Below, in pieces: positions 1 to 64,000 of a DNA stretch of 64,000 nucleotides. Each line of letters starts with the position of its first letter. Positions within the stretch are counted from its first letter, which is position 1. Source of the DNA: Candidatus Gastranaerophilales bacterium. Lineage in GTDB: Bacteria > Cyanobacteriota > Vampirovibrionia > Gastranaerophilales > Gastranaerophilaceae. Position numbers and translations under genes: made by a program. The DNA is taken from positions 62,001 through 126,000 of the forward strand of contig CALUWC010000004.1 in the NCBI GenBank assembly GCA_944324395.1, written 5' to 3'. The notes under the pieces are model-generated. The model had not been told where the DNA came from and did no database searches. It worked only from the letters and a program-made list of their open reading frames with translations.

Positions 1-727
1 GATACCCGAGTTCAACAACCTCATATTCTTTACCTGAAGCCATAAACCTAACTTTGTCACCAATTGAAATACTTCCATCAACAACTTTGAAATAGCAGAC
101 AGTTCCAAGATACTGGTCATATACACTATCAAAAACTAAAGCCCTTAGAGGTTTCTCCGAATTATCAGCAGGAGCCGGAATATAATTCACAACAGCTTCC
201 AAAACATCTTCAATCCCTTCACCTGTCTTTGCACTGACGGGAATTGCCATTGAAGCATCTATCCCCAAAATTTCTTCAATTTCCTGTCTAACCCGCTCAA
301 CATCAGCAGAGGGCAAATCAATTTTATTTATAACCGGAATAATTTCCAAATTTTGTTCAATTGCAAGATAAACATTTGCCAGAGTCTGTGCTTCAACACC
401 CTGTGTGGCATCAACAATCAGCAAAGCACCTTCACAAGCTGCCAGAGATCTTGAAACTTCGTAAGAAAAATCGACATGGCCGGGGGTATCAATCAGATTT
501 AATTCATAATCCTTTCCGTCAGATGCTTTATATTTCATTCTGGCAGCATTGAGTTTTATTGTAATACCACGTTCACGCTCAATATCCATAGAATCAAGCA
601 ATTGATCCTGCATATCTCTCTGAGCGACAGTACCTGTTTTTTCAAGTAATCTATCAGCAAGGGTAGATTTCCCATGGTCAATGTGTGCTATTATACAAAA
701 ATTTCTTACATTATCTCTGGTTCTCAT
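1..727 (-). CDS. lepA: Elongation factor 4 (LepA), N-terminal part, cut by window edge
   Basis: LepA is a ribosome-bound translational GTPase that acts on stalled or mis-translocated ribosomes. Reading the minus strand from the ATG at 727 gives [20 protein letters not shown], with the G1 loop AHIDHGKS. The G3 motif is [12 protein letters not shown] (around 480), G4 is NKIDLP (around 320) and G5 is SAKTGEG (around 230). About 242 of the roughly 600 residues are present and the frame is open to base 1. The AHIDHGKS start and the DFSYEV sequence after G3 are typical of LepA rather than EF-G. It is preceded on the same strand by a 52-aa small gene and a hairpin terminator. Confidence 0.93.
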
Positions 728-783
728 ACCTAAGATTATATATAAAAAATTTCTATTGTAAAACAACCGGGTACATAAAAGTT

Positions 784-836
784 CTCACTACAAAAAACCG
801 ACCTAACCTCCGAAGGCCGGATAGTTTGAAAGTGAG
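784..836 (-). terminator. Hairpin with U-tract between the small gene and lepA
   Basis: On the minus strand CCGGCC (820-815) pairs with GGTCGG (803-798) and is followed by TTTTTT (797-792). An outer pair CTCACT (836-831) with AGTGAG (789-784) can close around it. It lies 18 bases after the stop of the 52-aa gene and 57 bases before the lepA start, so it likely ends the small transcript. Confidence 0.55.
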
Positions 837-853
837 GATAATACCCTGTGTAA

Positions 854-1012
854 TTACACAAGCCCAAGAACTTTTTTATACCAAGAGAATGATTCTAACT
901 CGGTACCGTTAAAAGTTGTTTTTGCACATTGATTTTTTAAATAGTTTTCAAATTCATCGTTGAATTTGGATTTTACTTTTTGTGTTTCCTTTTCTGTGAT
1001 TGATGTTGACAT
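854..1012 (-). CDS. Small protein, 52 aa, unknown function
   Basis: A short gene with an ATG at 1012, preceded eight bases upstream by AAGGAG, and a stop at 854-856. The product begins MSTSITEKETQKVKSKFNDE and ends with WYKKVLGLV. It is hydrophilic and rich in Lys and Glu, with no signal peptide or membrane segment. The clean ribosome binding site and the hairpin terminator just downstream support a real gene. I recognise no family. Confidence 0.6.
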   Translation of the reverse strand: MSTSITEKETQKVKSKFNDEFENYLKNQCAKTTFNGTELESFSWYKKVLGLV

Positions 1013-1239
1013 AGAACCTACTCCTTTTACACTTATAATATTTAAAACTAGAACCCCATTTTAATTATAACACATTTTCCATGGTTTTACCAGCTATAAA
1101 TCCCGGCAATAAAATTTTTTGTTAGCAGTCTAGGAAAATTTTATGTAAAATTTTATGAAGCAATTTTGTTTTTATAAATATTTATGTAATTAAATAAAAT
1201 TTTGTTTAAATTTTAGCATTTTTGTGTTAATCTTTTTTT

Positions 1240-2151
1240 ATGCTATTGATAGGTGAAAATATACATATAATCTCAAAAACAGTCCGTAAAGCTCTGGAAA
1301 ATAAAGACGAAAATTTTATCAAAAATTTGATTAAAATTCAAGAAAAAATGGACTGCATAGATTTAAATATCGGTCCGGCAAGAGGAAAACTTGACAAGAT
1401 TTTTGAATGGCTTGTTCCGCTTACAAACGGGAAAAATATTTCTTTTGATTCTACCAATGCAGAAGCAATCGTACAGGGGTTAAAACTCGTTCAAAATTCG
1501 GAAAACTGTTTTATTAACAGCACGTCAAATGATTTGGAACGATTGGAAACACTTACGGACTGTGCATTATCAAGCAAATGTAATCTTATAGCATTAACCA
1601 TGTCCAATCAAACAGGTATCCCTAAAACTGCCGATGAAAGATTAGAAATTGTATTTGAAATATACGAAAAATGTATGGAAAAAGGGATTGAAAATAATAA
1701 AATCTTTTTTGATCCGCTTATTCTGCCTGTACAGGCAGATCAATTACAGAGTTTGGAGGCTTTAAATACCATAAAAATGATTAAAGAAAGCTTTGAACCT
1801 CAGGTAAATACAATTATAGGTTTATCCAATATTTCAAACGGGTCGCCGAAACATTTGCGTCCGTTGATAAACAGAGTTTTTGGAGTTTTAGCATACGGTG
1901 CGGGATTAGATGCTGTTATTATGGATGCCAAAGACGAAGAATTAATCAGAACTTTTAAAATACTTGATAAAAAGTCGCCGGAGTCAAAAATTGATGAATT
2001 ATATTTAAATCTTTCAGAAATGATTAAAAATTTTGGCAGCCTGGAAGATATTAAATTTGACAAAAATAATATTGATGAGCAAAATATTATTAAAACAGCA
2101 GCGGTTCTGCTAAATAAAACAATATATTCCGACAGCTTTACACAAGTATAA
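1240..2151 (+). CDS. Pterin-binding methyltransferase, AcsE-like (methyltetrahydrofolate:corrinoid protein)
   Basis: This 303-residue protein looks like a TIM barrel of the pterin-binding family. AcsE moves the methyl group of methyl-tetrahydrofolate to a corrinoid iron-sulfur protein; MetH has a homologous domain. AcsE landmarks visible are the start LLIGENIH, DLNIGPA (41-47), FDSTNAEAI (Asp70), INSTS (Asn93), DPLILP (Asp158), GLSNIS (Asn197), RPLINRVF, and the C-terminal end LLNKTIYSDSF. About 40 residues near 240-285 look like an insertion relative to the 262-residue AcsE. No corrinoid protein or acetyl-CoA synthase gene lies in the window, so the methyl acceptor is unknown. The ATG follows a T-rich run with no Shine-Dalgarno, so the mRNA may be leaderless. 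Confidence 0.8.
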   Translation: MLLIGENIHIISKTVRKALENKDENFIKNLIKIQEKMDCIDLNIGPARGKLDKIFEWLVPLTNGKNISFDSTNAEAIVQGLKLVQNSENCFINSTSNDLERLETLTDCALSSKCNLIALTMSNQTGIPKTADERLEIVFEIYEKCMEKGIENNKIFFDPLILPVQADQLQSLEALNTIKMIKESFEPQVNTIIGLSNISNGSPKHLRPLINRVFGVLAYGAGLDAVIMDAKDEELIRTFKILDKKSPESKIDELYLNLSEMIKNFGSLEDIKFDKNNIDEQNIIKTAAVLLNKTIYSDSFTQV

Positions 2152-2177
2152 GTTTTATGTTAGAATAAGGAAAAATT

Positions 2178-4307
2178 TTGAGGAGCAGAAAAATTAGAAA
2201 GCATTTATTAACAACTATTTTGGTTTCAACGTTTATGTTTTGTACAATGCCTGCCATTGCACAAATGTCGCCTGAAGCAAGTGCCCTTTATCAGGAAGCC
2301 TGCAGTGCCGAACATCAGCAGGATTTAAAAGGTGCTATTGAAAAATTAGAACAGGCTGTCAAACTGCCAGGAGCGGATGCTATGGTTTACACAAAATTAG
2401 CAGGCTTATATGCCGAAATTGACGACAGCCAAAAAGCTCTCGAAACTTATAAAAAAGTTATAGAACTCAACCCTGATGATGCTTTTGTATATATAAGCAT
2501 CGGAAGTATATACGAAAATCAAGGAAATTACAAAGAAGCATTAAAAGCTTATGAAAAAGCTCTGGATATTTATCCTGAGTATAAATATAATTATGTTAAT
2601 ATTGCAAATGTTCAATATCAGTTACGTGATTATAACGGAGCAATAAAAAGTTATAACACTTTCCTTGAAACTTATTCTCAGCATTCTGAATCCAGAGAAA
2701 ATCTTGCAGCTTCCTATTATGCAATAAAAGATTATGATGATGCCGTAAAACAATATAAATTATTGTATGACAAAAACCCGGACACCTTTAAAAGCTTTTC
2801 ACAGTACGGACTTGCATTACTGAATGATAACAGCCCGGAAAAAGCTGCCGAAATGCTTGAAAAAGCAATCAGTATTGATGCAGAAAATTATTCTGCTCAT
2901 TTAGGTTTGGCACAGGCTTATCAAGATCTCGGCAAAAAAGATATGTCCTATGAACAGTATCAGATTGTTCTTGCTAAAGTTCCCAATTTAAATACTGTTC
3001 GCCTTGATTATGCTAACCTTCTTGCAGATATGAATAAAAATACGGAAGCTATTACGCAATACAATATGTATATTAAAGCTTTTCCGAATGATATTAAAGG
3101 TTACAAAAATATAGCAGATGTTTATAAAACTTTGAGTAACTATGATAAAGCTTTGGAAAATTATCTAATTGCAGAAACAAAAGATTCTGCCGATATAAAC
3201 ATAAAGAAAAATATAGCTCTTTGCTACCATAATAAAAAAGATTACGCAAATGCATTAAAATATTACGACATTATTTTAACAACCCAGCCAGACGATTATA
3301 ATATGAAAGTTAATAAAGCTCTGGCTTTACATGCCCTGAAACGTTATGATGAAGCTATTGCAATGTATGAAAATCTCTTGCCCGTAAAGAATGATAAAAC
3401 AATAAAAGATAACCTGAATAATGCTCGTGTCGCAAGAGGTCATGAACAAATTGAAGCAAAAGATTACGGCAGTGCAGTAGAAAACTTTAAAACAGCAATT
3501 AAAGAAGGCTATACCGACGGATTTGTATATTATGGACTTGCAAAAGCCTACAGAGCAACAGGTGATAATACAAAAGCTGCCGAAAATTATGAAAAAGCTA
3601 TCTCTATTGACCCTGACAGAACTGAATATTCTGCAGAATACAGTGAATTTATTTCATCTTTATACAAACCAAAAGTTACAGTACAACAAACTCCCGGATC
3701 TGACAAAGGAGATTTGCCGTCAATAAATTTAACAATTGATGAAGTCGACAAGACAACTAATACAACTCCAGCAAATGAAGTTAAATCAAAAGCTCAAAAA
3801 ACAGAACCTCCCGTTACACCTTCAGTTTCTGTTGTATCAAAACAAAATGAAGAATTAATTGCCGCAGGTGATAAAAATTATAAAAGCAACAATTATGATG
3901 CTGCAGTTAAAAATTATCAAGATGCATTACAGCTTGTACCAAATGATGCAGTCACCCTGCTTAAACTCGGTAATATTTATAAATTAAAAGAAGATAACAC
4001 AAAAGCTGTAAATTATTATCAAAAATCTATTATTGTAAATCCTGATTATACTGACGGCTGGTTTAATCTGGGACTTGCGTATGCAAATGAAAATAATTTA
4101 ATTGAATCTCAAAAAAGCTTTGAAAAAGTAATTTCATTGGATTCAAATTATAATTTCGGTTATGCATATTATGCTCTGGGTCTTGCGTTAGAACAACAGG
4201 GCAAAACTGAAGATGCTATAAAAAATTATAAACTGTTTGTCAAATATAATAATGATAAAAATATGATTAACACTGTTCAGACAAAAATCAAGCAGCTCCA
4301 AAAATGA
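2178..4307 (+). CDS. Exported TPR-repeat protein, 709 aa
   Basis: The start is TTG with AAGGA seven bases upstream. The N-terminus RSRKIRKHLL, a hydrophobic core and the cleavage-like AIAQ form a signal peptide of about 28 residues. The rest is tandem tetratricopeptide repeats of about 34 residues (for example KLAGLYAEIDDSQKALETYK). A low-complexity linker rich in Thr, Pro and Lys (about 500-560) splits them into a long N-terminal and a short C-terminal array. TPR arrays are protein-binding scaffolds, so this one likely works in the periplasm or at the envelope. Its stop overlaps the start of the next gene, a lipoprotein, suggesting translational coupling and perhaps a complex. Its partner is not identifiable. 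Confidence 0.85.
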   Translation: MRSRKIRKHLLTTILVSTFMFCTMPAIAQMSPEASALYQEACSAEHQQDLKGAIEKLEQAVKLPGADAMVYTKLAGLYAEIDDSQKALETYKKVIELNPDDAFVYISIGSIYENQGNYKEALKAYEKALDIYPEYKYNYVNIANVQYQLRDYNGAIKSYNTFLETYSQHSESRENLAASYYAIKDYDDAVKQYKLLYDKNPDTFKSFSQYGLALLNDNSPEKAAEMLEKAISIDAENYSAHLGLAQAYQDLGKKDMSYEQYQIVLAKVPNLNTVRLDYANLLADMNKNTEAITQYNMYIKAFPNDIKGYKNIADVYKTLSNYDKALENYLIAETKDSADINIKKNIALCYHNKKDYANALKYYDIILTTQPDDYNMKVNKALALHALKRYDEAIAMYENLLPVKNDKTIKDNLNNARVARGHEQIEAKDYGSAVENFKTAIKEGYTDGFVYYGLAKAYRATGDNTKAAENYEKAISIDPDRTEYSAEYSEFISSLYKPKVTVQQTPGSDKGDLPSINLTIDEVDKTTNTTPANEVKSKAQKTEPPVTPSVSVVSKQNEELIAAGDKNYKSNNYDAAVKNYQDALQLVPNDAVTLLKLGNIYKLKEDNTKAVNYYQKSIIVNPDYTDGWFNLGLAYANENNLIESQKSFEKVISLDSNYNFGYAYYALGLALEQQGKTEDAIKNYKLFVKYNNDKNMINTVQTKIKQLQK

Positions 4308-4726
4308 TGAAAAAGACTTTAACATTAATATTTACATTATTTCTTGCAATATTTACCAGTGCCTGCAACAGTGAAAAATCAGTTATATTGTTTAATAAAT
4401 ATCGTTTTACTCAGGAAACTATAACTTCTAACAGTAATACAAATATCTTTAAACCGGGGGATAGAATAAATTATTTAGTTACTCTTCCAAAACCTATAGA
4501 GTCAAAATTGCTTTTAATACAAATTGTCAAAATAGGTGGAGATAAACAAGAACGTTACGGCTACGAGCTTGTCTGGGGAAAAACCGTAAAAATTCGAGAT
4601 GAACAAGTTTATTATTATACAAATTATATAGTTTTAAATGATCCCGGGGCATATATCATGAAAGTATATTCAAGGGATAATCCTACAAAACTTTTGACAT
4701 CGGCATATTTTTATGTGAAAAATTAA
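4304..4726 (+). CDS. Putative lipoprotein, 140 aa, unknown function
   Basis: The ATG overlaps the stop of the TPR gene (ATGA); a second Met follows at once. The N-terminus MMKKTLTLIFTLFLAIF ends in TSAC, a lipobox with the acceptor Cys at residue 21. The mature part is about 120 residues and looks beta-rich (INYLVTLPKPIESKLLLIQI, YYYTNYIVLNDPGAYIMKVY), like a small immunoglobulin-type sandwich. The residue after Cys is Asn, not Asp. Coupling to the TPR gene suggests the two proteins act together. I recognise no family. Confidence 0.75.
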   Translation: MMKKTLTLIFTLFLAIFTSACNSEKSVILFNKYRFTQETITSNSNTNIFKPGDRINYLVTLPKPIESKLLLIQIVKIGGDKQERYGYELVWGKTVKIRDEQVYYYTNYIVLNDPGAYIMKVYSRDNPTKLLTSAYFYVKN

Positions 4727-4742
4727 TTTTGAGGGAAATAAG

Positions 4743-5141
4743 ATGATAAAAGAAAAAGCATTAGAATATTTTAGAAACGGTTATTCATGTTCGGAGTCAG
4801 TAATGCAGGCATGTGTTGATGAGGGATTATGCGGTTCTGAACTTTTACCTTGTGCTACAACCTTTTCAGGGGGAATGTCTTCGGGCTGTGTATGCGGTAC
4901 TGTTGCAGCATCTCAAATTATTTTGGGCAGCCATTTTGGCAAAAACAACAAGTATGAAAATCCTGTTGTCGGAAGAGAAAAAGCTGCAAAATTTGTAGAA
5001 GAATTTAAAAAAAGAAATAAAGTTACCTGCTGCAGAGTTCTATGTGCAGGTTTAGAAGGAAGTGCCAGAAAAGAACATTGTGCAAAGCTTGTTACTGATG
5101 CTTGCGAAATTCTGGAAGAACTGATTAAAGTGAAAGTATAA
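4743..5141 (+). CDS. C_GCAxxG_C_C family redox protein
   Basis: The 132-residue protein carries the family signature: GYSCSESVM (Cys16), then FSGGMSSGCVCGTVAAS in the GCAxxG position, then the CCRVLC pair and a final Cys in the DACEIL helix. The conserved cysteines are thought to bind a metal or take part in redox chemistry, but no reaction is established for the family. GAGGGA upstream of the ATG is the ribosome binding site. It sits 16 bases after the lipoprotein gene and 21 before the Nfo-like gene, probably in one operon. Confidence 0.85.
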   Translation: MIKEKALEYFRNGYSCSESVMQACVDEGLCGSELLPCATTFSGGMSSGCVCGTVAASQIILGSHFGKNNKYENPVVGREKAAKFVEEFKKRNKVTCCRVLCAGLEGSARKEHCAKLVTDACEILEELIKVKV

Positions 5142-5162
5142 ATCTTTTGTCCGGAGGATATT

Positions 5163-6011
5163 GTGCAAAATTTTTATAAACCTGATAAACTTAACTTTTT
5201 AACAGCCGGAATGCCTTTAACTACAGGTAAAGGCGGTTATCAGAAAGCCTTTGAAATTCTGGAAGAAATGAATCTTGACGGAATGGAAGTCGAATTTGTT
5301 CATGGTGTCAGAATGTCTGATGATACCCGCAAATATTTAAAAAAAATTTCAGAAGAAAAAAACTTTATCCTCACAGCTCATGGTCCATTTTATATAAATC
5401 TCAATTCCAAAGAAGAAGATAAAATTGAAGCATCAGTTCAAAGAATTGTTGATACGGCACAAGCAGCCTGCGATTTTGGCGGATACAGCATAACCTATCA
5501 TGCTGCATTTTATATGGGCAAAGATAAAGAAACAGTTTATCAGCAGGTTCATACACAAACGCAGAAAATTATTGATATTTTAAAAAAATATAATCTAAAA
5601 GTATGGGTTCGTCCTGAAACAACAGGCAAAGCAACCCAATGGGGAGATTACGAAGAAATCATCAGATTGTCAAAAGAATTTGAACAAGTTCTGCCATGTA
5701 TTGATTTTTCACATATTCATGCCAGAACTGCAGGAGAATATAATACCTATGATGAATTTTGTAAAATACTTGAGCGTATAGGAACAGAACTCGGTAATTT
5801 TGCACTCGATAATTTTCATGCACACCTTGCCGGAATTGAATATACTCAAAAAGGTGAAAAATGTCATCTTATATTAGAAGAATCCGATATGAATTACAAA
5901 GATCTTTTAAAAGCATTGAAAGAATTTAATGTAAAAGGAGCATTGGTCTGCGAAAGTCCTAATATTGAAACAGATACAAAGCTGTTAAAAGATTACTATA
6001 TGAGCCTGTAA
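5163..6011 (+). CDS. Endonuclease IV-like TIM-barrel (AP endonuclease family 2)
   Basis: The start is GTG, nine bases after CCGGAGG. The 282-residue product has the motif order of Nfo-type AP endonucleases: LDGMEVEFVHG, AHGPFYINLNS (metal His), YHAAFYMG (His), VRPETTGK (Glu), CIDFSHIHAR (Asp and His), FHAHLAG and ILEESDMNYKDLLKAL. Such enzymes use three zinc ions to cut DNA at abasic sites. The length matches the short archaeal-type Nfo rather than a sugar isomerase. A role in base-excision repair is inferred from family; the neighbours do not add to it. Confidence 0.8.
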   Translation: MQNFYKPDKLNFLTAGMPLTTGKGGYQKAFEILEEMNLDGMEVEFVHGVRMSDDTRKYLKKISEEKNFILTAHGPFYINLNSKEEDKIEASVQRIVDTAQAACDFGGYSITYHAAFYMGKDKETVYQQVHTQTQKIIDILKKYNLKVWVRPETTGKATQWGDYEEIIRLSKEFEQVLPCIDFSHIHARTAGEYNTYDEFCKILERIGTELGNFALDNFHAHLAGIEYTQKGEKCHLILEESDMNYKDLLKALKEFNVKGALVCESPNIETDTKLLKDYYMSL

Positions 6012-6099
6012 ATATCCTCCAAAAACAGGAAATATTAAAGATATAATAAAATCTGCCGATATATAAAACATATTATTTTAATGATAAAAGAGGTCATCT

Positions 6100-6468
6100 A
6101 TGTTTAATTCGGTTAACAATCCTTTTGGTCAAAGAATAGAATCTGCACTATCTACAGGGCAGGAAAAAAGACAGCATCAACAAGAACAGCAAAAAGAAGA
6201 AGAAAAAAGATATCTTGAAAATGATGAAAAAGATGAAGTTAAAATCGGCGGATTGCCTATTTTAACAGAAGAAGAAATTGCGGCAATGACTAATAATTAC
6301 ATAGCAAATTTGAAATCCGAACACAGCTCCGAGCCTAAAATTATTGAAAAACTAGATAAATTTCTGACAAAATTTGACGTAAAAAAATTCATGAAACAAA
6401 ACCCCAATATGACAAGTGCAGACTTTCACATGGTAATGTTTAATGAAACGGTAAATTTAATCAAATAA
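6100..6468 (+). CDS. Hypothetical protein, 122 aa
   Basis: The ATG has AAAGAGG ten bases upstream. The protein begins MFNSVNNPFGQRIESAL and then has a charged Gln/Glu/Lys segment (about 22-48) likely to be helical. It ends with an amphipathic part containing KFLTKFDVKKFMKQNPNMTS. There is no signal peptide or membrane helix. I do not recognise the family. It lies tail to tail with the pseudopilin gene, one base apart. Confidence 0.65.
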   Translation: MFNSVNNPFGQRIESALSTGQEKRQHQQEQQKEEEKRYLENDEKDEVKIGGLPILTEEEIAAMTNNYIANLKSEHSSEPKIIEKLDKFLTKFDVKKFMKQNPNMTSADFHMVMFNETVNLIK

Positions 6469-6469
6469 C

Positions 6470-7168
6470 CTATTCTCTAATTCCGGCAGACTCTTTTAAC
6501 ATTTGCTCTGTAGTTTTACTTGCATCACCGCCCAAATAATTTTCAGGATTATCCGGCGGGAATAAAGCTACAGATTTTACAAATGTTCTGTTACCTATTA
6601 AAACTGATTCCGAAACTCTGGTAGAAAATGCAAAAATATCTTGTCCCCATTTATTAGGACCTTTACGGCCATTAACATCAATAGCAAACAATTTCATATA
6701 ATTTGAACTATTAGTCAAGATAATCATACTGTTATCCAAAACATAAGCTTTGTTTAATGTACCCCATGGTGCTGCAGGATAGTTCTTTGGGATACACCCG
6801 TCTGCTATAGGATCATTTTCACATTTACGGGTACCGCCCATAGCCTTAACAAAGGCTAACATAGCATTATGACACTCATTGCCTTTTTCAGTAGGAGTAC
6901 CTTCAATACTCAGTCCGAAATTATCTTTTGTATCTTGATCAGGAACTTTATAACAAGAATAGACTTTTCCCTCATCAATTGAAATATTCTGTATAGCGGC
7001 TTCCATTTTTGCATTAGCAGTTCTGAATTCTGCAAGCCTTGCTCTTTGCTGTACAGAAGAGCCGACAGTAGACAATGTCATTGTAGCCAAAAAACCAATT
7101 AGTGATAATGTTATCAAAACTTCTGATAGTGTAAACCCAAATTTCTTGTTATTCAATTTCATACTCAT
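6470..7168 (-). CDS. Type IV pilin-like protein (prepilin N-terminal motif)
   Basis: A short basic leader (MSMKLNNKKFG) is followed by FTLSEVLITLSLIGFLA, the prepilin peptidase site with Glu at +5 and the hydrophobic assembly helix. The globular part has four or more cysteines (SCYKVP, ECHNAML, RKCEND, DGCIPK) and ends with an NPENYLGG stretch. Such proteins form the shaft or tip of type IV pili or type II secretion pseudopili. I chose the ATG at 7168 because an upstream TAGGG lies 12 bases away; TTG 7180 and ATG 7177 and 7162 are alternatives. No assembly genes are nearby, so it is an orphan pilin. Confidence 0.82.
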   Translation of the reverse strand: MSMKLNNKKFGFTLSEVLITLSLIGFLATMTLSTVGSSVQQRARLAEFRTANAKMEAAIQNISIDEGKVYSCYKVPDQDTKDNFGLSIEGTPTEKGNECHNAMLAFVKAMGGTRKCENDPIADGCIPKNYPAAPWGTLNKAYVLDNSMIILTNSSNYMKLFAIDVNGRKGPNKWGQDIFAFSTRVSESVLIGNRTFVKSVALFPPDNPENYLGGDASKTTEQMLKESAGIRE

Positions 7169-7237
7169 AAATCTCATCAACCCTATAAACTAATTTTAAC
7201 ATATTTAACTCATCTAGTCAATTGTACCACCTGAAAA

Positions 7238-8152
7238 CTAAGCCCTTGGGTGAGTTTCATTATAAACTTCTTTCATATGCTGCATTGAAATGTGTGTATA
7301 AATTTGAGTGTTTGAAATACTGGCATGACCCAATAGTTCCTGAACAACTCTCAAATCAGCGCCGTTTTCTATCAAATGTGTTGCAAAACTGTGTCTGAAC
7401 ATATGAGGAGTAACTTTTTTAGGAAGCTGGATTTTTTCAACAATATCATTGATAACATTACGTATCATCCTTGTTTGTAGACGATAACCGGTTTTATTGA
7501 TAAAAACAGGTGTTGTTTCCGTTATAGGTTCAAGTACATAGCCTTTTGCAATCAATGGTCTGGCATAATCTATATACCCTTGAAGATATCTCTTTGCCCT
7601 GTCTGTTATAAGAATAATCCTTTCTTTTGCACCTTTACCAAAAACAGTAATTTCATTATTTTCAAGGTTCAAATTTTCAAAATTCAAACCGCTCAACTCA
7701 GAAACTCGCATTCCGCTTGCCCATAACAATTCTAAAATTGCACGATTTCTGTATCCAGCCGGAGTTTCTATATTTATGTTATTCAAAATTTGTTCAATCT
7801 CATCCGTTGTGAGGAATTTTGGCAAAGATTTCGGTCGTTTGGGGGATATTAAACTCTCCGCAGGGTTGTTTTCAACCTTTTTTTCCCTGTGTAAATACTT
7901 GTAAAAAGTGCGTATTGATGCTATTTTTCGGGCTATAGTACTCTTCTTATAATTGAAGATTTGTATGAAGTGTAAATACTCCCGAACTTTAGAAAAATTA
8001 ACATCTTCACATGCCTGATTATCAAGCCATATTAAATAAGCTAAAATATCAGCATAATAAGCTTTTGCGGTATGTTCGGAAAAGTTTTTTTCTACCAGAA
8101 TATATGTTTTGAAATCCTCTAAATCATGTTTTGATTCTAAGTTCAATACCAT
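7238..8152 (-). CDS. xerD: Tyrosine recombinase XerC/XerD
   Basis: The 304-residue protein has an N-terminal SAM-like core-binding domain (about 8-95) and a C-terminal catalytic domain. All catalytic residues are present: Arg149 (GMRVSEL), Lys173 (GKGAKER), His250 and Arg253 (TPHMFRHSFATHL), His276 (LLGHASI) and Tyr285 (IYTHIS). Full length, lack of mobile genes nearby and the HSFATHLIENGADLR block point to the housekeeping Xer enzyme that resolves chromosome dimers at dif. XerC versus XerD cannot be settled from this window. AAGG precedes the ATG by eight bases. Confidence 0.85.
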   Translation of the reverse strand: MVLNLESKHDLEDFKTYILVEKNFSEHTAKAYYADILAYLIWLDNQACEDVNFSKVREYLHFIQIFNYKKSTIARKIASIRTFYKYLHREKKVENNPAESLISPKRPKSLPKFLTTDEIEQILNNINIETPAGYRNRAILELLWASGMRVSELSGLNFENLNLENNEITVFGKGAKERIILITDRAKRYLQGYIDYARPLIAKGYVLEPITETTPVFINKTGYRLQTRMIRNVINDIVEKIQLPKKVTPHMFRHSFATHLIENGADLRVVQELLGHASISNTQIYTHISMQHMKEVYNETHPRA

Positions 8153-8241
8153 CTATTTACCTTATTGCTTTTTTCCGATAACTATTATACAATACTTTTA
8201 GAATATTTAGAATAGTTAAAAGTTAAAAAGTAGGTGAAAAC

Positions 8242-10044
8242 ATGAATTGTAAAAAATTATTAGTTACGTCAATGTTATTGACAGTTTCTATATTCTGTGT
8301 AAATTCTTCGTTTGCTGCCCAACCTATGAAAGCTCAAGTATCTAAAAGTTATGTTGATATCAATCGTATGATTGAATATAACAATTATGAAACTGCTGAT
8401 GCAAGATTAAAAGAAATTTTAAGCAGAAACCCTAATGACCTCAATGCAAAAGGTTTACAGCTTGTATCTATGGCTAAACAATATAAATTGGCACCTGCAC
8501 AATCAGAATTAGATAAATTGTTAAAAAAATACCCTAACAATGCTCAATTACATTACGCTCAAGGTTTAGTTTACTTAATGCGTCAGACATCATCTGATGT
8601 TGAATACATTAAGAATATTAACAATCTTTCAAATGCCGCTATTCAAGAATTTGTAAAAGCAGTAGGCATTGACAGCACTTATTATCAAGCATACAATGCT
8701 ATGGGTGTTGCAACATTAAAATTAGGCAATAAAAAAGATGCTCAGGATTTGTTTAAAGTTGCACTGAAAAATAACCCTCAATTTGCACCGGCTTATGACA
8801 ATTTAGGTAATATTGCAATGCTTGACGGAGATTTGGATCAAGCTGAAAAATACTATTTGCAATCTATTAAATGCAACTCTCATAACCCGACATCTATGTA
8901 TCACATGGGTCAGGTAGAAGCAAGACGCGGCGACTATACAAAAGCTTTAACATGGTTAAACCACTCCCTGCATATTAACCCTAATTCATCACCTGCTTGG
9001 AATCTGCAAGGAGAATTATACCTTAAACAAGGTAACCAGCCGGCTGCTATAAATTCATTCAAAAAAGCTATTCGTGTAAAACCTGAAAATTCCCGTCCAT
9101 ATATCAATTTGGCAGGAGTTTATGAAAGAAGAGCCGATCATGAATTTGCAATGGAAGAATTAAAAACTGCAATTATCTTAAATCCTAATTATAAAGAAGG
9201 TATTTACAGAGTTGCAAATATGTCTTTGGAAACAAAAAAATATCAGCAGGCTCTTGAGTATTATTCAAGATTGTTAGGCGATGCTAACTACAATAATAAA
9301 GCCATTATCGGTCTGGCAAATACATATTACGAAATGGCAAAAGATACTGCAGACAGCAATGCATTTACTACAAACAAAGATGTCTATCTTGCTTACGACT
9401 ATGTAAATGAAGCTATCCAGAGAACTCCAAATGATTTAAAACTTCATCTGGCAAAAATCAAATTAGGCAGAATTACACACCAGATGGCTTTAACTGAAGA
9501 AAATCTGAACTATATTGTTCAATCTGCAAGCAACAGCCTCATGGATACAGTAATTAAAGGTGAAGCTTATCTTTCATTAGGCAGAGAAAAAGATGCTGTT
9601 TATACATTTGAAAATGCAATTAATTTTGCAAACAGTATTGATGATGAATTATATCTGGCAGAAATTCTTGTTCAACATAAACAATTCAGAACAGCAAGAA
9701 AAGCTTTGCAAAAAGTTATGATGACTGATCCTGATAACAGAATTGCTGCAAATGGTATTCATTATATTGATTTATGTGAAATGAAATCAAATGAATTCTT
9801 TGAAATTGCTCTAAGAGAATATAAAGAAGGCAATTATGCTTCAACAATTGAATATTGTAACAGAGCAATCGATTTCTATCACAATGCACCTTCAATTGCA
9901 AAATTAAAAGCTCAAGCGTATGAAGCCGAAGGCAACTATCAAGGTGCTGTAAAATACTATACTCAGTATCTGGCATTATCACCTAATGCCAATGATAAAA
10001 ACGCCGTTATGCAAAGAATTAATGCCTTCCAGCAGAAAATTTAA
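8242..10044 (+). CDS. Exported TPR-repeat protein, 600 aa
   Basis: The ATG follows GTAGGTG. The first 25 residues (NCKKLLVTSMLLTVSIFC ending near SFAAQ) are a signal peptide. Residues about 35-600 are TPR repeats such as AYDNLGNIAMLDGDLDQAEK and AWNLQGELYLKQGNQPAAIN, in two blocks with a less regular zone around 360-420. It resembles the 709-aa TPR protein at 2178 in design but lacks its Thr/Pro linker. A periplasmic scaffold role is inferred; no partner is identified. It is followed by a small unknown gene and engB. Confidence 0.83.
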   Translation: MNCKKLLVTSMLLTVSIFCVNSSFAAQPMKAQVSKSYVDINRMIEYNNYETADARLKEILSRNPNDLNAKGLQLVSMAKQYKLAPAQSELDKLLKKYPNNAQLHYAQGLVYLMRQTSSDVEYIKNINNLSNAAIQEFVKAVGIDSTYYQAYNAMGVATLKLGNKKDAQDLFKVALKNNPQFAPAYDNLGNIAMLDGDLDQAEKYYLQSIKCNSHNPTSMYHMGQVEARRGDYTKALTWLNHSLHINPNSSPAWNLQGELYLKQGNQPAAINSFKKAIRVKPENSRPYINLAGVYERRADHEFAMEELKTAIILNPNYKEGIYRVANMSLETKKYQQALEYYSRLLGDANYNNKAIIGLANTYYEMAKDTADSNAFTTNKDVYLAYDYVNEAIQRTPNDLKLHLAKIKLGRITHQMALTEENLNYIVQSASNSLMDTVIKGEAYLSLGREKDAVYTFENAINFANSIDDELYLAEILVQHKQFRTARKALQKVMMTDPDNRIAANGIHYIDLCEMKSNEFFEIALREYKEGNYASTIEYCNRAIDFYHNAPSIAKLKAQAYEAEGNYQGAVKYYTQYLALSPNANDKNAVMQRINAFQQKI

Positions 10045-10113
10045 GAATATAACCCGAATGTTCTTCACTTGCCGGAAGATGCATATTTGTTATACGAATG
10101 TTAGAACATTATC

Positions 10114-10371
10114 ATGAAAAAAAAATTTGATATAAGAAAAACATTTGAAACATTTTTGAAAGAGCCTCTTAGTATTTTAACTGAGGGGCTGTTTCAAATA
10201 GTAAACATTCAGGCAAATATTTTCAATCAGGAATCTTCCTTTAATATAGATTTTATTAACAACAAAACACAGTTAACTGTTGTTAATAATGAAAAAATGT
10301 ATAACCTGTTTCAAACAGTATTATATAAAAAACGGGTGAAAGAAGCAAAAGAAAAGGCATTGACAAAATGA
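10114..10371 (+). CDS. Hypothetical protein, 85 aa, coupled to engB
   Basis: A basic small protein beginning MKKKFDIRKTFETFLKEPL and ending KKRVKEAKEKALTK, with a middle strand-like segment (LTVVNNEKMYNLFQTVLYKK). It has no signal peptide. Its TGA overlaps the ATG of engB (ATGA), so the two are probably translationally coupled. The basic composition would fit RNA or ribosome contact, but this is a guess. No clear ribosome binding site is seen before its ATG. Confidence 0.6.
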   Translation: MKKKFDIRKTFETFLKEPLSILTEGLFQIVNIQANIFNQESSFNIDFINNKTQLTVVNNEKMYNLFQTVLYKKRVKEAKEKALTK

Positions 10372-10943
10372 AAACAAAACCTTTTATGAACGCAAAGTTT
10401 ATTATAAGTGCGGAAAAACTAAGCCAGTGTCCTGATTTTGCACTTCCGGAATTTCCATTGTTAGGAAGATCCAATGTCGGCAAATCATCTTTTATTAACG
10501 GTCTTGGAAATAATAAAAAACTTGCAAAAACCTCTAATACTCCGGGAAAAACAAGATTGATTAATTTTTTTAATTTTTCAAATAATTTTATAATAGCCGA
10601 TTTGCCCGGCTACGGTTATGCAAAAGTCTCAAAAGAAGCCCAGAATAAATGGCAAAAATATTTGGAAGAATATCTGCTTAAAAGAAAACAAATAAAAACT
10701 CTTGTTCAGCTAATTGATGCCAGACATGATATTCAAAAAAATGATTACCAGATGCGAGAATGGATAAATGCATATAATCTGCCTATAATTACTGTTGTTA
10801 CAAAAACAGATTGTATTTCAAAAAACAAAATCCAAAGTGTCCTTTCTTATGTTAAAAAAGAATTTGACGGAGAAGTTTTCCTTTTCAGTGCTGTCGATAA
10901 TAGATATAACGACAAAATTCTGGAATTTTTCACCCAACAATAA
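10368..10943 (+). CDS. engB: Ribosome biogenesis GTP-binding protein EngB (YsxC/YihA)
   Basis: EngB is a GTPase needed for late assembly of the 50S subunit. The 191-residue protein is single-domain with G1 GRSNVGKSSFING (about 35-47), switch I TSNTPGKTRLINFF, G3 DLPGYGYAKVS, G4 TKTD and G5 FSAVD. Length and the PGYGYA loop are typical of the family. It is coupled to the 85-aa gene upstream and followed by a 614-base gap without genes. Confidence 0.95.
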   Translation: MKTKPFMNAKFIISAEKLSQCPDFALPEFPLLGRSNVGKSSFINGLGNNKKLAKTSNTPGKTRLINFFNFSNNFIIADLPGYGYAKVSKEAQNKWQKYLEEYLLKRKQIKTLVQLIDARHDIQKNDYQMREWINAYNLPIITVVTKTDCISKNKIQSVLSYVKKEFDGEVFLFSAVDNRYNDKILEFFTQQ

Positions 10944-10956
10944 TAGTAAAAAAAGT

Positions 10957-11113
10957 GATACTTTCTATCTGTTTAGAAACATTGAATACTAATAATCAAA
11001 ACATTAAATAATTTATTGTGTTTATATTTTTAAAGGTTTATTATATTTACCCGCTATATTGGGATTGATGAACAGTGATTTTTAGTCTCTAAACTTGTGC
11101 GACAGAAAGTATC
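10957..11113. repeat. Inverted-repeat element of about 157 bp
   Basis: GATACTTTCT (10957-10966) with GTTTAGA (10971-10977) on the left is matched on the right by TCTAAAC (11088-11094) and AGAAAGTATC (11104-11113). The two arms are inverted copies with short unpaired inserts around an AT-rich centre of about 110 bases. No ORF lies inside. It could be a small non-autonomous element or a long RNA hairpin; I see no target-site duplication. Confidence 0.4.
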
Positions 11114-11384
11114 AACAAATTAAAATAATTAAAAATGTACTTTTTCATACTAAATCACACCCTAAAACATTTTTTATATTGTCAAGAAATAAATTTTGTA
11201 TTTCTATCTTTATAATATAAAAAATTATAATCCTTTTCCATTTAGCCTCCTTGTTTTATAAGAATATTAAAATTTTAAAGAGAATTCTATTGCCCGGTTG
11301 GGTATTTTCACTAATTATTAACCTGATTGAAAGTAAGTTTTTAGGATTTATGTAGCAAATCCCACCAAAAATTTTCAAAACAGT

Positions 11385-11450
11385 GTCATACTGAGTGTTA
11401 GCGAAGTATCTCAACAAAAAGATTCTTCGGACTATAGTCCTCAGAATGAC
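11385..11450. repeat. 66-bp dispersed-repeat-like element with nested palindromes
   Basis: The ends are inverted: GTCATACTGAG (11385-11395) and CTCAGAATGAC (11440-11450), with one mismatch. Inside, GCGAAGTATC pairs with GATTCTTCGG, and GGACTATAGTCC (11429-11440) is a perfect 12-base palindrome. This matches the style of a dispersed intergenic repeat found in many bacterial genomes (TGTCATTCTGAG ... CAGAATGACG). It is the only copy in the window. The rest of the 10944-11557 gap is AT-rich with no ORF I trust. Confidence 0.6.
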
Positions 11451-11557
11451 GGGCTTTTATAGTATCAGTGGAATTTATTATATAAGTCCCAAGTTTTTGA
11501 AGTAGTAACATTTAACCCTTTGTGCTATCATAAAACTAAAAAATAGGAGAGATTAAA

Positions 11558-12766
11558 ATGTATAATATAAGAAAAATTACTGAGGACTTAATTTTAGTCG
11601 GTGCAAACGACAGGCGTTTATCCTTGTTTGAAGGTGTTTACCCTGTTCCGATAGGTGTATCTTACAATTCATATCTTTTGATGGATGAAAAAACAGTTCT
11701 TCTTGATACTGCAGACAAAGCTGTTCACCATCAATTTATTGAAAATGTGGAAAAGGCATTAAATGGCAGAAGTTTAGATTACCTTATTATAAATCATATG
11801 GAACCGGATCATTGTGCAGAAATTCCGGAAATATTTAATAAATTCCCGAATTTAACATTAGTTTGCAATCAAAAAATTCAAACAATGCTCAGTCAGTTTT
11901 TTGATTTCAAAATTCCCGAAAACCAAATAATGATTGTAAAAGAAGGTGATACTCTAAATACCGGCAGACACAATTTAACATTTGTATTTGCCCCGATGGT
12001 TCATTGGCCTGAAGTTATGGTAACCTATGATACAACAGATAAAATCTTATTTTCAGCAGATGCTTTCGGAACTTTCGGAGCAATAGACGGTAATATTTAT
12101 GCTGACGAAGTCGATTTTGAACACAGATATATGGATGAAGCAAGACGATATTATACAAATATTGTCGGCAAATACGGACCGCAGGTTCAAGCATTATTGA
12201 AAAAAGCATCTTCTCTTGAAATTAAGATGATTTGTCCGCTTCATGGGTTTATCTGGAGAAAAGATTTAAACAAATATATTGATAAATACGTAAAATGGTC
12301 AACTTACACTCCTGAAATTCAATCTGTATTGATACCATATGCATCCGTTTACGGCGGAACACAAAATGCAGCTGAAATTTTAGGGGCTAAACTGGCTGAA
12401 CTAGGCGTTAAAGATATAAAAATTTGTGATACATCAGTAACTGATGCATCATATATTATAGCTGACGCTTTCAAATATTCTCATATTGTATTTGCCTCAA
12501 CAACTTACAATAACGGAATATTCGTTTCAATGGAAAATCTGCTGCATGATATAGTTGCCCATAATCTTCAAAATCGTAAAATTGCAATTATTGAAAACGG
12601 TTCCTGGGCTCCTGTTTCAGGCAAATTGATGACAGATTTGATTTCTCAATTGAAAAATGTTGAAATTATAGGAAATAAAGTTTCTCTAAAATCAACTTTA
12701 AAAGAAACCCAAATCGAAGAACTGGAAACTTTAGCCAAAGCTATTGTAGATACAATGGACTTATAG
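11558..12766 (+). CDS. Flavodiiron protein (FprA-type A-flavoprotein)
   Basis: Flavodiiron proteins reduce O2 to water or NO to N2O with a di-iron centre and FMN, protecting anaerobes. Residues 1-250 are the metallo-beta-lactamase-like domain with ligands His80, Glu82, Asp84 and His85 (NHMEPDHCAEI), His149 (MVHWPE), Asp168 (SADAFGTFG) and His229 (CPLHGFIWR). Residues about 255-400 are a flavodoxin domain (YASVYGGTQNAAE). The 402-residue length fits class A, with no rubredoxin or flavin reductase extension. AGGAGAG precedes the ATG. Ferritin follows 34 bases later, which fits O2 and iron defence. Confidence 0.93.
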   Translation: MYNIRKITEDLILVGANDRRLSLFEGVYPVPIGVSYNSYLLMDEKTVLLDTADKAVHHQFIENVEKALNGRSLDYLIINHMEPDHCAEIPEIFNKFPNLTLVCNQKIQTMLSQFFDFKIPENQIMIVKEGDTLNTGRHNLTFVFAPMVHWPEVMVTYDTTDKILFSADAFGTFGAIDGNIYADEVDFEHRYMDEARRYYTNIVGKYGPQVQALLKKASSLEIKMICPLHGFIWRKDLNKYIDKYVKWSTYTPEIQSVLIPYASVYGGTQNAAEILGAKLAELGVKDIKICDTSVTDASYIIADAFKYSHIVFASTTYNNGIFVSMENLLHDIVAHNLQNRKIAIIENGSWAPVSGKLMTDLISQLKNVEIIGNKVSLKSTLKETQIEELETLAKAIVDTMDL

Positions 12767-12800
12767 CATATAAAATATACAAAATTAAAAGGAGAAAATC

Positions 12801-13310
12801 ATGTTAGATAAAAAATTAGAAAACGCATTTAATGATCAAATTAACAAAGAATTGTATTCAGAATATCTATACTTAGCAATGAAAGCTCTGTTTGCAGATA
12901 TGAATCTCCCGGGATTTGTAAACTGGTTTGATGTACAGGTTCAGGAAGAAAGAGCTCATGCTATGGGTATGTTTGATTATGTATTTGAGCGTAACGGACA
13001 AGTAAAACTTGAAGCTATTGATAAACCGGAAATTAAAGGCTCAACACCTTTAGAAATTTTCGAACAGGTTTTAGAACATGAAGAATATGTAACTTCAAGA
13101 ATCAATGCTTTAATGGACGTAGCGGAAGAAGTTAAAGATAGAGCTGCATTATCTTTCTTAGACTGGTATCTTAAAGAACAGGTTGAAGAAGAATCAAATG
13201 TAGGCGGAGTTCTTGCTAATTTGAAACTCATCGGAGATGATAAGAAAGCTTTATTTATGCTTGATAAAGAACTTGCAACAAGAACTTTTGTAGCTCCGGT
13301 TATCGGTTAG
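12801..13310 (+). CDS. ftnA: Non-heme ferritin
   Basis: Ferritin stores iron and detoxifies Fe2+ by oxidising it at a di-iron site. The 169-residue product is a four-helix bundle with FNDQINKELYSEYLYLAM (Glu17 ligand region), QEERAHAMGMFDY (Glu50, His53), the HEEYVT segment (Glu94) and KEQVEEESNVGG (Glu127, Gln region). Length and motifs fit bacterial Ftn; no heme-binding Met of bacterioferritin is evident. AAAAGGAG precedes the ATG. It shares an operon with the flavodiiron protein and is followed by a strong terminator. Confidence 0.94.
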   Translation: MLDKKLENAFNDQINKELYSEYLYLAMKALFADMNLPGFVNWFDVQVQEERAHAMGMFDYVFERNGQVKLEAIDKPEIKGSTPLEIFEQVLEHEEYVTSRINALMDVAEEVKDRAALSFLDWYLKEQVEEESNVGGVLANLKLIGDDKKALFMLDKELATRTFVAPVIG

Positions 13311-13333
13311 TAAATTTAAAAGATAAAATTAAA

Positions 13334-13370
13334 AATGTCCTCCAGATTGATTTTGGAGGACATTTTATTT
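13334..13370. terminator. Bidirectional terminator between ftnA and leuS
   Basis: AATGTCCTCCA (13334-13344) pairs with TGGAGGACATT (13354-13364) and is followed by TTATTTT. The A-rich left flank provides a U-tract for the minus strand, so the hairpin can end both convergent genes. Confidence 0.85.
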
Positions 13371-13382
13371 TATATCATATTT

Positions 13383-15869
13383 TTACTTAACTACAATATT
13401 AACAAGTTTTTTCGGAACAACAATAACTTTTACAACTGTTTTTCCTTCTGTCAAAGCCTTAATTTTTTCGCTATTCAAGGCAACTTGTTTCATTTCTTCC
13501 TGATCTAAGCTTTCATCAACTTCAATTTTATCTTTAACTTTACCGTTAACCTGTACAACTAAAGTAATTGAACTTGATTTAGCAAGGTTTTCATCCCATT
13601 CACACCATGGCTGTTCATGAATTGAACCAACTCCGCCCAAATCATGCCATGCTTCTTCTGTTAAATGAACGGCAACAGGCGACATCAATTTTATAAGAGA
13701 TACGATAGCAAAACTTAAAACATTTTTATCTTCATCGGTTAGATTAGATTTTTTAGCCTGCCATTCGTATATAGCATTGGTCAATTCTCTGTATTTGGAA
13801 ATAACCGTATTGAATTGGAAATCATTAGAAATATCATTGGTAATACCTTTTATAGAAATATGAACATTTCTTACCAGATCATCATTTTCTTTTGATAGCG
13901 GGAAATTCAATTTATAATCAAGTTTAATATTATCCTGATTAGATGAAATCAATCTCCAAACACGATTTAAGAATTTATAACAACCTTCAACGCCGGCATC
14001 AGACCAGTCAAAATCTCTTGCAGGAGGGGAATCTGACAAAATAAATAATCTTGCCGTATCGGCACCGTAATTTTCAAATATCTCATCAGGATCAACTGTA
14101 TTACCTTTGGATTTTGACATTTTTGAACCGTCTTTCAATACCATACCCTGAGTTAAAAGATTTTTAAACGGCTCATCAAAATCAAGTAATCCGCAATCTC
14201 TTAAAGCTTTTGTGAAAAATCTTGAATACAACAGGTGCAAGATTGCATGCTCAATACCGCCGACATACTGATCTACAGGCAGCCAGTGATTAACTTTTGC
14301 CCTATCAAAGCATTTTTCAGAATTTTTAGCATCTGAATATCTTAAATAATACCAGCTTGAACATACAAAAGTATCCATTGTATCGGTTTCTCTTGTTGCA
14401 TGTCCGCCGCAGATAGGACAAATTGTATCTTTAAAGGTTTTAGACGTTGTAATCGGGGATTTGCCTACAACCTTAAAATCCACATCTTTTGGCAATAATA
14501 CAGGAAGCTGCTCTTCCGGTACAGGCTGTATACCGCATTTGTCACAATATACAACAGGAATCGGAGCACCCCAGTATCTCTGACGGGAAATCAGCCAGTC
14601 ACGCAGCCTGTATTGAGTCTTAAATTCACCAAATCCTTTATCCACGGCCCATTGCGTGATAGATTTTTTAGCTTCATCATTTTTCATTCCGTTAAATTCA
14701 CCGGAATTAACCAGAACACCAGGCTCAATATATGCTTCAGAAGAACAATCACTAGGATTCTGCGGATTTTCTATAACAACTTTCATTGGAAGGTTATACT
14801 TTTTAGCAAAATCAAAATCTCTTGTATCATGCGTAGGAACAGCCATTACAGCACCGGTACCATATTCAACAAGAGCGTAATCCGCTGTCCATAACGGGAA
14901 AATCTCGCCATTAAACGGATTTTTACAGTGAGTACCAAGGGGAACACCTGTTTTAACCCGTTCTGTAGATAATCTTTCAATTTCAGTCATTTTACGGGCA
15001 TTTGCTCTGTATTCTTCAACAGCCTGTTTATTTTCAGGTGTTGTAAGTTTTTCTATATCTTTATATTCGGGAGCAACAACAAGATATGTTATACCAAAAA
15101 CAGTATCAGGTCTTGTTGTATAAACCGGAACTTCTATTTTTTCACCGTTTGGAGCATCTACAACAGGGAATTTAAAAATTGCACCGCTTGATTTACCAAT
15201 CCAATTTGCCTGCATTGTTTTAACATTATCGCCCCATCCCGGAAGTTTATCCAAATCTTCAAGCAAAACTTCCGCATAATCGGTAATTTTAATAAACCAT
15301 TGGGATAAATATTTTTTCTCAACAACACTGTCACATCTCCAGCATTTGCCGTCAATTACCTGCTCGTTTGCAAGAACTGTTCCGCATTTATCACACCAGT
15401 TTACAGCAGCCTCTTTTTTATATACAAGCCCTTTTTTATAAAGCTGTAAAAATAACCACTGAGTCCACTTATAATAATCAGGCTTGCAAGTCGTAACTTC
15501 TCTGTCCCAATCATAAGATAACCCGAGCATTTTTAGTTGTTTTGTCATATAAGCAATATTTTCATCAGTCCAAGTTTCAGGATCTGCATTATGCTGCATA
15601 GCTGCATTTTCAGCAGGAAGCCCGAAACTGTCCCAGCCTATCGGATGTAAAACATTAAATCCGTTTGCTTTTTTAAATCTTGCTATAACATCTGTTATTG
15701 TATAATTTCTAACATGTCCCATATGCAGCTTACCTGAAGGATACGGGAACATTGAAAGTGCATAATATTTAGGTTTATCAGATTCATCAGGGGTTTTAAA
15801 AGCCTTTGTATCTTCCCAAACCTTTTGCCATTTCTTTTCTATTTCCTGCGGAAAATAACTTTCTTTCAT
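13383..15869 (-). CDS. leuS: Leucyl-tRNA synthetase
   Basis: LeuRS charges tRNA-Leu. The 828-residue protein is a class I synthetase with the HIGH motif HMGH at 49-52 (PSGKLHMGHVRNYTI) and KMSKS in GSKMSKSKGNTVDP. The editing domain (about 220-420) includes TTRPDTVFG and GTGAVMAVPTHDTRDF. The zinc-like CDKCG motifs lie at about 160 and 450. The C-terminal anticodon-binding and leucine-specific parts are complete. The bacterial length and single chain match LeuS. It lies on the minus strand between two bidirectional hairpins. Confidence 0.97.
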   Translation of the reverse strand: MKESYFPQEIEKKWQKVWEDTKAFKTPDESDKPKYYALSMFPYPSGKLHMGHVRNYTITDVIARFKKANGFNVLHPIGWDSFGLPAENAAMQHNADPETWTDENIAYMTKQLKMLGLSYDWDREVTTCKPDYYKWTQWLFLQLYKKGLVYKKEAAVNWCDKCGTVLANEQVIDGKCWRCDSVVEKKYLSQWFIKITDYAEVLLEDLDKLPGWGDNVKTMQANWIGKSSGAIFKFPVVDAPNGEKIEVPVYTTRPDTVFGITYLVVAPEYKDIEKLTTPENKQAVEEYRANARKMTEIERLSTERVKTGVPLGTHCKNPFNGEIFPLWTADYALVEYGTGAVMAVPTHDTRDFDFAKKYNLPMKVVIENPQNPSDCSSEAYIEPGVLVNSGEFNGMKNDEAKKSITQWAVDKGFGEFKTQYRLRDWLISRQRYWGAPIPVVYCDKCGIQPVPEEQLPVLLPKDVDFKVVGKSPITTSKTFKDTICPICGGHATRETDTMDTFVCSSWYYLRYSDAKNSEKCFDRAKVNHWLPVDQYVGGIEHAILHLLYSRFFTKALRDCGLLDFDEPFKNLLTQGMVLKDGSKMSKSKGNTVDPDEIFENYGADTARLFILSDSPPARDFDWSDAGVEGCYKFLNRVWRLISSNQDNIKLDYKLNFPLSKENDDLVRNVHISIKGITNDISNDFQFNTVISKYRELTNAIYEWQAKKSNLTDEDKNVLSFAIVSLIKLMSPVAVHLTEEAWHDLGGVGSIHEQPWCEWDENLAKSSSITLVVQVNGKVKDKIEVDESLDQEEMKQVALNSEKIKALTEGKTVVKVIVVPKKLVNIVVK

Positions 15870-15925
15870 ATTTCTTCTTACTCCATATTCCTCGATTTAA
15901 GTATAACATAAAAATTTAAACATCA

Positions 15926-15961
15926 AAAAGGACTGCTTTATAATTTAAAGCAGTCCTTTTG
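15926..15961. terminator. Terminator downstream of pfp
   Basis: AAAAGGACTGCTTTA (15926-15940) and TAAAGCAGTCCTTTT (15946-15960) form a 15-bp stem with a short AT loop. On the minus strand it lies 17 bases after the pfp stop and before leuS. The A/T flanks give a U-tract in either direction. Confidence 0.85.
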
Positions 15962-15977
15962 CATAATTTTTTAATTA

Positions 15978-17660
15978 TTATACAGAAGCTAATTCTTTAC
16001 TTCTTTCCAATTGTAATGTAATTGTTGTAATATCACAAACTGAACTTGGTCCAAAGTATTGAATAGCACCAGGGAATAAATATCTGTCATTCATAGCCCA
16101 GTCATCTCTGTTGTCTTGTAATTGTTTAAATACAGGACCGTCAAGTCTGACAAGTGCTTTTTGAATAACCGGTTTCATTTCACCATGACGTTTTTCCATA
16201 TTCATCATCATAGTAAGCGGAACACCGCCGGCAATCCATTGATCTGCAGGCTGGGTCAGATTTCTTACGGAAGATAAATAACCTGTTAAACCAAAGTTAA
16301 TCAATGCAAATGCATTATAACCGAGTGAATAACAATAATCAGCATCAAAGTTTGAAGGGAATGCACAACGTCCTTCGTAACCGAAGAAATGTGATTGAGC
16401 TGAGAATTTACCTATAAATTCACCTTGATCTTTTAACTCATCCAGACGTGTAGAAATCATTTCAATCAACAATTTTTCAGTTTCGATTTTAGAAACCTGA
16501 ACATTACCATGAGGATCTCTGTCTGCTAATAACTGACCTTTAATCAATGCCGGTAATGAATTATAAACCTTGGCATTTTCTGCATCTAATCTATTTTCAA
16601 CAATATCAAATTTTTCTCTGATAGTAGTAGCATTTACGAAACTTGGATCAGATTCCAAAGATGCCATAATATCATTCAAATTAGAAATCATAGAACCCAT
16701 TTCAGGAATAAATTCAATCAAACCTTCAGGAATAACGGCAATACCAAAGTTTTTACCCATATCAGAACGTTTTACGATAATATCTGTCATATAATCAATG
16801 ATTGAAGCCAATGACATTTTCTTTTCTTGAACTTCTTCTGATATCAAAGTAATGTTAGGTTGAGTTTGCAAAGCTGCTTCCAAAGCAACGTGTGATGCAC
16901 TTCTTCCCATAATTTTAATAAAGTGCCAATATTTTTTAGCTGAATTTGCATCTCTTTGGATGTTACCGATAAGTTCAGCATAAGTCTTAGTTGCTGTATC
17001 AAAACCGAAAGAAATTTCGATTTGCTCATTTTTCAAATCACCGTCAATTGTTTTAGGACATCCGATAACCTGAATACCTGTATTATTTTTAACAAACCAT
17101 TCAGCAAGTAATGCAGCGTTTGTATTTGAATCATCACCGCCGATGATAACAACTGCAGAGATGTTTAATTTTTTACAAACAGCCAAAGATTTTTGGAATT
17201 GTTCTTCAGTTTCTAATTTAGTTCTGCCGGAACCAATAATATCAAAACCTCCGGTATTTCTGTAAGCATCAATAAATTCATCTGTAAATTCAACATATTT
17301 ACCGTCAATAATACCTGAAGGTCCGCCTAAGAAACCGTACAATTTATTTGCAGGATTTGCATTTTTCAATGCATCATACAAACCTGCAATAACATTGTGA
17401 CCGCCGGGAGCCTGACCGCCTGATAAAATAACTCCGACATTTCTCACTTCAGAAGTTGAAACTGAAGAAGATGATTTAAATGTAACAGTTGGTTTGCCGT
17501 AAGTATTAGCAAACAAAGCTTTAATTTGTTCACGATCTCTAACAGATTCTGTTGCAGATCCTTCAACCATTTCCAAAGAGTTTACTCCGTTTTGTAAACT
17601 TGAAGGAAGTTTTGGCTGATACTTTAATCTTTCAATTTGTAATGGTGAAAGTTTTGTCAT
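15978..17660 (-). CDS. pfp: Pyrophosphate-dependent phosphofructokinase (PFP)
   Basis: PFP interconverts fructose 6-phosphate and fructose 1,6-bisphosphate using PPi, making this glycolytic step reversible. The 560-residue protein is of the long PFP class. It shows [40 protein letters not shown] (the second Asp in GGDDS is the PPi-specific residue; ATP enzymes have GGDGS), [11 protein letters not shown] (catalytic TIDGD with Lys) and [23 protein letters not shown] precedes the ATG. A PPi enzyme fits a fermentative, energy-limited life. Confidence 0.94.
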
Positions 17661-17806
17661 TTAAATATCCTTTCCTTTTGTAACCGTATTTACATGCAAT
17701 ATTCTACAACAAAAACGTACAAAGTGAAATTTAAACACTTATTTTATACCCAATCTCATCTTAGAAAGTCACAAATTTTAAAATATTAAAAAATAATAAA
17801 TTTAAC

Positions 17807-17834
17807 TTGTGAAATCGTTTTGATAAACTATAAT
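17807..17834 (+). promoter_or_regulatory. Sigma-70-type promoter for grpE operon
   Basis: TTGTGA (17807-17812) and TATAAT (17829-17834) are 16 bases apart and lie 32 bases before the grpE ATG. No CIRCE element (TTAGCACTC inverted repeat) is visible, so HrcA-type heat-shock control is not supported here. Confidence 0.65.
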
Positions 17835-17866
17835 GTATATATATAATGTTGTGAAGGGAAACAGTT

Positions 17867-18457
17867 ATGTTCAATAAAAATTCAAATCCGTTTAAGAACG
17901 AGGATATTGTTAAAGACGAAGAAAATAACAAACAAGATTCAACAGAAGAAGAAACTGAAGAACAAAAATCTGAAGAAAATGATTCTGCTGATGATAATAA
18001 AAATGATGAACTTGAAAAACTTCAAGAAAAATATGATGCATTAAACCAACAGTATATTCGTCTTGCTGCTGATTTTGACAACTACAGAAAACGTCAGGCT
18101 CAAGAAAGAGAAAATCTTATTAAATTCGGAACTGAAAATGCACTGAAAAGTTTGCTTGAAGTTCTTGATAATTTTGAAAGAGGACAAAAAGCTCTTGAAA
18201 ATGTAGAAGATTGCGAAAAGGTTAAAGAAAGTTTTAATCTTGTCCACAAGCAAGTTTTTGATGCATTAACAAAACTCGGACTTGAAGAAATCAAAGCCGT
18301 CGGAGAAGAATTTGACCCTAATTTCCATGAAGCAGTTATGCAGACACCAACAAGTGAACAACCTGAACATACAGTAATTAACGAATTACAAAAAGGATAC
18401 AAACTGGGTGATAAAGTCTTAAGACCTACACTTGTTAACGTTGCTACTGCCGAATAA
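17867..18457 (+). CDS. grpE: Nucleotide exchange factor GrpE
   Basis: GrpE releases ADP from DnaK in the chaperone cycle. The 196-residue protein has an acidic Glu/Asp/Asn-rich N-terminus (about 10-45), a long coiled coil (LEKLQEKYDALNQQYIRLAADFDNYRKR) and the C-terminal beta-domain. That domain has the signature GEEFDPNFHEAVMQTP and GYKLGDKVLRPTLVNVA. GAAGGGA precedes the ATG. It heads an operon with dnaJ 45 bases downstream; dnaK is not in the window. Confidence 0.95.
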   Translation: MFNKNSNPFKNEDIVKDEENNKQDSTEEETEEQKSEENDSADDNKNDELEKLQEKYDALNQQYIRLAADFDNYRKRQAQERENLIKFGTENALKSLLEVLDNFERGQKALENVEDCEKVKESFNLVHKQVFDALTKLGLEEIKAVGEEFDPNFHEAVMQTPTSEQPEHTVINELQKGYKLGDKVLRPTLVNVATAE

Positions 18458-18502
18458 CATTATTTGAAAGACTTGAGGATGCAGAGGAAGTAAAAAAGAA
18501 CA

Positions 18503-19627
18503 ATGGCAGATTACTATGAAATATTAGGGATATCAAAAGATGCTTCAAAAGATGAAATAAAATCAGCTTTCCGCAGGAAAGCAAGAGAGTTACACCCCGA
18601 TGTTAACAAAGCTCCGGATGCTGAGGAAAAATTTAAAGAACTTGGAAAAGCATATGAAACCCTGTCAGATGATAATAAACGTGCAACTTATGACAGATAT
18701 GGTGAAGACGGGCTTAAAAATGCAGGTTTTGATACAGGCGGACCGTTTGCAGGCGGTTTTGGAGATTTGAATGATATTTTCGAAACATTTTTCGGCGGGT
18801 TCGGCGGGTTCGGATTTGGCGGAGCACCTGATCCTAACGCTCCGCAGCGAGGCGACGATCTAAGATATGATATCAAGTTAAAATTTGAAGAAGCAGCTTT
18901 CGGAGTTAATAAAGAAATAAAATTTGATCATCTGGAAGTTTGTCCTGATTGCAATGGTACTGGAGCAGAAAAAGGCACCCAAAAGAAAACCTGCCCGCAA
19001 TGTAATGGTTCTGGTCAGGTTAAGACTGTTACAAGAACTCCTTTAGGAAGTTTCGCACAAATTACAACCTGCCCGCACTGCCATGGTTCAGGTCAGGTTA
19101 TTGATAAACCCTGCAAAACTTGCCAGGGTCATGGTCAAATTACAAAAGAAAGAAAAGTTGAAATAAAAATTCCGGCAGGAGTTGACAATATGTCAAAAAT
19201 CAGAGTATCTTCTCAGGGCGACTGCGGAATAAACGGCGGTCCAAACGGAGATCTGTTTGTGGTTATTCATGTTGAACCTTCTAATTATTACAAACGTGAC
19301 GGAATAAATGTTTTCACCGAACTTGACATTTCGCCGGCACAAGCTGTTATGGGCGATATAGTTACAATCAAAACACTTGACGGAGAAAAAGAAGTACAGA
19401 TTCCATCAGGAATTCAACATTCAAATATCGTCAAAATAAAAGGAGCAGGTATTCCTGTAATTACAAAACCTTCTCAAAGAGGAGATCACATTGTAGTTGT
19501 AAAAATTAAAATACCTACACGTCTGACTGATGAAGAAAAACAATTGTACCAGAGATTATATGAAATTAATGGCGGAAAAAAGCCGCAAAAATCAATTATG
19601 TCAAAAGTTAAGGGAGTATTCAGATAA
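18503..19627 (+). CDS. dnaJ: Chaperone DnaJ
   Basis: DnaJ delivers substrates to DnaK and stimulates its ATPase. The 374-residue protein has the J-domain with HPD at 31-33, a Gly/Phe-rich linker ([19 protein letters not shown]) and four zinc repeats ([32 protein letters not shown]), followed by the C-terminal substrate domains. This is a complete type I DnaJ. Its TAA overlaps the ATG of the next gene by one base, linking the beta-propeller protein to the same transcript. Confidence 0.97.
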
Positions 19628-21042
19628 TGCGGAAAATCTTAACAGCAATTTGCTTATGTTTCATGATTTGTACAACAGCTTTTGGAGCGCAAGTTCCTGA
19701 GTCGGTACAAAACTTTGTGAACAAAGATTTTCCTAATACGAATTTCCGGTTTGACGGAGCAATTATTTTGCCTGATAACACGATGTATCTTCCTGTATTT
19801 CCGGCAAAGACCCAAGATTTAAAAGAGGTAAGCATAAAATCAAGTTATCCGGTAAACACTACAATGAAGCAAAAGCCGGATATGATTATTTTAAATAACA
19901 ATTACGTATTATTAAAAGTTATCAATACAAACGGCAAAAAAACAGTTATAAATATGGCTGCTCCGCCTGAAGAACTTCAAACAGGGTTGCTGCCGCAGGA
20001 TATTCTTCTGCCAAAAGGTCTTGTTATCCCGGAATCCTTAAAAGGAATTATTGGAAATGTAGATGTTACAGTTACTCAAGATACAGGTCTAAGAATAAAT
20101 AATACAAGGAATAAAGGAAAAAAAGCCACTACTCCGGTAGAACCATTGAATGGCAAAACGTTTTACATTTCAACAGGAACAAATAAGAATATTCAAGTTA
20201 TCCAAACAAACAGTAAAAATCCTGAATATGCTCTTGAACAGGAACATATTATTAATGATATGAAAGCTTATAATAATGAATTTCTTCTGGTAACTTATTT
20301 TGATTCAAAAATTATGAATATTATTTCATTAATGGATGAAAAAATTATTAAACAGGTAAATTTTGACATTTGCCCCGAACAAATTATTATTGATACACCT
20401 AAAAAAATCGCATATATTACATCTGGTTCAAATTCAAGCATATATGTATTAAGTCTTGAAACAATGACTTTAAAAAAACAATTAAAAATTAACGGTATGT
20501 GCGAAAAATTTACATTGAGCGAAGATGGAACAAAACTATTCTATGTAGACAGAAATACAAATGATATCTGGGCAATAGAACTTGATAACGATTTTCTTTT
20601 AAGAAATATCGGAAGTTTTCCAAATGTTTCAAAAATCGCCTATGATAACGGCAAAATTTACATAATCAGCAGAACTAAAAACCGGCTTGCGATAGTAGAT
20701 TATGAAACTTTAGGATTTCTCGCAGAGCTGGAAGTTTGTGAAAAACCGGTTGATTTGTATGCACATAACGGAGAATTATTTATTCTCGGTGCACAGGATA
20801 ATATTGTAGAAGTCTTAAACACTAAAGATGATATCGTTACAGACAAATTATTCTTAAATACAAATGCATTTGCTACAAACATTACACCAATTGAAAACAG
20901 TAATTTAATAATGATAACAAATGCAAGATCCGGACTGTATTCTGTAATTGATACCGATACAAAAGAAATTGTTAAAACAAGTCCGATTGATGTACCTGTC
21001 AGAACAATAGTAATAACAAACAGGGTTAAAACAATAAAATGA
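19627..21042 (+). CDS. Exported beta-propeller protein, 471 aa
   Basis: The signal peptide is RKILTAICLCFMICTTAFGA (first 21 residues). Residues about 20-160 form a separate domain of unknown type. From about 165 onward there are repeated blade-like segments of about 40 residues: KNIQVIQTNSKNPE, MNIISLMDEKIIKQ, SSIYVLSLETMTLKK, NDIWAIELDND, NRLAIVDYETLGFLAELEV and SGLYSVIDTDTKEIV. These resemble YVTN/lactonase-type propellers. No catalytic residues can be assigned. Overlapping start and stop codons tie it to dnaJ and to the methyltransferase gene. Its function is unknown; a secreted binding protein is the best reading. Confidence 0.75.
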   Translation: MRKILTAICLCFMICTTAFGAQVPESVQNFVNKDFPNTNFRFDGAIILPDNTMYLPVFPAKTQDLKEVSIKSSYPVNTTMKQKPDMIILNNNYVLLKVINTNGKKTVINMAAPPEELQTGLLPQDILLPKGLVIPESLKGIIGNVDVTVTQDTGLRINNTRNKGKKATTPVEPLNGKTFYISTGTNKNIQVIQTNSKNPEYALEQEHIINDMKAYNNEFLLVTYFDSKIMNIISLMDEKIIKQVNFDICPEQIIIDTPKKIAYITSGSNSSIYVLSLETMTLKKQLKINGMCEKFTLSEDGTKLFYVDRNTNDIWAIELDNDFLLRNIGSFPNVSKIAYDNGKIYIISRTKNRLAIVDYETLGFLAELEVCEKPVDLYAHNGELFILGAQDNIVEVLNTKDDIVTDKLFLNTNAFATNITPIENSNLIMITNARSGLYSVIDTDTKEIVKTSPIDVPVRTIVITNRVKTIK

Positions 21043-21608
21043 TAGAAACTTTTGATAATACAACTCAGGAAATTTTAAAAGACCTGGAAAAAACTCAGAA
21101 ACAATTTTGGAATATTTCAAGAACAACTGCAGAATTTTTATATGATTTAATTGTTGATTCAAAATCAAAAAGTGTAATAGAAGTAGGAACATCAAACGGC
21201 TACTCCGGAATTTGGATTGCTAAAGCTTTAAAAAAAACAGGAGGCAGACTCACTACAATTGAATTTTATGACAAAAGACTTGATATAGCCAAAGAAAATT
21301 TTGAAAAATGTGGAGTTTCAGACATTATCGAAACTAAAAAAGGCGATGCCGCAACAATTTTAGAATATCTTCCGGAAGATTTCAGAATTGATTTTGCCTT
21401 TATAGATGCAAATAAAGCTCAATATATCAAATTTTTTCATTTAATTGCACCACATTTGAATACAGGAGGATATATTGCCTGCGATAATGTAATTTCACAT
21501 GCAGCAAAAGTTCAAACGTTTATTGATGATATAAATGCAAATCCGGACTATGAGAATGTTGTATTACCGCTTCCTGCAGGTTTATCGTTAGCAAAAAAAA
21601 TAAGATAG
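21039..21608 (+). CDS. SAM-dependent O-methyltransferase (family 3)
   Basis: The ATG overlaps the previous stop (ATGA). The 189-residue protein has motif I IEVGTSNGYSGIWIAKAL, an acidic ribose-binding Glu in LTTIEF, AKENFEKCGV, and the family-specific metal site FAFIDANKAQYIKFF with ACDNVISH. These match caffeoyl-CoA-type, metal-dependent O-methyltransferases (COMT/TrmR-like). The substrate is not deducible; the bacterial homologue TrmR methylates tRNA, others act on catechols. Confidence 0.82.
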   Translation: MIETFDNTTQEILKDLEKTQKQFWNISRTTAEFLYDLIVDSKSKSVIEVGTSNGYSGIWIAKALKKTGGRLTTIEFYDKRLDIAKENFEKCGVSDIIETKKGDAATILEYLPEDFRIDFAFIDANKAQYIKFFHLIAPHLNTGGYIACDNVISHAAKVQTFIDDINANPDYENVVLPLPAGLSLAKKIR

Positions 21609-21618
21609 GAGAAAAATT

Positions 21619-21933
21619 ATGAGTGAAGATTGTATTTTTTGTAAGATTATAAACGGCGATTTCGGAACAGAATTTGTTTACGAAACAGAAAATACCGTAG
21701 TTTTTAACGATATAAACCCAAAAGCTCCTATACATATGTTAGTTTGCCCTAAAAAACATATAGAATCTTTAAATGAACTTGATGACAAAAATTTAATGGC
21801 CGAACTTTTACAAACAGTAAAAGATGTAACTAAAAAAATCGGATTGAAAGCATACAAAACACAAATCAACACCGGCAAAGAAGCAGGACAGGAGGTTTTC
21901 CACCTGCATATACATATACTTGGCAGCAAATAA
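21619..21933 (+). CDS. HIT family hydrolase (HINT type)
   Basis: HINT proteins hydrolyse AMP-linked phosphoramidates. The 104-residue protein has the N-terminal CIFCKIINGDF, the strand FNDINPKAPIHMLVCPKKHI, the TGKEAGQEV loop, and the histidine triad FHLHIHILG near the C-terminus. TAGGAGA precedes the ATG. It ends the grpE-dnaJ operon as far as spacing shows. Confidence 0.93.
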   Translation: MSEDCIFCKIINGDFGTEFVYETENTVVFNDINPKAPIHMLVCPKKHIESLNELDDKNLMAELLQTVKDVTKKIGLKAYKTQINTGKEAGQEVFHLHIHILGSK

Positions 21934-22035
21934 TATTACATATTGTTACAGAATTTGATATTTTACTAAAGATTTAATATAAAGAACCCGTTATACCATA
22001 ACGTATGAACAAAAACAGACAAGGAGATATGCGTT

Positions 22036-24000
22036 ATGGTAGACGGAGTCGGTAAGAATCCACAGCAACAAACTATTAAATTAAAAGGCAAAGACGGTAA
22101 AAGTATTAATTTAGGCAATTTAAAAGGCTTGCAAAAAACAAAAGGCAACGAAGCCTTATTTAAAATGTATGATAAAGACGGAGATGGAGTTATCAATGAT
22201 AATGAAGCCTTAATCATGCAAAAAAGTTTATATTCTCTATCTAATGGTAACGGAAAAATTTCCCAGCGTGAAATGAAAGCTCTGTTCGGCGATAATAACA
22301 AAGCGGCATTTGAAGCTTTGTCAAAACTATCAGACCAGCAAGCAACCGCAAAAGGTTCAAAATATACAGAAGTAAACGGTAATACGACTACATCTTTTTA
22401 TAACAGCAATTTTGGAATTGAAGGAGCACAAAGAGAAGATGTAACAACAAATCCCGACGGAAGTACAATTACAAAATATCAAGACGGAAGCTCTTTAATT
22501 AAACTAAAAGACGGCTCTTCGCAATTTATTAAAAAAGACGGAACAATTACAAAATATGATAAAGCCGGCAACCATACAGGAACAATAACACCTGACGGTA
22601 CAGAAATAGCATTTCCTGATGCAAATACTGCTATTTGGACAAAAGACGGGCAAAAAATAAAAACCGTACAAAATAATAACGGTAAAGAAGTAACTACAAA
22701 CTTTGGCGATGACGGTCAAGTAACATCAATTACCGTATCAGGCAGAGGCAAAGACGGTGATAAAACATACTCTTCAGAAATGACATTTAACTCAGAAGCA
22801 GATTTTCAAAATAATCGTCCGGCTTCTGAAGTAAGAAACAAAGGACTTCCAACAGAAACAAATATTACATATAAATATGATGCTAATGGAAATGTTCAGG
22901 CAGATTCAGTCAATTCGGCAGGCGAAAAAACAACAACATATAAAAATGCAAACGGAGAAGAAATTAAGCCGGAAGAATTTAATGCACCGCCGAAAGAAGA
23001 ATCTTATTCATATAAAGTTCCAAACGGATACGGTATAACGCAAATTGTTACAGAAAACCTGAAGCAGCAAGGCATTGAAAACCCGACCAAAGAACAGATA
23101 AAAGAAGCAAGAAAGCAGCTTGTTGAAGCAAATGCTGACCAGGTTCATACAATGAAAAATGGTAAATATAAAGGCAATCAATATTTCCTTGCAGGAGCAG
23201 AGATTAAAATGCCTAAGTTCAACTTTGAACAAGATGCACAAAAACTCGATTCAGCTCAAACTGGTGAAATTCCGGAAGGCGAATTAGACGGCGGGGAATT
23301 AGCCGAAGTAACCGTTACTGCTAAAAAACCTTCCCCAGAAACTATTGCTAAAAGAAAAGAACTTCAAGCACAGTTTGGGGATAACTATGAAGTGGGTTAT
23401 GCCAGAGATGGTTCTATTGAAGTTAGAGACAAAAACGGAACTCTGCTTGCAGACCTTACTGAAAAAGCTAACTCCAGCTTACAAACTACAGATATTCCTG
23501 AGGATGGCATAGACGGCGGCGAATTAGCTGAAGTAACCATTACTGCTAAAAAACCTTCTCCAGAAACTATTGCTAAAAGACAAGAACTTCAAGCTATGCT
23601 TGGAGAGAATTATGAAGTGGGTTATACCAGAGATGGTTCTATTGAAGTTAGAGATAAAAACGGAACTCTGCTTGCAGACCTTACTGAAAAAGCTAACTCC
23701 GGCTTACAAACTACAGATATTCCTGAGGATGGCATAGACGGCGGCGAATTAGCTGAAGTAACCATTACTGCTAAAAAACCTTCTCCAGAAACTATTGCTA
23801 AAAGACAAGAACTTCAAGCTATGCTTGGAGAGAATTATGAAGTGGGTTATACCAGAGATGGTTCTATTGAAGTTAGAGATAAAAACGGAGTTCTTTTGAC
23901 CCAAACAGAAATAAATAATTTGATGGATGATCCGAATGAAATAAAACGAAACAATGAAAATCCGGGATTTAATCCTGATGATAACACTTATTTAGCATAA
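22036..24000 (+). CDS. Repeat protein with EF-hand-like loop and 75-residue tandem repeats
   Basis: This 654-residue protein has no signal peptide. Near residue 48 is DKDGDGVINDNEA, a good EF-hand calcium loop, with a weaker second one (SNGNGKISQREM). Residues about 130-310 carry short Gly/Asp beta-repeats (NPDGSTITKYQDGSSLIK, KDGTITKYDKAGNHTG). Residues about 320-395 (GYGITQIVTENLKQQGI ... FLAGAEIKMP) resemble a LysM-like module. The C-terminus has two and two-thirds copies of a 75-residue unit (GELAEVTITAKKPSPETIAK). The pattern suggests a surface or secreted structural protein, but the export route is not visible. AAGGAG precedes the ATG. Confidence 0.7.
   Translation: MVDGVGKNPQQQTIKLKGKDGKSINLGNLKGLQKTKGNEALFKMYDKDGDGVINDNEALIMQKSLYSLSNGNGKISQREMKALFGDNNKAAFEALSKLSDQQATAKGSKYTEVNGNTTTSFYNSNFGIEGAQREDVTTNPDGSTITKYQDGSSLIKLKDGSSQFIKKDGTITKYDKAGNHTGTITPDGTEIAFPDANTAIWTKDGQKIKTVQNNNGKEVTTNFGDDGQVTSITVSGRGKDGDKTYSSEMTFNSEADFQNNRPASEVRNKGLPTETNITYKYDANGNVQADSVNSAGEKTTTYKNANGEEIKPEEFNAPPKEESYSYKVPNGYGITQIVTENLKQQGIENPTKEQIKEARKQLVEANADQVHTMKNGKYKGNQYFLAGAEIKMPKFNFEQDAQKLDSAQTGEIPEGELDGGELAEVTVTAKKPSPETIAKRKELQAQFGDNYEVGYARDGSIEVRDKNGTLLADLTEKANSSLQTTDIPEDGIDGGELAEVTITAKKPSPETIAKRQELQAMLGENYEVGYTRDGSIEVRDKNGTLLADLTEKANSGLQTTDIPEDGIDGGELAEVTITAKKPSPETIAKRQELQAMLGENYEVGYTRDGSIEVRDKNGVLLTQTEINNLMDDPNEIKRNNENPGFNPDDNTYLA
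23287..23890 (+). repeat. 225-bp in-frame tandem repeats
   Basis: Copies begin at 23287, 23512 and 23737, each marked by GACGGCGG; the third stops after about 154 bases. Copies 2 and 3 are almost identical at DNA level while copy 1 has diverged, pointing to recent duplication or gene conversion. The unit is a multiple of three, so copy number can change without breaking the frame. Confidence 0.85.
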
Positions 24001-24028
24001 AATTTGAAAAGAAATCTTTATATGATAG

Positions 24029-24061
24029 CATTAGGTTACACAAAATTTGTGTAACCTAATG
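24029..24061. terminator. 33-base perfect hairpin between repeat-protein gene and speE
   Basis: CATTAGGTTACACAAA (24029-24044) and its exact reverse complement (24046-24061) flank a single A. It begins 29 bases after the stop at 24000. It probably works as a terminator or mRNA end, although the T-run is weak (TATTTTAAT). Confidence 0.6.
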
Positions 24062-24094
24062 TATTTTAATGAAAGAGAAAGGATAATAAGAAGA

Positions 24095-24946
24095 ATGAAA
24101 AACGGAATAGAAAACGGTTATTATCATGAAATTACCCCCGGAGGATACGGTATTGCAATAAAAGCAGGACAAGTTTTATTTTCTGAGCAATCACCATTCC
24201 AAAAAGTTGAAGTATTTGAAACTGATTCAAAATTAGGCAGAGTTTTAACTCTTGATAATTTAATGATGACAACAGAAGGGGACGAATACCATTATCATGA
24301 AATGATTGCCCATATTCCGATGATGCAGCACCCGAATCCAAAATCCGTTCTAGTTATAGGCGGAGGCGACGGCGGTACAATTCGTGAAGTAATGAAACAT
24401 AAGACAGTTGAACGTGCAGTATTATGCGAAATTGACGGGATGGTTATTGATGCCTGCAAAAAATATCTTCCGACAATATCCTGTGAATTAGATAATCCTA
24501 AAGTCGAGATTCTTGTTCAAGATGCTATTGAATATATTAAAGATAAAAAAGACGAATTTGATATTATCCTGATTGATTCTACAGACCCTATGGGACCGGG
24601 TGAAGGTTTATTTACAGAAGAATTTTACACAAATGTTAAAAATTCACTCAAAAAAGGCGGAATAATGGCAGCACAATCAGAATCCCCATTCACGAATAAA
24701 GAAGAAATTAAAAAGATGTACAACCTGTTGAAAAAAGTGTTCCCGACAGTTGCAACATATACTTCAAATATTCCGACATATCCGGGAGGATACTGGGCAT
24801 GGGCATTTTGTTCTGTTGATGTTAAACCTCTGGAATATTTTAATGAAGAACGTGCAGCAGAAATTATTTCTACCTGCAAAATTTATAACAAAGAATATCA
24901 CAATGCACGCTTTGCACTTCCGAATTATTTAAAAGAATTGTTATAA
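24095..24946 (+). CDS. speE: Spermidine synthase (polyamine aminopropyltransferase)
   Basis: SpeE transfers an aminopropyl group from decarboxylated SAM to putrescine. From the ATG at 24095 the protein is 283 residues, with HEITPGGYGIAIKAGQVLFS, the LDNLMMTTEGDEYHYHEM gatekeeper region, VIGGGDGGTIREVMKH, ILIDSTDPMGPGEGLF (catalytic Asp in DSTDP) and YPGGYWAWAFCS. I prefer this start to the in-frame ATG at 24047 because AAAGGA lies upstream of it and the earlier one falls inside the 33-base hairpin. A partner decarboxylase (speD/speA) is not in the window. Confidence 0.94.
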   Translation: MKNGIENGYYHEITPGGYGIAIKAGQVLFSEQSPFQKVEVFETDSKLGRVLTLDNLMMTTEGDEYHYHEMIAHIPMMQHPNPKSVLVIGGGDGGTIREVMKHKTVERAVLCEIDGMVIDACKKYLPTISCELDNPKVEILVQDAIEYIKDKKDEFDIILIDSTDPMGPGEGLFTEEFYTNVKNSLKKGGIMAAQSESPFTNKEEIKKMYNLLKKVFPTVATYTSNIPTYPGGYWAWAFCSVDVKPLEYFNEERAAEIISTCKIYNKEYHNARFALPNYLKELL

Positions 24947-24963
24947 ACAATAACCATATATTG

Positions 24964-25000
24964 AAGAAAGCGTTTATTAAAAATAAACGCTTTCTTTTTT
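24964..25000 (+). terminator. Intrinsic terminator of speE
   Basis: AAGAAAGCGTTTATT (24964-24978) pairs with AATAAACGCTTTCTT (24982-24996), followed by T residues. It lies 17 bases after the speE stop and abuts the convergent acyltransferase gene. Confidence 0.88.
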
Positions 25001-26067
25001 TATTTACATTTGCTGCGTAAATATTCTGTACAAGGTTTTTCCACAAAATAATAAACAAATATTCCAAAAAATATAATAATAATAAATAATAAAATTAAAT
25101 TCAAAACAGGATTTGCAATTACCCAATCGAAATGAGCTTTGCAAACATAATAATGCCATAATTTTATTATAAATTGATGAGATAAAAATATTGAAAATGC
25201 AAATTGTCCCAAAAATACAGAAATATTATTTTCAAATAATTTTGATATATAACCTTTGCGTATGACAAATAAAGAAAACAAACCGATAAATGCAATTATC
25301 ATAATCATTTTATTGTTATAAGCAGATTTATGAAAACATAAATAATAAAATATAAATACGAAAAGATATCCTTCAAAACCTGTTATACAAATCTTTTGCC
25401 ATATATTCAAAACTTTTGTTTTTACTTTTTCTATATTATTCTTATAGACCATTGAAAGAAAATACCCAGCTCCAACACCTGCAAAAGCCCTTATCATTCC
25501 TCTGTTAAAAACATACGCAACATTAACCGTATTTGTTCCTTTTGTATGTATCCACAATGAGTAACAAAAAAATACAATACAAGCCGTAATTAAATTAAAA
25601 ATCTTTTTATCAACGCATTTATATAAATAAAAATAAAAACATAATGCCCAGAATAATGATGATACAAACCAGGCTGCAGGCACATTTCCGTTTTGAAAAG
25701 TTAATCCTACATTTTGTAAATTTAATATAGTAAAAATATTTTCATGTCTTGCAAACGGAACAGGGGTAAACCACGAAAAAATAAAATATAAACCTAACAT
25801 AAACAATATTGTCGGCATAAATCGTATAAGTTTCTTTTTCGCAAAATCTGTAAAATTTTGGTCAAATTTAGTTGTTAAAAATAAGAAAAATCCTGAAATA
25901 ATAAAGAAAAAATCAACCGGCAAAGAAGCCCAGTGAAAATTATTCATAAGAGTTTTATACAACGGAATATCAAAAATATTCACAATTCCCTGCGTAAAAT
26001 GACAGCAAACAATGCTCAGGGCAAATAAAAATCTTAATAACTCAATATTTTTTATTTTTTGCATCAC
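25000..26067 (-). CDS. Membrane acyltransferase, acyltransferase-3 family
   Basis: The 355-residue protein is very hydrophobic with about ten membrane segments. The start has the family signature NIELLRFLFALSIVCCHF (arginine and the conserved His), followed by PVDFFFIISGFFLFL. Such enzymes move acetyl or other acyl groups onto sugars of lipopolysaccharide, capsule or peptidoglycan. It is divergent from a small XRE regulator 76 bases away, with an inverted repeat between them. Substrate unknown. The first two codons are both ATG. Confidence 0.85.
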   Translation of the reverse strand: MMQKIKNIELLRFLFALSIVCCHFTQGIVNIFDIPLYKTLMNNFHWASLPVDFFFIISGFFLFLTTKFDQNFTDFAKKKLIRFMPTILFMLGLYFIFSWFTPVPFARHENIFTILNLQNVGLTFQNGNVPAAWFVSSLFWALCFYFYLYKCVDKKIFNLITACIVFFCYSLWIHTKGTNTVNVAYVFNRGMIRAFAGVGAGYFLSMVYKNNIEKVKTKVLNIWQKICITGFEGYLFVFIFYYLCFHKSAYNNKMIMIIAFIGLFSLFVIRKGYISKLFENNISVFLGQFAFSIFLSHQFIIKLWHYYVCKAHFDWVIANPVLNLILLFIIIIFFGIFVYYFVEKPCTEYLRSKCK

Positions 26068-26075
26068 TATAACCT

Positions 26076-26145
26076 ATAACTTATATTTATATAAACTATA
26101 GACTAATATAAGTTATTTGTCAAAGATTGTATAATTATAACTTAT
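26076..26145. promoter_or_regulatory. Operator-like inverted repeat between acyltransferase and XRE genes
   Basis: ATAACTTATATT (26076-26087) is exactly inverted as AATATAAGTTAT (26105-26116). A third half-site ATAACTTAT (26137-26145) overlaps the XRE start codon. TATAAT at 26130-26135 lies nine bases before that ATG with no Shine-Dalgarno, so the regulator mRNA may be leaderless. Binding by the XRE protein itself is inferred. Confidence 0.6.
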
Positions 26146-26362
26146 GAATAAGAAAGAATTACTGAAAAAATTCGGTAAAAATGTCAAAATTGAACGGATT
26201 AAGAAAGATTTAACACAAGAAAAGTTTGCAGAAATTCTCGGAGTCAGTGCAAATTACCTTGCCTGTGTTGAAAACGGCAGACAAAATATGTCGCTGGGGA
26301 AAATTCTTGAACTTGCAAATGCACTGGAAACTAATATCGAAAATCTTTTAAAATTTAGTTAA
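26144..26362 (+). CDS. Small XRE-family transcriptional regulator, 72 aa
   Basis: This is a one-domain helix-turn-helix protein. The N-terminal KFGKNVKIERIKKDLTQEK, the HTH core FAEILGVSANYLACVENG and the following RQNMSLGKILELANAL are the standard XRE pattern (Cro/C.BclI-like). There is no ligand or oligomer domain beyond the short tail ENLLKFS. It probably represses itself and the divergent acyltransferase through the inverted repeat in its promoter. Confidence 0.88.
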   Translation: MNKKELLKKFGKNVKIERIKKDLTQEKFAEILGVSANYLACVENGRQNMSLGKILELANALETNIENLLKFS

Positions 26363-26366
26363 AAAA

Positions 26367-26735
26367 TCAATCTTCTTCATGCAAACTATCTGAGTATCTT
26401 TTATAAGCATCAACAGCATTTTGATACATATAAGGCAGTTTTATAATTTTGTGAGTTAAATAATACGGATTTGTTAAAACAGAAAAAAACTCGGCACCAA
26501 CTAATGTTGTTGCATTTACTGTTTTGCGAAGATTATCGTTTTTAATTTTATCTTCATCAAAATGGTAGCGTAAAGGATTATTACTTTCATAAACATCGTA
26601 GGTGACCGTATTTATCACATCAGGAAGCTGATATGAGTCAATCCAGTTTGAATATAATGAGGTGATAGCTCTGCCTATGTTATTATTTAGCAAATTCATA
26701 TAAATATTAAATATAAAAATATAAATTTTTGCCAA
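26367..26735 (-). CDS. Hypothetical protein, 122 aa
   Basis: The encoded protein has IGRAITSLYSNWIDSYQLPD, TVTYDVYESNNPLRYHFDED and ATTLVGAEFFSVLTNPYYLT. The N-terminal 12 residues (AKIYIFIFNIY) look untypical and the true start may be the later Met (MNLLNNN, at 26699). Neither start has a good ribosome binding site. It is convergent with the XRE gene, four bases apart. I recognise no family. Confidence 0.5.
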   Translation of the reverse strand: MAKIYIFIFNIYMNLLNNNIGRAITSLYSNWIDSYQLPDVINTVTYDVYESNNPLRYHFDEDKIKNDNLRKTVNATTLVGAEFFSVLTNPYYLTHKIIKLPYMYQNAVDAYKRYSDSLHEED

Positions 26736-26748
26736 AATGTAAACAAAT

Positions 26749-26781
26749 AAAAAGGTTTTGTAAAAATTACAAAACCTTTTT
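26749..26781. terminator. Terminator downstream of fabF
   Basis: AAAAAGGTTTTGTA (26749-26762) pairs with TACAAAACCTTTTT (26768-26781). On the minus strand it lies 27 bases after the fabF stop, with U-rich flanks on both sides. Confidence 0.85.
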
Positions 26782-26807
26782 AATAATATCTGATTATTGA
26801 AATTTAA

Positions 26808-28058
26808 TTAAACTTCTTTAAATATTAAAGATGCATTCTGTCCGCCAAAACCAAAAGAATTAGATAATGCAGCATGCAATTCAGCTTTTACAGCTTTATA
26901 AGGTACATAATTCAAATCTGCAACTTCTTCATCTTGATTATCTAAGTTTATTGTAGGTGGAACAACATTATCATTCAATGCTTTTATACAAACAATAGCT
27001 TCAGCAGCTCCTGTTGCACCAAGCATGTGACCATGCATACTTTTTGTTGAAGTAACATAAAGTCCCGGATTTTGTTTTCTGTCGCCAAAAACTTTTGCAA
27101 CAGCATCAGATTCAGCTTTATCACCTAAACCGGTACTTGTACCATGAGTATTGATATATTGAATATCAGATGGTTTCAAACCTGCATCATTCAACGCAAA
27201 TTCCATAGAGTGAATAGCACCGGAGCCATCAGGAGCAGGAGCCACTATATCATAAGCGTCACCGGTTTGACCATAACCGACGATTTCTGCATAAATCTTT
27301 GCACCACGCTTTTTAGCATGTTCATATTCTTCAAGAACCAGAACTGCAGCACCTTCTGACATAACAAAACCATCTCTGTCTTTGTCATAAGGACGAGAAG
27401 CTCTTTGCGGTTCATCATTTCTTTTTGACAATGTTCTCGCAGCAGAAAAAGCACCGACACCAACGTCACAAATTGTTGCTTCGGCACCGCCTGCAACCAT
27501 AATATCCGCATCTCCATATTGAATTGAGCGGAAAGCATCGCCAATTGAATGAGAACCGGTTGCACATGCTGAAACTACAACTTTATTTATACCTTTAAAT
27601 CCATATTTAATAGATATTCTGCCTGATGGCATATTAACAATCATCATCGGTACTGTAAACGGAGAACATTTATTCGGACCTTTTTCAATAATTCTGATAT
27701 GATTTTCTTCAAATGTTCTAAATCCGCCTGCGGCAGAACTTACAATAACACCGACTCTATATGGATCAAGGTCTTTAATTTCCTGAATTTTAGAATCCTT
27801 AATTGCTTCATCAGCAGCAACCATAGCAAATTGAATAAATCTATCCATTTTTTTGGCTTCTTTGCCGTCCATATAATCTTCAGGATTAAAATCTTTAACT
27901 TCACCTGAAATTTTGACAACATGTTTAGATATATCAATTGATTCAGATGTTGAAATACCGCTTTTGCCGGCTTTTAAACTTTCCCAGAATTTATCAACAC
28001 CGACACCAAACGGTGTAACAGCTCCCAATCCTGTAATTACTACTCTTCTTTTATCCAT
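26808..28058 (-). CDS. fabF: 3-oxoacyl-ACP synthase II (FabF)
   Basis: FabF extends acyl-ACP by condensing it with malonyl-ACP. The 416-residue thiolase-fold enzyme has the nucleophile Cys165 (VVSACATGSHSIGDA), His305 (NTHGTSTGLGD), Lys339 (STKSMHGH) and His344 (GHMLGATGAAE), the Cys-His-His set of KAS I/II. The TGLGD and phenylalanine gate (NSFGFGGQN) regions are normal. AAAGGGG precedes the ATG. It follows acpP on the same transcript, separated by a hairpin at 28087-28120. Confidence 0.96.
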   Translation of the reverse strand: MDKRRVVITGLGAVTPFGVGVDKFWESLKAGKSGISTSESIDISKHVVKISGEVKDFNPEDYMDGKEAKKMDRFIQFAMVAADEAIKDSKIQEIKDLDPYRVGVIVSSAAGGFRTFEENHIRIIEKGPNKCSPFTVPMMIVNMPSGRISIKYGFKGINKVVVSACATGSHSIGDAFRSIQYGDADIMVAGGAEATICDVGVGAFSAARTLSKRNDEPQRASRPYDKDRDGFVMSEGAAVLVLEEYEHAKKRGAKIYAEIVGYGQTGDAYDIVAPAPDGSGAIHSMEFALNDAGLKPSDIQYINTHGTSTGLGDKAESDAVAKVFGDRKQNPGLYVTSTKSMHGHMLGATGAAEAIVCIKALNDNVVPPTINLDNQDEEVADLNYVPYKAVKAELHAALSNSFGFGGQNASLIFKEV

Positions 28059-28086
28059 TTAAGATATCCCCTTTAGTATAAATAAT

Positions 28087-28120
28087 GCGAGAATGAAATA
28101 CCTTGGTATCTCACTCTCGC
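28087..28120 (-). promoter_or_regulatory. RNA hairpin between acpP and fabF
   Basis: On the minus-strand RNA the 34-base sequence folds into a 16-bp helix with a two-base loop (AA), GCGAGAGTGAGATACC pairing with GGTATTTCATTCTCGC. Both imperfect positions are G-U pairs in the RNA, while on the plus strand they would be A-C mismatches. There is no U-tract, so it is more likely an mRNA processing or stability element than a terminator. Confidence 0.6.
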
Positions 28121-28168
28121 AAATATAAAATCCAGTTTGAAAAATTCAAAATTCAATTAGTGAGATAA

Positions 28169-28405
28169 TTACTTACCTAATTTGCTGTCAATGTAGTTAA
28201 CTGCATCTTGAACTGTTTGAATTTTTTCTGCGTCTTCGTCAGGAATTTCGCATTTGAATTCTTCTTCCAAAGCCATAACTAATTCAACTGTGTCTAAAGA
28301 ATCAGCACCTAAATCATCTGTGAAACGAGCTTCAGGTGTAACTAATTTTTCGTCAACACTTAATTGATCTACTACAACTTTTTTTACTGTGTCTAATGTA
28401 CTCAT
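28169..28405 (-). CDS. acpP: Acyl carrier protein
   Basis: ACP carries growing fatty acids on 4'-phosphopantetheine attached to Ser36 in [11 protein letters not shown]. The 78-residue acidic protein is complete ([16 protein letters not shown] to YIDSKLGK). I place the start at 28405: the in-frame ATG at 28420 overlaps the Shine-Dalgarno GAGG that serves the internal ATG. It has its own promoter (28456-28484) after the fabG terminator, fitting the high demand for ACP. Confidence 0.97.
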
Positions 28406-28455
28406 CTTCTTTTTCCTCATTATTATTTTTGTATTACTAATACTTTTCTTGCTAT

Positions 28456-28484
28456 ATTATAAACCGTTGAATAAATTTTTGCAA
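28456..28484 (-). promoter_or_regulatory. Sigma-70 promoter for acpP-fabF
   Basis: On the minus strand TTGCAA (28484-28479) and TATAAT (28461-28456) are separated by exactly 17 bases. The predicted start site is about 45 bases before the acpP ATG. It lies just downstream of the fabG terminator, so acpP-fabF is a separate transcription unit. Confidence 0.75.
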
Positions 28485-28568
28485 GACATTTACAAATACA
28501 CAAGCATTTTGTTAAAAATCTTTACCTAGCAATTAAATAAAAAACAATTCTATAAAAAATTAAAACAC

Positions 28569-28595
28569 AGGCGGAAATATTAAATATTTCCGCCT
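28569..28595 (-). terminator. Terminator downstream of fabG
   Basis: AGGCGGAAATAT (28569-28580) and ATATTTCCGCCT (28584-28595) form a 12-bp stem. On the minus strand it is followed by a U-rich tail (GTGTTTTAATTTTTT). It lies 34 bases after the fabG stop and ends the plsX-fabH-fabD-fabG transcript. Confidence 0.85.
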
Positions 28596-28629
28596 ATCAT
28601 AATAATTTACAGCCGCAATATCTATCAGC

Positions 28630-29361
28630 TTATATAATCAAACCGCCGTCAACCTGAATTGCTTGACCTGTAATATAATCAGCATCAAGAGCTAAGAATT
28701 TAACGGTTTTTGCGATATCAACAGCTTCACCCATTCTCTTCAACGGAATCATTTTCATATATTCATCAACATTACCAAGATCTTTTGTCATATCTGTAGC
28801 TATAAATCCTGGAGCAACAGCGTTAACTCTAATCCCGCGAGAACCCAATTCCTTTGCCAATGATTTGGTAAATCCAACCAAACCTGCTTTTGCGGCTGAA
28901 TAATTTGCCTGACCAGGATTGCCGTATAAACCTACAACAGATGACATATTAACAATAGCACCGCTTCTTTGTTTCATCATTAATTTAACAACAGGTTTTG
29001 AAACATAAAATGCACTTGATAAATTGGTATTAATAACTGCATTCCATTTATCTTCGCCCATTCTGATAAATAAATCATCTCTGGTAATACCTGCATTATT
29101 TACCAATACATCGATTCTGCCGTATTTTTCAATAATTTTAGCGATATTTTCATCAACTTCAGCTTGATTAGAAACATCGAACTTGTAACATTCAGAATTT
29201 GAACCTAAAGCTTTTAATTCTTCAACAGTTTTTTCAGCAGCTTCAACATTACCTGCAAAATTGATAACTACATCACAACCGGCCTTTGCCAATTCTAAAG
29301 CACAAGCTTTACCAATACCTCTTGATCCGCCTGTTACTAATGCAACTTTTTTATCTGTCAT
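28630..29361 (-). CDS. fabG: 3-oxoacyl-ACP reductase (FabG)
   Basis: FabG reduces 3-oxoacyl-ACP with NADPH. The 243-residue short-chain dehydrogenase has the cofactor loop TGGSRGIGKACAL (10-22), NNAGITRDD, the catalytic triad Ser141, Tyr154, Lys158 (NMSSVVG, NYSAAKAG) and the C-terminal ITGQAIQVDGG. AAGGAGAA precedes the ATG. It sits in the fatty-acid cluster after a 94-aa unknown gene. Confidence 0.96.
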   Translation of the reverse strand: MTDKKVALVTGGSRGIGKACALELAKAGCDVVINFAGNVEAAEKTVEELKALGSNSECYKFDVSNQAEVDENIAKIIEKYGRIDVLVNNAGITRDDLFIRMGEDKWNAVINTNLSSAFYVSKPVVKLMMKQRSGAIVNMSSVVGLYGNPGQANYSAAKAGLVGFTKSLAKELGSRGIRVNAVAPGFIATDMTKDLGNVDEYMKMIPLKRMGEAVDIAKTVKFLALDADYITGQAIQVDGGLII

Positions 29362-29389
29362 AACTTTTCTCCTTATTTAATTTGTAGAA

Positions 29390-29674
29390 TTATTTTTTTA
29401 TTTTTAAATGTTCAAAAATTCTCTTCGCTTTGACAAAAAATAAATCTAATCTGTCACGAAATGATAATTTGAATGCCTCTTCAAACCTTTTATTAATTTC
29501 GGTTTCATCTATTGTTCTGCCACTTGCAAGATAGACATCACGCGGCAGTAAATCAGGATGTTCCCTGCAAAAATTTCTATCTTTTGAATAGGCTCTTTTA
29601 GGTTCAAGAACAGAACTTTTATTTGCGAAGGTTACAGATCTTAATGGTTGAGCAGAAAGTTTTAACTGTTCCAT
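29390..29674 (-). CDS. Hypothetical protein, 94 aa, inside the fab operon
   Basis: The ATG lies two bases after the fabD stop with GGAGTG overlapping that stop, so it is probably coupled to fabD. The protein is basic and hydrophilic, with RAYSKDRNFCREHPDLLPRD, YLASGRTIDETEINKRFEEA and a C-terminal basic helix (RLDLFFVKAKRIFEHLKIKK). It has no signal peptide. I recognise no family. Its position between fabD and fabG, where nothing is usually found, suggests a lineage-specific helper or regulator. Confidence 0.65.
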   Translation of the reverse strand: MEQLKLSAQPLRSVTFANKSSVLEPKRAYSKDRNFCREHPDLLPRDVYLASGRTIDETEINKRFEEAFKLSFRDRLDLFFVKAKRIFEHLKIKK

Positions 29675-29675
29675 T

Positions 29676-30623
29676 TTACACTCCGCAAAGTTCCTGTTTT
29701 AATTCATTGATAGTATTTTCTAAAGATTCTTTATCATAAATATTATATGTTTTAACAGTCGGATCAATTTTTTTATTCAAACCTGCCAAAACTTTACCCG
29801 GTCCGATTTCGATAAACACATCCACATCTTCATTTATCATATTCTGGATAGTCTGTGTCCAGTGTACAGATGAATAAATCTGACGAGGCATTTTGTGTTT
29901 GAATTCAGATGCCAAGAATGTTGCCTTTGCATCAACATTTGTAAATACAGGAACCTCAGCATTTTCTATACCAAGATCTGCAACAAAAGATGCAAATTCA
30001 TGACCTGCATTTTCCATAAATTTTGAATGGAATGCACCTGAAACTGCTAACGGAACAACCCTTCTTGCTCCGGCTTGAGTTAATAATTCACCAGCTTTAG
30101 CTACGGCTGCTTCGTCACCGGTTATAACAACCTGAGCCGGAGAATTGTAATTTGCTACATCAACATAACCAATATTTGATGCCTCTTTCAAAGCTTCTTC
30201 CAAACTTCCTTCAGGAGCATTTAAAATAGCTGCCATAGCTCCGCCCTTTGTTTGTCCCATTAAGTCAGCACGTTTTTGAATAGCTCTTAATGTTGTTTCT
30301 AAATCCATAACTCCGGAAGCATACATTGCACAATATTCACCTAAACTGTGACCCGCTGTACAATATGGTGTAATATCAATTTGGGATTTCAAAGCTTCTA
30401 ATGCTGCAATTGACATTGTAACAATTGAAGGCTGAGTGTTAATTGTTTGTTTCAAATCCTCATCCGGACCTTCAAAACATAATTTCGTAATACTTTTTCC
30501 TAAAACTTTATCAGCCGTATCAAAAACTTTCTTTGCAGCTTCAAAGTTTTCATACAAGTCTTTCCCCATTCCTACAGACTGTGAACCCTGACCCGGAAAA
30601 ATAAATGCAATCTTTTTTGTCAT
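29676..30623 (-). CDS. fabD: Malonyl-CoA:ACP transacylase (FabD)
   Basis: FabD loads malonyl onto ACP. The 315-residue enzyme has the N-terminal FPGQGSQSVGMGKDL (Gln oxyanion), GHSLGEY with nucleophile Ser93, the substrate Arg region (IQKRADLMGQ) and the catalytic His199 (SGAFHSKFM). GGAGTAATAGT precedes the ATG. It follows fabH and precedes the 94-aa gene and fabG. Confidence 0.96.
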   Translation of the reverse strand: MTKKIAFIFPGQGSQSVGMGKDLYENFEAAKKVFDTADKVLGKSITKLCFEGPDEDLKQTINTQPSIVTMSIAALEALKSQIDITPYCTAGHSLGEYCAMYASGVMDLETTLRAIQKRADLMGQTKGGAMAAILNAPEGSLEEALKEASNIGYVDVANYNSPAQVVITGDEAAVAKAGELLTQAGARRVVPLAVSGAFHSKFMENAGHEFASFVADLGIENAEVPVFTNVDAKATFLASEFKHKMPRQIYSSVHWTQTIQNMINEDVDVFIEIGPGKVLAGLNKKIDPTVKTYNIYDKESLENTINELKQELCGV

Positions 30624-30720
30624 ACTATTACTCCCTAAATATTAAAATATCTCTCTGATAATAGAAATTATACAATAAACAAAATAAAAACTTATTTTAA
30701 ATATCCAAAGTCAATAATAC

Positions 30721-31731
30721 CTAACAAATGCCTTCACGCAGTCTGACGACCGCAGCACCCCAGGTCATACCAGCACCAAATCCGCATAAAATTGCAGTTG
30801 AACCGAGTTTTATATTACCTTTTTCGACCCCTTCGACTAAAGCGATAGGAATAGAAGCTGCTGAAGTATTTCCGTAATATTTAATATTAGAAATTACTTT
30901 ATCGTCAGAATAACCTAATCTCTGTTGAAGGGCTTCTACAATTCTTTGATTAGCTTGATGAGGAATCAAATAATCAATATCATCAGCAGTCATGCCAGCT
31001 TCTTCAATTGCCATATCTACATATTTTGGCAAAGTGCTTACAACAAATTTATAAACATCACGTCCTGCCATATGAATTTTTGAATCAACTGCATCACAAG
31101 GTTCAACAAGCGGACAGTTTTCTCCCGGCATATTCATATAAATATACTGGCCTATTTCTCCATCTGCTTTAATTATTAATGATAAAACATCATCCACACC
31201 ATCTTCAGCTTCAGTAACAACCATAGCTCCTGCACCGTCACCAAATAGAATAGAAGTTCCTCTATCTTTCCAGTCAACCAAACGGGAATTATTGTCTGCC
31301 GCAACAATTAAAACAGTTTTATACAATCCTGCTCCAATCAAACCTCTTGCGACCTGTAGAGCATAAATTGTTCCGGTGCAAGCAGCTGTTAAATCAAAAG
31401 ACGGTATATGATTTGGAATACCCAATCTATACTGAATATCACATGCCAATGCCGGATATAATTGTGGAGGGGCTGATGCTGCAGCAATAACGCAATCAAT
31501 TTCTTCAGGCTTGAATCCGGATTTTTCCATAGCCTTCAAAGCTGCATTCACACCCAAATCAATAGCACTCTCATTACCGGAAACAACACGTCTTTCTTTA
31601 ATACCGGTACGAGTATAAATCCATTCATCAGATGTTTCATACAATTTTGTTAAATCATCATTAGTTATAATCGTATCCGGAACACAATATCCCATGCCGG
31701 CTATTCTAAGTGGTTTTACGTTATTAGTCAT
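30721..31731 (-). CDS. fabH: 3-oxoacyl-ACP synthase III (FabH)
   Basis: FabH starts fatty-acid synthesis by condensing an acyl-CoA primer with malonyl-ACP. The 336-residue protein has the active Cys118 in LTAACTGTIYAL, the His motif LIPHQANQRIVEA and the Asn motif YYGNTSAASIP, the Cys-His-Asn set of KAS III. It lies 11 bases after plsX on the same strand. Confidence 0.96.
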   Translation of the reverse strand: MTNNVKPLRIAGMGYCVPDTIITNDDLTKLYETSDEWIYTRTGIKERRVVSGNESAIDLGVNAALKAMEKSGFKPEEIDCVIAAASAPPQLYPALACDIQYRLGIPNHIPSFDLTAACTGTIYALQVARGLIGAGLYKTVLIVAADNNSRLVDWKDRGTSILFGDGAGAMVVTEAEDGVDDVLSLIIKADGEIGQYIYMNMPGENCPLVEPCDAVDSKIHMAGRDVYKFVVSTLPKYVDMAIEEAGMTADDIDYLIPHQANQRIVEALQQRLGYSDDKVISNIKYYGNTSAASIPIALVEGVEKGNIKLGSTAILCGFGAGMTWGAAVVRLREGIC

Positions 31732-31742
31732 AATAAATTTTC

Positions 31743-32807
31743 CTATCTGTTTATGTTTTCAGCAATTTTGGAATTGATATCTTTGTTAAGTACTCTAACA
31801 GCAGCTCTTACAGCATTTTTCATCGCATAAGTTGAACTGCGTCCATGAGCAATAACCGAAATTCCTTTTACTCCTAATAATAACATGCCGCCAAAAACTT
31901 CCCAATTAATTTTTTTCAAAATACGTCTTAAGAAAGGTTTCGCCATCAAACCAATAATACAACCGACAATATCAGATTTAAATTCACTTGAAATCATTTT
32001 CAAAAGCATTGATGCGGTACCTTCGGTAACCTTCAATGCAACATTTCCAGCAAATCCGTCACATACAACAACATCACATTTATTGATAAATAATTCTTTA
32101 CCTTCAATATTTCCTACAAAATTTATTCTGCCTTGTTCATGCATTTCTTTTAATAACGGGTAAGTTTCTTTAACTAAAGCATTACCTTTGCCTTCTTCTT
32201 CTCCGATACTTAAAATTCCGACTTTCGGATTTTCAATTCCAACTATATGTTTAGAATATGCAACACCCATTTCAGCAAATTGAGTCAGCATTTCAGCCGT
32301 ACAATCGCTATTTGCCCCGCCATCAATCAAAACAATAGGCTCTTTCATAGTAGGAATAGTAACAGCAATAGCAGGTCTAGTAACACCATGAATCCTGCCT
32401 AAACCAAATAAGCTGGCAGCCATGGCTGCTCCAGTTGAACCAGCAGATACAACTGCTTCGCATCTACCTTCAGCAACTGCTCTGACAGATGCAACAATAG
32501 AAGAATCTTTTTTCTTTCGAATAGACTGTCCTACAGCTTCACCCATACCAATAACTTCTGATGCGTGAGTAATTGTATAATCAATTTTATCAAGATCAAT
32601 TTTTATCTTACGTTTATGCCCTTTGGTACCGCAATCTGAAAGAATAAAACCCCTTTTTCTGACTTTTTCAAGTACGGCTTTAATTTCATCTTCACGTCCG
32701 ACCAGCTCAAGACCGACACCATATTCCTGTGCCGCCCAAATTGATCCTTCAACAATTGCTCTTGGTGCATAATCACCACCCATTGCATCTATTGCTATTC
32801 TTGCCAT
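31743..32807 (-). CDS. plsX: Phosphate acyltransferase PlsX
   Basis: PlsX makes acyl-phosphate from acyl-ACP for phospholipid synthesis (PlsY pathway). The 354-residue protein shows the start IAIDAMGGDYAPRAIVEGS, the SVRAVAEGRCEAVVSAGSTGA block, VLIDGGANSDCTAEML and CDGFAGNVALKVTEGTA. GAAGGAT precedes the ATG. It follows rpmF, with a hairpin in between, in the conserved order yceD-rpmF-plsX-fab. Confidence 0.96.
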   Translation of the reverse strand: MARIAIDAMGGDYAPRAIVEGSIWAAQEYGVGLELVGREDEIKAVLEKVRKRGFILSDCGTKGHKRKIKIDLDKIDYTITHASEVIGMGEAVGQSIRKKKDSSIVASVRAVAEGRCEAVVSAGSTGAAMAASLFGLGRIHGVTRPAIAVTIPTMKEPIVLIDGGANSDCTAEMLTQFAEMGVAYSKHIVGIENPKVGILSIGEEEGKGNALVKETYPLLKEMHEQGRINFVGNIEGKELFINKCDVVVCDGFAGNVALKVTEGTASMLLKMISSEFKSDIVGCIIGLMAKPFLRRILKKINWEVFGGMLLLGVKGISVIAHGRSSTYAMKNAVRAAVRVLNKDINSKIAENINR

Positions 32808-32836
32808 ATCCTTCTCTCTCCAAAGCTTGGTATGTA

Positions 32837-32872
32837 AATCAGAAGCGGCAATTGTTATTGTCGCCTCTGATT
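32837..32872 (-). promoter_or_regulatory. Hairpin between rpmF and plsX
   Basis: AATCAGA-GCG-CAAT on the left pairs with ATTG-CGC-TCTGATT on the right across a four-base loop, with two imperfect positions. There is no U-tract on the minus strand. It may protect the rpmF end of the transcript or partly attenuate the fatty-acid genes. Confidence 0.45.
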
Positions 32873-32883
32873 ATTTAGTCTTG

Positions 32884-33222
32884 TTATTCTTCTGTTTTTT
32901 CTTCTTTTGCTTCTTCAGTTTTAACTTCTTCAGCTTTTACTTCTTCTGCAGTTTCTTCAACTTTTTTGGCTTCTGCTTTAGGAGCTGCCTTTTTAGTTGA
33001 TTTTTTTGCAGTTTTCTTAGCAGGAGCTGTTGCAGCTGCAGCTGCTTTGTCTGCTAATTTTACAGGCTGGCCTTTGTAAGTGCCGCATGCTGTACATACT
33101 GTATGAGTCAAAACTGTTTCACCGCAATTAGGACATTTTGTTGTTGTCGGCTTGGTAGCCTTCCAGTTAGATCTTCTGCTGCCTTGAGCGGAATGTCCTG
33201 TTCTTTTCTTAGGTACTGCCAT
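32884..33222 (-). CDS. rpmF: Ribosomal protein L32 with long charged C-terminal tail
   Basis: Residues 1-57 are a normal L32: AVPKKRTGHSAQGSRRSNWK and the four-cysteine zinc site CPNCGE ... CTACGTYKG. L32 usually ends near residue 57-65. Here about 50 more residues follow, Ala/Lys-rich (KKTAKKSTKKAAPKAEAKK) and then Glu-rich (VKTEEAKEEKTEE). This tail is low complexity and probably disordered. GGAAAGA precedes the ATG. The gene lies between yceD and plsX, the common order. Confidence 0.93.
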   Translation of the reverse strand: MAVPKKRTGHSAQGSRRSNWKATKPTTTKCPNCGETVLTHTVCTACGTYKGQPVKLADKAAAAATAPAKKTAKKSTKKAAPKAEAKKVEETAEEVKAEEVKTEEAKEEKTEE

Positions 33223-33252
33223 TTTTGTCTTTCCTTTTTTATTTTCTGCTAA

Positions 33253-33753
33253 CTAATCTTTTGGGTTAATATGGATATTTTTAAAGACTTCCAGTCTTGG
33301 ATCGGGAATATTTTCTTCTGAAAGAAAATCCTTCCCTTTACAATTAATACCACAAACTTTTTTATTTGGAAGATTTAATATTACAGATTGATACAATAAG
33401 TCATAAATATCAATTTCATCTGAACCGTTTAAATCAGTAACAAACTGACCTTCCTTAATTTCAAATTCCTGTCCGGATTCCTCATATTCCCCTAACAGAG
33501 AACCTTTTGAATATAATTCATCTATATCAAAATCTAAATCATAGTTAAATTTTTCCAGACATAAATCACATTCTAATGTAACTGTTCCTTTAACATTACC
33601 GGTAATTTCAATAAAATCACCAAGAGATTTTGCACAAAGTTCGGCATATATAGGGGTAACACAATCAAGACCTTCAATTTTTTCATTAAAGGTACAGTAA
33701 AGTGTTTTATTTTCGGCTTTTTCTAAATCTTCAATTAGTAATATTTTTTCCAT
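33253..33753 (-). CDS. yceD: YceD/DUF177 family protein (23S rRNA accumulation)
   Basis: YceD-family proteins are needed for 23S rRNA accumulation and lie beside rpmF in most bacteria. The 166-residue product (from ATG 33753) has the family core VTLECDLCLEKFNYDLDFDI with the CxxC pair and the C-terminal DIYDLLYQSVILNLPNKKVC with CxxxC. An in-frame TTG at 33783 would add 10 residues, but it lies inside the upstream gene. The ATG at 33753 comes directly after that gene's stop. Confidence 0.88.
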   Translation of the reverse strand: MEKILLIEDLEKAENKTLYCTFNEKIEGLDCVTPIYAELCAKSLGDFIEITGNVKGTVTLECDLCLEKFNYDLDFDIDELYSKGSLLGEYEESGQEFEIKEGQFVTDLNGSDEIDIYDLLYQSVILNLPNKKVCGINCKGKDFLSEENIPDPRLEVFKNIHINPKD

Positions 33754-33754
33754 T

Positions 33755-34018
33755 TTATACGTATTGTTCTTCTTGAATAGCAACTGATGCTATTTGATTT
33801 GATAAGAAACAAACCTTTTTCAAAGGTCCTTCTGTTTCTTTTTCAATCAATGAAGCATTCGGAGATTGCATTTTTTCAACTAATTCCTGATACAAAGCTT
33901 GTGCATCTTTTACATACAGCACTAACGGAGCAGTTGAACTCTTGATAAAAACAAGAACTGCATAACGTTTTTTGATATTTTGAGCATTCATTCCTTGAGG
34001 ATTAAATTGTTGTACCAT
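33755..34018 (-). CDS. Hypothetical protein, 87 aa, upstream of yceD
   Basis: From the ATG at 34018, preceded by AAAAGGAGA, the product is MVQQFNPQGMNAQNIKKRYA and continues with alternating strand and helix (VLVFIKSSTAPLVLYVKDAQ, ALYQELVEKMQS). An in-frame ATG at 34039 overlaps the region before the Shine-Dalgarno and is less likely. Its stop touches the yceD start, so the two are coupled. No family recognised; small, with ferredoxin-like alternation of elements. Confidence 0.7.
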   Translation of the reverse strand: MVQQFNPQGMNAQNIKKRYAVLVFIKSSTAPLVLYVKDAQALYQELVEKMQSPNASLIEKETEGPLKKVCFLSNQIASVAIQEEQYV

Positions 34019-34170
34019 ACTTATCTCCTTTTCGTACATGTATTTTAACGAAAAAAATAGTTAAAATCAACATGGAACTTTATTCATATCTTTTACAAGC
34101 CTTAAAAATCTCTTCTGTACTTGACGTAAAGGTATTGAATTTGTAAAATGTAAGCATCGGAGTTGTTTTT

Positions 34171-34824
34171 ATGTGGGACAAATTAAAAGAACAATTTAAT
34201 CTTTTAAAACTTGAAAAGAAAAGACTTTATCTGGTTACCGATTCTGAAAAATTTATTTCAAAAGATGATTTTTTAGATGCAATAGCCTCAGCCCTTCAGG
34301 GGGGAGTTGACATTGTTCAATTGAGAGAAAAAACAGTTCCGGATAGTGTAATTGTTGATATGGGTCATAAAATCAGAACCTTATGTGATGAATACGGAGC
34401 AACTTTTATTGTTAATGACAGACCGGACATTGCAAGAATTGTAGAAGCGGACGGAGTGCATTTGGGACAGAGTGACATAAATGTTGAAGATGCAAGAGAA
34501 ATACTAGGACAAAATTCAATAATCGGAAAATCCTGCCATAATACAGATGAAATAATTTCTGCAATAAATGAAGGAGCTGATTATGTAACTTTCGGACCAA
34601 TTTTCACAACTCTTTCAAAGTCAGGCGAATACATCGATTTTGCCCAGATTCAATGGGTAACAGATAATATTGATATTCCGGTATTTTTAACAGGAGATAT
34701 TTCAATTACAAACATTCAGGAACTTGCTCAAGCCGGAGTAAATAAGGTTGTTATGACAAATTCCATAATGTATGCAAGAATTCCGGAACACTCAGCAAGA
34801 GAAGTTTTAAAATATCTGCCCTAG
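34171..34824 (+). CDS. thiE: Thiamine-phosphate synthase
   Basis: ThiE joins the pyrimidine (HMP-PP) and thiazole phosphate to make thiamine phosphate. The 217-residue TIM barrel has RLYLVTDSEKF, GGVDIVQLREKTV, FIVNDRPDIARIVEADGVHLGQ, ADYVTFGPIFTTLSK and the C-terminal AQAGVNKVVMTNSI. Two usual motifs are altered: GKSCHNTDE where GxSxHS is common, and LTGDIS where the phosphate-binding IGGI is usual. No THI-box is seen in the 130 bases upstream, and no other thi gene is near. Confidence 0.85.
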   Translation: MWDKLKEQFNLLKLEKKRLYLVTDSEKFISKDDFLDAIASALQGGVDIVQLREKTVPDSVIVDMGHKIRTLCDEYGATFIVNDRPDIARIVEADGVHLGQSDINVEDAREILGQNSIIGKSCHNTDEIISAINEGADYVTFGPIFTTLSKSGEYIDFAQIQWVTDNIDIPVFLTGDISITNIQELAQAGVNKVVMTNSIMYARIPEHSAREVLKYLP

Positions 34825-34831
34825 CCGGAAT

Positions 34832-36070
34832 TTAATATACGCTTATTAAATTTCCCTGCTTATCAAAGTCCATAAGCATTTTATTGCCGGTAACAGCATC
34901 TATGTCCACATAAGATTCAGGAATATCGTCTTTTGAGTATTTTATCATCTTTTCTGATTTATTTTTGTGATTTACAACACTTACTTCTTTAGAATTGTCT
35001 TTATTAAATACCGTAAGTTTTTCAACATCTTTTGACAAACGCTCACTGATGATATAACTATCCGGATTGAATGTAATTATTTTCGGATTATTGATATCTT
35101 TTTGATCCATAATAGTATTCAAATTACCATTGATATCAAATCTATGAATAACCATGCCGCCATCTGTTGTTAAAGTAGTAATTGCTTCAAGCATTCCGTT
35201 TGAATAGTAAGTTTTATTACCTTGAATTTGTTTTGGTTCATAACCTAAGAGATACGGCTGTGCAGGAACCAATTCTGGATCAGAAGCAGGATTTTTGCCG
35301 GTTGTATTAGGTATAGGAGTTTTTGTTTCTACAGATCTGCCCTGTAACACTCCGTTTTTAAATTTTAAGGTTTCTTTTGAATTTTTAACAGCATCTTTTG
35401 TCAAAATACTGCGTACATTGCCATTTTTATCAAAGTCAATTTTTCTGCTTATATTTTGATTTGTATTAGTTTCAATAACAGATGAAACGTTATCTTTGAA
35501 ATTTACGGCATATTCTTTTACGGTGCCGTTTGGCTCATATTCTTTTTCCCAGGCGGAATAAGGTTTTCCGTTATTATAGAGTGTTCCGCTTATTTCTTTA
35601 CCTGTTTCAGGTGAGAATTTTAGTATTTCAATCATTGAAATTTTCGGCAATTGCCCCTGTCTGATAATATTCAAATTTTCCTGACGTCTAATGAGTCTGC
35701 CTTCATTATCAAAAGCTTCAATTTTACTGATTGCATCATTTGGAGCCTGAATATCCATTTTATAAACAATAGTACCATTTTCGGATTTTGAAATTATAGA
35801 ATCCAATTCTCCGGTTGAAGAATAAATTCGTTCTCCCTTTATTGCTTTTATTGCTTCCGGCAGCAGTACTGTCGGCAAAAGAGGTTGAATATTTTTAGAT
35901 GCAGGCTTGGCAACCATTGGCATATTATAAGATGCCAATGCATTAGCACCGTTTATATTTACTCCGGAAATTTGAGAATTTACAGTTCTTTGTTGTACGG
36001 GGTTTGTATTTAAAACGTTTTGTATTCCAGAATTTTGAACCATTGGTAAAGAATTTACAGAATCAATCAT
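34832..36070 (-). CDS. Repeat protein of unknown function, 412 aa
   Basis: The protein begins MIDSVNSLPMVQNSGIQNVL, has no signal peptide, and carries short beta-repeats of the type FDKNGNVRSILTKDAV, YNNGKPYSAWEKEY, YYSNGMLEAITTLTTDGG and FDINGNLNTIMDQ. These resemble MORN/YwqK-type or RHS-like beta-strand repeats. A Pro/Asn-rich linker lies around 255-275. It is similar in style to the middle of the 654-aa protein at 22036. It is convergent with thiE. Function unknown; a surface or secreted role is a guess. Confidence 0.6.
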   Translation of the reverse strand: MIDSVNSLPMVQNSGIQNVLNTNPVQQRTVNSQISGVNINGANALASYNMPMVAKPASKNIQPLLPTVLLPEAIKAIKGERIYSSTGELDSIISKSENGTIVYKMDIQAPNDAISKIEAFDNEGRLIRRQENLNIIRQGQLPKISMIEILKFSPETGKEISGTLYNNGKPYSAWEKEYEPNGTVKEYAVNFKDNVSSVIETNTNQNISRKIDFDKNGNVRSILTKDAVKNSKETLKFKNGVLQGRSVETKTPIPNTTGKNPASDPELVPAQPYLLGYEPKQIQGNKTYYSNGMLEAITTLTTDGGMVIHRFDINGNLNTIMDQKDINNPKIITFNPDSYIISERLSKDVEKLTVFNKDNSKEVSVVNHKNKSEKMIKYSKDDIPESYVDIDAVTGNKMLMDFDKQGNLISVY

Positions 36071-36241
36071 ACTACCTGCCTTAAAAAAAATTACACTACA
36101 CTATAGTATAAAAGTAAATAAATAAAAAATATTGCCTTTTTGTAACTTTTTGTAAATTGTTAATTATTTTTGAATATGCAAGATTTTGAAATTTTTGTAG
36201 TATAATTGGTTTAAGGGATAGTTTTTGAAGAAGGAGCAACA

Positions 36242-37612
36242 ATGTTCGGAGTAATATTGGCAGGAGGTTCAGGAAGCAGATTATGGCCATTATCAAGAGA
36301 ATTGTATCCTAAGCAGCTTTTAAATTTATATGAAGAAAAGAGTTTGCTGCAATCTACTTTCGAAAGGTTAAATAAATTTATTCCCGCACAAAATATTATC
36401 AGTGTAACTAATGTAAAACACCAGGCTAATGTTAAAATGCAACTTAGTAAAATTGATTCAGGTTCAATTATTCTGGCAGAACCAATTTCTAAAAACACAG
36501 CTCCCGCTATTGCACTGAGTGTCAAATATATTATTGAAAACAGCAAAAATGACGAAACCATTCTTGTTGTACCGTCAGATTTACTTATTGAAAATAATGA
36601 AAAATTTATTCAAACAATAAATGAAGCACAAAAATTTGTCGATAAAGGTTATGTTGTAACTTTCGGAATAAAACCTGATTATCCGGAAACAGGTTTTGGT
36701 TATATATATGCAGAAAATAACATTGTCAAACGTTTTACGGAAAAACCTGATAAACAAACTGCCGGCGAATATATTAAAAGTCCGAATTATTACTGGAACA
36801 GCGGAATATTTATGTTCAAAGCTTCTGTTATTATGAAAGAATTTGAACATTATTGTCCTGAAATCTCATCTATTATAAAAAATATAAATTGTTCAGATAA
36901 AACAATTCCATTTACCGAGTTTGAAAAAATGCCTTCTATATCTATTGATTATGCTGTTATGGAAAAAAGCAATAATATAGCAATGATAGAATTAAAATCT
37001 GATTGGAAAGACTTAGGTTCCTGGAAATCTATTTATGAAGTAAGTCCAAAAGATAACAATAACAATGTTTTTATCGGACATGTTCTTGATGAAAGTTCAA
37101 AAAATTCTTTTGTATATGCTTCATCAAAACTTGTAGCAACAATCGGACTTGAAGATACTGTTGTTATAGAAACTGAAGACGCAATATTAGCCTGCAAAAA
37201 GGATAAAACAGAAGAAGTTAAACAAATATATGAAACTCTGAAAGAACAGCATGATGATACTCAAAAAGTTCACAAAACAGTTTACAGACCATGGGGATTT
37301 TATACCGTAATAGCAGAAGGTAAAGGGTTTCAGACAAAAATTATCCACGTTAATCCGGGTCAGCAATTATCCGTTCAATCACACAACTATAGAAGTGAAC
37401 ACTGGGTTGTTCTTTCCGGTATGGCAAAGGTTGTTCTTGAAGGTGAAGACCACATTCTTTCTCCGGGACATAGTATTGATATAGCAGTAAAAGCTATTCA
37501 TTCTCTGCAAAATCCTTATGAAGAAGATTTAGAAATTATAGAAGTTCAAAAAGGCGATATCCTGTCAGAAGACGATATCATTCGTTATCAGGACATATAC
37601 GGTCGTGCTTAA
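36242..37612 (+). CDS. manC: Mannose-1-phosphate guanylyltransferase / mannose-6-phosphate isomerase
   Basis: The bifunctional enzyme makes GDP-mannose for surface glycans. Residues 1-340 are a nucleotidyltransferase with GVILAGGSGSRLWPLSRELY (signature, with PKQ) and FTEKPDKQTAGEY. Residues about 350-456 are a cupin with YRPWGFYTVIAEGKGFQTK, SVQSHNYRSEHWVVLSG and the final DIIRYQDIYGR, as in ManC/AlgA. AAGGAGCAAC precedes the ATG and TATAAT lies at 36201-36206. It probably feeds the glycan genes near 47-51 kb. Confidence 0.93.
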   Translation: MFGVILAGGSGSRLWPLSRELYPKQLLNLYEEKSLLQSTFERLNKFIPAQNIISVTNVKHQANVKMQLSKIDSGSIILAEPISKNTAPAIALSVKYIIENSKNDETILVVPSDLLIENNEKFIQTINEAQKFVDKGYVVTFGIKPDYPETGFGYIYAENNIVKRFTEKPDKQTAGEYIKSPNYYWNSGIFMFKASVIMKEFEHYCPEISSIIKNINCSDKTIPFTEFEKMPSISIDYAVMEKSNNIAMIELKSDWKDLGSWKSIYEVSPKDNNNNVFIGHVLDESSKNSFVYASSKLVATIGLEDTVVIETEDAILACKKDKTEEVKQIYETLKEQHDDTQKVHKTVYRPWGFYTVIAEGKGFQTKIIHVNPGQQLSVQSHNYRSEHWVVLSGMAKVVLEGEDHILSPGHSIDIAVKAIHSLQNPYEEDLEIIEVQKGDILSEDDIIRYQDIYGRA

Positions 37613-37696
37613 TTGATTATAATATTGAATATATGTAACAATATGTAAAGATTATATATTTTTTATATATTATTTAGCAATTTTATCTTTTACAAA

Positions 37697-37725
37697 TTGT
37701 TTATAATAATATAACGAGGTATAAT
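37697..37725 (+). promoter_or_regulatory. Sigma-70-type promoter before a short ORF and structured RNA
   Basis: TTGTTT (37697-37702) and TATAAT (37720-37725) are 17 bases apart. The predicted start falls at about 37732, directly on the ATG at 37733. The transcript would be leaderless if the ORF is real, or a non-coding RNA if it is not. Confidence 0.6.
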
Positions 37726-37732
37726 TATAATC

Positions 37733-37918
37733 ATGGTCGAGAAAGCTGAACAAAACTTAAAAGTAATTAGAAGAGATGCTCCAGAGACGAGAGAACAAGA
37801 AGTTGTTGATAAAAATCGGCAGACTCGGCAGACAAATCCCATTGTAAGAAAGTTGCTGGACTTCAGTTTATCTGACAAAACCTGCAAATTTTCAGTCAAA
37901 GATTTGTTTAAAAGATAG
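37733..37918 (+). CDS. Possible small protein, 61 aa
   Basis: The ORF starts MVEKAEQNLKVIRRDAPETR and ends LSDKTCKFSVKDLFKR. It is charged and soluble. No Shine-Dalgarno lies at a useful distance (GAGG is 13 bases away), but the promoter predicts a transcript that begins at the ATG. It may instead be the 5' part of a non-coding RNA that continues to 38055. I recognise no family. Confidence 0.4.
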   Translation: MVEKAEQNLKVIRRDAPETREQEVVDKNRQTRQTNPIVRKLLDFSLSDKTCKFSVKDLFKR

Positions 37919-38055
37919 GCTCGTGTAGCACGGTTTTATGAGGATCGACACGCTGGGTAATTCTTGCGGTTTGTGAGGAGCCGAAAATAGTTATACTTCG
38001 TTTCCCCATTCGGGGTAGTGAAGTTTAAAAAGCTGGTAGGTTGAATAATTTTTTT
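37918..38055 (+). ncRNA. Candidate structured RNA element
   Basis: GGCTC (37918-37922) can pair with GAGCC (37978-37982), enclosing a CGTG-TAG-CACG hairpin (37922-37932) and a CACGC/GCG stem. A second hairpin follows: ACTTC (37995-37999), CCCC (38004-38007), loop, GGGG (38012-38015), GAAGT (38020-38024), with a symmetric four-base internal loop. The region is richer in G and C than its surroundings and ends in TTTTTTT (38050-38056 area). I could not match it to tmRNA, RNase P, SRP RNA or a known riboswitch. Confidence 0.45.
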
Positions 38056-38059
38056 AATT

Positions 38060-38572
38060 ATGTACGAAATAAAAAAACAAATTTATCCGGATTTCACTAA
38101 AAATCAAAAGTCTGCACTATGTAACTTTTTACGTGCATTGGTAAAAAAATCAATGGATTTAACAGTTGATGAAATTTTTGAGAGTTTTATCGCTGATGAA
38201 AAATATTATCTTGAATTACATTGTTCAAGATTTGAATTCTTGGCAGATATTATTGATAATGAGGTTTTTAAATCAGATACTATTAAATATTTAAAAGAAT
38301 GCAAAAAATATTACGAATACAAAGAAAAACAACGGCCGATTATTGAAGCAAACAAAGCTTATGAAAAACAAAAGAGAAAATTTTTACAAGAAGTTAAAAT
38401 GTCCAAAGAAAAACCAACAAAAAAACAACTTTATTACTATGACAGACTATGTAAAAAATATGGACTTGAAAAAATAGAATTAACTTCAAAACTTGAAGCC
38501 CGCAATGAAATTGATAAAATAATAACAGAACATCAAGCAGAATATAAAATAGATTTGGAAAGAGAAGAATAA
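38060..38572 (+). CDS. Hypothetical protein, 170 aa, upstream of prmC
   Basis: A helical, charged protein beginning MYEIKKQIYPDFTKNQKSAL. Residues about 95-120 are strongly basic (AYEKQKRKFLQEVKMSKEKP). The C-terminal part KPTKKQLYYYDRLCKKYGLE resembles the short P-T/S-xKQ-x2-Y-x2-L module seen at the ends of some helicases and replication proteins. No ribosome binding site is visible. prmC starts four bases after its stop. Function unknown. Confidence 0.6.
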   Translation: MYEIKKQIYPDFTKNQKSALCNFLRALVKKSMDLTVDEIFESFIADEKYYLELHCSRFEFLADIIDNEVFKSDTIKYLKECKKYYEYKEKQRPIIEANKAYEKQKRKFLQEVKMSKEKPTKKQLYYYDRLCKKYGLEKIELTSKLEARNEIDKIITEHQAEYKIDLEREE

Positions 38573-38575
38573 AAT

Positions 38576-39412
38576 ATGCTAATACCTGATATAGTAAAAA
38601 TCCTGACAGATTCAGGCATCGAACAAAATGAAGCAAATATTGAAATCAGACTTCTTATTGAACATTTCACAGGTTTTTCTCCTGTTGATATTATATTGGG
38701 GAAAAAGCTTGATGAAGAAAAATTAAAAATTGTTGAAGAAAAAGCAAAATACAGAGCTTCAACAAAAAAACCCATTCAATATATCATAGGTTTGGCAGAC
38801 TTTATGGGTGAAAAATTTTCTGTAAACCCATCCGTTTTAATACCGAGAGATGAAACTGAAATTTTAGTCAGAAAAGCTGTCGAAATAATCAATCAAAATA
38901 AATTTAAACAGGCCCTTGAGATTGGAACAGGTTCCGGTTGTATAGCATGTATGGTTGCAAAATTAACTTCCTGCCAGATTATAGGAACAGATATTTCAAC
39001 AGAAGCAATTCATACGGCTTTTTCAAATATGGAAAAAATGGAACTTTTTAACAAGGCAACATTCAGAAAGTCTGATATTTATTCAAAAATCAGACCTGAA
39101 GAAAATTTCGATATAATCATATCTAATCCGCCATATATCCCGCCCCAATTAAAAAAAACAATACAAACAGAAGTGACCTTTGAACCTGATTCCGCTCTTT
39201 ATACAAAAGATGAAAAAGGGCTGGAATTTTATGAAAAAATTATAAAAGATGCACCAAAATTTTTAAATCCGAAAGGGTTTATTCTTTTTGAACTTGGTTT
39301 GGGACAAAGTTTTGATGTTGCACAACTTTTAGATAATCATGGATTTAAAAATATCCAGGTTGTAAAAGATCTTGCAAATATTGACAGAGTAATATTTGGG
39401 CAGCTTAATTAA
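38576..39412 (+). CDS. prmC: Peptide chain release factor N5-glutamine methyltransferase
   Basis: PrmC methylates the GGQ glutamine of release factors. The 278-residue protein has the N-terminal helical domain with RASTKKPIQYIIGLADFMGE, the substrate loop VLIPRDETEILV, SAM motif LEIGTGSGCIACMVAK, and the catalytic NPPYIP with flanking DIIISNPPYIPP. The length is typical. It shares a probable transcript with the 170-aa gene and overlaps the convergent bioC gene by four bases. prfA is not adjacent. Confidence 0.94.
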   Translation: MLIPDIVKILTDSGIEQNEANIEIRLLIEHFTGFSPVDIILGKKLDEEKLKIVEEKAKYRASTKKPIQYIIGLADFMGEKFSVNPSVLIPRDETEILVRKAVEIINQNKFKQALEIGTGSGCIACMVAKLTSCQIIGTDISTEAIHTAFSNMEKMELFNKATFRKSDIYSKIRPEENFDIIISNPPYIPPQLKKTIQTEVTFEPDSALYTKDEKGLEFYEKIIKDAPKFLNPKGFILFELGLGQSFDVAQLLDNHGFKNIQVVKDLANIDRVIFGQLN

Positions 39413-40152
39413 GTTTTACGTTTGGCAATAACTATTATTGGGGAATAAGTAAGTATAGCCTGCGGATACTTTCTTGAAAATCTATCGCAAAAATCTTTAA
39501 CCTTAGCAACTGTCCATGTTTTTTCAGAAAGGGAATTTACTCCCGTATTTTTTAAATGTGCCAAAAGTTCTAACGGGGTTTTAAATTTCATTTCCTCATA
39601 AAAACTTTCACAATATAGTATTTCAAAATTATGGTTTGTCAAAATAGATTTTATTTCTTCCTGGGATTTATATTTTAAAGAAAGTCCGGTGATTTCTTTA
39701 ATTTCTTTAAAATTATCAGGAGTAAAACTGGAGAAAGCTAAAATCGCTTCTTTAGCCATATGCCGTTTTAAAATATCAATTGCTTTATCTAAATTCTCAA
39801 ACCACTGAAACATTGCATTCGAAACAACCAAATCTGCTTTTTTTGAAGGTTTAATTTTTAATGCATTACCACAGAAAAATTGAGCATTCGGGATTAATTT
39901 TTGAACATAAATTTTTGATTTTTCAACCAAGTCATTTGCACAATAATTCTTAAATGAAATATCCTTTATAACACGTTTTGTCAAAAGCCCAGTTCCTGAA
40001 CCCAATTCCAAAATACTATCAAAATGGTTTGAAAATTTAACCAGTTCAATAATCATTTTAGATGCCATTAAATCTTGAACTACAGCATTCTTATTATAAC
40101 TTTCCATACTTTTTTCAAATTGTTTTTTTATGTGTTTATAGTCTGTCTGCAT
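39409..40152 (-). CDS. bioC: Malonyl-ACP O-methyltransferase BioC
   Basis: BioC methylates malonyl-ACP to start pimelate synthesis by the fatty-acid route. The 247-residue protein has IKKQFEKSMESYNKNAVVQ, SAM motif ILELGSGTGLLTK, LVVSNAMFQWFENLDKA and the late AFSSFTPDNFKEIKEITGL, all typical of BioC. It overlaps bioG by 25 bases and is last in the bioF-bioG-bioC operon. Confidence 0.92.
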   Translation of the reverse strand: MQTDYKHIKKQFEKSMESYNKNAVVQDLMASKMIIELVKFSNHFDSILELGSGTGLLTKRVIKDISFKNYCANDLVEKSKIYVQKLIPNAQFFCGNALKIKPSKKADLVVSNAMFQWFENLDKAIDILKRHMAKEAILAFSSFTPDNFKEIKEITGLSLKYKSQEEIKSILTNHNFEILYCESFYEEMKFKTPLELLAHLKNTGVNSLSEKTWTVAKVKDFCDRFSRKYPQAILTYSPIIVIAKRKT

Positions 40153-40811
40153 TTTAAAATTTCATCCCAGCTTGCAAAATAATAATATAAATAATGTCCA
40201 TACGGAACAGTTATTAAAGATACATTATTGTTTTTATGACTTGCAATTTGATTTTTCGGAGGAATAATTTTGTCATAATCACTTACTATAGCTAAATCAT
40301 AAAACCTTTCATACTCAATATTTGTATTTTTAATCAATTTGTAAAGATTTTCCAGTTCTGAAGCTCGGTTTTCTATTGTCCTGCGTATAGGATAACTACT
40401 ATATAAACTAAATTCTTCTTCTGTTAAAAACAGATTTTGATAGAATTTCCCTTCCAATCCTTTGGCCGCATGTTTTAATGTTAATTCAAACATGCGAACA
40501 GGAATTCCAAAATTATCATCAACCGGAGTAACAGTTCCGTTTATTGCAAGTTTATAATTAAAATCTTTAAAGTGATCTTTTAGCAAATATGCAACAAAAA
40601 CTCCCATTGACCAGGTAATGAGATTTTTATTTTCATAGAACTTAAAATCGTCAAACTCTTTTGGTATTGATAACTCGTTATAATCATACACAAAAAGAAT
40701 ATCATAATCATTTTTTCCAAGGCTGATAAACGGATAATAATCAAAACTCCAGCCTGCAAAAAATACTATCAAATTTTTATTATTATTTTTGTTTAACCAA
40801 TAAGCTTGCAT
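40128..40811 (-). CDS. bioG: Pimeloyl-ACP methyl ester esterase BioG
   Basis: BioG removes the methyl ester to release pimeloyl-ACP, doing the job of BioH. The 227-residue alpha/beta hydrolase (DUF452) has VFFAGWSFDYYPF near the start, the nucleophile elbow TWSMGVFVAYLL, INGTVTPVDDNFGIP, a late Asp in IVSDYDKIIPPKNQ and the catalytic His in PYGHYLYYY. It overlaps bioF by 29 bases and bioC by 25 bases, so translation of the three is probably coupled. Confidence 0.9.
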   Translation of the reverse strand: MQAYWLNKNNNKNLIVFFAGWSFDYYPFISLGKNDYDILFVYDYNELSIPKEFDDFKFYENKNLITWSMGVFVAYLLKDHFKDFNYKLAINGTVTPVDDNFGIPVRMFELTLKHAAKGLEGKFYQNLFLTEEEFSLYSSYPIRRTIENRASELENLYKLIKNTNIEYERFYDLAIVSDYDKIIPPKNQIASHKNNNVSLITVPYGHYLYYYFASWDEILKCRQTINT

Positions 40812-41922
40812 TAATTTTCTCCATCAATAAATTTACTTCTTCTTCTTCTATTTCACATGTAAGAGATAATCGTATTCTGGATGTACCTGTAGGAACAGTA
40901 GGAGGTCTTATAGGAAGTGTGAAATAGCCATTATGAAATAAAATCTCACACAAATCAACAGTGTCTTTATTTTCTCCGACAATAACAGGAATTATCTGAC
41001 TGCTGCTGCCCATTTGTCTTGCTATTTTTAGCATTCTTTGGCGTTTTATTTTTGTCTGCGGAAACTTATTTTCAATAATCCATTTTGAAAAAGCAATACA
41101 TATTGGCGGCAAAGCCGTAGAAAAAATAAACGGACGGGATTTGTTTATCAAAAAGTCAATTAAAATTTCTGAACCTACAGCAAAGGCACCCATTGATCCG
41201 ACAGATTTTCCAAATGTTCCGACAACTAAATCAACGTCATCAAGTATTCCTAAATCTTCGGCTACTCCCAGTCCTTTTTCTCCAAAAACTCCAAAGGCAT
41301 GAGCTTCGTCTATAATTAAATTACAATTATACCTTTTCTTCAATTCAACAAGTTTTTTCAAATCTTCAATATCACCGTCCATTGAAAAAACACTTTCTGT
41401 TATTATAAATGCATTTTTATAATTTTCACGCTCTTTTATTAAAAGTTTTTCCAAAGCTTCCATGTTATTGTGCGGAAATCTAAAAAATTTACCTTCCGAT
41501 AATCGCATACCGTCAATTATACTTGCATGATTTAATTTATCAGAAAAAATAACATCACCTTTCTGATTCAAAGCACTTGAAATTCCTACATTAGCATGAT
41601 ATCCGCTGTTGAATAATAATGCAGCTTCTTTCTTATATAAACTTGATAAAAGATTTTCCAACTCTTTATATATTGGCAAAGTTCCGGTCAAAAGGCGGGA
41701 TGAAGCACTGCCAAAAGAAAATTCATACCCTGCAAAATCTAAAAATTCTTTAGTAATTTCTTTATTATCCGCAAAATTCAAATAATTATTTGATGATAGA
41801 TTTAAAAGTTTTCGTCCCTTGTAATAAATATATTTTTTATCTTTATTCTCAAAATCTTTTAAATCCCTAAAATGCGAATGTTTTTTTAATTCTTCCAATA
41901 TATATTGATAGTCATTATACAT
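40783..41922 (-). CDS. bioF: 8-amino-7-oxononanoate synthase
   Basis: BioF condenses pimeloyl-ACP with alanine using PLP. The 379-residue enzyme has LNLSSNNYLNFAD, FNSGYHANVGISSAL, DKLNHASIIDGMRLS, LIIDEAHAFGVFGEKGLG and the PLP lysine in VVGTFGKSVGSMGAF. It heads the bioF-bioG-bioC operon, whose neighbours link biotin to the ACP-based fatty-acid genes at 26-33 kb. bioA, bioB and bioD are not in the window. Confidence 0.94.
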   Translation of the reverse strand: MYNDYQYILEELKKHSHFRDLKDFENKDKKYIYYKGRKLLNLSSNNYLNFADNKEITKEFLDFAGYEFSFGSASSRLLTGTLPIYKELENLLSSLYKKEAALLFNSGYHANVGISSALNQKGDVIFSDKLNHASIIDGMRLSEGKFFRFPHNNMEALEKLLIKERENYKNAFIITESVFSMDGDIEDLKKLVELKKRYNCNLIIDEAHAFGVFGEKGLGVAEDLGILDDVDLVVGTFGKSVGSMGAFAVGSEILIDFLINKSRPFIFSTALPPICIAFSKWIIENKFPQTKIKRQRMLKIARQMGSSSQIIPVIVGENKDTVDLCEILFHNGYFTLPIRPPTVPTGTSRIRLSLTCEIEEEEVNLLMEKINASLLVKQK

Positions 41923-41973
41923 AAAACTAATTTATGACAAACGGGCAACTATTTCAATATATAAGCAAACAAT

Positions 41974-42000
41974 AAAAAAGAACTCCATATACGGAGTTCT
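41974..42000 (-). terminator. Terminator downstream of the 114-aa gene
   Basis: On the minus strand AGAACTCC, a six-base loop and GGAGTTCT are followed by TTTTTT (41979-41974). It lies 22 bases after the stop at 42022 and upstream of bioF. Confidence 0.88.
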
Positions 42001-42021
42001 AACCTACTATTAAACTACCTT

Positions 42022-42366
42022 CTACTTTTCTATATGAATATTTTTACTTTCGTATTCTATACCCATTTCTTTCAATGTTTTAATGAAATTCTGAGCACAA
42101 ATTCTTTGAGCTTCCGGCGGAACAATTCGTAATATTTCAACAGTTCTGGATATCACCGGATCTTTATCATACCAACGGTTATTTGCATTTACAGGTTTAA
42201 CCATTGCATAAAATTTATCAATCGTTTCTTTTGAAACTTTTTCTTCGATTTTTTGTAAGAAAATTTCTGCCTGAGCTCTTAATTCTGTTTGATAGTTTCT
42301 TAAAAGCTCAATAACTTCTAATAATAACGGGTCATGATCGTACCAACGTTTATAAGTAGGACTCAT
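42022..42366 (-). CDS. Hypothetical protein with a duplicated RWYD motif, 114 aa
   Basis: The protein has two related halves: KRWYDHDPLLLEVIELLRNY (6-25) and NRWYDKDPVISRTVEILRIV (63-82), each followed by a helix with A..F...L spacing. The start codon lies inside the 3' end of murA (17-base overlap), so it is probably coupled to it. There is no signal peptide. I recognise no family; a small helical, possibly dimer-like protein. Confidence 0.65.
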   Translation of the reverse strand: MSPTYKRWYDHDPLLLEVIELLRNYQTELRAQAEIFLQKIEEKVSKETIDKFYAMVKPVNANNRWYDKDPVISRTVEILRIVPPEAQRICAQNFIKTLKEMGIEYESKNIHIEK

Positions 42367-43669
42367 TATGTGTACCCTCCGTTAGGTTTATCGGGGAATC
42401 GTCATTTCTTCGTTCAATTTTCCCTCCTAACAATCTTATCTTATTTTCAAAATTTTCGTATCCTCTATCTATATGATGTAGTTTTTCAACAACAGAATTA
42501 CCTTCTGCCATCAATGCGGCAACAACCAAAGAAGCTCCAGCTCTTAAATCACTGGCTGTTAATGTAGCTCCTGTAAGTTTTTTAACACCTTTTACAATAG
42601 CATGATTACGATCTTGATGAATATCTGCACCCATTCTGTTTAAATCAGGAACTTGCATAAACCTGTTTTCATAAAGACTCTCGGTTATAATACCAACACC
42701 GTTTGCCGTCGTTAAAAGTGTCATCGCCATTGACTGCAAATCTGTAGGAAAACCTGGATAAGGCTGGGTTACAAAATTTATTGAATTTAGCCTGTTTTTA
42801 CAGCTGACTTCCATTGAAGTCGGATCCAGTAATTTGATATTTGCACCCATCTTCAATAATTTATCAGTAAAGAATGTTAAATGTGCAGGGTAAATATCTC
42901 TAATAATACCTTTACCTTTAGTTGCAATAATAGCTGTCATAAAAGTTCCGGCCTCAATTCTATCCGGAATTGTTGTATATTCTATCGGATGTAAATCAGA
43001 TTGTTTAACACCATTTATAATAATTTCAGAGGTTCCAGCTCCGTTTACATCTGCGCCCATAGCATTTAAAAAGTTTGCCAAATCAACAATCTCAGGTTCC
43101 TGAGCAGCATTTTGAATTCTTGTGGAGCCTTCTGCCAAAACAGATGCCAGCATAATATTTTCAGTAGCACCAACAGACGGTATATCCAAATAAACCTCCG
43201 CACCAATTAGTCTGTTAGTTTTTGCATGAACATAACCGTTTTCAATTTTTATTTTTGCACCAAGTGCCTCTAAACCTCTAATATGGAAATCAACTCTTCT
43301 TTCACCTATTGCACAGCCACCTGGTAAAGCTACCTTTGCCTCTTTACATCTTGATACTAATGCTCCTAAAACAATAAAAGATGCTCTCATCTTACTTACA
43401 AGTTCGTAACTTGCAGTAATACTTGTAATATCAGTAGCATCTATTGTTAAAGACTTTTCTTCTTTATTATAACTTGTTTTGGCACCCAATTGTTCAATTA
43501 CACTAAGCATAATCTCAACATCCGTTAATGCCGGAACATTATATATTTTAGATTCACCTTTTACTAAAAGTGCTGCGGCCATCAATTTTAATACAGAATT
43601 TTTAGCGCCGCCTATAGATACTTCACCTTTTAATGGGGTTCCGCCTTTTATATAATATCTTTCTACCAA
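42350..43669 (-). CDS. murA: UDP-N-acetylglucosamine 1-carboxyvinyltransferase MurA
   Basis: MurA adds enolpyruvate to UDP-GlcNAc, the first committed step to peptidoglycan. The 439-residue protein has GGAKNSVLKLMAAALL with the active Lys22-region, the fosfomycin-target Cys119 in LPGGCAIGERRVDFH, IPDRIEAGTFM and QPYPGFPTDLQ. Having Cys rather than Asp at 119 predicts fosfomycin sensitivity. AAATTGG lies near the start; the ATG at 43669 starts VERYYIKGG. Confidence 0.95.
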   Translation of the reverse strand: MVERYYIKGGTPLKGEVSIGGAKNSVLKLMAAALLVKGESKIYNVPALTDVEIMLSVIEQLGAKTSYNKEEKSLTIDATDITSITASYELVSKMRASFIVLGALVSRCKEAKVALPGGCAIGERRVDFHIRGLEALGAKIKIENGYVHAKTNRLIGAEVYLDIPSVGATENIMLASVLAEGSTRIQNAAQEPEIVDLANFLNAMGADVNGAGTSEIIINGVKQSDLHPIEYTTIPDRIEAGTFMTAIIATKGKGIIRDIYPAHLTFFTDKLLKMGANIKLLDPTSMEVSCKNRLNSINFVTQPYPGFPTDLQSMAMTLLTTANGVGIITESLYENRFMQVPDLNRMGADIHQDRNHAIVKGVKKLTGATLTASDLRAGASLVVAALMAEGNSVVEKLHHIDRGYENFENKIRLLGGKIERRNDDSPINLTEGTHNESYL

Positions 43670-43830
43670 TTTTGCCTCCGAAAGAAATCTTTATCATATC
43701 TTCACTATACATAATAATACAATCTCGCTGTATTGTTGTAAATAAATTAAATTATGTAAAGATTGTATATACTCAAAAAAGCAATATTCTCATAAAAATT
43801 TTCTTTATATAAATACGGGGAAATTAGAAT

Positions 43831-46176
43831 ATGGGGATTGTAAAATTATTAACAGGTACAATTAAAGCTGCTGTAAAAGAAGCAGATATTACAACAGCAG
43901 CCGTTAAAGCAGTTGAAAAAACAACAACTGCAGTTATCACCAAAGCCGCCGGAACAGTATCGGAAACTTTACCTGATATTGTAAAAAGCATAAATACAAA
44001 TGCAAAATATTATCAGTATTCTCCAAGAACACAACAAAAAGTACAGCAATTAAGAGAATTTATTTTTAAATATGCAAACAAAAAAAATAATCCGCAAATT
44101 TTCAATACTCATGAAGAATACATAAAAAATCTTATAAATTACTGTTCTGATGAAAATATGGTTTATACTATCGTCTGCAATATAGATAATTACAATAAAT
44201 ACCGAAATTTAGAAAAAAAACTGTTTCAGGAATTCAAAAACGCAAAATATCTGACATTTAGAGATAAACAATCTGTTTTAACAAATTTAACTGTAATGGG
44301 ATATACAGACCCGAAAAGTTTTAGAAATCTGATTAAATCAAAAGGAATAGATGAAATTATAGCCGGACGGCTCAACATAAGTTATATTAAAGACCTCAAA
44401 TCAACTGATAAAATTGATGAAAATTACTTTTACAAATTATTTGACAATATTGAAAAAGCAACAAATGAAAGACTTGTTAAATCCGGTCTTGATAAAACTG
44501 CAGTGAATAAATACTTAAAAATTTTTGACGATGAAATATGCCTTAATCCTGATTTTGTGAATGAATTTATTACAAAACTGGAAAAAATCCAAAATCCTGA
44601 ACTTACAAATAAAATTTTAAACAAATTTTCACTAAACAAAAACTTTAAAAATTTCGGATATAAAGAAGTTCTAAAACTTATTGATAAAGCAGCAGAATAT
44701 CCTGAAATTGTAGAAAAAGTATTACAAATTCAAAAAACAACTCCGGGTATGGCTAATCATTATGCAAATTTCCTCATTAATAAAAAAATACCGGAAACCG
44801 AAGATTTATTTAATTACTATTTAAAATTTGAAAAGGCACATTCTGATGTATGCCAACCTGAAACATTATCTTGTATGTGCGAATTTATTAAAATGGGCGG
44901 AGATAAAAATTTATTAAAAGAAATCTGTGAAAAAGCAGCAAAATTGAATAATCCTGAGCTAATTCCCGATATTTGCATGAATGCGAACAAAAACAATTTC
45001 AATATGTTAAAAACAATGCTGAAAAACAATTTATTTGACATCGAAAATATTTTTAAATTTAAAATGAATGCAATTCCGCCGTTTGATAAAAACTTGACAG
45101 AAAAAGCTTATAAAGAAACTTTCCTTCCGTTGTTGCAAGCAACAGAAAAAAATAAGATGCCGTACGGTGCAAAAATTTATATTGCAGAAAAAATTGCCAA
45201 AATGCAGATTAAAAATCCTGCACAATTTGCAAAACTGCAAAATACAAAAATTTTAGACTTGATAAAAGAGGGAAAAGTACATCCGAGAATTCTTGAAGGT
45301 TATTCTCCGGAAAAAGATTTTTATGCGGAAGTATATTCTGATATTCAAAAACTTTTAAACAATGAAAGTCTTATTAAAAAATTTGACACAACAAAAGATA
45401 TTTTGCAAAAAACAACAGCAGGAGATGTTATTTCAGTTAAAGGCAAACTCTACATAAACAATAACGGTCATCTTGAACAGTGGAATATGACAGAAGAAAA
45501 ATTTAATGAATTGTTCCCGCTTGTCGACAGATTTTCAACTATACAGGGTTTAGATGACTGTTATTTTATAAGCCCGCTTGATGCAATGTACAAAAATCCC
45601 AAAACAAGAGGACAATATTACAAAATGTTTGAACAAAAGGGAAATGATATTTCTGTTACAATTCCTGTTTATAAAAATTATTACGGAGAAGTTATATTTC
45701 CAAACGGACAGATAGATGTTCAAGATTTTAGTGCAAATGCTGCAAAAAATGTTCAAATGCTTGAACAAGCTTATGCCCGTACTGCATTAAGAACACCACA
45801 GGAAGTAAAAAGTCAGGAGATATTAAATCCGTTGACTACAGATAATTTAGAATATTTGCAAAATCGCATTAAAAGCGGGCAACTAGAATGTTCAATGCGA
45901 GAGTTATTATCTGATAATGTTTTTATCAGAAATTTTGAAGATAAAAAACAAATTGAACAAATATTAAATGATTTTGCTAATAATAAAAGAACTATTATTC
46001 AGGAAGGTTTTGAAACCGACAGAGGCTACGGACATGCCAGAACTGTTGTATCATTCAATCCTCAAACAAAAACCGTAACTGTTATTGATCCAACAAGAAC
46101 AGTATTTGAAGAAACAATTCCGCTTGATGAATTTTTACAAAAAATTTATAGTATTACCGTTGCAAGGCTGGCATAA
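43831..46176 (+). CDS. Large protein with calpain-like cysteine protease domain, 781 aa
   Basis: Residues about 1-50 are Ala/Thr/Lys-rich and amphipathic (TAAVKAVEKTTTAVITKAAG). Residues 60-520 are mostly helical with irregular repeats (ELTNKILNKFSLNKNFKNFG). The C-terminus resembles calpain-type peptidases: IQGLDDCYFISPLDAMY with Cys577 in the place of QGxxGDCWFL, then GYGHARTVVSF with His735 in the place of GHAYSV, then VTVIDPTRT with Asp753 where calpains have NPW. There is no signal peptide. The gene stands alone, convergent with gloA two bases away. The target is unknown; a secreted effector or self-processing protein is possible. The N-terminal two thirds match nothing I know. Confidence 0.65.
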   Translation: MGIVKLLTGTIKAAVKEADITTAAVKAVEKTTTAVITKAAGTVSETLPDIVKSINTNAKYYQYSPRTQQKVQQLREFIFKYANKKNNPQIFNTHEEYIKNLINYCSDENMVYTIVCNIDNYNKYRNLEKKLFQEFKNAKYLTFRDKQSVLTNLTVMGYTDPKSFRNLIKSKGIDEIIAGRLNISYIKDLKSTDKIDENYFYKLFDNIEKATNERLVKSGLDKTAVNKYLKIFDDEICLNPDFVNEFITKLEKIQNPELTNKILNKFSLNKNFKNFGYKEVLKLIDKAAEYPEIVEKVLQIQKTTPGMANHYANFLINKKIPETEDLFNYYLKFEKAHSDVCQPETLSCMCEFIKMGGDKNLLKEICEKAAKLNNPELIPDICMNANKNNFNMLKTMLKNNLFDIENIFKFKMNAIPPFDKNLTEKAYKETFLPLLQATEKNKMPYGAKIYIAEKIAKMQIKNPAQFAKLQNTKILDLIKEGKVHPRILEGYSPEKDFYAEVYSDIQKLLNNESLIKKFDTTKDILQKTTAGDVISVKGKLYINNNGHLEQWNMTEEKFNELFPLVDRFSTIQGLDDCYFISPLDAMYKNPKTRGQYYKMFEQKGNDISVTIPVYKNYYGEVIFPNGQIDVQDFSANAAKNVQMLEQAYARTALRTPQEVKSQEILNPLTTDNLEYLQNRIKSGQLECSMRELLSDNVFIRNFEDKKQIEQILNDFANNKRTIIQEGFETDRGYGHARTVVSFNPQTKTVTVIDPTRTVFEETIPLDEFLQKIYSITVARLA

Positions 46177-46177
46177 T

Positions 46178-46561
46178 TTACCAGACAACTTTTTCTATTA
46201 TTTCGATTTCATATCCGTCAGGATCCTGAACAAAAGCTATTTTAGAACCCTTACCGTTCAAATCAAACGGCTCATATAAATATCTATACCCTAAAGAATT
46301 AAGTTTTTCGCTGAATTTATCCATTGATTCAACTGAAAACGCTAAATGACCAAAACCACTACCCAACTCATAACCATTTTCGGGAGTTTCGTCATTGGCA
46401 GTCAATTCCAATTGTGTTGTACCATCTTCATCATTCAAAAAATATAACCAGCAATCATCTAATCTCTTTTTATGATCCAATTTCATATTTAAAAGTTCTA
46501 TATAAAACTTTAAGCTTTTTTCAATATCCTTAACCCTTATCATTGTGTGTAATAATTTCAT
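46178..46561 (-). CDS. gloA: Lactoylglutathione lyase-like glyoxalase (VOC family)
   Basis: Glyoxalase I converts the methylglyoxal-thiol hemithioacetal to a lactoyl-thioester. The 127-residue protein has two beta-alpha-beta-beta-beta modules with metal ligands His5 (LLHTMIRVKDIEKSLKFY), Glu in TQLELTAND, His in GFGHLAFSVE and Glu in GYEIEIIEK, plus FVQDPDG. These fit GloA. AAGAGGAGA precedes the ATG. Other VOC enzymes are possible, but the match to GloA is close. Confidence 0.87.
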   Translation of the reverse strand: MKLLHTMIRVKDIEKSLKFYIELLNMKLDHKKRLDDCWLYFLNDEDGTTQLELTANDETPENGYELGSGFGHLAFSVESMDKFSEKLNSLGYRYLYEPFDLNGKGSKIAFVQDPDGYEIEIIEKVVW

Positions 46562-46645
46562 TATATTTTCTCCTCTTTTGATAATATTATAACATAAACA
46601 AGCCTTCTACTCTGACTGTTTGCTTTTTGCTGAAAGCAAAAAATA

Positions 46646-46671
46646 AAAGACCGACATTTTAATCGGTCTTT
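46646..46671 (-). terminator. Terminator downstream of the 63-aa gene
   Basis: AAAGACCGA (46646-46654) pairs with TCGGTCTTT (46663-46671); on the minus strand the stem is followed by TATTTTTT. It lies 33 bases after the stop at 46705. Confidence 0.82.
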
Positions 46672-46704
46672 AAAATATGCTTTTATTATGTAAATGTAAA
46701 TACT

Positions 46705-46896
46705 TTATTTTTTTACATCATCTTTTATAACAATTAAATTATTCATAATTTTCATAGCACAGGTAGGAAGAACAACATGTTCCAAACCGTCAGCAATACC
46801 AATAATTTTACCGGCACCTAGAACAACTTCTTCACCCTTGTACATGAATTTGTAGTCTGTATCTCTGTCTGAACGAATTGTAATTTTTTCTGACAT
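46705..46896 (-). CDS. Small hypothetical protein, 63 aa
   Basis: A compact, strand-rich protein: SEKITIRSDRDTDYKFMYKG, EEVVLGAGKIIGIADGLEH and MKIMNNLIVIKDD. GGGG sits at a normal distance before the ATG and a hairpin terminator follows. One Cys is present (PTCAMKI). I recognise no family. Confidence 0.65.
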   Translation of the reverse strand: MSEKITIRSDRDTDYKFMYKGEEVVLGAGKIIGIADGLEHVVLPTCAMKIMNNLIVIKDDVKK

Positions 46897-47086
46897 ATAT
46901 TTACCCCTTCAATACTGGTTACAGTAAAGTATTATACTTTATTTTTTAAGAAAAATCAAGCTTGTACTTGAAAAATATTATAATAATACAGTTTTAAGAT
47001 TTTTTTTCATTGTAAATGAAAGATCGATAAAAAGCATATAAATATTTAGGGTGTAAAAAACAAAGCGGTCGTTTTTTCCATTTATA

Positions 47087-48031
47087 TTAGTCATTTAAGC
47101 TTCCTTCTTCTTTTTTTATAATTTCTAAAACTTCAGGATATTCTTTTAACATAATGTTATATGCTGCCTGATTTGTTACTCCAAATCCGCCTTTATCATT
47201 ATTTTGTTTACAAAGTCCAAAATCTTGAGATCCTTCAATACAATATATATTTGCATTAAACCCTTTTACTATTTTAATTTTCTTATGATTGAGTATTAGC
47301 ATAAACCAAAAATAAACATCATCATGTGTTGGTATCAAAGATAAGAATTTTTTTGTGTCATAAATATCTTTAAAAAAACACCCAGGAGGATATAAGCACC
47401 CTCCACAGCCAACTATTTGATTTAAATAACTTGGTTTAAAATAATTTTTATAATCAGTTTGCCTTTCAGATAAACGGATTAATTTATCATTTTTTAAATT
47501 TACTCTAATTGCTCTTCTTGCATAAACTAAATTTGGATTTTTTAAATATTCATTATATAAACTTTCAATCCAGTCTTTATCATAATAAATATCATCATCT
47601 GCTGTTATTATAATGTCATTAGGATATAAATTTAATGTAGGAATTAGTTTTTTATAAGAACGTAAATCTTCACACCAATTTATCATTAACCCAAAATTTT
47701 TTAGATCTAACAATTCATCTGGAAGATCTTTTTCCTTGTTAGGGAACTGTTCATTTGCTAACCATAAAATAATTTTATCCGGTTTTACAGATTGATTTAA
47801 TATAGTGTTAATTGTTTTAACAACAATATTTATACGTTTAGGAAATGATGTTAACGAAACAATTATTTCAGGTTTTCTTTTAGTTTTAGTTATACCAAGT
47901 GATGTTGTTTGTTTATAGTCAAAATATTGTTTATGTTTCAATCTTATACGTATATTAAAAATTTTAATAATATAATGAGAATCTATATCTTTAATATAAA
48001 AATATTTTGAAAAAATTTTTAACATAAACAT
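47087..48031 (-). CDS. Glycosyltransferase-like protein, GT-A fold, 314 aa
   Basis: The N-terminal KIFNIRIRLKHK block is the short leader often seen in LOS and capsule enzymes. The core has EIIVSLTSFPKRI, TINTILNQSVKPDKIILWLA, NDIIITADDDIYYDKDWI (the metal-binding DDD) and the late THDDVYFWFML. It is related to GT2-type sugar transferases. Its start lies 17 bases outside a 109-bp inverted repeat and it is divergent from the XRE regulator at 48131. Donor and acceptor sugars are unknown. Confidence 0.8.
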   Translation of the reverse strand: MFMLKIFSKYFYIKDIDSHYIIKIFNIRIRLKHKQYFDYKQTTSLGITKTKRKPEIIVSLTSFPKRINIVVKTINTILNQSVKPDKIILWLANEQFPNKEKDLPDELLDLKNFGLMINWCEDLRSYKKLIPTLNLYPNDIIITADDDIYYDKDWIESLYNEYLKNPNLVYARRAIRVNLKNDKLIRLSERQTDYKNYFKPSYLNQIVGCGGCLYPPGCFFKDIYDTKKFLSLIPTHDDVYFWFMLILNHKKIKIVKGFNANIYCIEGSQDFGLCKQNNDKGGFGVTNQAAYNIMLKEYPEVLEIIKKEEGSLND

Positions 48032-48047
48032 ACCAATATAGTTACAT

Positions 48048-48156
48048 AAACATCACTTTTTATTTCTAATATTACATTAACAAAGTTCAAAAGTAAACAT
48101 AATTGTCCTATTTTAGAAGTAGGGGAATATATGCATATTGATAAAAGATTTATTGG
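48048..48156. repeat. Left arm of a 109-bp inverted repeat
   Basis: The reverse complement of 48048-48156 matches 50128-50236 base for base without gaps. By eye there are nine mismatches, six of them in one 11-base block (48062-48072). The arm covers the whole divergent promoter region and the first 26 bases of the XRE gene. Confidence 0.9.
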
Positions 48157-48454
48157 TCAAAAAATTAAAGAATATCGCAAAAAGGAAAAACTTTCTCAAT
48201 TGGAACTGGCAGAAAAAGTCGGACTTTCCGACAAGCACATTGGAAGAATTGAGGCAGGTAAATATCTCCCTAATTTCATAAATTTCATAAATATACTTGA
48301 AGTTTTAAATATAAATTTTTCAGACTTAGGTATAAAAATCAAGCAACAGGAAAACAAAAATAAAATGGAATTATTAAAGCTTATCTATACATCTAATGAC
48401 AAAGAAATAAACCTGTATTTGAAACTTATTAAAACATTAAAAGAGGATTTTTAA
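48131..48454 (+). CDS. XRE-family transcriptional regulator, 107 aa
   Basis: The helix-turn-helix domain is FIGQKIKEYRKKEKLSQLEL, AEKVGLSDKHIGRIEAG and KYLPNFINFINILEVLNIN, followed by a Lys-rich helical tail (about 72-107). AGGGG precedes the ATG. It heads an operon with the two glycosyltransferase genes, two bases before the first. Its start lies inside the left arm of the inverted repeat. It likely controls the cassette and the divergent gene at 48031. Confidence 0.88.
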   Translation: MHIDKRFIGQKIKEYRKKEKLSQLELAEKVGLSDKHIGRIEAGKYLPNFINFINILEVLNINFSDLGIKIKQQENKNKMELLKLIYTSNDKEINLYLKLIKTLKEDF

Positions 48455-48456
48455 AA

Positions 48457-49344
48457 ATGAATAATAGACCTTTAGTTTCTGTTATAGTGCCTGTATATAA
48501 TGTTGAAAAATATCTTTCAAGATGTTTAGATTCTCTTATTAACCAAACTTTGAAGAATTTAGAAATAATCTGTATAAATGACGGATCAAAAGATAATTCA
48601 ATAAAAATTTTGGAAGAATATTCTCAAAAAGATAACAGAATAATTATTTTAAACCAAGATAATGCCGGCTTGTCTGCTGCCAGAAATAATGGCATGAACC
48701 ATGCAAAAGGAGAGTATATAGGATTTGTAGACTCTGATGATTGGGTTGATTTAGATTTTTTTGAAAAACTTTATAATGCGGCTAAAAAATACGGTTGTGA
48801 TATTGCTGCTGCCGATTTCATAAGAGAACACCCGAAAAGAAAGAAAAAACGTCTTAATATAACAGAAGAAAAAGTTTATCAAAGACCCGAAGAAAAATAT
48901 TTGATTTGTAAAACATATAGAGAAGGCTGTGTTTGGAACAAAATTTACAAAACAGAATTTCTAAAATCAATAAATTTGAATTTTGTAAAAGGAATGTATT
49001 ATGAAGATAGAGATTTTACGGCACGTTCTCTTTATTTTTCAGACAAACTTGTAACTGTTCCCGATACATTCTACAGATATTTTGTCAATCCCAAATCTAT
49101 TGTTAAAAAAGGGTTGAATAAAATTCAAAATGAACATTATGTGTTAGTACGTCAACAGGTTTTGCAATTTATTATTGAACACAATATAAATGTTCCTGAC
49201 GGTTTATACAAAGCAGAAAAATATAATTTTAAAATATTCGGCAAAACATTGTTTTCAATAAAAGAAAGTACAAAGTCAGAATATGTATTTTTGTTTGGCA
49301 AGATAAATATATTTAGGTATAAGAAAAAGGGAAAAAATGTCTAA
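48457..49344 (+). CDS. Glycosyltransferase family 2
   Basis: The 295-residue protein has the canonical GT2 start PLVSVIVPVYNVEKYLSRCL, DSLINQTLKNLEIICINDGS (nucleotide Asp), NAGLSAARNNGMNHAKGEY and FVDSDDWVDLDFFEKL (metal DxD as DSDD). The C-terminal ARSLYFSDKLVTVPDTFYRY is typical of WaaB/CpsI-like sugar transferases. It lacks membrane segments. It overlaps the next gene by eight bases. The sugar is unknown. Confidence 0.9.
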   Translation: MNNRPLVSVIVPVYNVEKYLSRCLDSLINQTLKNLEIICINDGSKDNSIKILEEYSQKDNRIIILNQDNAGLSAARNNGMNHAKGEYIGFVDSDDWVDLDFFEKLYNAAKKYGCDIAAADFIREHPKRKKKRLNITEEKVYQRPEEKYLICKTYREGCVWNKIYKTEFLKSINLNFVKGMYYEDRDFTARSLYFSDKLVTVPDTFYRYFVNPKSIVKKGLNKIQNEHYVLVRQQVLQFIIEHNINVPDGLYKAEKYNFKIFGKTLFSIKESTKSEYVFLFGKINIFRYKKKGKNV

Positions 49345-50134
49345 TAAGATTTCTATTTGCTTTTGTATTAATGATTTGTATTCTCAACATTTGGGTGTCG
49401 TTTTAACCTCAATATTAAAAAATAACACAGACTCATATTTTCAATTTTTTGTTTTAACAAATGATATTTCAGACAAAAATAAAAAAATTATAGATAAATT
49501 AAAAAATAAATATAAAAACTATGAAGTAAATTATATCAATGTTGATAAAAATATTTTTAAAAATTTCAATATAACTATAGATTATATTTCTATTGAAACA
49601 TATTTTAGATATATATTAGCAGATTTGCTTCCTAATATGGAAAAAATATTATATCTTGATGTTGATTTAGTTGTAAACGGGGATATAAAAAATCTATGGA
49701 ATGAAAATATTGAAGAATATTATTGTGCAGCCGTTGAGGATATTAATTTTGACGTTAATGAGTATAAATATAAAATAGGGCTTGATAAAGATGATATTTA
49801 TATAAATGCCGGAGTTATCTTATTTAACCTTAAAAAAATGAGAGATGATAAAATTTCTGAAAAGTTTTTTGAAAATAATAATAAATATAAAAATTTAATA
49901 AAATATCAAGACCAAGACATTATAAATATTACATTGCAGAAAAATATAAAAAAGATTGAGTATATTTACAATTTTACATCAAAGACTGCACGAATATATC
50001 CTAAATTAGTAAAAAATGCTGTTATTATACATTTTGTAGGTCCTAAAAAGCCCTGGAAAAAAATATCATTTAACTATTTAAAGAGATTGTATTATTATTA
50101 CTTCATATTAAGCCCGTATTTTTTTACCCAATAA
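49337..50134 (+). CDS. Glycosyltransferase family 8
   Basis: The 265-residue protein has ISICFCINDLYSQHLGVVLT, YFRYILADLLPNMEKILYLD with the metal motif LDVDLVVNGDI, NAGVILFNLKKMR, KYQDQDIINITL and IIHFVGPKKPW. These are GT8 (LgtC/galactosyl or glucosyl) hallmarks. Its last codons and stop lie inside the right inverted-repeat arm. Base composition is even more AT-rich than its neighbours. Confidence 0.9.
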   Translation: MSNKISICFCINDLYSQHLGVVLTSILKNNTDSYFQFFVLTNDISDKNKKIIDKLKNKYKNYEVNYINVDKNIFKNFNITIDYISIETYFRYILADLLPNMEKILYLDVDLVVNGDIKNLWNENIEEYYCAAVEDINFDVNEYKYKIGLDKDDIYINAGVILFNLKKMRDDKISEKFFENNNKYKNLIKYQDQDIINITLQKNIKKIEYIYNFTSKTARIYPKLVKNAVIIHFVGPKKPWKKISFNYLKRLYYYYFILSPYFFTQ

Positions 50135-50236
50135 ATCTTTTATCAATATGTATATATTCCCCTATTTCTAAAATAGGACAATAATGTTTACTTTTGAACT
50201 TTGTTAATGTATGATTGATATTAAAAAGTGATGTTT
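50128..50236. repeat. Right arm of the 109-bp inverted repeat
   Basis: Read on the minus strand, 50236 to 50128 repeats the left arm, including a decayed copy of the XRE gene start: the ATG is changed to ATA and the frame meets a TAA ten codons later. The block 50212-50222 differs from the left arm at six of 11 bases. Confidence 0.9.
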
Positions 50237-50258
50237 TTATAACTTAATTAAGGTAAAT

Positions 50259-51218
50259 ATGACTTTAAATAGCATATTAAAACATATTATTTCAATTGAT
50301 AACACAAGTTCAAATAGGACTATTGTCTATTTTCTTGGTTTTAAATTTAGACATATAAAAAAAGCAGTTAAAGATGCTGGTACAGAATTTTCCAAAAAAT
50401 ATGCTTCACCTTCTGAAATTCCGCAGGCTACAGGTTTTTTGAGAAAAATTCAACTGGCAAATTTAAAATTCTTGAAAATTTTTGACAAAATTTGTATTCA
50501 AAACAATTTTCAATACTGGATTGATTTTGGTAACCTGCTCGGTGCAATCCGTCATAAGGGTTTTATTCCTTGGGATGATGATATTGATGTGGGCATGCTT
50601 AGAGATGATTATGAAGAGTTTATAAAAAAATTTCAAAACGGAATTCCGGGATTTGATGATTTATATCTGGAGTTTAATAACAACGGTAAAGATAAATGTT
50701 TTTTGAAAATAAAACATAAAAATATACCAAATATTTGTATTGATATTTTCCCGTATGATTACTATTATAAAAAAACTACAGAACAAGAAAAACAGGAAAT
50801 ATCTCAAAAGATCTATAAAATTATAAAAAATAAATGGAATACTTTATTTATTCCGTTTTATATAAATTCGCCTGAAAAAATGCGTAAAAGATTTTGTAAA
50901 ATTCGTGATAAACAAATTTTAAACGATAATAATATTGATAAAACTTTACAGCCATCCTTATTTTACGGTATAGATTATCCTCATATACATAGTAATTACG
51001 TTTTTGACTATGAAGATATTTTTCCGCTCAAAAAAGTTGTATATGAAGACAGTGAATTTCCGGCTCCAAATAATTGTGAATTAATTCTAAGAAAAACTTA
51101 CGGCAATTACATGGAAATACCTGCACAAGATTGCTATCCAAGACATACAAATAGTGAAGATACAGCTGATAAAAAACTCAAAGAAAAAATGGAGAATTTT
51201 ATAAATCAAGCATTTTAG
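50259..51218 (+). CDS. LicD-family phosphotransferase
   Basis: LicD proteins attach phosphocholine or similar phospho-groups to surface glycans. The 319-residue protein begins with a NRTIVYFLGFKF block like that of the 47087 protein. It has the nucleotidyltransferase-like core NFQYWIDFGNLLGAIRHKGF with IPWDDDIDVGMLRDDYEEF (metal DDDID), IDIFPYDYYY and RKTYGNYMEIP. It starts 22 bases outside the right repeat arm and its 3' end overlaps convergent hisS by 20 bases. Confidence 0.88.
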   Translation: MTLNSILKHIISIDNTSSNRTIVYFLGFKFRHIKKAVKDAGTEFSKKYASPSEIPQATGFLRKIQLANLKFLKIFDKICIQNNFQYWIDFGNLLGAIRHKGFIPWDDDIDVGMLRDDYEEFIKKFQNGIPGFDDLYLEFNNNGKDKCFLKIKHKNIPNICIDIFPYDYYYKKTTEQEKQEISQKIYKIIKNKWNTLFIPFYINSPEKMRKRFCKIRDKQILNDNNIDKTLQPSLFYGIDYPHIHSNYVFDYEDIFPLKKVVYEDSEFPAPNNCELILRKTYGNYMEIPAQDCYPRHTNSEDTADKKLKEKMENFINQAF

Positions 51219-52440
51219 TGCAAGATGCTCTATCTGCAGTTATTTGCTTGCCATTATCCAGATTTTTTATTGATACTTGATGCTTCAATATTTCATCTTC
51301 ACCTAATATAAACGCATATTTTGCAGTTTTAGAAGCTTTTTCCATTTGTTTTGTGAATTTTCTGTTTGCCAAATCAAATTCAACATTCAATCCTTGATGT
51401 CTTAATTCTTCAGCCAGAACGAATGCATCTACAGGGAAATTAGAAACTATATAACAGTCTAATCTTTTTGGTTCTTTTGGTGTAATAAGCGAAATCAGCC
51501 TTTCCATACCCATAGCAAATCCGACAGCAGGTGTATCTTCGCCACCCAATTGTGCAACCAGACTGTCATATCTTCCGCCGCCGCAGACGGCATTTTGTGA
51601 ACCTAAATTATTAGATTTTATTTCAAAAACTGTTCTGTTATAGTAATCTAAACCTCTTACAAGAAGTTTATTTTCTGTGTAATGAACTCCCATTTTGTTT
51701 AGATATAATTTTAATTCAGTATAATGTTCCGCACATTCATCACAAATAAAATCTGAATTTATAACTTCTTGAACTTCAGGTTTTTCAAATATTTTTTTAC
51801 AAGATTCAATTTTACAATCTAACAATCTTAACGGATTTTTTTCATACCTGTTTTTACAATCATCACAAAGTTCATCAAAATAAGGTTTTAAAACTTCTTT
51901 CAAATTATTTTTAAATTCATTGCGGCATTTAGGACAGCCGAGAGAATTTATTTCAACATCTAAATCATTAAGACCTAGTGCTTTCAAATAATTTACAGCT
52001 GCTAAAATAACTTCAGCATCAGCTGTAGGCTGTTTCACTCCAAACATTTCAACACCAACCTGATGAAATTGTCTTTGACGTCCTGCCTGCGGTCTTTCAT
52101 AACGAAACATCGGACCATGGTACCATAATTTAACCGGTGCAGGTAATCTTGTCATACCGTTTTCTATATATGAACGTACAACTCCTGCTGTGTTTTCCGG
52201 ACGTAAAGTAATAGATCTGTCACTTTTTTCGAAAGTATACATTTCTTTATTAACAATATCTGTTGTATCTCCCACACCTCTTGAAAATAGTTCTGTATAT
52301 TCAATAATGGGAGTGCGAATTTCTTTAAATCCGTACTTTGAAAAAACCTGGTCTGCTTTTTTTTCTAAAAGCTGCCACATATTAACTTCCTGCGGAAGTA
52401 TGTCTTTTGTTCCTTTTAATACTTTAATAATCTCAGCCAT
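51199..52440 (-). CDS. hisS: Histidyl-tRNA synthetase
   Basis: HisRS charges tRNA-His. The 413-residue class II enzyme has motif 1 region IRTPIIEYTELFSRGVGDTT, ITLRPENTAGVVRSYIE, motif 2 YHGPMFRYERPQAGRQRQFH, the His-specific LVRGLDYYNRTVFEI and motif 3 AVGFAMGMERL, plus the anticodon-binding domain. Its stop lies 20 bases inside the end of the licD-like gene, so the two are convergent and overlapping. Confidence 0.96.
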   Translation of the reverse strand: MAEIIKVLKGTKDILPQEVNMWQLLEKKADQVFSKYGFKEIRTPIIEYTELFSRGVGDTTDIVNKEMYTFEKSDRSITLRPENTAGVVRSYIENGMTRLPAPVKLWYHGPMFRYERPQAGRQRQFHQVGVEMFGVKQPTADAEVILAAVNYLKALGLNDLDVEINSLGCPKCRNEFKNNLKEVLKPYFDELCDDCKNRYEKNPLRLLDCKIESCKKIFEKPEVQEVINSDFICDECAEHYTELKLYLNKMGVHYTENKLLVRGLDYYNRTVFEIKSNNLGSQNAVCGGGRYDSLVAQLGGEDTPAVGFAMGMERLISLITPKEPKRLDCYIVSNFPVDAFVLAEELRHQGLNVEFDLANRKFTKQMEKASKTAKYAFILGEDEILKHQVSIKNLDNGKQITADRASCTKMLDL

Positions 52441-52496
52441 ATAAAAATTATATAATTTAAACCGTTATTGTCAAAGGGTATTTTGAAGTAATAAGT

Positions 52497-53063
52497 TTAA
52501 CTCCTGCCGCCAAACCATTCCACCATAGGTCTGATTTCTCCGCAATCTAAATTGAAACTGTTTGCCAATTCGCTATTCAAAACTCTGTCTACTCTTAAAT
52601 TTACTTTGGGAATATCTTTTAAATTTAGAGTATTTGTTTTTTCATCATATACATCTGAATAATTTAAACCTTCATGCACACATTCAGGCAATCTGGCATA
52701 ACCTTTTATATCATCATAATAACAAACCCCGAATGTTCTGCAAATTATTCCGCGATATTCATAAACACTACATTCTCCATTTATTAAAAACGGGCATTTG
52801 TGTTCAAATCTTTCACCTTTAAACTCTTTTTTATCCATCAATAAGTTTCTGACATTTTGCTGAACAAGAATTTTTGTATTTTGAGGAAGATTTATATATC
52901 CCTGCGTCAAATATGCAAATTCCATTTGAGAATACGGATATTCACCTTTTTCACAACATTTTGAACAACCCTTTTTACAATGAATATAAGATTTTTGTTC
53001 TTCAAATAATGTATTTACTACTTTGTCAAATTCCTTCAAAAACTCTTTATAACGTTTTATCAA
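52497..53063 (-). CDS. YkgJ-family cysteine-cluster protein
   Basis: The start is TTG with GGAG seven bases upstream. The 188-residue protein has CKKGCSKCCEKGEYPYSQ near the N-terminus, then KCPFLINGECSVYEYRGIIC and RTFGVCYY: the Cys-rich pattern of the YkgJ (zinc/iron-chelating) family. Metal binding is expected; the reaction is not known. It follows the GT39 gene 14 bases downstream. Confidence 0.85.
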   Translation of the reverse strand: MIKRYKEFLKEFDKVVNTLFEEQKSYIHCKKGCSKCCEKGEYPYSQMEFAYLTQGYINLPQNTKILVQQNVRNLLMDKKEFKGERFEHKCPFLINGECSVYEYRGIICRTFGVCYYDDIKGYARLPECVHEGLNYSDVYDEKTNTLNLKDIPKVNLRVDRVLNSELANSFNLDCGEIRPMVEWFGGRS

Positions 53064-53077
53064 AATATTTCTCCAAA

Positions 53078-54802
53078 TTATTTTTTATTTTTTTCGCAAC
53101 CCTTTATCATTGTATAACGACGACCTTTTTTAATTATATCGAATTTTAATTCTTTACTTACTTTATCAAGAACTTTATTTTTTACAATAACTACATTGCC
53201 CCGTTTTTTTAAATCTTTTCTTATAGCTTTTATATCAACATCTTCAGGATTAAAATCAACTTTTTCATCATTATAAAAAAGAAGTGAATATTTTCTGTCC
53301 ATACCGTTTGCAGATATTGTATAATCATAATCTCTGGCATATTTTGCAAATTCTACAAGATCCTGCTGTCCGAATTTGTAATCAACTTCGAAAAATTCCT
53401 CTGTAGCAAATGCTGAAATAACAGTCATAAAAAGAACATAAAAGATGAATACACCCAAATATCTTTTATATTTTACAAATAACAAAGTACCAATACCAAA
53501 GACCAGCAAACAAATTATACTAAACCATCTGATTTCTGCAATATCATGATTTAACTGTGCTGGAAGATATAGGGGAGTAAACATAGCAGCAACCCCAAAT
53601 ACTACACAAAACCAGCCGAATATTTTGACAGATATATTTATAGGTTTTTCGTGTTTTTTCTTATCTACATAATCCATCCACATCAACCCTACTATGATAG
53701 ACAGAGGATAATATATCGGCAGAATATAAGTTACAAGTTTTGTACTTGATGCTGAAAAGAAAAACATAATCCAAAGAATAGTAACCCAGCATAATGCTAT
53801 TATCTTATGAGTATTATCTTGTTTTTCGAAGTCAAAATTCTCTATTTTTTCAATATAGTGCAATTTATTCCAATTCTTAATTTTATCAATAAATACAGCA
53901 ATCATTGAAAAAATCCAAGGTATAAATCCCCATAGAACAACCACAAAATAGTAATAAAACGGCTGTTTCCTGCCAATTTCATTGTGTGCAGTATTAAAAA
54001 ATCTTTCTATATGGTGCTTAACAATATATTCGTTGAAAAATAACGGATTATATTTATACAACATATAAATATGCCATGGCAAAACAATCAACAAAAACAG
54101 TATAATACCGGGAATCATATAAATGGGTTTAAAAATTTCTTTAAACTTTTTCGCCATAATAGCGGTAAAAAATACTGTTCCAAAAGGTACAATAAATCCG
54201 GGAACACCTTTTGCCATAACAGCTAAACCCGAAAAAAGATAAAAAGCCCACCAGAAATATTTTTTATGATGTTCTTTGCAAAAATAAACAGAAAAATAAG
54301 ATACCAGAGCAAGTCCTATATAAAAAGTTAATACAATATCCAGAATTGCATATCTTGCAAGCATAATAAATTCTAAAGATGTAGCAAGTATTAGCGAGGT
54401 AAAGACTCCAAATCTGCGATTTACAAAATATCTTGAAACAAAATAGACTATTAAAGAAAAAGAAAAACCGAGTAAAGCAACAGGAAATCGTGCAGTCCAT
54501 TCATTGATTTTTCCCCACAGGGCAAAAGATAAACATTCCTGCCAAAAATATAATGGAGGTTTTTCAAAGAAATAATGACCGTTTAAATATAAAGTCATAA
54601 AATCTTTTGAATGAAACATATCTCTAGCCATTGCAACATATCTGGTTTCATCAACATCCATCAAAGAATAAGTACCGATATCGTGAAAAAATATAAAATA
54701 AAAAATCAATGCCAGACCTAAAAATGTCAAAATATCAACATACTTATCAGCAAAATTGATTACTTTTTCCCACACGCTAAAAAATCTGTTCTTAAACTCC
54801 AT
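53078..54802 (-). CDS. GT39-family membrane glycosyltransferase (ArnT/PMT-like)
   Basis: The 574-residue integral membrane protein has about a dozen hydrophobic segments. The first luminal loop has DVDETRYVAMARDMFHSKDF, with the catalytic Asp-Glu pair typical of lipid-linked-sugar transferases. EKPPLYFWQ is the other ArnT/PMT hallmark. The C-terminal soluble tail (about 480-574) is charged. Such enzymes use polyprenyl-phosphate sugars to modify lipid A or proteins in the periplasm. Substrate not deducible. GAGAGGG precedes the ATG. Confidence 0.88.
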   Translation of the reverse strand: MEFKNRFFSVWEKVINFADKYVDILTFLGLALIFYFIFFHDIGTYSLMDVDETRYVAMARDMFHSKDFMTLYLNGHYFFEKPPLYFWQECLSFALWGKINEWTARFPVALLGFSFSLIVYFVSRYFVNRRFGVFTSLILATSLEFIMLARYAILDIVLTFYIGLALVSYFSVYFCKEHHKKYFWWAFYLFSGLAVMAKGVPGFIVPFGTVFFTAIMAKKFKEIFKPIYMIPGIILFLLIVLPWHIYMLYKYNPLFFNEYIVKHHIERFFNTAHNEIGRKQPFYYYFVVVLWGFIPWIFSMIAVFIDKIKNWNKLHYIEKIENFDFEKQDNTHKIIALCWVTILWIMFFFSASSTKLVTYILPIYYPLSIIVGLMWMDYVDKKKHEKPINISVKIFGWFCVVFGVAAMFTPLYLPAQLNHDIAEIRWFSIICLLVFGIGTLLFVKYKRYLGVFIFYVLFMTVISAFATEEFFEVDYKFGQQDLVEFAKYARDYDYTISANGMDRKYSLLFYNDEKVDFNPEDVDIKAIRKDLKKRGNVVIVKNKVLDKVSKELKFDIIKKGRRYTMIKGCEKNKK

Positions 54803-54869
54803 ATCCCTCTCCGGTTATCTTTGTTTTTTATTATAACACAAATATGAATATTATAGATGAAGAAAACTA

Positions 54870-55110
54870 TGTATAAAAACTGTATAAAAGTTTTAATTTT
54901 CTACATTATTTTTTTATTTAAAATTTATAAAAAAAGTTTTCTACAATTCGTACAAAAACTAACAACTTTTTCTACAAATTTTATACAACTTAAAATTATT
55001 ATATAATCATAGTTTCCAAAGTTTTCTACAAATATTTACAGCTTATTATCATGAAGTATTTTATTAATATAAATATATAAATATTATTGTTAATATTATA
55101 TTAGTTTCAA
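54870..55110. other. Candidate replication origin (oriC) with TTTTCTACA boxes
   Basis: Four identical TTTTCTACA sites in the same direction lie at 54897-54905, 54937-54945, 54968-54976 and 55022-55030. TTTTATACA variants lie at 54979 (plus) and at 54870 and 54881 (minus). A very AT-rich stretch follows (55040-55110), like an unwinding element. The cyanobacterial DnaA box is TTTTCCACA and the origin there often lies beside dnaN, which starts at 55872. Gene directions diverge around this spot, as expected at an origin. Confidence 0.6.
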
Positions 55111-55151
55111 AAAATAAGTCTTTTTAAAATTTTTATTTTTACATATTGGCT

Positions 55152-55634
55152 CTAATATCTAGACTCTTTATATGTAAAACCATATTTTACAAAGTCTGAA
55201 TTATCAGTTGTTATATTTGGATATTTTTTCTTAATCTCTTTTGCTAAAAGGACCAGACAAGCATCTTTGTCTTTACTATTACCGGAAAATGCATATCCGA
55301 CTACTTCTTTTTTACTTACATTATAAGAAAAAGAACATTTGGAATTTTTAAAAGTTTCGCTTATTTTCATATTTGATTTTTTACATTTTCCTTGATTATA
55401 CAGAGCTAAAGTTTTTCGATTTGTTTCTCTAATTTCTTGTATACAAGCTGTATAGGAGGATTTATAATTTTCTAAACCTTTACAGTCATTTTCATTTCCG
55501 ACTTTGCCAGGTACAATACCTAATATTGTATCATCAGAACCAGAACAATCGTATAATTGTTCGTATGTTGCTGCATATACTGTTGCAGATAAACTAAATA
55601 TTATTAATGCTGTAAAAATTAAAAGCTTTTTCAT
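55152..55634 (-). CDS. Secreted cysteine-containing hypothetical protein, 160 aa
   Basis: A signal peptide (KKLLIFTALIIFSLSATVYA, first 21 residues) is followed by a lysine-rich mature part with six cysteines (YDCSG, NDCKG, TACIQ, GKCKK, SKCSF, DACLV), which could form three disulfides. No family is recognised. It lies between the oriC candidate and dnaN, reading away from dnaN. Confidence 0.7.
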   Translation of the reverse strand: MKKLLIFTALIIFSLSATVYAATYEQLYDCSGSDDTILGIVPGKVGNENDCKGLENYKSSYTACIQEIRETNRKTLALYNQGKCKKSNMKISETFKNSKCSFSYNVSKKEVVGYAFSGNSKDKDACLVLLAKEIKKKYPNITTDNSDFVKYGFTYKESRY

Positions 55635-55806
55635 AAAAATTCACCTTTCTTAATACGAAAATATTATATAACCTTTTTTAGTTATTGTTATCGATATTCT
55701 GAAGTATTTTTACTAATAGTTGATATAAATGGTAATGTAAGCCACAAAATTTACATATTTAAATTTTCTTTAGTTGTGTATTTTTTGTAATATATAATTG
55801 ATTTTA

Positions 55807-55836
55807 TTGTATTTTTCGGTGTCTTTATTCTATAAT
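55807..55836 (+). promoter_or_regulatory. Promoter for dnaN
   Basis: TTGTAT (55807-55812) and TATAAT (55831-55836) are 18 bases apart, 35 bases before the dnaN ATG. The 231-base gap upstream (55635-55865) holds nothing else that I can support. Confidence 0.6.
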
Positions 55837-55871
55837 GATTGTAATAGAGATTTGATTAAGGAGTATTGGGT

Positions 55872-56993
55872 ATGAAATTCATCATAAGAAAAGAGGATTT
55901 ATATAACGGTATTAAAATTGTTGAACGTGCAACTTCTCAAAAAGCTGTACAGCCTGTTTTGTACAATATTTTGATTGAAGCTGTTAGTGATAATACGGTA
56001 AGACTTACCGCAACAGATTTAGTTTTAACTGTTATTACAACAGTCGATGCTCAGGTAGAACAGCCTGGAAAAATTACTCTTCCTGCCAGAAAATTGAATG
56101 AAATTGTTTCTAAATTGGGAAATGATTTGGTTACTGTTGAAATGGAAGAAGGTGAAACAAGTGTTAATATTACCTGCAACAAATCTAAATTTGATATAAT
56201 CGGTATTTCAGCAAATGAATTTCCTCCTGAAGTTTCTAATTATGAACTTGATGAATCAAAATGTTTTGATGTTGAATTAAAACCATTTTTAAAAGCTATC
56301 CGTCAAGCAGGTTTTGCTGCTGCAAGTTATGAAGTAAGTAATTTATTATCCGGTATTGTCTGTGATTTTTCTAACGGTATTTTAGAAATAGCATCAACAG
56401 ACGGTAACAGACTTGCCAGAGTCAGAGAAAAAATTAACAGTGATATTACAGAACAAACCCAGCTTATTATTCCTTCAAGAACATTGAATGAATTTATGAA
56501 AATGGGTGCGTTTATAGATGATGAAACTATAAAAATTTGCAAGGATAAATCTACAATAGTTTTGAAAACTGAAAAAACTTTGACTATTTCAAGACTTCTT
56601 GAAGGACAATTCCCTAAATATAACCAGTTGATACCTTCTGAAAGTCCAAAGCAGGCAATAGTTAATGTTTCTCAATTGATTGCCGCATTGGAAAGAGTTT
56701 CTGTAATGGTTAATGATAAAACAAGTATTGTAAAAATGCTCTTTGCTGATAATGAATTAACTCTTTCTGCAGATACTCCCGATTCTGGTAAATCTGAGGA
56801 TAAAATAGATATACAATATACTGCAGAAGAATTGTTAATTGCATTTAACTACAAATTTGTTTTAGATGCTTTAAGAATTATTGAAAGTGATGAAGTTATA
56901 ATAGGTTTGAATGCGAGCTTGTCTGCAACTGTTTTAAAACCAAACAGTGACGAAGATTTTATTTGTTTAATAATGCCTGTTCAAATAAGATAA
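55872..56993 (+). CDS. dnaN: DNA polymerase III sliding clamp, beta subunit
   Basis: The beta clamp encircles DNA and tethers polymerase III. The 373-residue protein has three similar clamp domains (about 1-120, 125-245, 250-373), with IRKEDLYNGIKIVERATSQK at the start, LVLTVITTVDAQVEQPG, TDGNRLARVREKI in domain 2 and the C-terminal IMPVQIR that ends most clamps (canonical MPMRL). I use the ATG at 55872, eight bases after AAGGAG; the in-frame TTG at 55866 is too close to it. Confidence 0.95.
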   Translation: MKFIIRKEDLYNGIKIVERATSQKAVQPVLYNILIEAVSDNTVRLTATDLVLTVITTVDAQVEQPGKITLPARKLNEIVSKLGNDLVTVEMEEGETSVNITCNKSKFDIIGISANEFPPEVSNYELDESKCFDVELKPFLKAIRQAGFAAASYEVSNLLSGIVCDFSNGILEIASTDGNRLARVREKINSDITEQTQLIIPSRTLNEFMKMGAFIDDETIKICKDKSTIVLKTEKTLTISRLLEGQFPKYNQLIPSESPKQAIVNVSQLIAALERVSVMVNDKTSIVKMLFADNELTLSADTPDSGKSEDKIDIQYTAEELLIAFNYKFVLDALRIIESDEVIIGLNASLSATVLKPNSDEDFICLIMPVQIR

Positions 56994-57059
56994 AATATTT
57001 ATAAAAAATATAGATACAGATTTTGAGAATATGTAAATATTCCCGGAAAGGAATGCGTT

Positions 57060-58097
57060 ATGGCGGTAACTATGGAAAAAGCTAATATTGATTGGAAAAA
57101 TTTAGGTTTTGGATATTATAAAACAGATGTAAGATTTGTTTCTGATTTTAAAGACGGCAAATGGGACGAAGGTCATTTAACTGCTGATGAAAATATTGTG
57201 TTAAATGAAAGTGCCGGAGTTTTGCAATATGCCCAAACATGTTTTGAAGGTATGAAAGCTTATACGACTGTAGATGGTCATGTTGTTGTTTTTAGACCGG
57301 ATTTAAATGCTCAAAGAATGTATGAAACAGCACTGCGTTTGGAAATGCCTCCTTATCCCGTAGAAAAATTTGTAAAAGCTGTAGAGCAAGTTGTAAAAGC
57401 TAATTTAAAATATGTTCCGCCGTACGGTACAGGTGCAACGTTGTATTTAAGACCTTTTATGTTTGGTTCAGCTCCTGTTATGGGAGTAAAACCATCAACA
57501 GAATATCAATTCAGAATTTTTGCTTCTCCGGTTGGACCATATTTCAAAGGCGGGGCAAAACCTATTACATTGAAAGTCAGTGATTTTGATAGAGCTGCTC
57601 CAAGAGGTACTGGACATGTTAAGGCTGGTTTAAATTATGCAATGAGTTTGCATGCAATAGTTTCTGCACACAAAGAAGGTTATGACGAAAACTTATATCC
57701 TGATGCAAAAACACGTACAAAAGTTGAAGAAACAGGCGGTGCTAATTTCTTCTTTGTAACCGGGGATAATAAAGTTATAACTCCAAAATCAGATTCTATT
57801 TTACCGTCAATAACTCGCAGATCCTTGATGTATGTTGCAAAAGAATACTTAGGCTTAGAAACCGAAGAAAGAGAAATTATGCTTGAAGAATTGAAAGATT
57901 TCAGCGAATGCGGTTTATGCGGTACAGCTGCTGTTATTTCTCCTGTTGGCAAAATAGTTGATCATGGCAAAGAAATATGTTTCCCGTCAGGAATGGAAGA
58001 AATGGGTCCTGTTTCTAAAAAATTATATGAAACATTAACAGGCATTCAATTTGGTAAGATAAAAGCACCAGACGGTTGGATAAGAGTTATTGAATAA
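57060..58097 (+). CDS. ilvE: Branched-chain amino acid aminotransferase
   Basis: IlvE does the last step of Leu, Ile and Val synthesis. The 345-residue class IV PLP enzyme has LQYAQTCFEGMKAYTTVDG, FRPDLNAQRM, the PLP lysine Lys188 in GTGHVKAGLNYAM, EETGGANFFFVT and CGLCGTAAVISPVG. The length and the CGTAAV segment match the long (BCAT type II-like) form. GGAAAGGAAT precedes the ATG. Confidence 0.95.
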   Translation: MAVTMEKANIDWKNLGFGYYKTDVRFVSDFKDGKWDEGHLTADENIVLNESAGVLQYAQTCFEGMKAYTTVDGHVVVFRPDLNAQRMYETALRLEMPPYPVEKFVKAVEQVVKANLKYVPPYGTGATLYLRPFMFGSAPVMGVKPSTEYQFRIFASPVGPYFKGGAKPITLKVSDFDRAAPRGTGHVKAGLNYAMSLHAIVSAHKEGYDENLYPDAKTRTKVEETGGANFFFVTGDNKVITPKSDSILPSITRRSLMYVAKEYLGLETEEREIMLEELKDFSECGLCGTAAVISPVGKIVDHGKEICFPSGMEEMGPVSKKLYETLTGIQFGKIKAPDGWIRVIE

Positions 58098-58119
58098 ATA
58101 ATTTAACTATTCTAAATAA

Positions 58120-58155
58120 AAAATCATGTTTTTAAATTTTAAAAACATGATTTTC
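58120..58155. terminator. Terminator between ilvE and emrB
   Basis: AAAATCATGTTTTTAA (from 58120) pairs with TTAAAAACATGATTTT (to 58155). It lies between convergent genes, with A/T tails on both sides, and can serve both. Confidence 0.8.
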
Positions 58156-58180
58156 TTTTATATAGAAGTTATATGGTTTA

Positions 58181-59752
58181 TTATGTTGTTTTACTTTTTT
58201 TGAATAATAACAACAGTGGGATTAATACAAGACATGCAAGTCCGAATATTCTGAAAGAGTCCATATAAGCCCATAGGCTTGATTGTTTCAATAGAGTGGC
58301 ATATTGTGAATATTGAGCCATATAATTAGCAACAGAAGCATGTGTATATTGAGAAAGCATTGCTGTTGTTGATTGAACTCTTTCAGTAAATGCAGGATTT
58401 AAGTCTGTTAATTTACCTACCATCATATATTGGTGAACCTGACTGAACCTTGTAAGCATTGTAGCAACAAGTGATGTTCCGATTGCACTCCCTATATTTT
58501 TCAACAGATTTTGTAAACCGCTGGCATTTGTCATTTGAAGGTTAGACAAAGTTTCAAGTGACAGATTTATGATAGGAACACCGGCAAGACCCATTCCCAA
58601 TCCCATAAAGTAATTAGGTATCATAATGTTTATATTTGATATCTGTAAATTTAAAAATCCAAAAACAAGACCTGCTCCGCCAAGAAAAGCTAAACCAAGA
58701 CAAACTAAAATACGTTTATCTACTTTATCTGCAATCAATGCACAGATTATCATTGCTGTCATACTGCCAAATCCTCTTGGCATCATTGAAAATCCGCTTA
58801 AAAATGCTGTATAGCCCATCATACTTTGCAAAAATTGCGGCAATATAGCTAAAGATGCATACAATACAGCTTGCATAACAACCTGTATAAAAGTACCTAT
58901 AACAAAATTTTTATCTTTAAAAACACTTAAATCAACTAAGGTATCTTTTCTGACAATTTGAGAAATAAAGAAACATATTCCGGAAACACAGGAAACTCCG
59001 AATAACCAGCATATCCATGTCGCATTGAACCAATCGGCATTGTTTCCTTTATCAAAGAATATTTGCAGACATAATAACCAGATTGTTAAAAAGAAAAATC
59101 CTAAACCATCCATTTTTACGCCTTTTTGTCTTTGAGCGTAAGGAGGATTAAATAATAATTTATGAGCAAGAATTGCTGCAATACAGCCAAACGGTACATT
59201 TATAAAAAATATCCATGGCCAGGACCAGTTATCGGTAATCCATCCGCCTAAGACAGGACCTGTAATTGGTGCAATGATTATACCCATACCAAAGACAGAC
59301 ATTGCCATTCCTCGTTTTTCTTTTGGAAAACTTTCCATCATAATAGCTTGAGATATTGGTAAAATTCCACCACCTCCAGCTCCTTGCAGAAATCTAAATA
59401 TTACCATTTCTCCAAGATTTCTTGCCATTCCGCAAAGCATTGAAGCTATTGTAAATAATAATATACTTATTACATAAAAGTTTTTTCTCCCCAGAAATTT
59501 AGAGAAAAATCCTACTGACGGAATAATTATACCGCTGGCAATTAAGTAACTTGTTAAAATCCATATACTTTCATCTCTTGTTGCAGAAAAGCTTCCTGCC
59601 ATATAAGGAAGTGCAACGTTTGCAATTGTACCGTCTATAACATATATAAATACTGCCAATAACGTTGGAACTGCAGATATCCATGGATTTTCGGGCAAAT
59701 ATTTATTTTCATCGTCCAATTGTGCAACATTTTCTTTTATTTCTTCTGACAT
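58181..59752 (-). CDS. emrB: MFS drug exporter, DHA2 family (EmrB/QacA)
   Basis: EmrB is the 14-helix inner-membrane proton antiporter of the EmrAB-TolC pump. From the ATG at 59752 (AGAGGGA upstream) the protein is 523 residues. It has VIDGTIANVALPYMAGSF in helix 1, the MFS loop SVGFFSKFLGRKNFY, RFLQGAGGGGILPISQAI (motif B-like) and GPVLGGWITDNWSW (motif C). A TTG 10 codons earlier is less likely. It is third in a marR-emrA-emrB operon. Confidence 0.93.
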   Translation of the reverse strand: MSEEIKENVAQLDDENKYLPENPWISAVPTLLAVFIYVIDGTIANVALPYMAGSFSATRDESIWILTSYLIASGIIIPSVGFFSKFLGRKNFYVISILLFTIASMLCGMARNLGEMVIFRFLQGAGGGGILPISQAIMMESFPKEKRGMAMSVFGMGIIIAPITGPVLGGWITDNWSWPWIFFINVPFGCIAAILAHKLLFNPPYAQRQKGVKMDGLGFFFLTIWLLCLQIFFDKGNNADWFNATWICWLFGVSCVSGICFFISQIVRKDTLVDLSVFKDKNFVIGTFIQVVMQAVLYASLAILPQFLQSMMGYTAFLSGFSMMPRGFGSMTAMIICALIADKVDKRILVCLGLAFLGGAGLVFGFLNLQISNINIMIPNYFMGLGMGLAGVPIINLSLETLSNLQMTNASGLQNLLKNIGSAIGTSLVATMLTRFSQVHQYMMVGKLTDLNPAFTERVQSTTAMLSQYTHASVANYMAQYSQYATLLKQSSLWAYMDSFRIFGLACLVLIPLLLLFKKSKTT

Positions 59753-59824
59753 TTTTCCCTCTTTATGAAAGAATACCGACAATATTATGCCGATATTCTT
59801 TTTTATAAACTGATAATATTTATA

Positions 59825-60844
59825 TTATTTTACTTTTACTTTTGGTACAACTGACATACCCGGAACTATATTATATTCTTCAGGATTGATTTTTTCTGTA
59901 AATACAATTTTAACAGGTATTCTTTGTACTATTTTAACGAAAGATCCTACAGCATTTTCAGGCGGGAACAAACTTGATTTAGCTCCTGATGCTCTTTGAA
60001 TACTGTCAACTTTTCCCTGAAATCTTTTATTAGGGTAAGTATCAACCTTTATTTCAACAGGCTGTCCCGGTTTCATGTATCTTAATTGATTTTCTTTAAA
60101 GTTTGCAACAACCCAGACTTCTTCCGGAACCAGAGTAAATAATGGTGAACCTGCAGAAACCCACATACCTTTTTCTACTCTTCTGGAAGATACAGTTCCT
60201 GATTGCGGAGCGTATATTTTTGTATAAGAAAGATCTAATGCTGCTTTATCTCTTGCTGCTTTTGCAGATCTTAAATTTGTATCGGCAACTGTTTGTCCGT
60301 CTTTATTGGAAAATAAAGCTTGTTCAGCCTGAGTTAAACCTGCCTGAGCATTATCATATTTTACTTGAGCTGCATCAAATGTTTGTTTTGAAACAGCACC
60401 TTGTTCATACAGGTTTCTGTATCTTTCCAAATCTCTTTTTGCCAAATCTATATTTGATTGTGCAGCAACCAAATTAGCTTGAGCATTTGACTGATCAAGT
60501 TTTATTTTTTCATAATTTGAATCAGCCTGTTCTAATTTTATTTTGTAATCATCATCATCAATAACAGCAATTAAATCACCGGCTTTAACATGCTGGTTAT
60601 CTGTAATATAAACTTCTTCAATTTGTCCTGAAATTCTTGGTGAAACATTTACTGTTGTTGTTTCAACATAAGCATCATCTGTTGATTGATAATGAAGTTC
60701 GTGAGCTACATATACTGCTACCAGCAAAACTACAATAACTCCAACGATAGCTGCAATTAGTCTTTTTACACCTTTTGGTTTTTCTTTTACTTCAGTATTT
60801 TCTTTATTTTCGGTGTTTTCAACATTTTGATTTTTTTCTTCCAT
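59825..60844 (-). CDS. emrA: Membrane-fusion (HlyD/EmrA) subunit of the efflux pump
   Basis: EmrA links EmrB to the outer-membrane channel. The protein has an acidic N-terminus, one membrane helix (LIAAIVGVIVVLLVAVYVAH), a biotinyl-lipoyl-like half ISGQIEEVYITDNQHVKAG, a long coiled coil (about 100-205, LEQADSNYEKIKLDQSNAQA) and the second lipoyl half LSYTKIYAPQSGTVSSR. I take the second ATG (60844) as start: AAGAGG lies eight bases before it but only two before the first ATG. Confidence 0.93.
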   Translation of the reverse strand: MEEKNQNVENTENKENTEVKEKPKGVKRLIAAIVGVIVVLLVAVYVAHELHYQSTDDAYVETTTVNVSPRISGQIEEVYITDNQHVKAGDLIAVIDDDDYKIKLEQADSNYEKIKLDQSNAQANLVAAQSNIDLAKRDLERYRNLYEQGAVSKQTFDAAQVKYDNAQAGLTQAEQALFSNKDGQTVADTNLRSAKAARDKAALDLSYTKIYAPQSGTVSSRRVEKGMWVSAGSPLFTLVPEEVWVVANFKENQLRYMKPGQPVEIKVDTYPNKRFQGKVDSIQRASGAKSSLFPPENAVGSFVKIVQRIPVKIVFTEKINPEEYNIVPGMSVVPKVKVK

Positions 60845-60859
60845 GTTCATAACCTCTTA

Positions 60860-61321
60860 CTATATTTTCATCGCTACTTCTTTTTCTAACGTTTCTCTAA
60901 ATTTTTTTAATGACAACATCAAAGTTTCTTTATCTTCATCTGAAAAAACTTTTGGAAGTTTTTCAATATGATTTTTTACAATCTCGGTAACATCCTTTGA
61001 AACTTTTTTACCTTCTTCTGTCAAAATCATCTTTCTGACAAGTCTGTTATTTTTTGTATCAACAAATCTTTCTACATAACCTTTTTCTTCTAAAGAATTT
61101 AAAATTCTTCCGGTATTTGGTCTGTCTTTAAGAATCAATTTTGCCAATTCTCTTTGACAAATACCATCATTTGCCTGTATAACATCCAGTGCTACAAATT
61201 CATCCATTGTTAACGGAATGTTTAAATTTTGAAACATTTGGATGCCTAAAGCTCTGCAATATTTTGCGGTTTGTTCAAGCTGGTAATATATAGAATCTGT
61301 ATAGTGTTCACATTTGTGCAT
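60860..61321 (-). CDS. MarR-family transcriptional regulator
   Basis: The 153-residue protein has the winged helix of MarR: MDEFVALDVIQANDGICQRE, LAKLILKDRPNTGRILNSLE, then EKGYVERFVDTKNNRLVRKM (the wing). N- and C-terminal helices would form the dimer. It heads the emrA-emrB operon and is divergent from the outer-membrane gene at 61442. An inverted repeat in the shared promoter (61363-61378) is its probable site. Small phenolic or drug ligands are usual for this family. Confidence 0.92.
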   Translation of the reverse strand: MHKCEHYTDSIYYQLEQTAKYCRALGIQMFQNLNIPLTMDEFVALDVIQANDGICQRELAKLILKDRPNTGRILNSLEEKGYVERFVDTKNNRLVRKMILTEEGKKVSKDVTEIVKNHIEKLPKVFSDEDKETLMLSLKKFRETLEKEVAMKI

Positions 61322-61362
61322 AGATTTGTATTAATATTTTTCTTTATGTTGTAAAAATAATG

Positions 61363-61378
61363 TGTTGCATTTGCAACA
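61363..61378. promoter_or_regulatory. Inverted repeat, probable MarR operator
   Basis: TGTTGCA-TT-TGCAACA is a perfect 16-base inverted repeat lying 42 bases before marR and 64 before the outer-membrane gene. It fits the size of MarR operators, which are 16-20 bp. It would let one repressor control both divergent pump transcripts. Confidence 0.6.
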
Positions 61379-61441
61379 ATATTATGTTATCATACTGATA
61401 TATAAAATGCAAGTAATTAATTTTAAAGAGGATATAAAACA

Positions 61442-62842
61442 TTGAAAAAGAAGATAGCAATACTATTATTGGCAAGTTTTATTTTAACAAATCTTACTCC
61501 ATTATCATGTCTGGCAATAAATAAAAAATCATCAAATGAACCTAAAAAAGTTTCTATCACAAAAACTCATAAACAAAGACAAAAAAGTGATGAATTTAAA
61601 TATGAGTATATAAACTATGACTGGTGGAAAAATTTTAATGATGGTATTTTGAATGGCTATATTGATAAGGCAATTAAAAATAATTATGACTTAAAATCTG
61701 CTACAATAGCAGTTGATGAATATTATCAGGCAGTAAGAATGCAATTTGCAAATGAGTTGCCAATGGCCGGTGTCGGTTTTTCTCCGGCATTTTCAAAACA
61801 ACCGGGTACAACAAGTTCAGGGTGGATGTTTGCAACTCCTGCCATTGCAAATTATGAATTAGATTTATTTTTGAAAAACAGAGATAAAACAAAAGCTTCT
61901 GAAAGAGAATATGAAGCATCTTTGCAAGATGAAAGGGCTGCCTATATTTCTATAGCTTCTGCTGTTGGTACAACTTATTTAAATATTGTTAAATTGGATA
62001 AAATGATAGAATTGCAGGAAGATATTGTAAAAGATAGAAAATTAATTTATGAATTGATGCTTGCAAGAAATAAGGAAGGTTTAACATCAACTGCAGATAC
62101 TGTAAAAGCTAATAAATCTTATATTGCCGGTAATACGAATTTAACCGAATATAAAAAACAAAGGACAAAATTATTAAACCAATTAAGTGTATTAATTGGA
62201 GAAAACCCAAATAATATAGAGTCTTTGAAAAGAATAAGCTATGATGAATTAAATTTCTCAGGTCCAATTCCGGCAGAAATTCAATCAGAAATAATTTCAC
62301 AGCGTCCTGATTATATAAAGGCAGAAAAAATGATTGAAAAAGCCGGTATAGATGTAAGGGTTGCTAAAAAAGAGTTTTTGCCGTCAATAAATATTACGGG
62401 TCTTGCATTATTTTTAGCAGGAGATATCGGTAGTGCGTGGTCTACAAAGAATGCTCTTGCTGCTCTTGCTGCAGGAGTTAATCTTCCTATATTTACAGGT
62501 GGAAGAAGATTAGCAAATCTAAGATTGAAAAAAGATGAATATGAAAGACTTTTAAATAATTATTATCAAACAAATTTAACAGCAATTCAGGAAGTAAATG
62601 ATGCACTGGTGTCTATAAAACTTGACAGGGAAAAATACAACGATACTGAAACTCAAGCCAAGTTAGAAAGAGAAGATTTCGGTTACAGTACCGGTAAGTA
62701 TAATGAAGGCACTATATCAAAGCTTGATTTGGTTCAAGTTAGAGAAAACGTATTATTTACAGACCAGCAGGTTGTTAATGATAAAATCAATTGCCTTGTA
62801 GATTATATAGGTCTATATAAAGCAGTTGGAAGCCAGTTATAA
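61442..62842 (+). CDS. Outer-membrane efflux protein (TolC/OprM-NodT family)
   Basis: The start is TTG with AGAGGA upstream. A signal peptide (KKKIAILLLASFILTNLTPL, then SCLA) precedes a 440-residue mature protein with the two duplicated OEP halves. Visible are YINYDWWKNFNDGILNGYID, AIKNNYDLKSATIAVDEYY and ANYELDLFLKNRDKTKASE; the second half has SQRPDYIKAEKMIEKAG, ANLRLKKDEYERLLNNYYQT and STGKYNEGTISKLDLVQVRE. It forms the outer-membrane tunnel for the EmrAB pump. The Cys after LS could be lipidated, as in OprM, but the lipobox is weak. Confidence 0.92.
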   Translation: MKKKIAILLLASFILTNLTPLSCLAINKKSSNEPKKVSITKTHKQRQKSDEFKYEYINYDWWKNFNDGILNGYIDKAIKNNYDLKSATIAVDEYYQAVRMQFANELPMAGVGFSPAFSKQPGTTSSGWMFATPAIANYELDLFLKNRDKTKASEREYEASLQDERAAYISIASAVGTTYLNIVKLDKMIELQEDIVKDRKLIYELMLARNKEGLTSTADTVKANKSYIAGNTNLTEYKKQRTKLLNQLSVLIGENPNNIESLKRISYDELNFSGPIPAEIQSEIISQRPDYIKAEKMIEKAGIDVRVAKKEFLPSINITGLALFLAGDIGSAWSTKNALAALAAGVNLPIFTGGRRLANLRLKKDEYERLLNNYYQTNLTAIQEVNDALVSIKLDREKYNDTETQAKLEREDFGYSTGKYNEGTISKLDLVQVRENVLFTDQQVVNDKINCLVDYIGLYKAVGSQL

Positions 62843-62891
62843 AAAAGCATACTAACTCAAAATCTTAATCATATTTTTACTTACTAAATTC

Positions 62892-62914
62892 CCGGCACTT
62901 ATGTGCCGGTTTTA
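62892..62914 (+). terminator. Terminator of the outer-membrane efflux gene
   Basis: CCGGCAC (62892-62898), loop TTAT, GTGCCGG (62903-62909), then TTTTATTTG. It lies 49 bases after the stop at 62842. Confidence 0.87.
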
Positions 62915-62944
62915 TTTGTCTTTTATTTTTAATTGTATATAAAT

Positions 62945-62978
62945 AAAAACCCCGTTAAAATTACCTAACGGGGTTTTT
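62945..62978. terminator. Terminator downstream of the sigma factor gene
   Basis: AAAAACCCCGTTA (62945-62957) pairs with TAACGGGGTTTTT (62966-62978). It lies 16 bases after the rpoD stop on the minus strand and has U-tracts in both directions. Confidence 0.9.
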
Positions 62979-62994
62979 ATAATAGATTTTTAAA

Positions 62995-64000
62995 TTACTC
63001 AACGTATTCTTCCAAACGTTTTTTACGATTAGGATGACGTAATTTTCTTAAAGCTTTAGCTTCAATTTGTCTGATACGTTCACGAGTAACACCAAATAAT
63101 TGTCCTACTTCTTCTAATGTTCTCTGGCGGCCGTCATCCATGCCAAAACGTAATCTCAATACATCACGTTCACGAGGAGAAAGTGTACATAGAACTTCTG
63201 CCAAATCTTCTTTTAATAATTCGGAAGCAACCATTTTTACAGGTGCATCAGCTTCTTTATCTTCAATAAAATCACCCAAACGAGAATCTTCTTCTTTACC
63301 GATAGGAGTTTCTAAAGATAAAGGTTCTTGAGCAATTTTAATAATTTCACGAAGTTTTGGAATAGAAACATTCATTTCTGCAGCCAATTCATCTTCAGTT
63401 GGTTTTCTTGACAAATCTTGTGCTAATTTTCTTGTTACTTTTTTCAATTTGTTGATTGTTTCAACCATGTGAACAGGAATTCTGATAGTTCTGGCCTGAT
63501 CAGCAATAGCACGTGTAATAGCCTGTCTAATCCACCATGTAGCATAAGTTGAAAATTTGAAACCTCTTTCATGGTCAAATTTCTCAGCTGCTCTTATTAG
63601 ACCCAGATTGCCTTCTTGAATTAAATCAAGGAATAACATTCCACGTCCGACATATTTTTTAGCAATACTTACAACCAAACGCAAGTTTGCCTGTACTAAT
63701 TTTCTTTTTGCAATAGCACCCGGAGTTCCGCCTTCCAGGATTTTTCTTGCTAATTCTATTTCTTCATTTGCAGATAATAATTTAATTCTGCCGATTTCAC
63801 GTAAATATAATCTTACGGGGTCATCAATCGCAACATTTTTCGGCAATTCCATATCATTCGGATCAGGTTCTTCAATGTTATGGAGCATATAAATGTCATC
63901 CGGATTAACTTTGTCACCCATTTTTGATGTAACGATATCCTCAATATTATCAGTTGAAATATCAACATTCATATAATTAATAGCATCATTATCAGCATCT
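62995..64000 (-). CDS. rpoD: Primary RNA polymerase sigma factor (RpoD/SigA), N-terminus beyond window
   Basis: The primary sigma factor recognises -10/-35 promoters. The window holds region 1.2 ([20 protein letters not shown]), 2.1-2.4 ([40 protein letters not shown]), region 3 ([20 protein letters not shown]) and region 4 ([38 protein letters not shown]). An ATG lies at 63972, but the frame stays open to base 64000 (residues DADNDAINY precede it), so the true start is probably outside. It is the group 1 type, matching the TTGNNN/TATAAT promoters seen here. Confidence 0.94.

What the first reader, a model, noticed from the sequence alone, without database searches (positions are those of the whole stretch)
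37697..38055. Promoter firing directly into a short ORF followed by a structured RNA
TTGTTT-N17-TATAAT places the start on the ATG at 37733. The next 320 bases include a doubtful 61-aa ORF and then a locally GC-richer zone with a GGCTC/GAGCC-closed domain and a symmetric internal-loop hairpin, ending in a T-run before the 170-aa gene and prmC. It fits none of the common RNAs I know and could be a new non-coding RNA or a leader.
Basis: partly seen in the sequence, partly recalled or inferred. Interest (0 to 1): 0.58.

Follow-up and report, generated by a model that had tools for sequence, protein, structure and literature searches.

The report
Small-protein mRNA closed end to end
A group of gut bacteria carries a conserved messenger RNA whose two ends pair with each other, which is predicted to hide the start signal for the small protein it encodes; it is a new example of a rare kind of built-in translation lock.

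Summary
The "doubtful" 61-aa ORF is a conserved small protein found across this family of Candidatus Gastranaerophilales. Directly behind its stop codon lies a conserved RNA domain: a three-way junction, P1 to P3, with clear compensatory changes and no Rfam match. The pairing is present in 53 of 53 loci examined in three genera, with compensatory changes, and persists in three loci that lost P1-P3. Helices inside the coding region also covary. The whole stretch of about 300 nt therefore looks like one structured mRNA, closed end to end. In the predicted full-length fold GAGG is never free; without the 3' strand it is about half free. Most likely it is a translation lock of the kind reported for RNAIII, icaR, hok and aapA mRNAs, here on a hydrophilic, non-toxin-like protein. 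It is a new RNA family built on a known principle. Everything is computed: no transcript, 3' end or translation was measured, and the releasing signal is unknown.

The parts
37634..37648 (+). direct repeat TGTAA-N5-TGTAA, HLR1-like (possible OmpR/RpaB-type site)
   Evidence: exact in 36 of 53 clade loci, one mismatch in 13, two in 4; 0 exact in 879 control stretches. HLR1 examples with TTACA-N5-TTACA seen in PMC6331805.
37678..37707 (+). likely true promoter: CAATTT 37678-37683, 18 bases, TATAAT 37702-37707
   Evidence: Inference from conservation; would place the start at about 37713-37716. No start site was measured.
37713..37728 (+). P0 5' strand (5' UTR, with GAGG 37716-37719)
   Evidence: Pairs with 37987-38002 in the full-length fold; 53 of 53 loci; both-sided changes.
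37733..37918 (+). ORF61, hydrophilic 61-aa protein of unknown function, TAG stop
   Evidence: median dN/dS 0.41. No convincing Pfam, NCBIfam, PADLOC, PHROGs or PDB relative.
37734..37913 (+). helices H1-H6 inside the coding region; H1 includes U and G of the start codon; H5 and H6 are best supported
   Evidence: Outer limits approximate.
37918..37982 (+). three-way-junction domain: P1 37918-37922/37978-37982, P1b 37928-37930/37972-37974, P2 37931-37935/37943-37947, P3 about 37951-37953/37966-37968
   Evidence: cells paired 98% (P1), 72% (P1b counted with 4 pairs), 100% (P2), 90% (P3). P3 is weaker in the window copy itself.
37987..38002 (+). P0 3' strand (anti-SD strand)
   Evidence: As for the 5' strand; kept in L073, L075 and L076, which lost P1-P3.
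37995..38024 (+). P4, a local hairpin that overlaps the P0 3' strand and could compete with it
   Evidence: -15.0 kcal/mol for the local stretch of the window copy, against -18.2 for the P0 duplex; not universal.

Best explanation
It is one structured, protein-coding RNA of about 290-315 nt. Transcription starts upstream of 37713 (inferred). When the 3' part is made, 37987-38002 pairs with 37713-37728 (shown by comparison and prediction), locking GAGG in a 16-18 bp helix while the start codon sits in helix H1 (predicted). Translation of ORF61 is then off in the full-length RNA and becomes possible when the 3' strand is removed or displaced: by 3' trimming, by a trans-acting factor binding P1-P3, or by the competing hairpin P4 (all inferred). 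The stop codon overlaps P1, so a terminating ribosome would melt P1, which may give feedback (inferred).
For: Complementarity in 53 of 53 loci, the own duplex better than all 200 base shuffles in each. Median duplex -22.4 kcal/mol in the clade, against -9.7 for ORF61 of 44 loci of other genera and -9.75 for 62 window ORFs. Covariation: structure 91.7% paired, 155 cells changed on both sides against 56.2 +- 10.3 shuffled and 6 to 46 when slid by 1-3 columns. On a tree, double changes that keep the pair: P0 6 (slid 0-2), P1 12 (0), P2 4 (0), P3 7 (0-1), H1 13 (0-2), H5 6 (0), H6 4 (0-1). Codon-preserving control: ORF helices 91.8% paired against 89.2 +- 0.2, 99 both-sided cells against 52.6 +- 3.5. 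GAGG unpaired probability 0.00 in 53 of 53 full-length folds, median 0.54 without the 3' strand. Precedents for the mechanism are in print (passages).
Against: No RNA or protein was measured. GAGG lies 13 nt from the ATG here, far for an SD. GAGGTATAAT is also conserved in genera that lack the 3' strand, so pairing is not the only reason for its conservation. Duplex energy alone is not decisive: one of 62 window ORFs and one of 44 other-genus loci reach -19.4, better than the window's own -18.2. Three loci (L021, L025, L026) pair only with a bulge. The two outermost P0 pairs are broken in 16 and 27 of 46. The coding region is only weakly more stable than codon-permuted versions (median z -0.67). 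Shuffle controls ignore relatedness, and the tree was made from the same alignment.
Confidence: 0.6

Rival explanations
1. The end-to-end helix mainly protects the mRNA from decay (as reported for the hbs mRNA) rather than regulating translation.
For: P0 begins close to the predicted 5' end. PMC7821165 passages report a 14-nt 5'-3' UTR interaction that protects B. subtilis hbs mRNA from RNase Y.
Against: The helix covers exactly GAGG and the leader, and the start codon is in H1; protection alone does not need P1-P3. None of this excludes it.
Confidence: 0.15
2. A dual-function RNA (RNAIII-like): the structured RNA also acts in trans and the closing helix is its scaffold.
For: Invariant P2 loop UUAUGAG and conserved junction; structure through the coding region.
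Against: No target was sought or found; P1-P3 is degenerate in 3 of 44 genus loci.
Confidence: 0.12
3. A leaderless mRNA from TTGTTT-N17-TATAAT, followed by an unrelated RNA.
For: TATAAT lies 6-8 nt from the ATG in most loci, also in genera without the 3' element: the spacing of a leaderless start.
Against: Changes in TATAAT (TACAAT in several; L014) and upstream of it are matched by the 3' strand. Only 3 GAGGTATAAT-N2-10-ATG sites exist in the genome, one of them inside a coding stretch.
Confidence: 0.07
4. A type I toxin-antitoxin locus like aapA/IsoA or hok/sok.
For: Same end-to-end lock (PMC6733600 passages).
Against: The protein is hydrophilic: GRAVY -1.0, best 19-aa hydropathy 0.32; 46 relatives -1.26 to -0.66. 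The scan shows no minus-strand promoter-like site inside the unit. It is usually one locus per genome and neighbours the 170-aa gene in several other genera.
Confidence: 0.04
5. Terminal inverted repeats of a small mobile element (DNA, not RNA).
For: Inverted complementary ends around 300 bp.
Against: One copy per genome in 35 of 35 strong hits; a G-U pair kept at one fixed place in 40 of 46; internal helices covary.
Confidence: 0.02

Closest known systems
aapA/IsoA toxin mRNAs of Helicobacter pylori (PMC6733600; abstract and passages read)
   Same: A 5'-3' long-distance interaction masks the SD in a stable full-length mRNA; structure also inside the ORF; the paper reports that 3' trimming activates it.
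   Different: There a short toxin with a cis-antisense RNA; here a 61-aa hydrophilic protein, no antisense promoter seen, and a separate three-way-junction domain behind the stop codon.
S. aureus RNAIII/delta-haemolysin (PMC7821165; passages read)
   Same: Small protein coded inside a structured RNA with 5'-3' UTR pairing; deletion of the 3' UTR removes the delay in translation.
   Different: No shared sequence family (no Rfam match); no trans target known here.
icaR mRNA (PMC7821165; passages read)
   Same: A 3' UTR segment pairs with the RBS of its own mRNA and blocks translation.
   Different: icaR uses a short UCCCC motif; here 16-18 bp next to a folded domain, conserved over three genera.
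hok mRNA fold-back (recalled; mentioned in a passage)
   Same: The final mRNA structure needs 3' processing for translation.
   Different: Hok is a membrane toxin with an antisense RNA (recalled).

Membership tests
mRNAs regulated by 5'-3' UTR pairing | 5' UTR and 3' region of one mRNA are complementary over the RBS | tested here: met
   53 of 53 loci, covariation
mRNAs regulated by 5'-3' UTR pairing | pairing lowers translation or changes stability | not testable with these tools
   Only predicted: GAGG free 0.00 against median 0.54
mRNAs regulated by 5'-3' UTR pairing | both strands are on one transcript | not testable with these tools
   No RNA data; inferred from covariation
type I toxin-antitoxin | small hydrophobic membrane toxin | tested here: not met
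   GRAVY -1.0, best 19-aa hydropathy 0.32
type I toxin-antitoxin | antisense RNA over the toxin mRNA | tested here: inconclusive
   Consensus scan found no minus-strand site inside the unit; two lie upstream
any Rfam family | covariance-model match at gathering score | tested here: not met
   0 matches in the window; two weak hits at E 1.2 and 1.3
riboswitch | aptamer upstream of the regulated gene | tested here: not met
   P1-P3 lies behind the ORF and stays with it, not with the downstream gene
riboswitch | binds a ligand | not testable with these tools
   No binding data
dual-function RNA | ORF under purifying selection inside a structured RNA | tested here: met
   Median dN/dS 0.41
dual-function RNA | acts on other RNAs in trans | not tested
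   No target search was made
leaderless sigma-70 promoter | -10 box untranscribed, start on the ATG | tested here: inconclusive
   Geometry fits, but TATAAT covaries with the 3' strand

The most novel reading that the evidence does not exclude
P1-P3 is a sensor placed behind the stop codon: binding of a ligand or protein, or melting of P1 by the terminating ribosome, decides whether the adjacent anti-SD strand closes onto the 5' UTR about 290 nt away or folds into the local hairpin P4. That would be a switch acting from the 3' end of an mRNA on its own start site, with helices in the coding region bringing the ends together.
Probability: 0.13. Interest if true: 0.82.

Novelty: new variant of a known kind. 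Interest (0 to 1): 0.6.

Why it matters
Long-range 5'-3' locks are known from few bacterial mRNAs, several of them toxins. Here the lock is supported by evolution across three genera, on a non-toxin-like protein, with RNA structure and protein sequence selected in the same bases. It also overturns a natural misreading: a perfect TATAAT in front of an ATG that is part of an RNA helix. The search listings for Gastranaerophilales with small RNA and for Melainabacteria with structured-RNA terms showed no report of it; most subscription papers are not in that library.

Tried and rejected
CsrA-type site in the P2 loop: considered; GGA is not kept in L015 and L066. U-run behind P0 as a terminator: rejected; in many loci it is the loop of a small hairpin and in the window's subclade it is replaced by CCCC/GGGG. 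Stop-codon readthrough: a stop follows at once in the ACTTAG group. Fold of the protein: AlphaFold2 gave mean pLDDT 61.8 and pTM 0.27, too poor for a fold search. P1-P3 elsewhere: model R1 found strong hits (E below 1e-10) in 35 of 288 family genomes, all in genera g1, g14 and g44, and 5 weak ones (E 0.007-0.08) taken as chance; 14 of 146 in the class draw. Rows left out: L095 (contig ends inside the RNA) from the clade counts; L073, L075, L076 (P1-P3 degenerate) from A1, A3 and A4; near-identical rows from A1, A3 and A4. G028 has no ORF61 and G031 only an RNA piece at a contig end. The second ORF61 locus of G003 was not read.

Full report
What is in the sequence. ORF61 starts at 37733 and stops at 37918; a manC-like gene lies upstream and prmC downstream, with an uncharacterised 170-aa gene between. 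No Rfam family matches anywhere in the window.

The ORF is real. A relative was found in 51 of 98 related genomes (44 of 46 of the same genus, its own included) and, with a profile, in 136 of 192 genomes of the order, with conserved QTNPI and KFSVKDLF motifs. Median dN/dS is 0.41 over 1024 usable pairs. Named relatives are mostly Candidatus Gastranaerophilales or Melainabacteria MAGs, a few under probably wrong bin names. No convincing domain or structure relative was found, and the predicted fold is poor.

The RNA domain. Behind the TAG stop lies a domain conserved in three genera. RNAalifold found 17 pairs, 9 with compensatory change. Counted on the whole unit, P1 is paired in 98.2% of cells with 4 of 5 pairs changed on both sides, P2 in 100%, P3 in 89.6%. 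P1b closes a three-way junction; its innermost two pairs are near universal, the outer ones are not. A covariance model finds the domain once per genome in 35 of 288 family genomes, only in g1, g14 and g44. For 29 of these 35 the place of ORF61 is known: in 28 the domain directly follows it, and in G120 the two lie on different contigs, ORF61 at a contig end. The other 6 were not compared.

The closing helix. The segment before the ATG, GTAACGAGGTATAATC in typical members, pairs with GATTGTACTTCGTTAC at the end of the domain. In all 53 loci examined (44 of the genus, 1 of g14, 8 of g44) the duplex beat all 200 base shuffles. Compensatory examples: TATAAT to TACAAT matched by a changed partner; L014 with AACGAC and its own partner; GTATAAC/GTTATAC in g44 against GTAAC/GTTAC in the genus; A to G with U to C in L021. 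Three loci that lost P1-P3 keep it. ORF61 of other genera often has a similar GAGG leader but lacks the 3' element, and frequently runs straight into the 170-aa gene; its duplexes resemble background (median -9.7 of 44), except L103 (-19.4) and L136 (-17.2).

Structure inside the coding region. A ribosum-scored alignment fold adds helices H1-H6. They are paired in 91.8% of cells. Against shuffles that keep every amino acid and the codons of each column, H5 and H6 stand out: 95.7% against 91.6 +- 0.4 and 100% against 94.1 +- 0.9. Examples in the alignment: Phe TTC goes with Asp GAC and TTT with Asn AAC; AGC goes with TCT and GGC with TCC. H2 and H3 show no informative change and may be protein conservation only. 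Counting on a tree gives double changes for H1 (13), H5 (6) and H6 (4), against 0-2 when slid. Energies support this only weakly (median z -0.67; 37 of 46 below zero).

How it probably works. In predicted full-length RNA, GAGG is unpaired with probability 0.00 in 53 of 53; cutting off the 3' strand raises this to a median of 0.54. U and G of the start codon pair in H1 in all 46. The simplest reading is translational locking, as reported for aapA (passages), RNAIII and icaR (passages). What opens it is unknown. In the window copy and some relatives (for example L003, L005, L027) a local hairpin P4 could capture the 3' strand, but it is not universal. The hbs precedent keeps RNA protection open as a rival.

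Upstream control. A direct repeat TGTAA-N5-TGTAA sits about 99 bases before the ATG, exact in 36 of 53 clade loci and in 0 of 879 control stretches. It has the spacing of an HLR1 example in PMC6331805. The genome has two OmpR-family regulators whose best NCBIfam match is RpaB, both below its cut-off. Regulation by such a protein is a guess.

Limits. All evidence is comparative or predicted; genomes are mostly MAGs; alignment, structures and tree share the same data; the SD spacing of 13 nt and the leaderless-like spacing of TATAAT in other genera are unexplained.

Noticed in passing
window 21936-21950 (-): A second exact HLR1-like repeat TGTAACAATATGTAA, about 90 bases before the gene starting near 22036.
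   Followed up: no
window 37720-37725; L077-L120: TATAAT at 6-8 nt from the ATG of ORF61 is kept in several genera that lack the closing helix, so it has some other role, perhaps a second, leaderless promoter.
   Followed up: partly
L009 about 1870-1990: In L009 the stretch behind the RNA looks like a cobalamin riboswitch (recalled impression, not run against Rfam), apparently inserted before the 170-aa gene.
   Followed up: no
window 38060-38572: 170-aa protein with no Pfam or NCBIfam match; directly behind ORF61, sometimes with overlapping stop and start, in several other genera.
   Followed up: partly
G186:C49:5311-5926: Two neighbouring copies of ORF61 in one genome.
   Followed up: no
L149, L209, L211, L213: Records titled Muribaculaceae, Brachyspira, Clostridiaceae and Heliobacteriaceae carry ORF61, probably mislabelled bins.
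   Followed up: no
window 37621-37680 (-): Two promoter-like sites on the minus strand pointing away from ORF61; in L019, L022 and L029 the 170-aa gene and prmC are divergent there.
   Followed up: no

What the first reader, a model, noticed from the sequence alone, without database searches (positions are those of the whole stretch)
54870..55110. Candidate oriC with TTTTCTACA boxes beside dnaN
Four exact TTTTCTACA sites in one orientation, spaced 40, 31 and 54 bases, lie in a gene-free AT-rich stretch about 0.85 kb before dnaN. Cyanobacterial origins use TTTTCCACA boxes next to dnaN. The single C-to-T change, if shared by relatives, would mean a DnaA with shifted base preference. Transcription diverges here (hisS, ykgJ, GT39 left; dnaN, ilvE right).
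Basis: partly seen in the sequence, partly recalled or inferred. Interest (0 to 1): 0.75.

Follow-up and report, generated by a model that had tools for sequence, protein, structure and literature searches.

The report
Replication origin with altered DnaA boxes
This is almost certainly the chromosome replication origin of a non-photosynthetic gut relative of cyanobacteria, and across its class both the DNA word that marks the origin and a normally fixed amino acid of the protein expected to read it have changed together, a natural experiment on how bacteria recognise where to start copying their DNA.

Summary
Four exact TTTTCTACA sites lie at 54897, 54937, 54968 and 55022 in a 349-bp gene-free gap (16.6% GC), 0.85 kb before dnaN. 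No other low-GC window on the contig holds more than one copy, and 0 of 3000 shuffles reached four. The same cluster, with conserved spacing, recurs across the family, usually 150-400 bp before dnaN. The box nearest dnaN is followed by a 12-nt spacer, DnaA-trio-like triplets and a very AT-rich stretch. The contig's GC-skew minimum lies 11 kb away (weak skew). I conclude it is oriC.

The DnaA idea is also supported. E. coli DnaA Asp433, described as highly conserved, is Asp in all 29 phylum members read outside the class (boxes TTnTCCACA) but Lys in this genome and most of its class (TTTTCTACA, TTTTGAACA). It is Asn in one subclade (TTTTGCACA, TTTTGAACA, TTTTAAACA; never T at position 6). A genus with Gln for Thr435 uses TTTTCTGCA. 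The correlation rests on few independent events (about one Asp-to-Lys, one Lys-to-Asn), and no binding was measured. New variant of a known kind.

The parts
54870..54878 (-). TTTTATACA, inverted-arm box, probably weak
54881..54889 (-). TTTTATACA; the homologous position is exact TTTTCTACA in G139 and G100
   Evidence: same 16-bp offset to the first plus box
54897..54905 (+). TTTTCTACA, DnaA-box candidate 1
54937..54945 (+). TTTTCTACA, DnaA-box candidate 2
54968..54976 (+). TTTTCTACA, DnaA-box candidate 3
54979..54987 (+). TTTTATACA, 11 bp (one helical turn) after box 3
55010..55016 (+). TAGTTTC, element recurring before the last box in relatives
55022..55030 (+). TTTTCTACA, last box, beside the putative unwinding element
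55031..55042 (+). 12-nt spacer AATATTTACAGC
55043..55054 (+). DnaA-trio-like TTA TTA TCA TGA (two perfect triplets, two imperfect)
   Evidence: relatives have TTATTATTACTATTA at this place
55055..55110 (.). very AT-rich stretch, putative DNA unwinding element
   Evidence: 97% AT at 55070-55099
55152..55634 (-). 160-aa ORF of unknown function between array and dnaN; not part of the mechanism
55872..56993 (+). dnaN, DNA polymerase III beta clamp
   Evidence: Pfam PF00712, PF02767, PF02768

Best explanation
The array is the chromosomal oriC of a gut Gastranaerophilales (Melainabacteria) species. DnaA, encoded on another contig (C5), binds the TTTTCTACA boxes; from the box at 55022 it extends onto the trio-like triplets and opens the AT-rich stretch at 55055-55110. 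DnaA domain IV in this lineage carries Lys where E. coli has Asp433, at the start of the recognition helix, and box base 6 has shifted from C to T (or A) with it; a later Lys-to-Asn change in one subclade goes with C or A at that base. Shown: the array, its conservation, the residue changes and their co-occurrence with box type. Inferred: binding, unwinding, origin activity, and that residue 433 causes the base preference.
For: Cluster far above chance and unique on the contig. TTTTCTACA pairs in 62 of 146 family genomes against about ten control pairs, mostly just before dnaN. Spacing 16/40/31/54 kept in G139 and G100 although dnaN lies elsewhere there. Last box + spacer + YTR triplets in 43 genomes, with the box following DnaA type. 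GC-skew minimum nearby in two genomes. DnaA: Asp433 kept in 29 of 29 outside-class genomes whose dnaN-upstream boxes are CC (152 vs 3 control); Lys-type family genomes T at position 6 (444 vs 75 control, C 14 vs 12); Asn-type C 23, A 31, T 0 in the 300 bp before dnaN. Domain IV model matches DNA-bound DnaA structures at 0.9-1.1 A. D433 is a published base-contacting residue (PMC8235120, PMC7561715, PMC5043019).
Against: No binding or replication data. Few independent changes (the Asn genomes are one clade, Asp-to-Lys about one event). PMC8235120 ties D433 to base 7, not 6. The window's trio run is only half perfect. Skew is weak, its minimum is not at the array, and gene-strand bias gives no switch. 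Lys-type genera split into CT- and GA-rich without a change at 433.
Confidence: 0.85

Rival explanations
1. It is oriC, but DnaA specificity is unchanged or merely relaxed, and the boxes drifted to T through AT-biased mutation.
For: C-to-T is the expected direction in a 30% GC genome; mixed boxes (CT, GA, AT) coexist in several genera.
Against: Equally AT-rich Asn-type genomes (upstream GC 0.26 vs 0.27) use C or A and never T before dnaN; C6 boxes are at background in Lys-type genomes; TTTTGAACA needs changes away from A/T; relaxation does not explain strict TTTTCTACA arrays of 7-10 copies.
Confidence: 0.1
2. The array is not the origin but a DnaA- or other-protein-bound regulatory region of dnaN or a neighbour.
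For: In most relatives it sits in the dnaN promoter region.
Against: In G139, G045 and G100 the array lies 47 kb, 17 kb and 2.6 kb from dnaN and in G139 and G100 keeps its spacing; trio-like triplets and AT-rich DNA adjoin it.
Confidence: 0.05
3. The chromosome initiates elsewhere or without DnaA, as reported for some cyanobacteria (own knowledge), and the array is a relic.
For: Weak GC skew and no gene-strand switch.
Against: A relic would not keep exact boxes, spacing and matched DnaA changes over a whole family.
Confidence: 0.03
4. Chance clustering of an A/T-rich word.
For: The word is not enriched genome-wide.
Against: Shuffles and other AT-rich windows never reach four copies; conserved in relatives.
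Confidence: 0.01

Closest known systems
Cyanobacterial oriC next to dnaN with TTTTCCACA boxes (Cyanothece, Anabaena, Synechococcus; PMC4674748)
   Same: Same phylum, clustered 9-mers next to dnaN, first four and last three box bases identical
   Different: Base 6 is T instead of C and DnaA has Lys instead of Asp433
Basal unwinding system: DnaA box, spacer, DnaA-trios (B. subtilis, H. pylori; PMC10225481, PMC8235120)
   Same: Same order of box, about 12-nt spacer, YTR triplets and AT-rich DNA
   Different: The box is TTTTCTACA; the triplet run in this window is only half perfect
Epsilonproteobacterial DnaA boxes with core TTCAC (PMC5043019)
   Same: Lineage-wide shift of the box with changes in the recognition helix
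   Different: There base 5 is fixed and Asp433-His434 and C6 are kept; here C6 and Asp433 are lost
Thermotoga maritima DnaA and its AAACCTACCACC box (PMC4285127)
   Same: Also lacks Asp433 (FNRSHPVV in 2z4r) and its box contains CTAC
   Different: 12-mer box and distant lineage; aligning the two boxes is my inference

Membership tests
Bacterial oriC | cluster of DnaA-box-like 9-mers beyond chance in a non-coding region | tested here: met
Bacterial oriC | AT-rich unwinding element next to a box | tested here: met
   by composition only: 97% AT at 55070-55099; unwinding not tested
Bacterial oriC | DnaA-trio motif after the last box | tested here: inconclusive
   strong in many relatives; two perfect and two imperfect triplets in the window
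Bacterial oriC | GC-skew minimum at the site | tested here: inconclusive
   minimum 11 kb away on a 167-kb contig, weak skew; no closed genome
Bacterial oriC | replication starts there | not testable with these tools
   needs read depth or an assay
Canonical DnaA box TTWTNCACA / cyanobacterial TTTTCCACA | C at position 6 | tested here: not met
   all four boxes have T; C6 boxes at background in Lys-type family genomes
DnaA initiator | DnaA domains I, III (AAA+) and IV (helix-turn-helix) | tested here: met
   PF11638, PF00308, PF08299 over cut-off; model matches 3pvp and 1j1v
DnaA with canonical box recognition | Asp433-His434 pair | tested here: not met
   Lys-His in the window genome; Asp retained in all 29 DnaAs read outside the class

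The most novel reading that the evidence does not exclude
DnaA residue 433 acts as a specificity switch for box base 6 (Asp with C; Lys with T or A; Asn with C or A) and residue 435 for base 7, so that one bacterial class, and even one family, carries several distinct initiator-origin pairs that have co-evolved and might function orthogonally.
Probability: 0.5. Interest if true: 0.78.

Novelty: new variant of a known kind. Interest (0 to 1): 0.64.

Why it matters
The DnaA box and the DnaA residues that read it are treated as near-universal, and origin finders rely on that (Ori-Finder uses TTATCCACA by default and TTTTCCACA for cyanobacteria; PMC10225481). Here a whole class departs from both, with matched changes in the protein. 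It offers a ready-made set of natural variants for working out the DnaA-DNA recognition code, and gives search words for origins in Melainabacteria genomes, which metagenomic growth-rate (peak-to-trough) methods need. A full-text search for TTTTCTACA found no paper on replication, and none of the listed papers on this class mentions DnaA boxes; subscription journals are mostly absent from that library.

Tried and rejected
Loop shortening as the cause of the shift was rejected: M. tuberculosis has the same short loop with Asp and a C6 box (PMC4285127), and G205 has a short loop with Asp. A left cluster of TTTTGCACA in Asn-type genomes (-600 to -900) lies inside a comF-like reading frame and may be a coding effect; it was left out of the final Asn counts, so the Asn totals are inflated. 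Fisher p-values are not used as evidence because boxes and genomes are not independent. TTTTCTGCA pairs were not found in g30, which also has Gln435, or in three other g25 genomes. Origins of class families f5, f6, f8 and f9 and of genus g24 were not resolved.

Full report
Observation. They lie in a 349-bp gap of 16.6% GC between a PMT-type glycosyltransferase gene (53078-54802, minus) and a 160-aa ORF without Pfam match (55152-55634, minus), followed by dnaN. Chance is excluded: dinucleotide shuffles of the gap gave at most two copies in 3000 trials, and no other AT-rich 350-bp window of the contig has more than one. The word is not enriched in the genome as a whole (68 hits, 94 for the reversed control), so only its clustering carries the signal.

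Conservation. In 146 genomes of the same family, same-strand pairs of TTTTCTACA 10-40 bp apart occur in 62, against about ten control pairs in all. Compared with the dnaN positions they mostly lie 150-400 bp before dnaN. In relatives of the same genus the array can be separated from dnaN (47 kb away in G139; 2.6 kb beyond the other end of dnaN in G100), yet keeps the spacing of the window: minus box, 16 bp, plus box, then 40, 31-32 and 54. The window's minus-strand arm has decayed to TTTTATACA at 54870 and 54881. Named relatives in GTDB genomes are Gastranaerophilales / Melainabacteria MAGs, mostly from animal guts, and several carry the same array before dnaN (for example L064, L068, L072, L073).

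Unwinding element. Aligning the last box over relatives gives TTTTCTACA, a spacer of about 12 nt, then TTATTATTACTATTA-like triplets and AT-rich DNA. A scan for four or more YTR triplets at this distance from a box-like 9-mer was positive in 43 genomes; the adjoining box was TTTTCTACA in 27 of 37 Lys-type genomes, TTTTCTGCA in a g25 genome, and TTTTGCACA or TTTTGAACA in all four Asn-type genomes. The window has TTA TTA TCA TGA at 55043-55054, so only half the run is perfect and the strict scan misses it; 97% AT follows at 55070-55099. This is the order of the basal unwinding system described for B. subtilis and other bacteria (PMC10225481, PMC8235120).

Skew. The cumulative GC-skew minimum of contig C4 is at 128,148, with the boxes at 116,897-117,030. 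In G073 the curve falls to 31 kb, is flat to about 60 kb and then rises, with boxes at 49.3 kb. Both agree with an origin in the neighbourhood, but skew is weak, no strand switch in gene direction is seen, and the whole-genome test could not be made.

DnaA. The genome has one DnaA, on another contig. Its recognition helix begins FSKKHTT where E. coli has FGGRDHTT and M. tuberculosis FGRDHTT: Lys replaces Asp433. The modelled domain IV (pLDDT 93) superposes on the DNA-bound M. tuberculosis and E. coli domains at 0.9 and 1.1 A. Published work lists D433 among the base-contacting residues and calls it, or the 433-434 pair, highly conserved (PMC8235120, PMC5043019, PMC7561715).

Covariation. All 29 DnaAs read from phylum members outside the class keep Asp433, and the dnaN-upstream regions of 26 outside-class genomes show TTnTCCACA 152 times against 3 in the control. 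In the window's family, Lys-type genomes have T at position 6 (444, control 75) with C at background (14, control 12); Asn-type genomes, counted only in the 300 bp before dnaN, have C 23, A 31, T 0. Genus g25, with Gln for Thr435, uses TTTTCTGCA in the two genomes examined. Elsewhere in the class, families f2 and f4 with Lys433 show TTTTCTACA, f3 with Lys433 shows mostly A at position 6, and f3 G147 with Gln433 shows TTATCAACA. A DnaA tree built without domain IV puts the Asn genomes in one clade (support 94; one Thr inside) and asks for at least two changes of the Asp label, one of which may reflect an unstable outgroup placement. The correlation is therefore strong in counts and thin in phylogenetic replication.

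What is shown and what is inferred. Shown: the array, its conserved spacing, the trio-like triplets and AT-rich DNA, the residue changes and their co-occurrence with box type. Inferred: that DnaA binds these words, that the array is the active origin, and that residue 433 sets base 6. PMC8235120 assigns D433 mainly to base 7, so the link to base 6 is an adjacency argument. Lys-type lineages also differ in using mainly CT or mainly GA at positions 5-6, so other residues contribute.

Verdict. It is a new variant of a known kind, not a new kind.

Noticed in passing
L376-L379, L393 (class family f5: G149, G154, G159, G164, G173): DnaA recognition helix reads GRG-NS: both Asp433 and the otherwise invariant His434 are lost, and no box cluster was found before dnaN in the four f5 genomes whose dnaN region was scanned. 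The box of this family is unknown.
   Followed up: partly
L362, L370 (class family f6: G182, G150): Perfect CTACTACTACTA trio-like runs before dnaN but no recognisable box cluster; DnaA has Thr433 (SNRTHSS).
   Followed up: partly
L314 (G139), L315 (G045), L316 (G100), window 54870-55030: Within one genus the array lies 0.85 kb to 47 kb from dnaN and on either side of it, so origin or dnaN has moved repeatedly.
   Followed up: partly
L159 2208-2322 and equivalents in Asn-type genomes: Helically phased TTTTGCACA/TTTTGAACA/TTTTAAACA words lie inside a comF-like coding frame about 700 bp before dnaN; either a second origin arm inside a gene or a coding effect of its Cys-rich motif.
   Followed up: partly
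L088, L095 (JAMPCZ01 contigs): A MAG titled Muribaculaceae (Bacteroidota) carries two pieces of a Gastranaerophilales dnaN, 93% and 91% identical to the window's: likely contamination or mislabelling.
   Followed up: no
window 55152-55634 (-): 160-aa ORF with a signal-peptide-like start and no Pfam match between array and dnaN; in the close relative L064 the last box is only about 0.48 kb before dnaN, so it may be an insertion here.
   Followed up: no
L213 (G108, 2.5 kb before dnaN): Seven copies of GGGGTAAA/TTTACCCC clustered within 600 bp; nature unknown.
   Followed up: no
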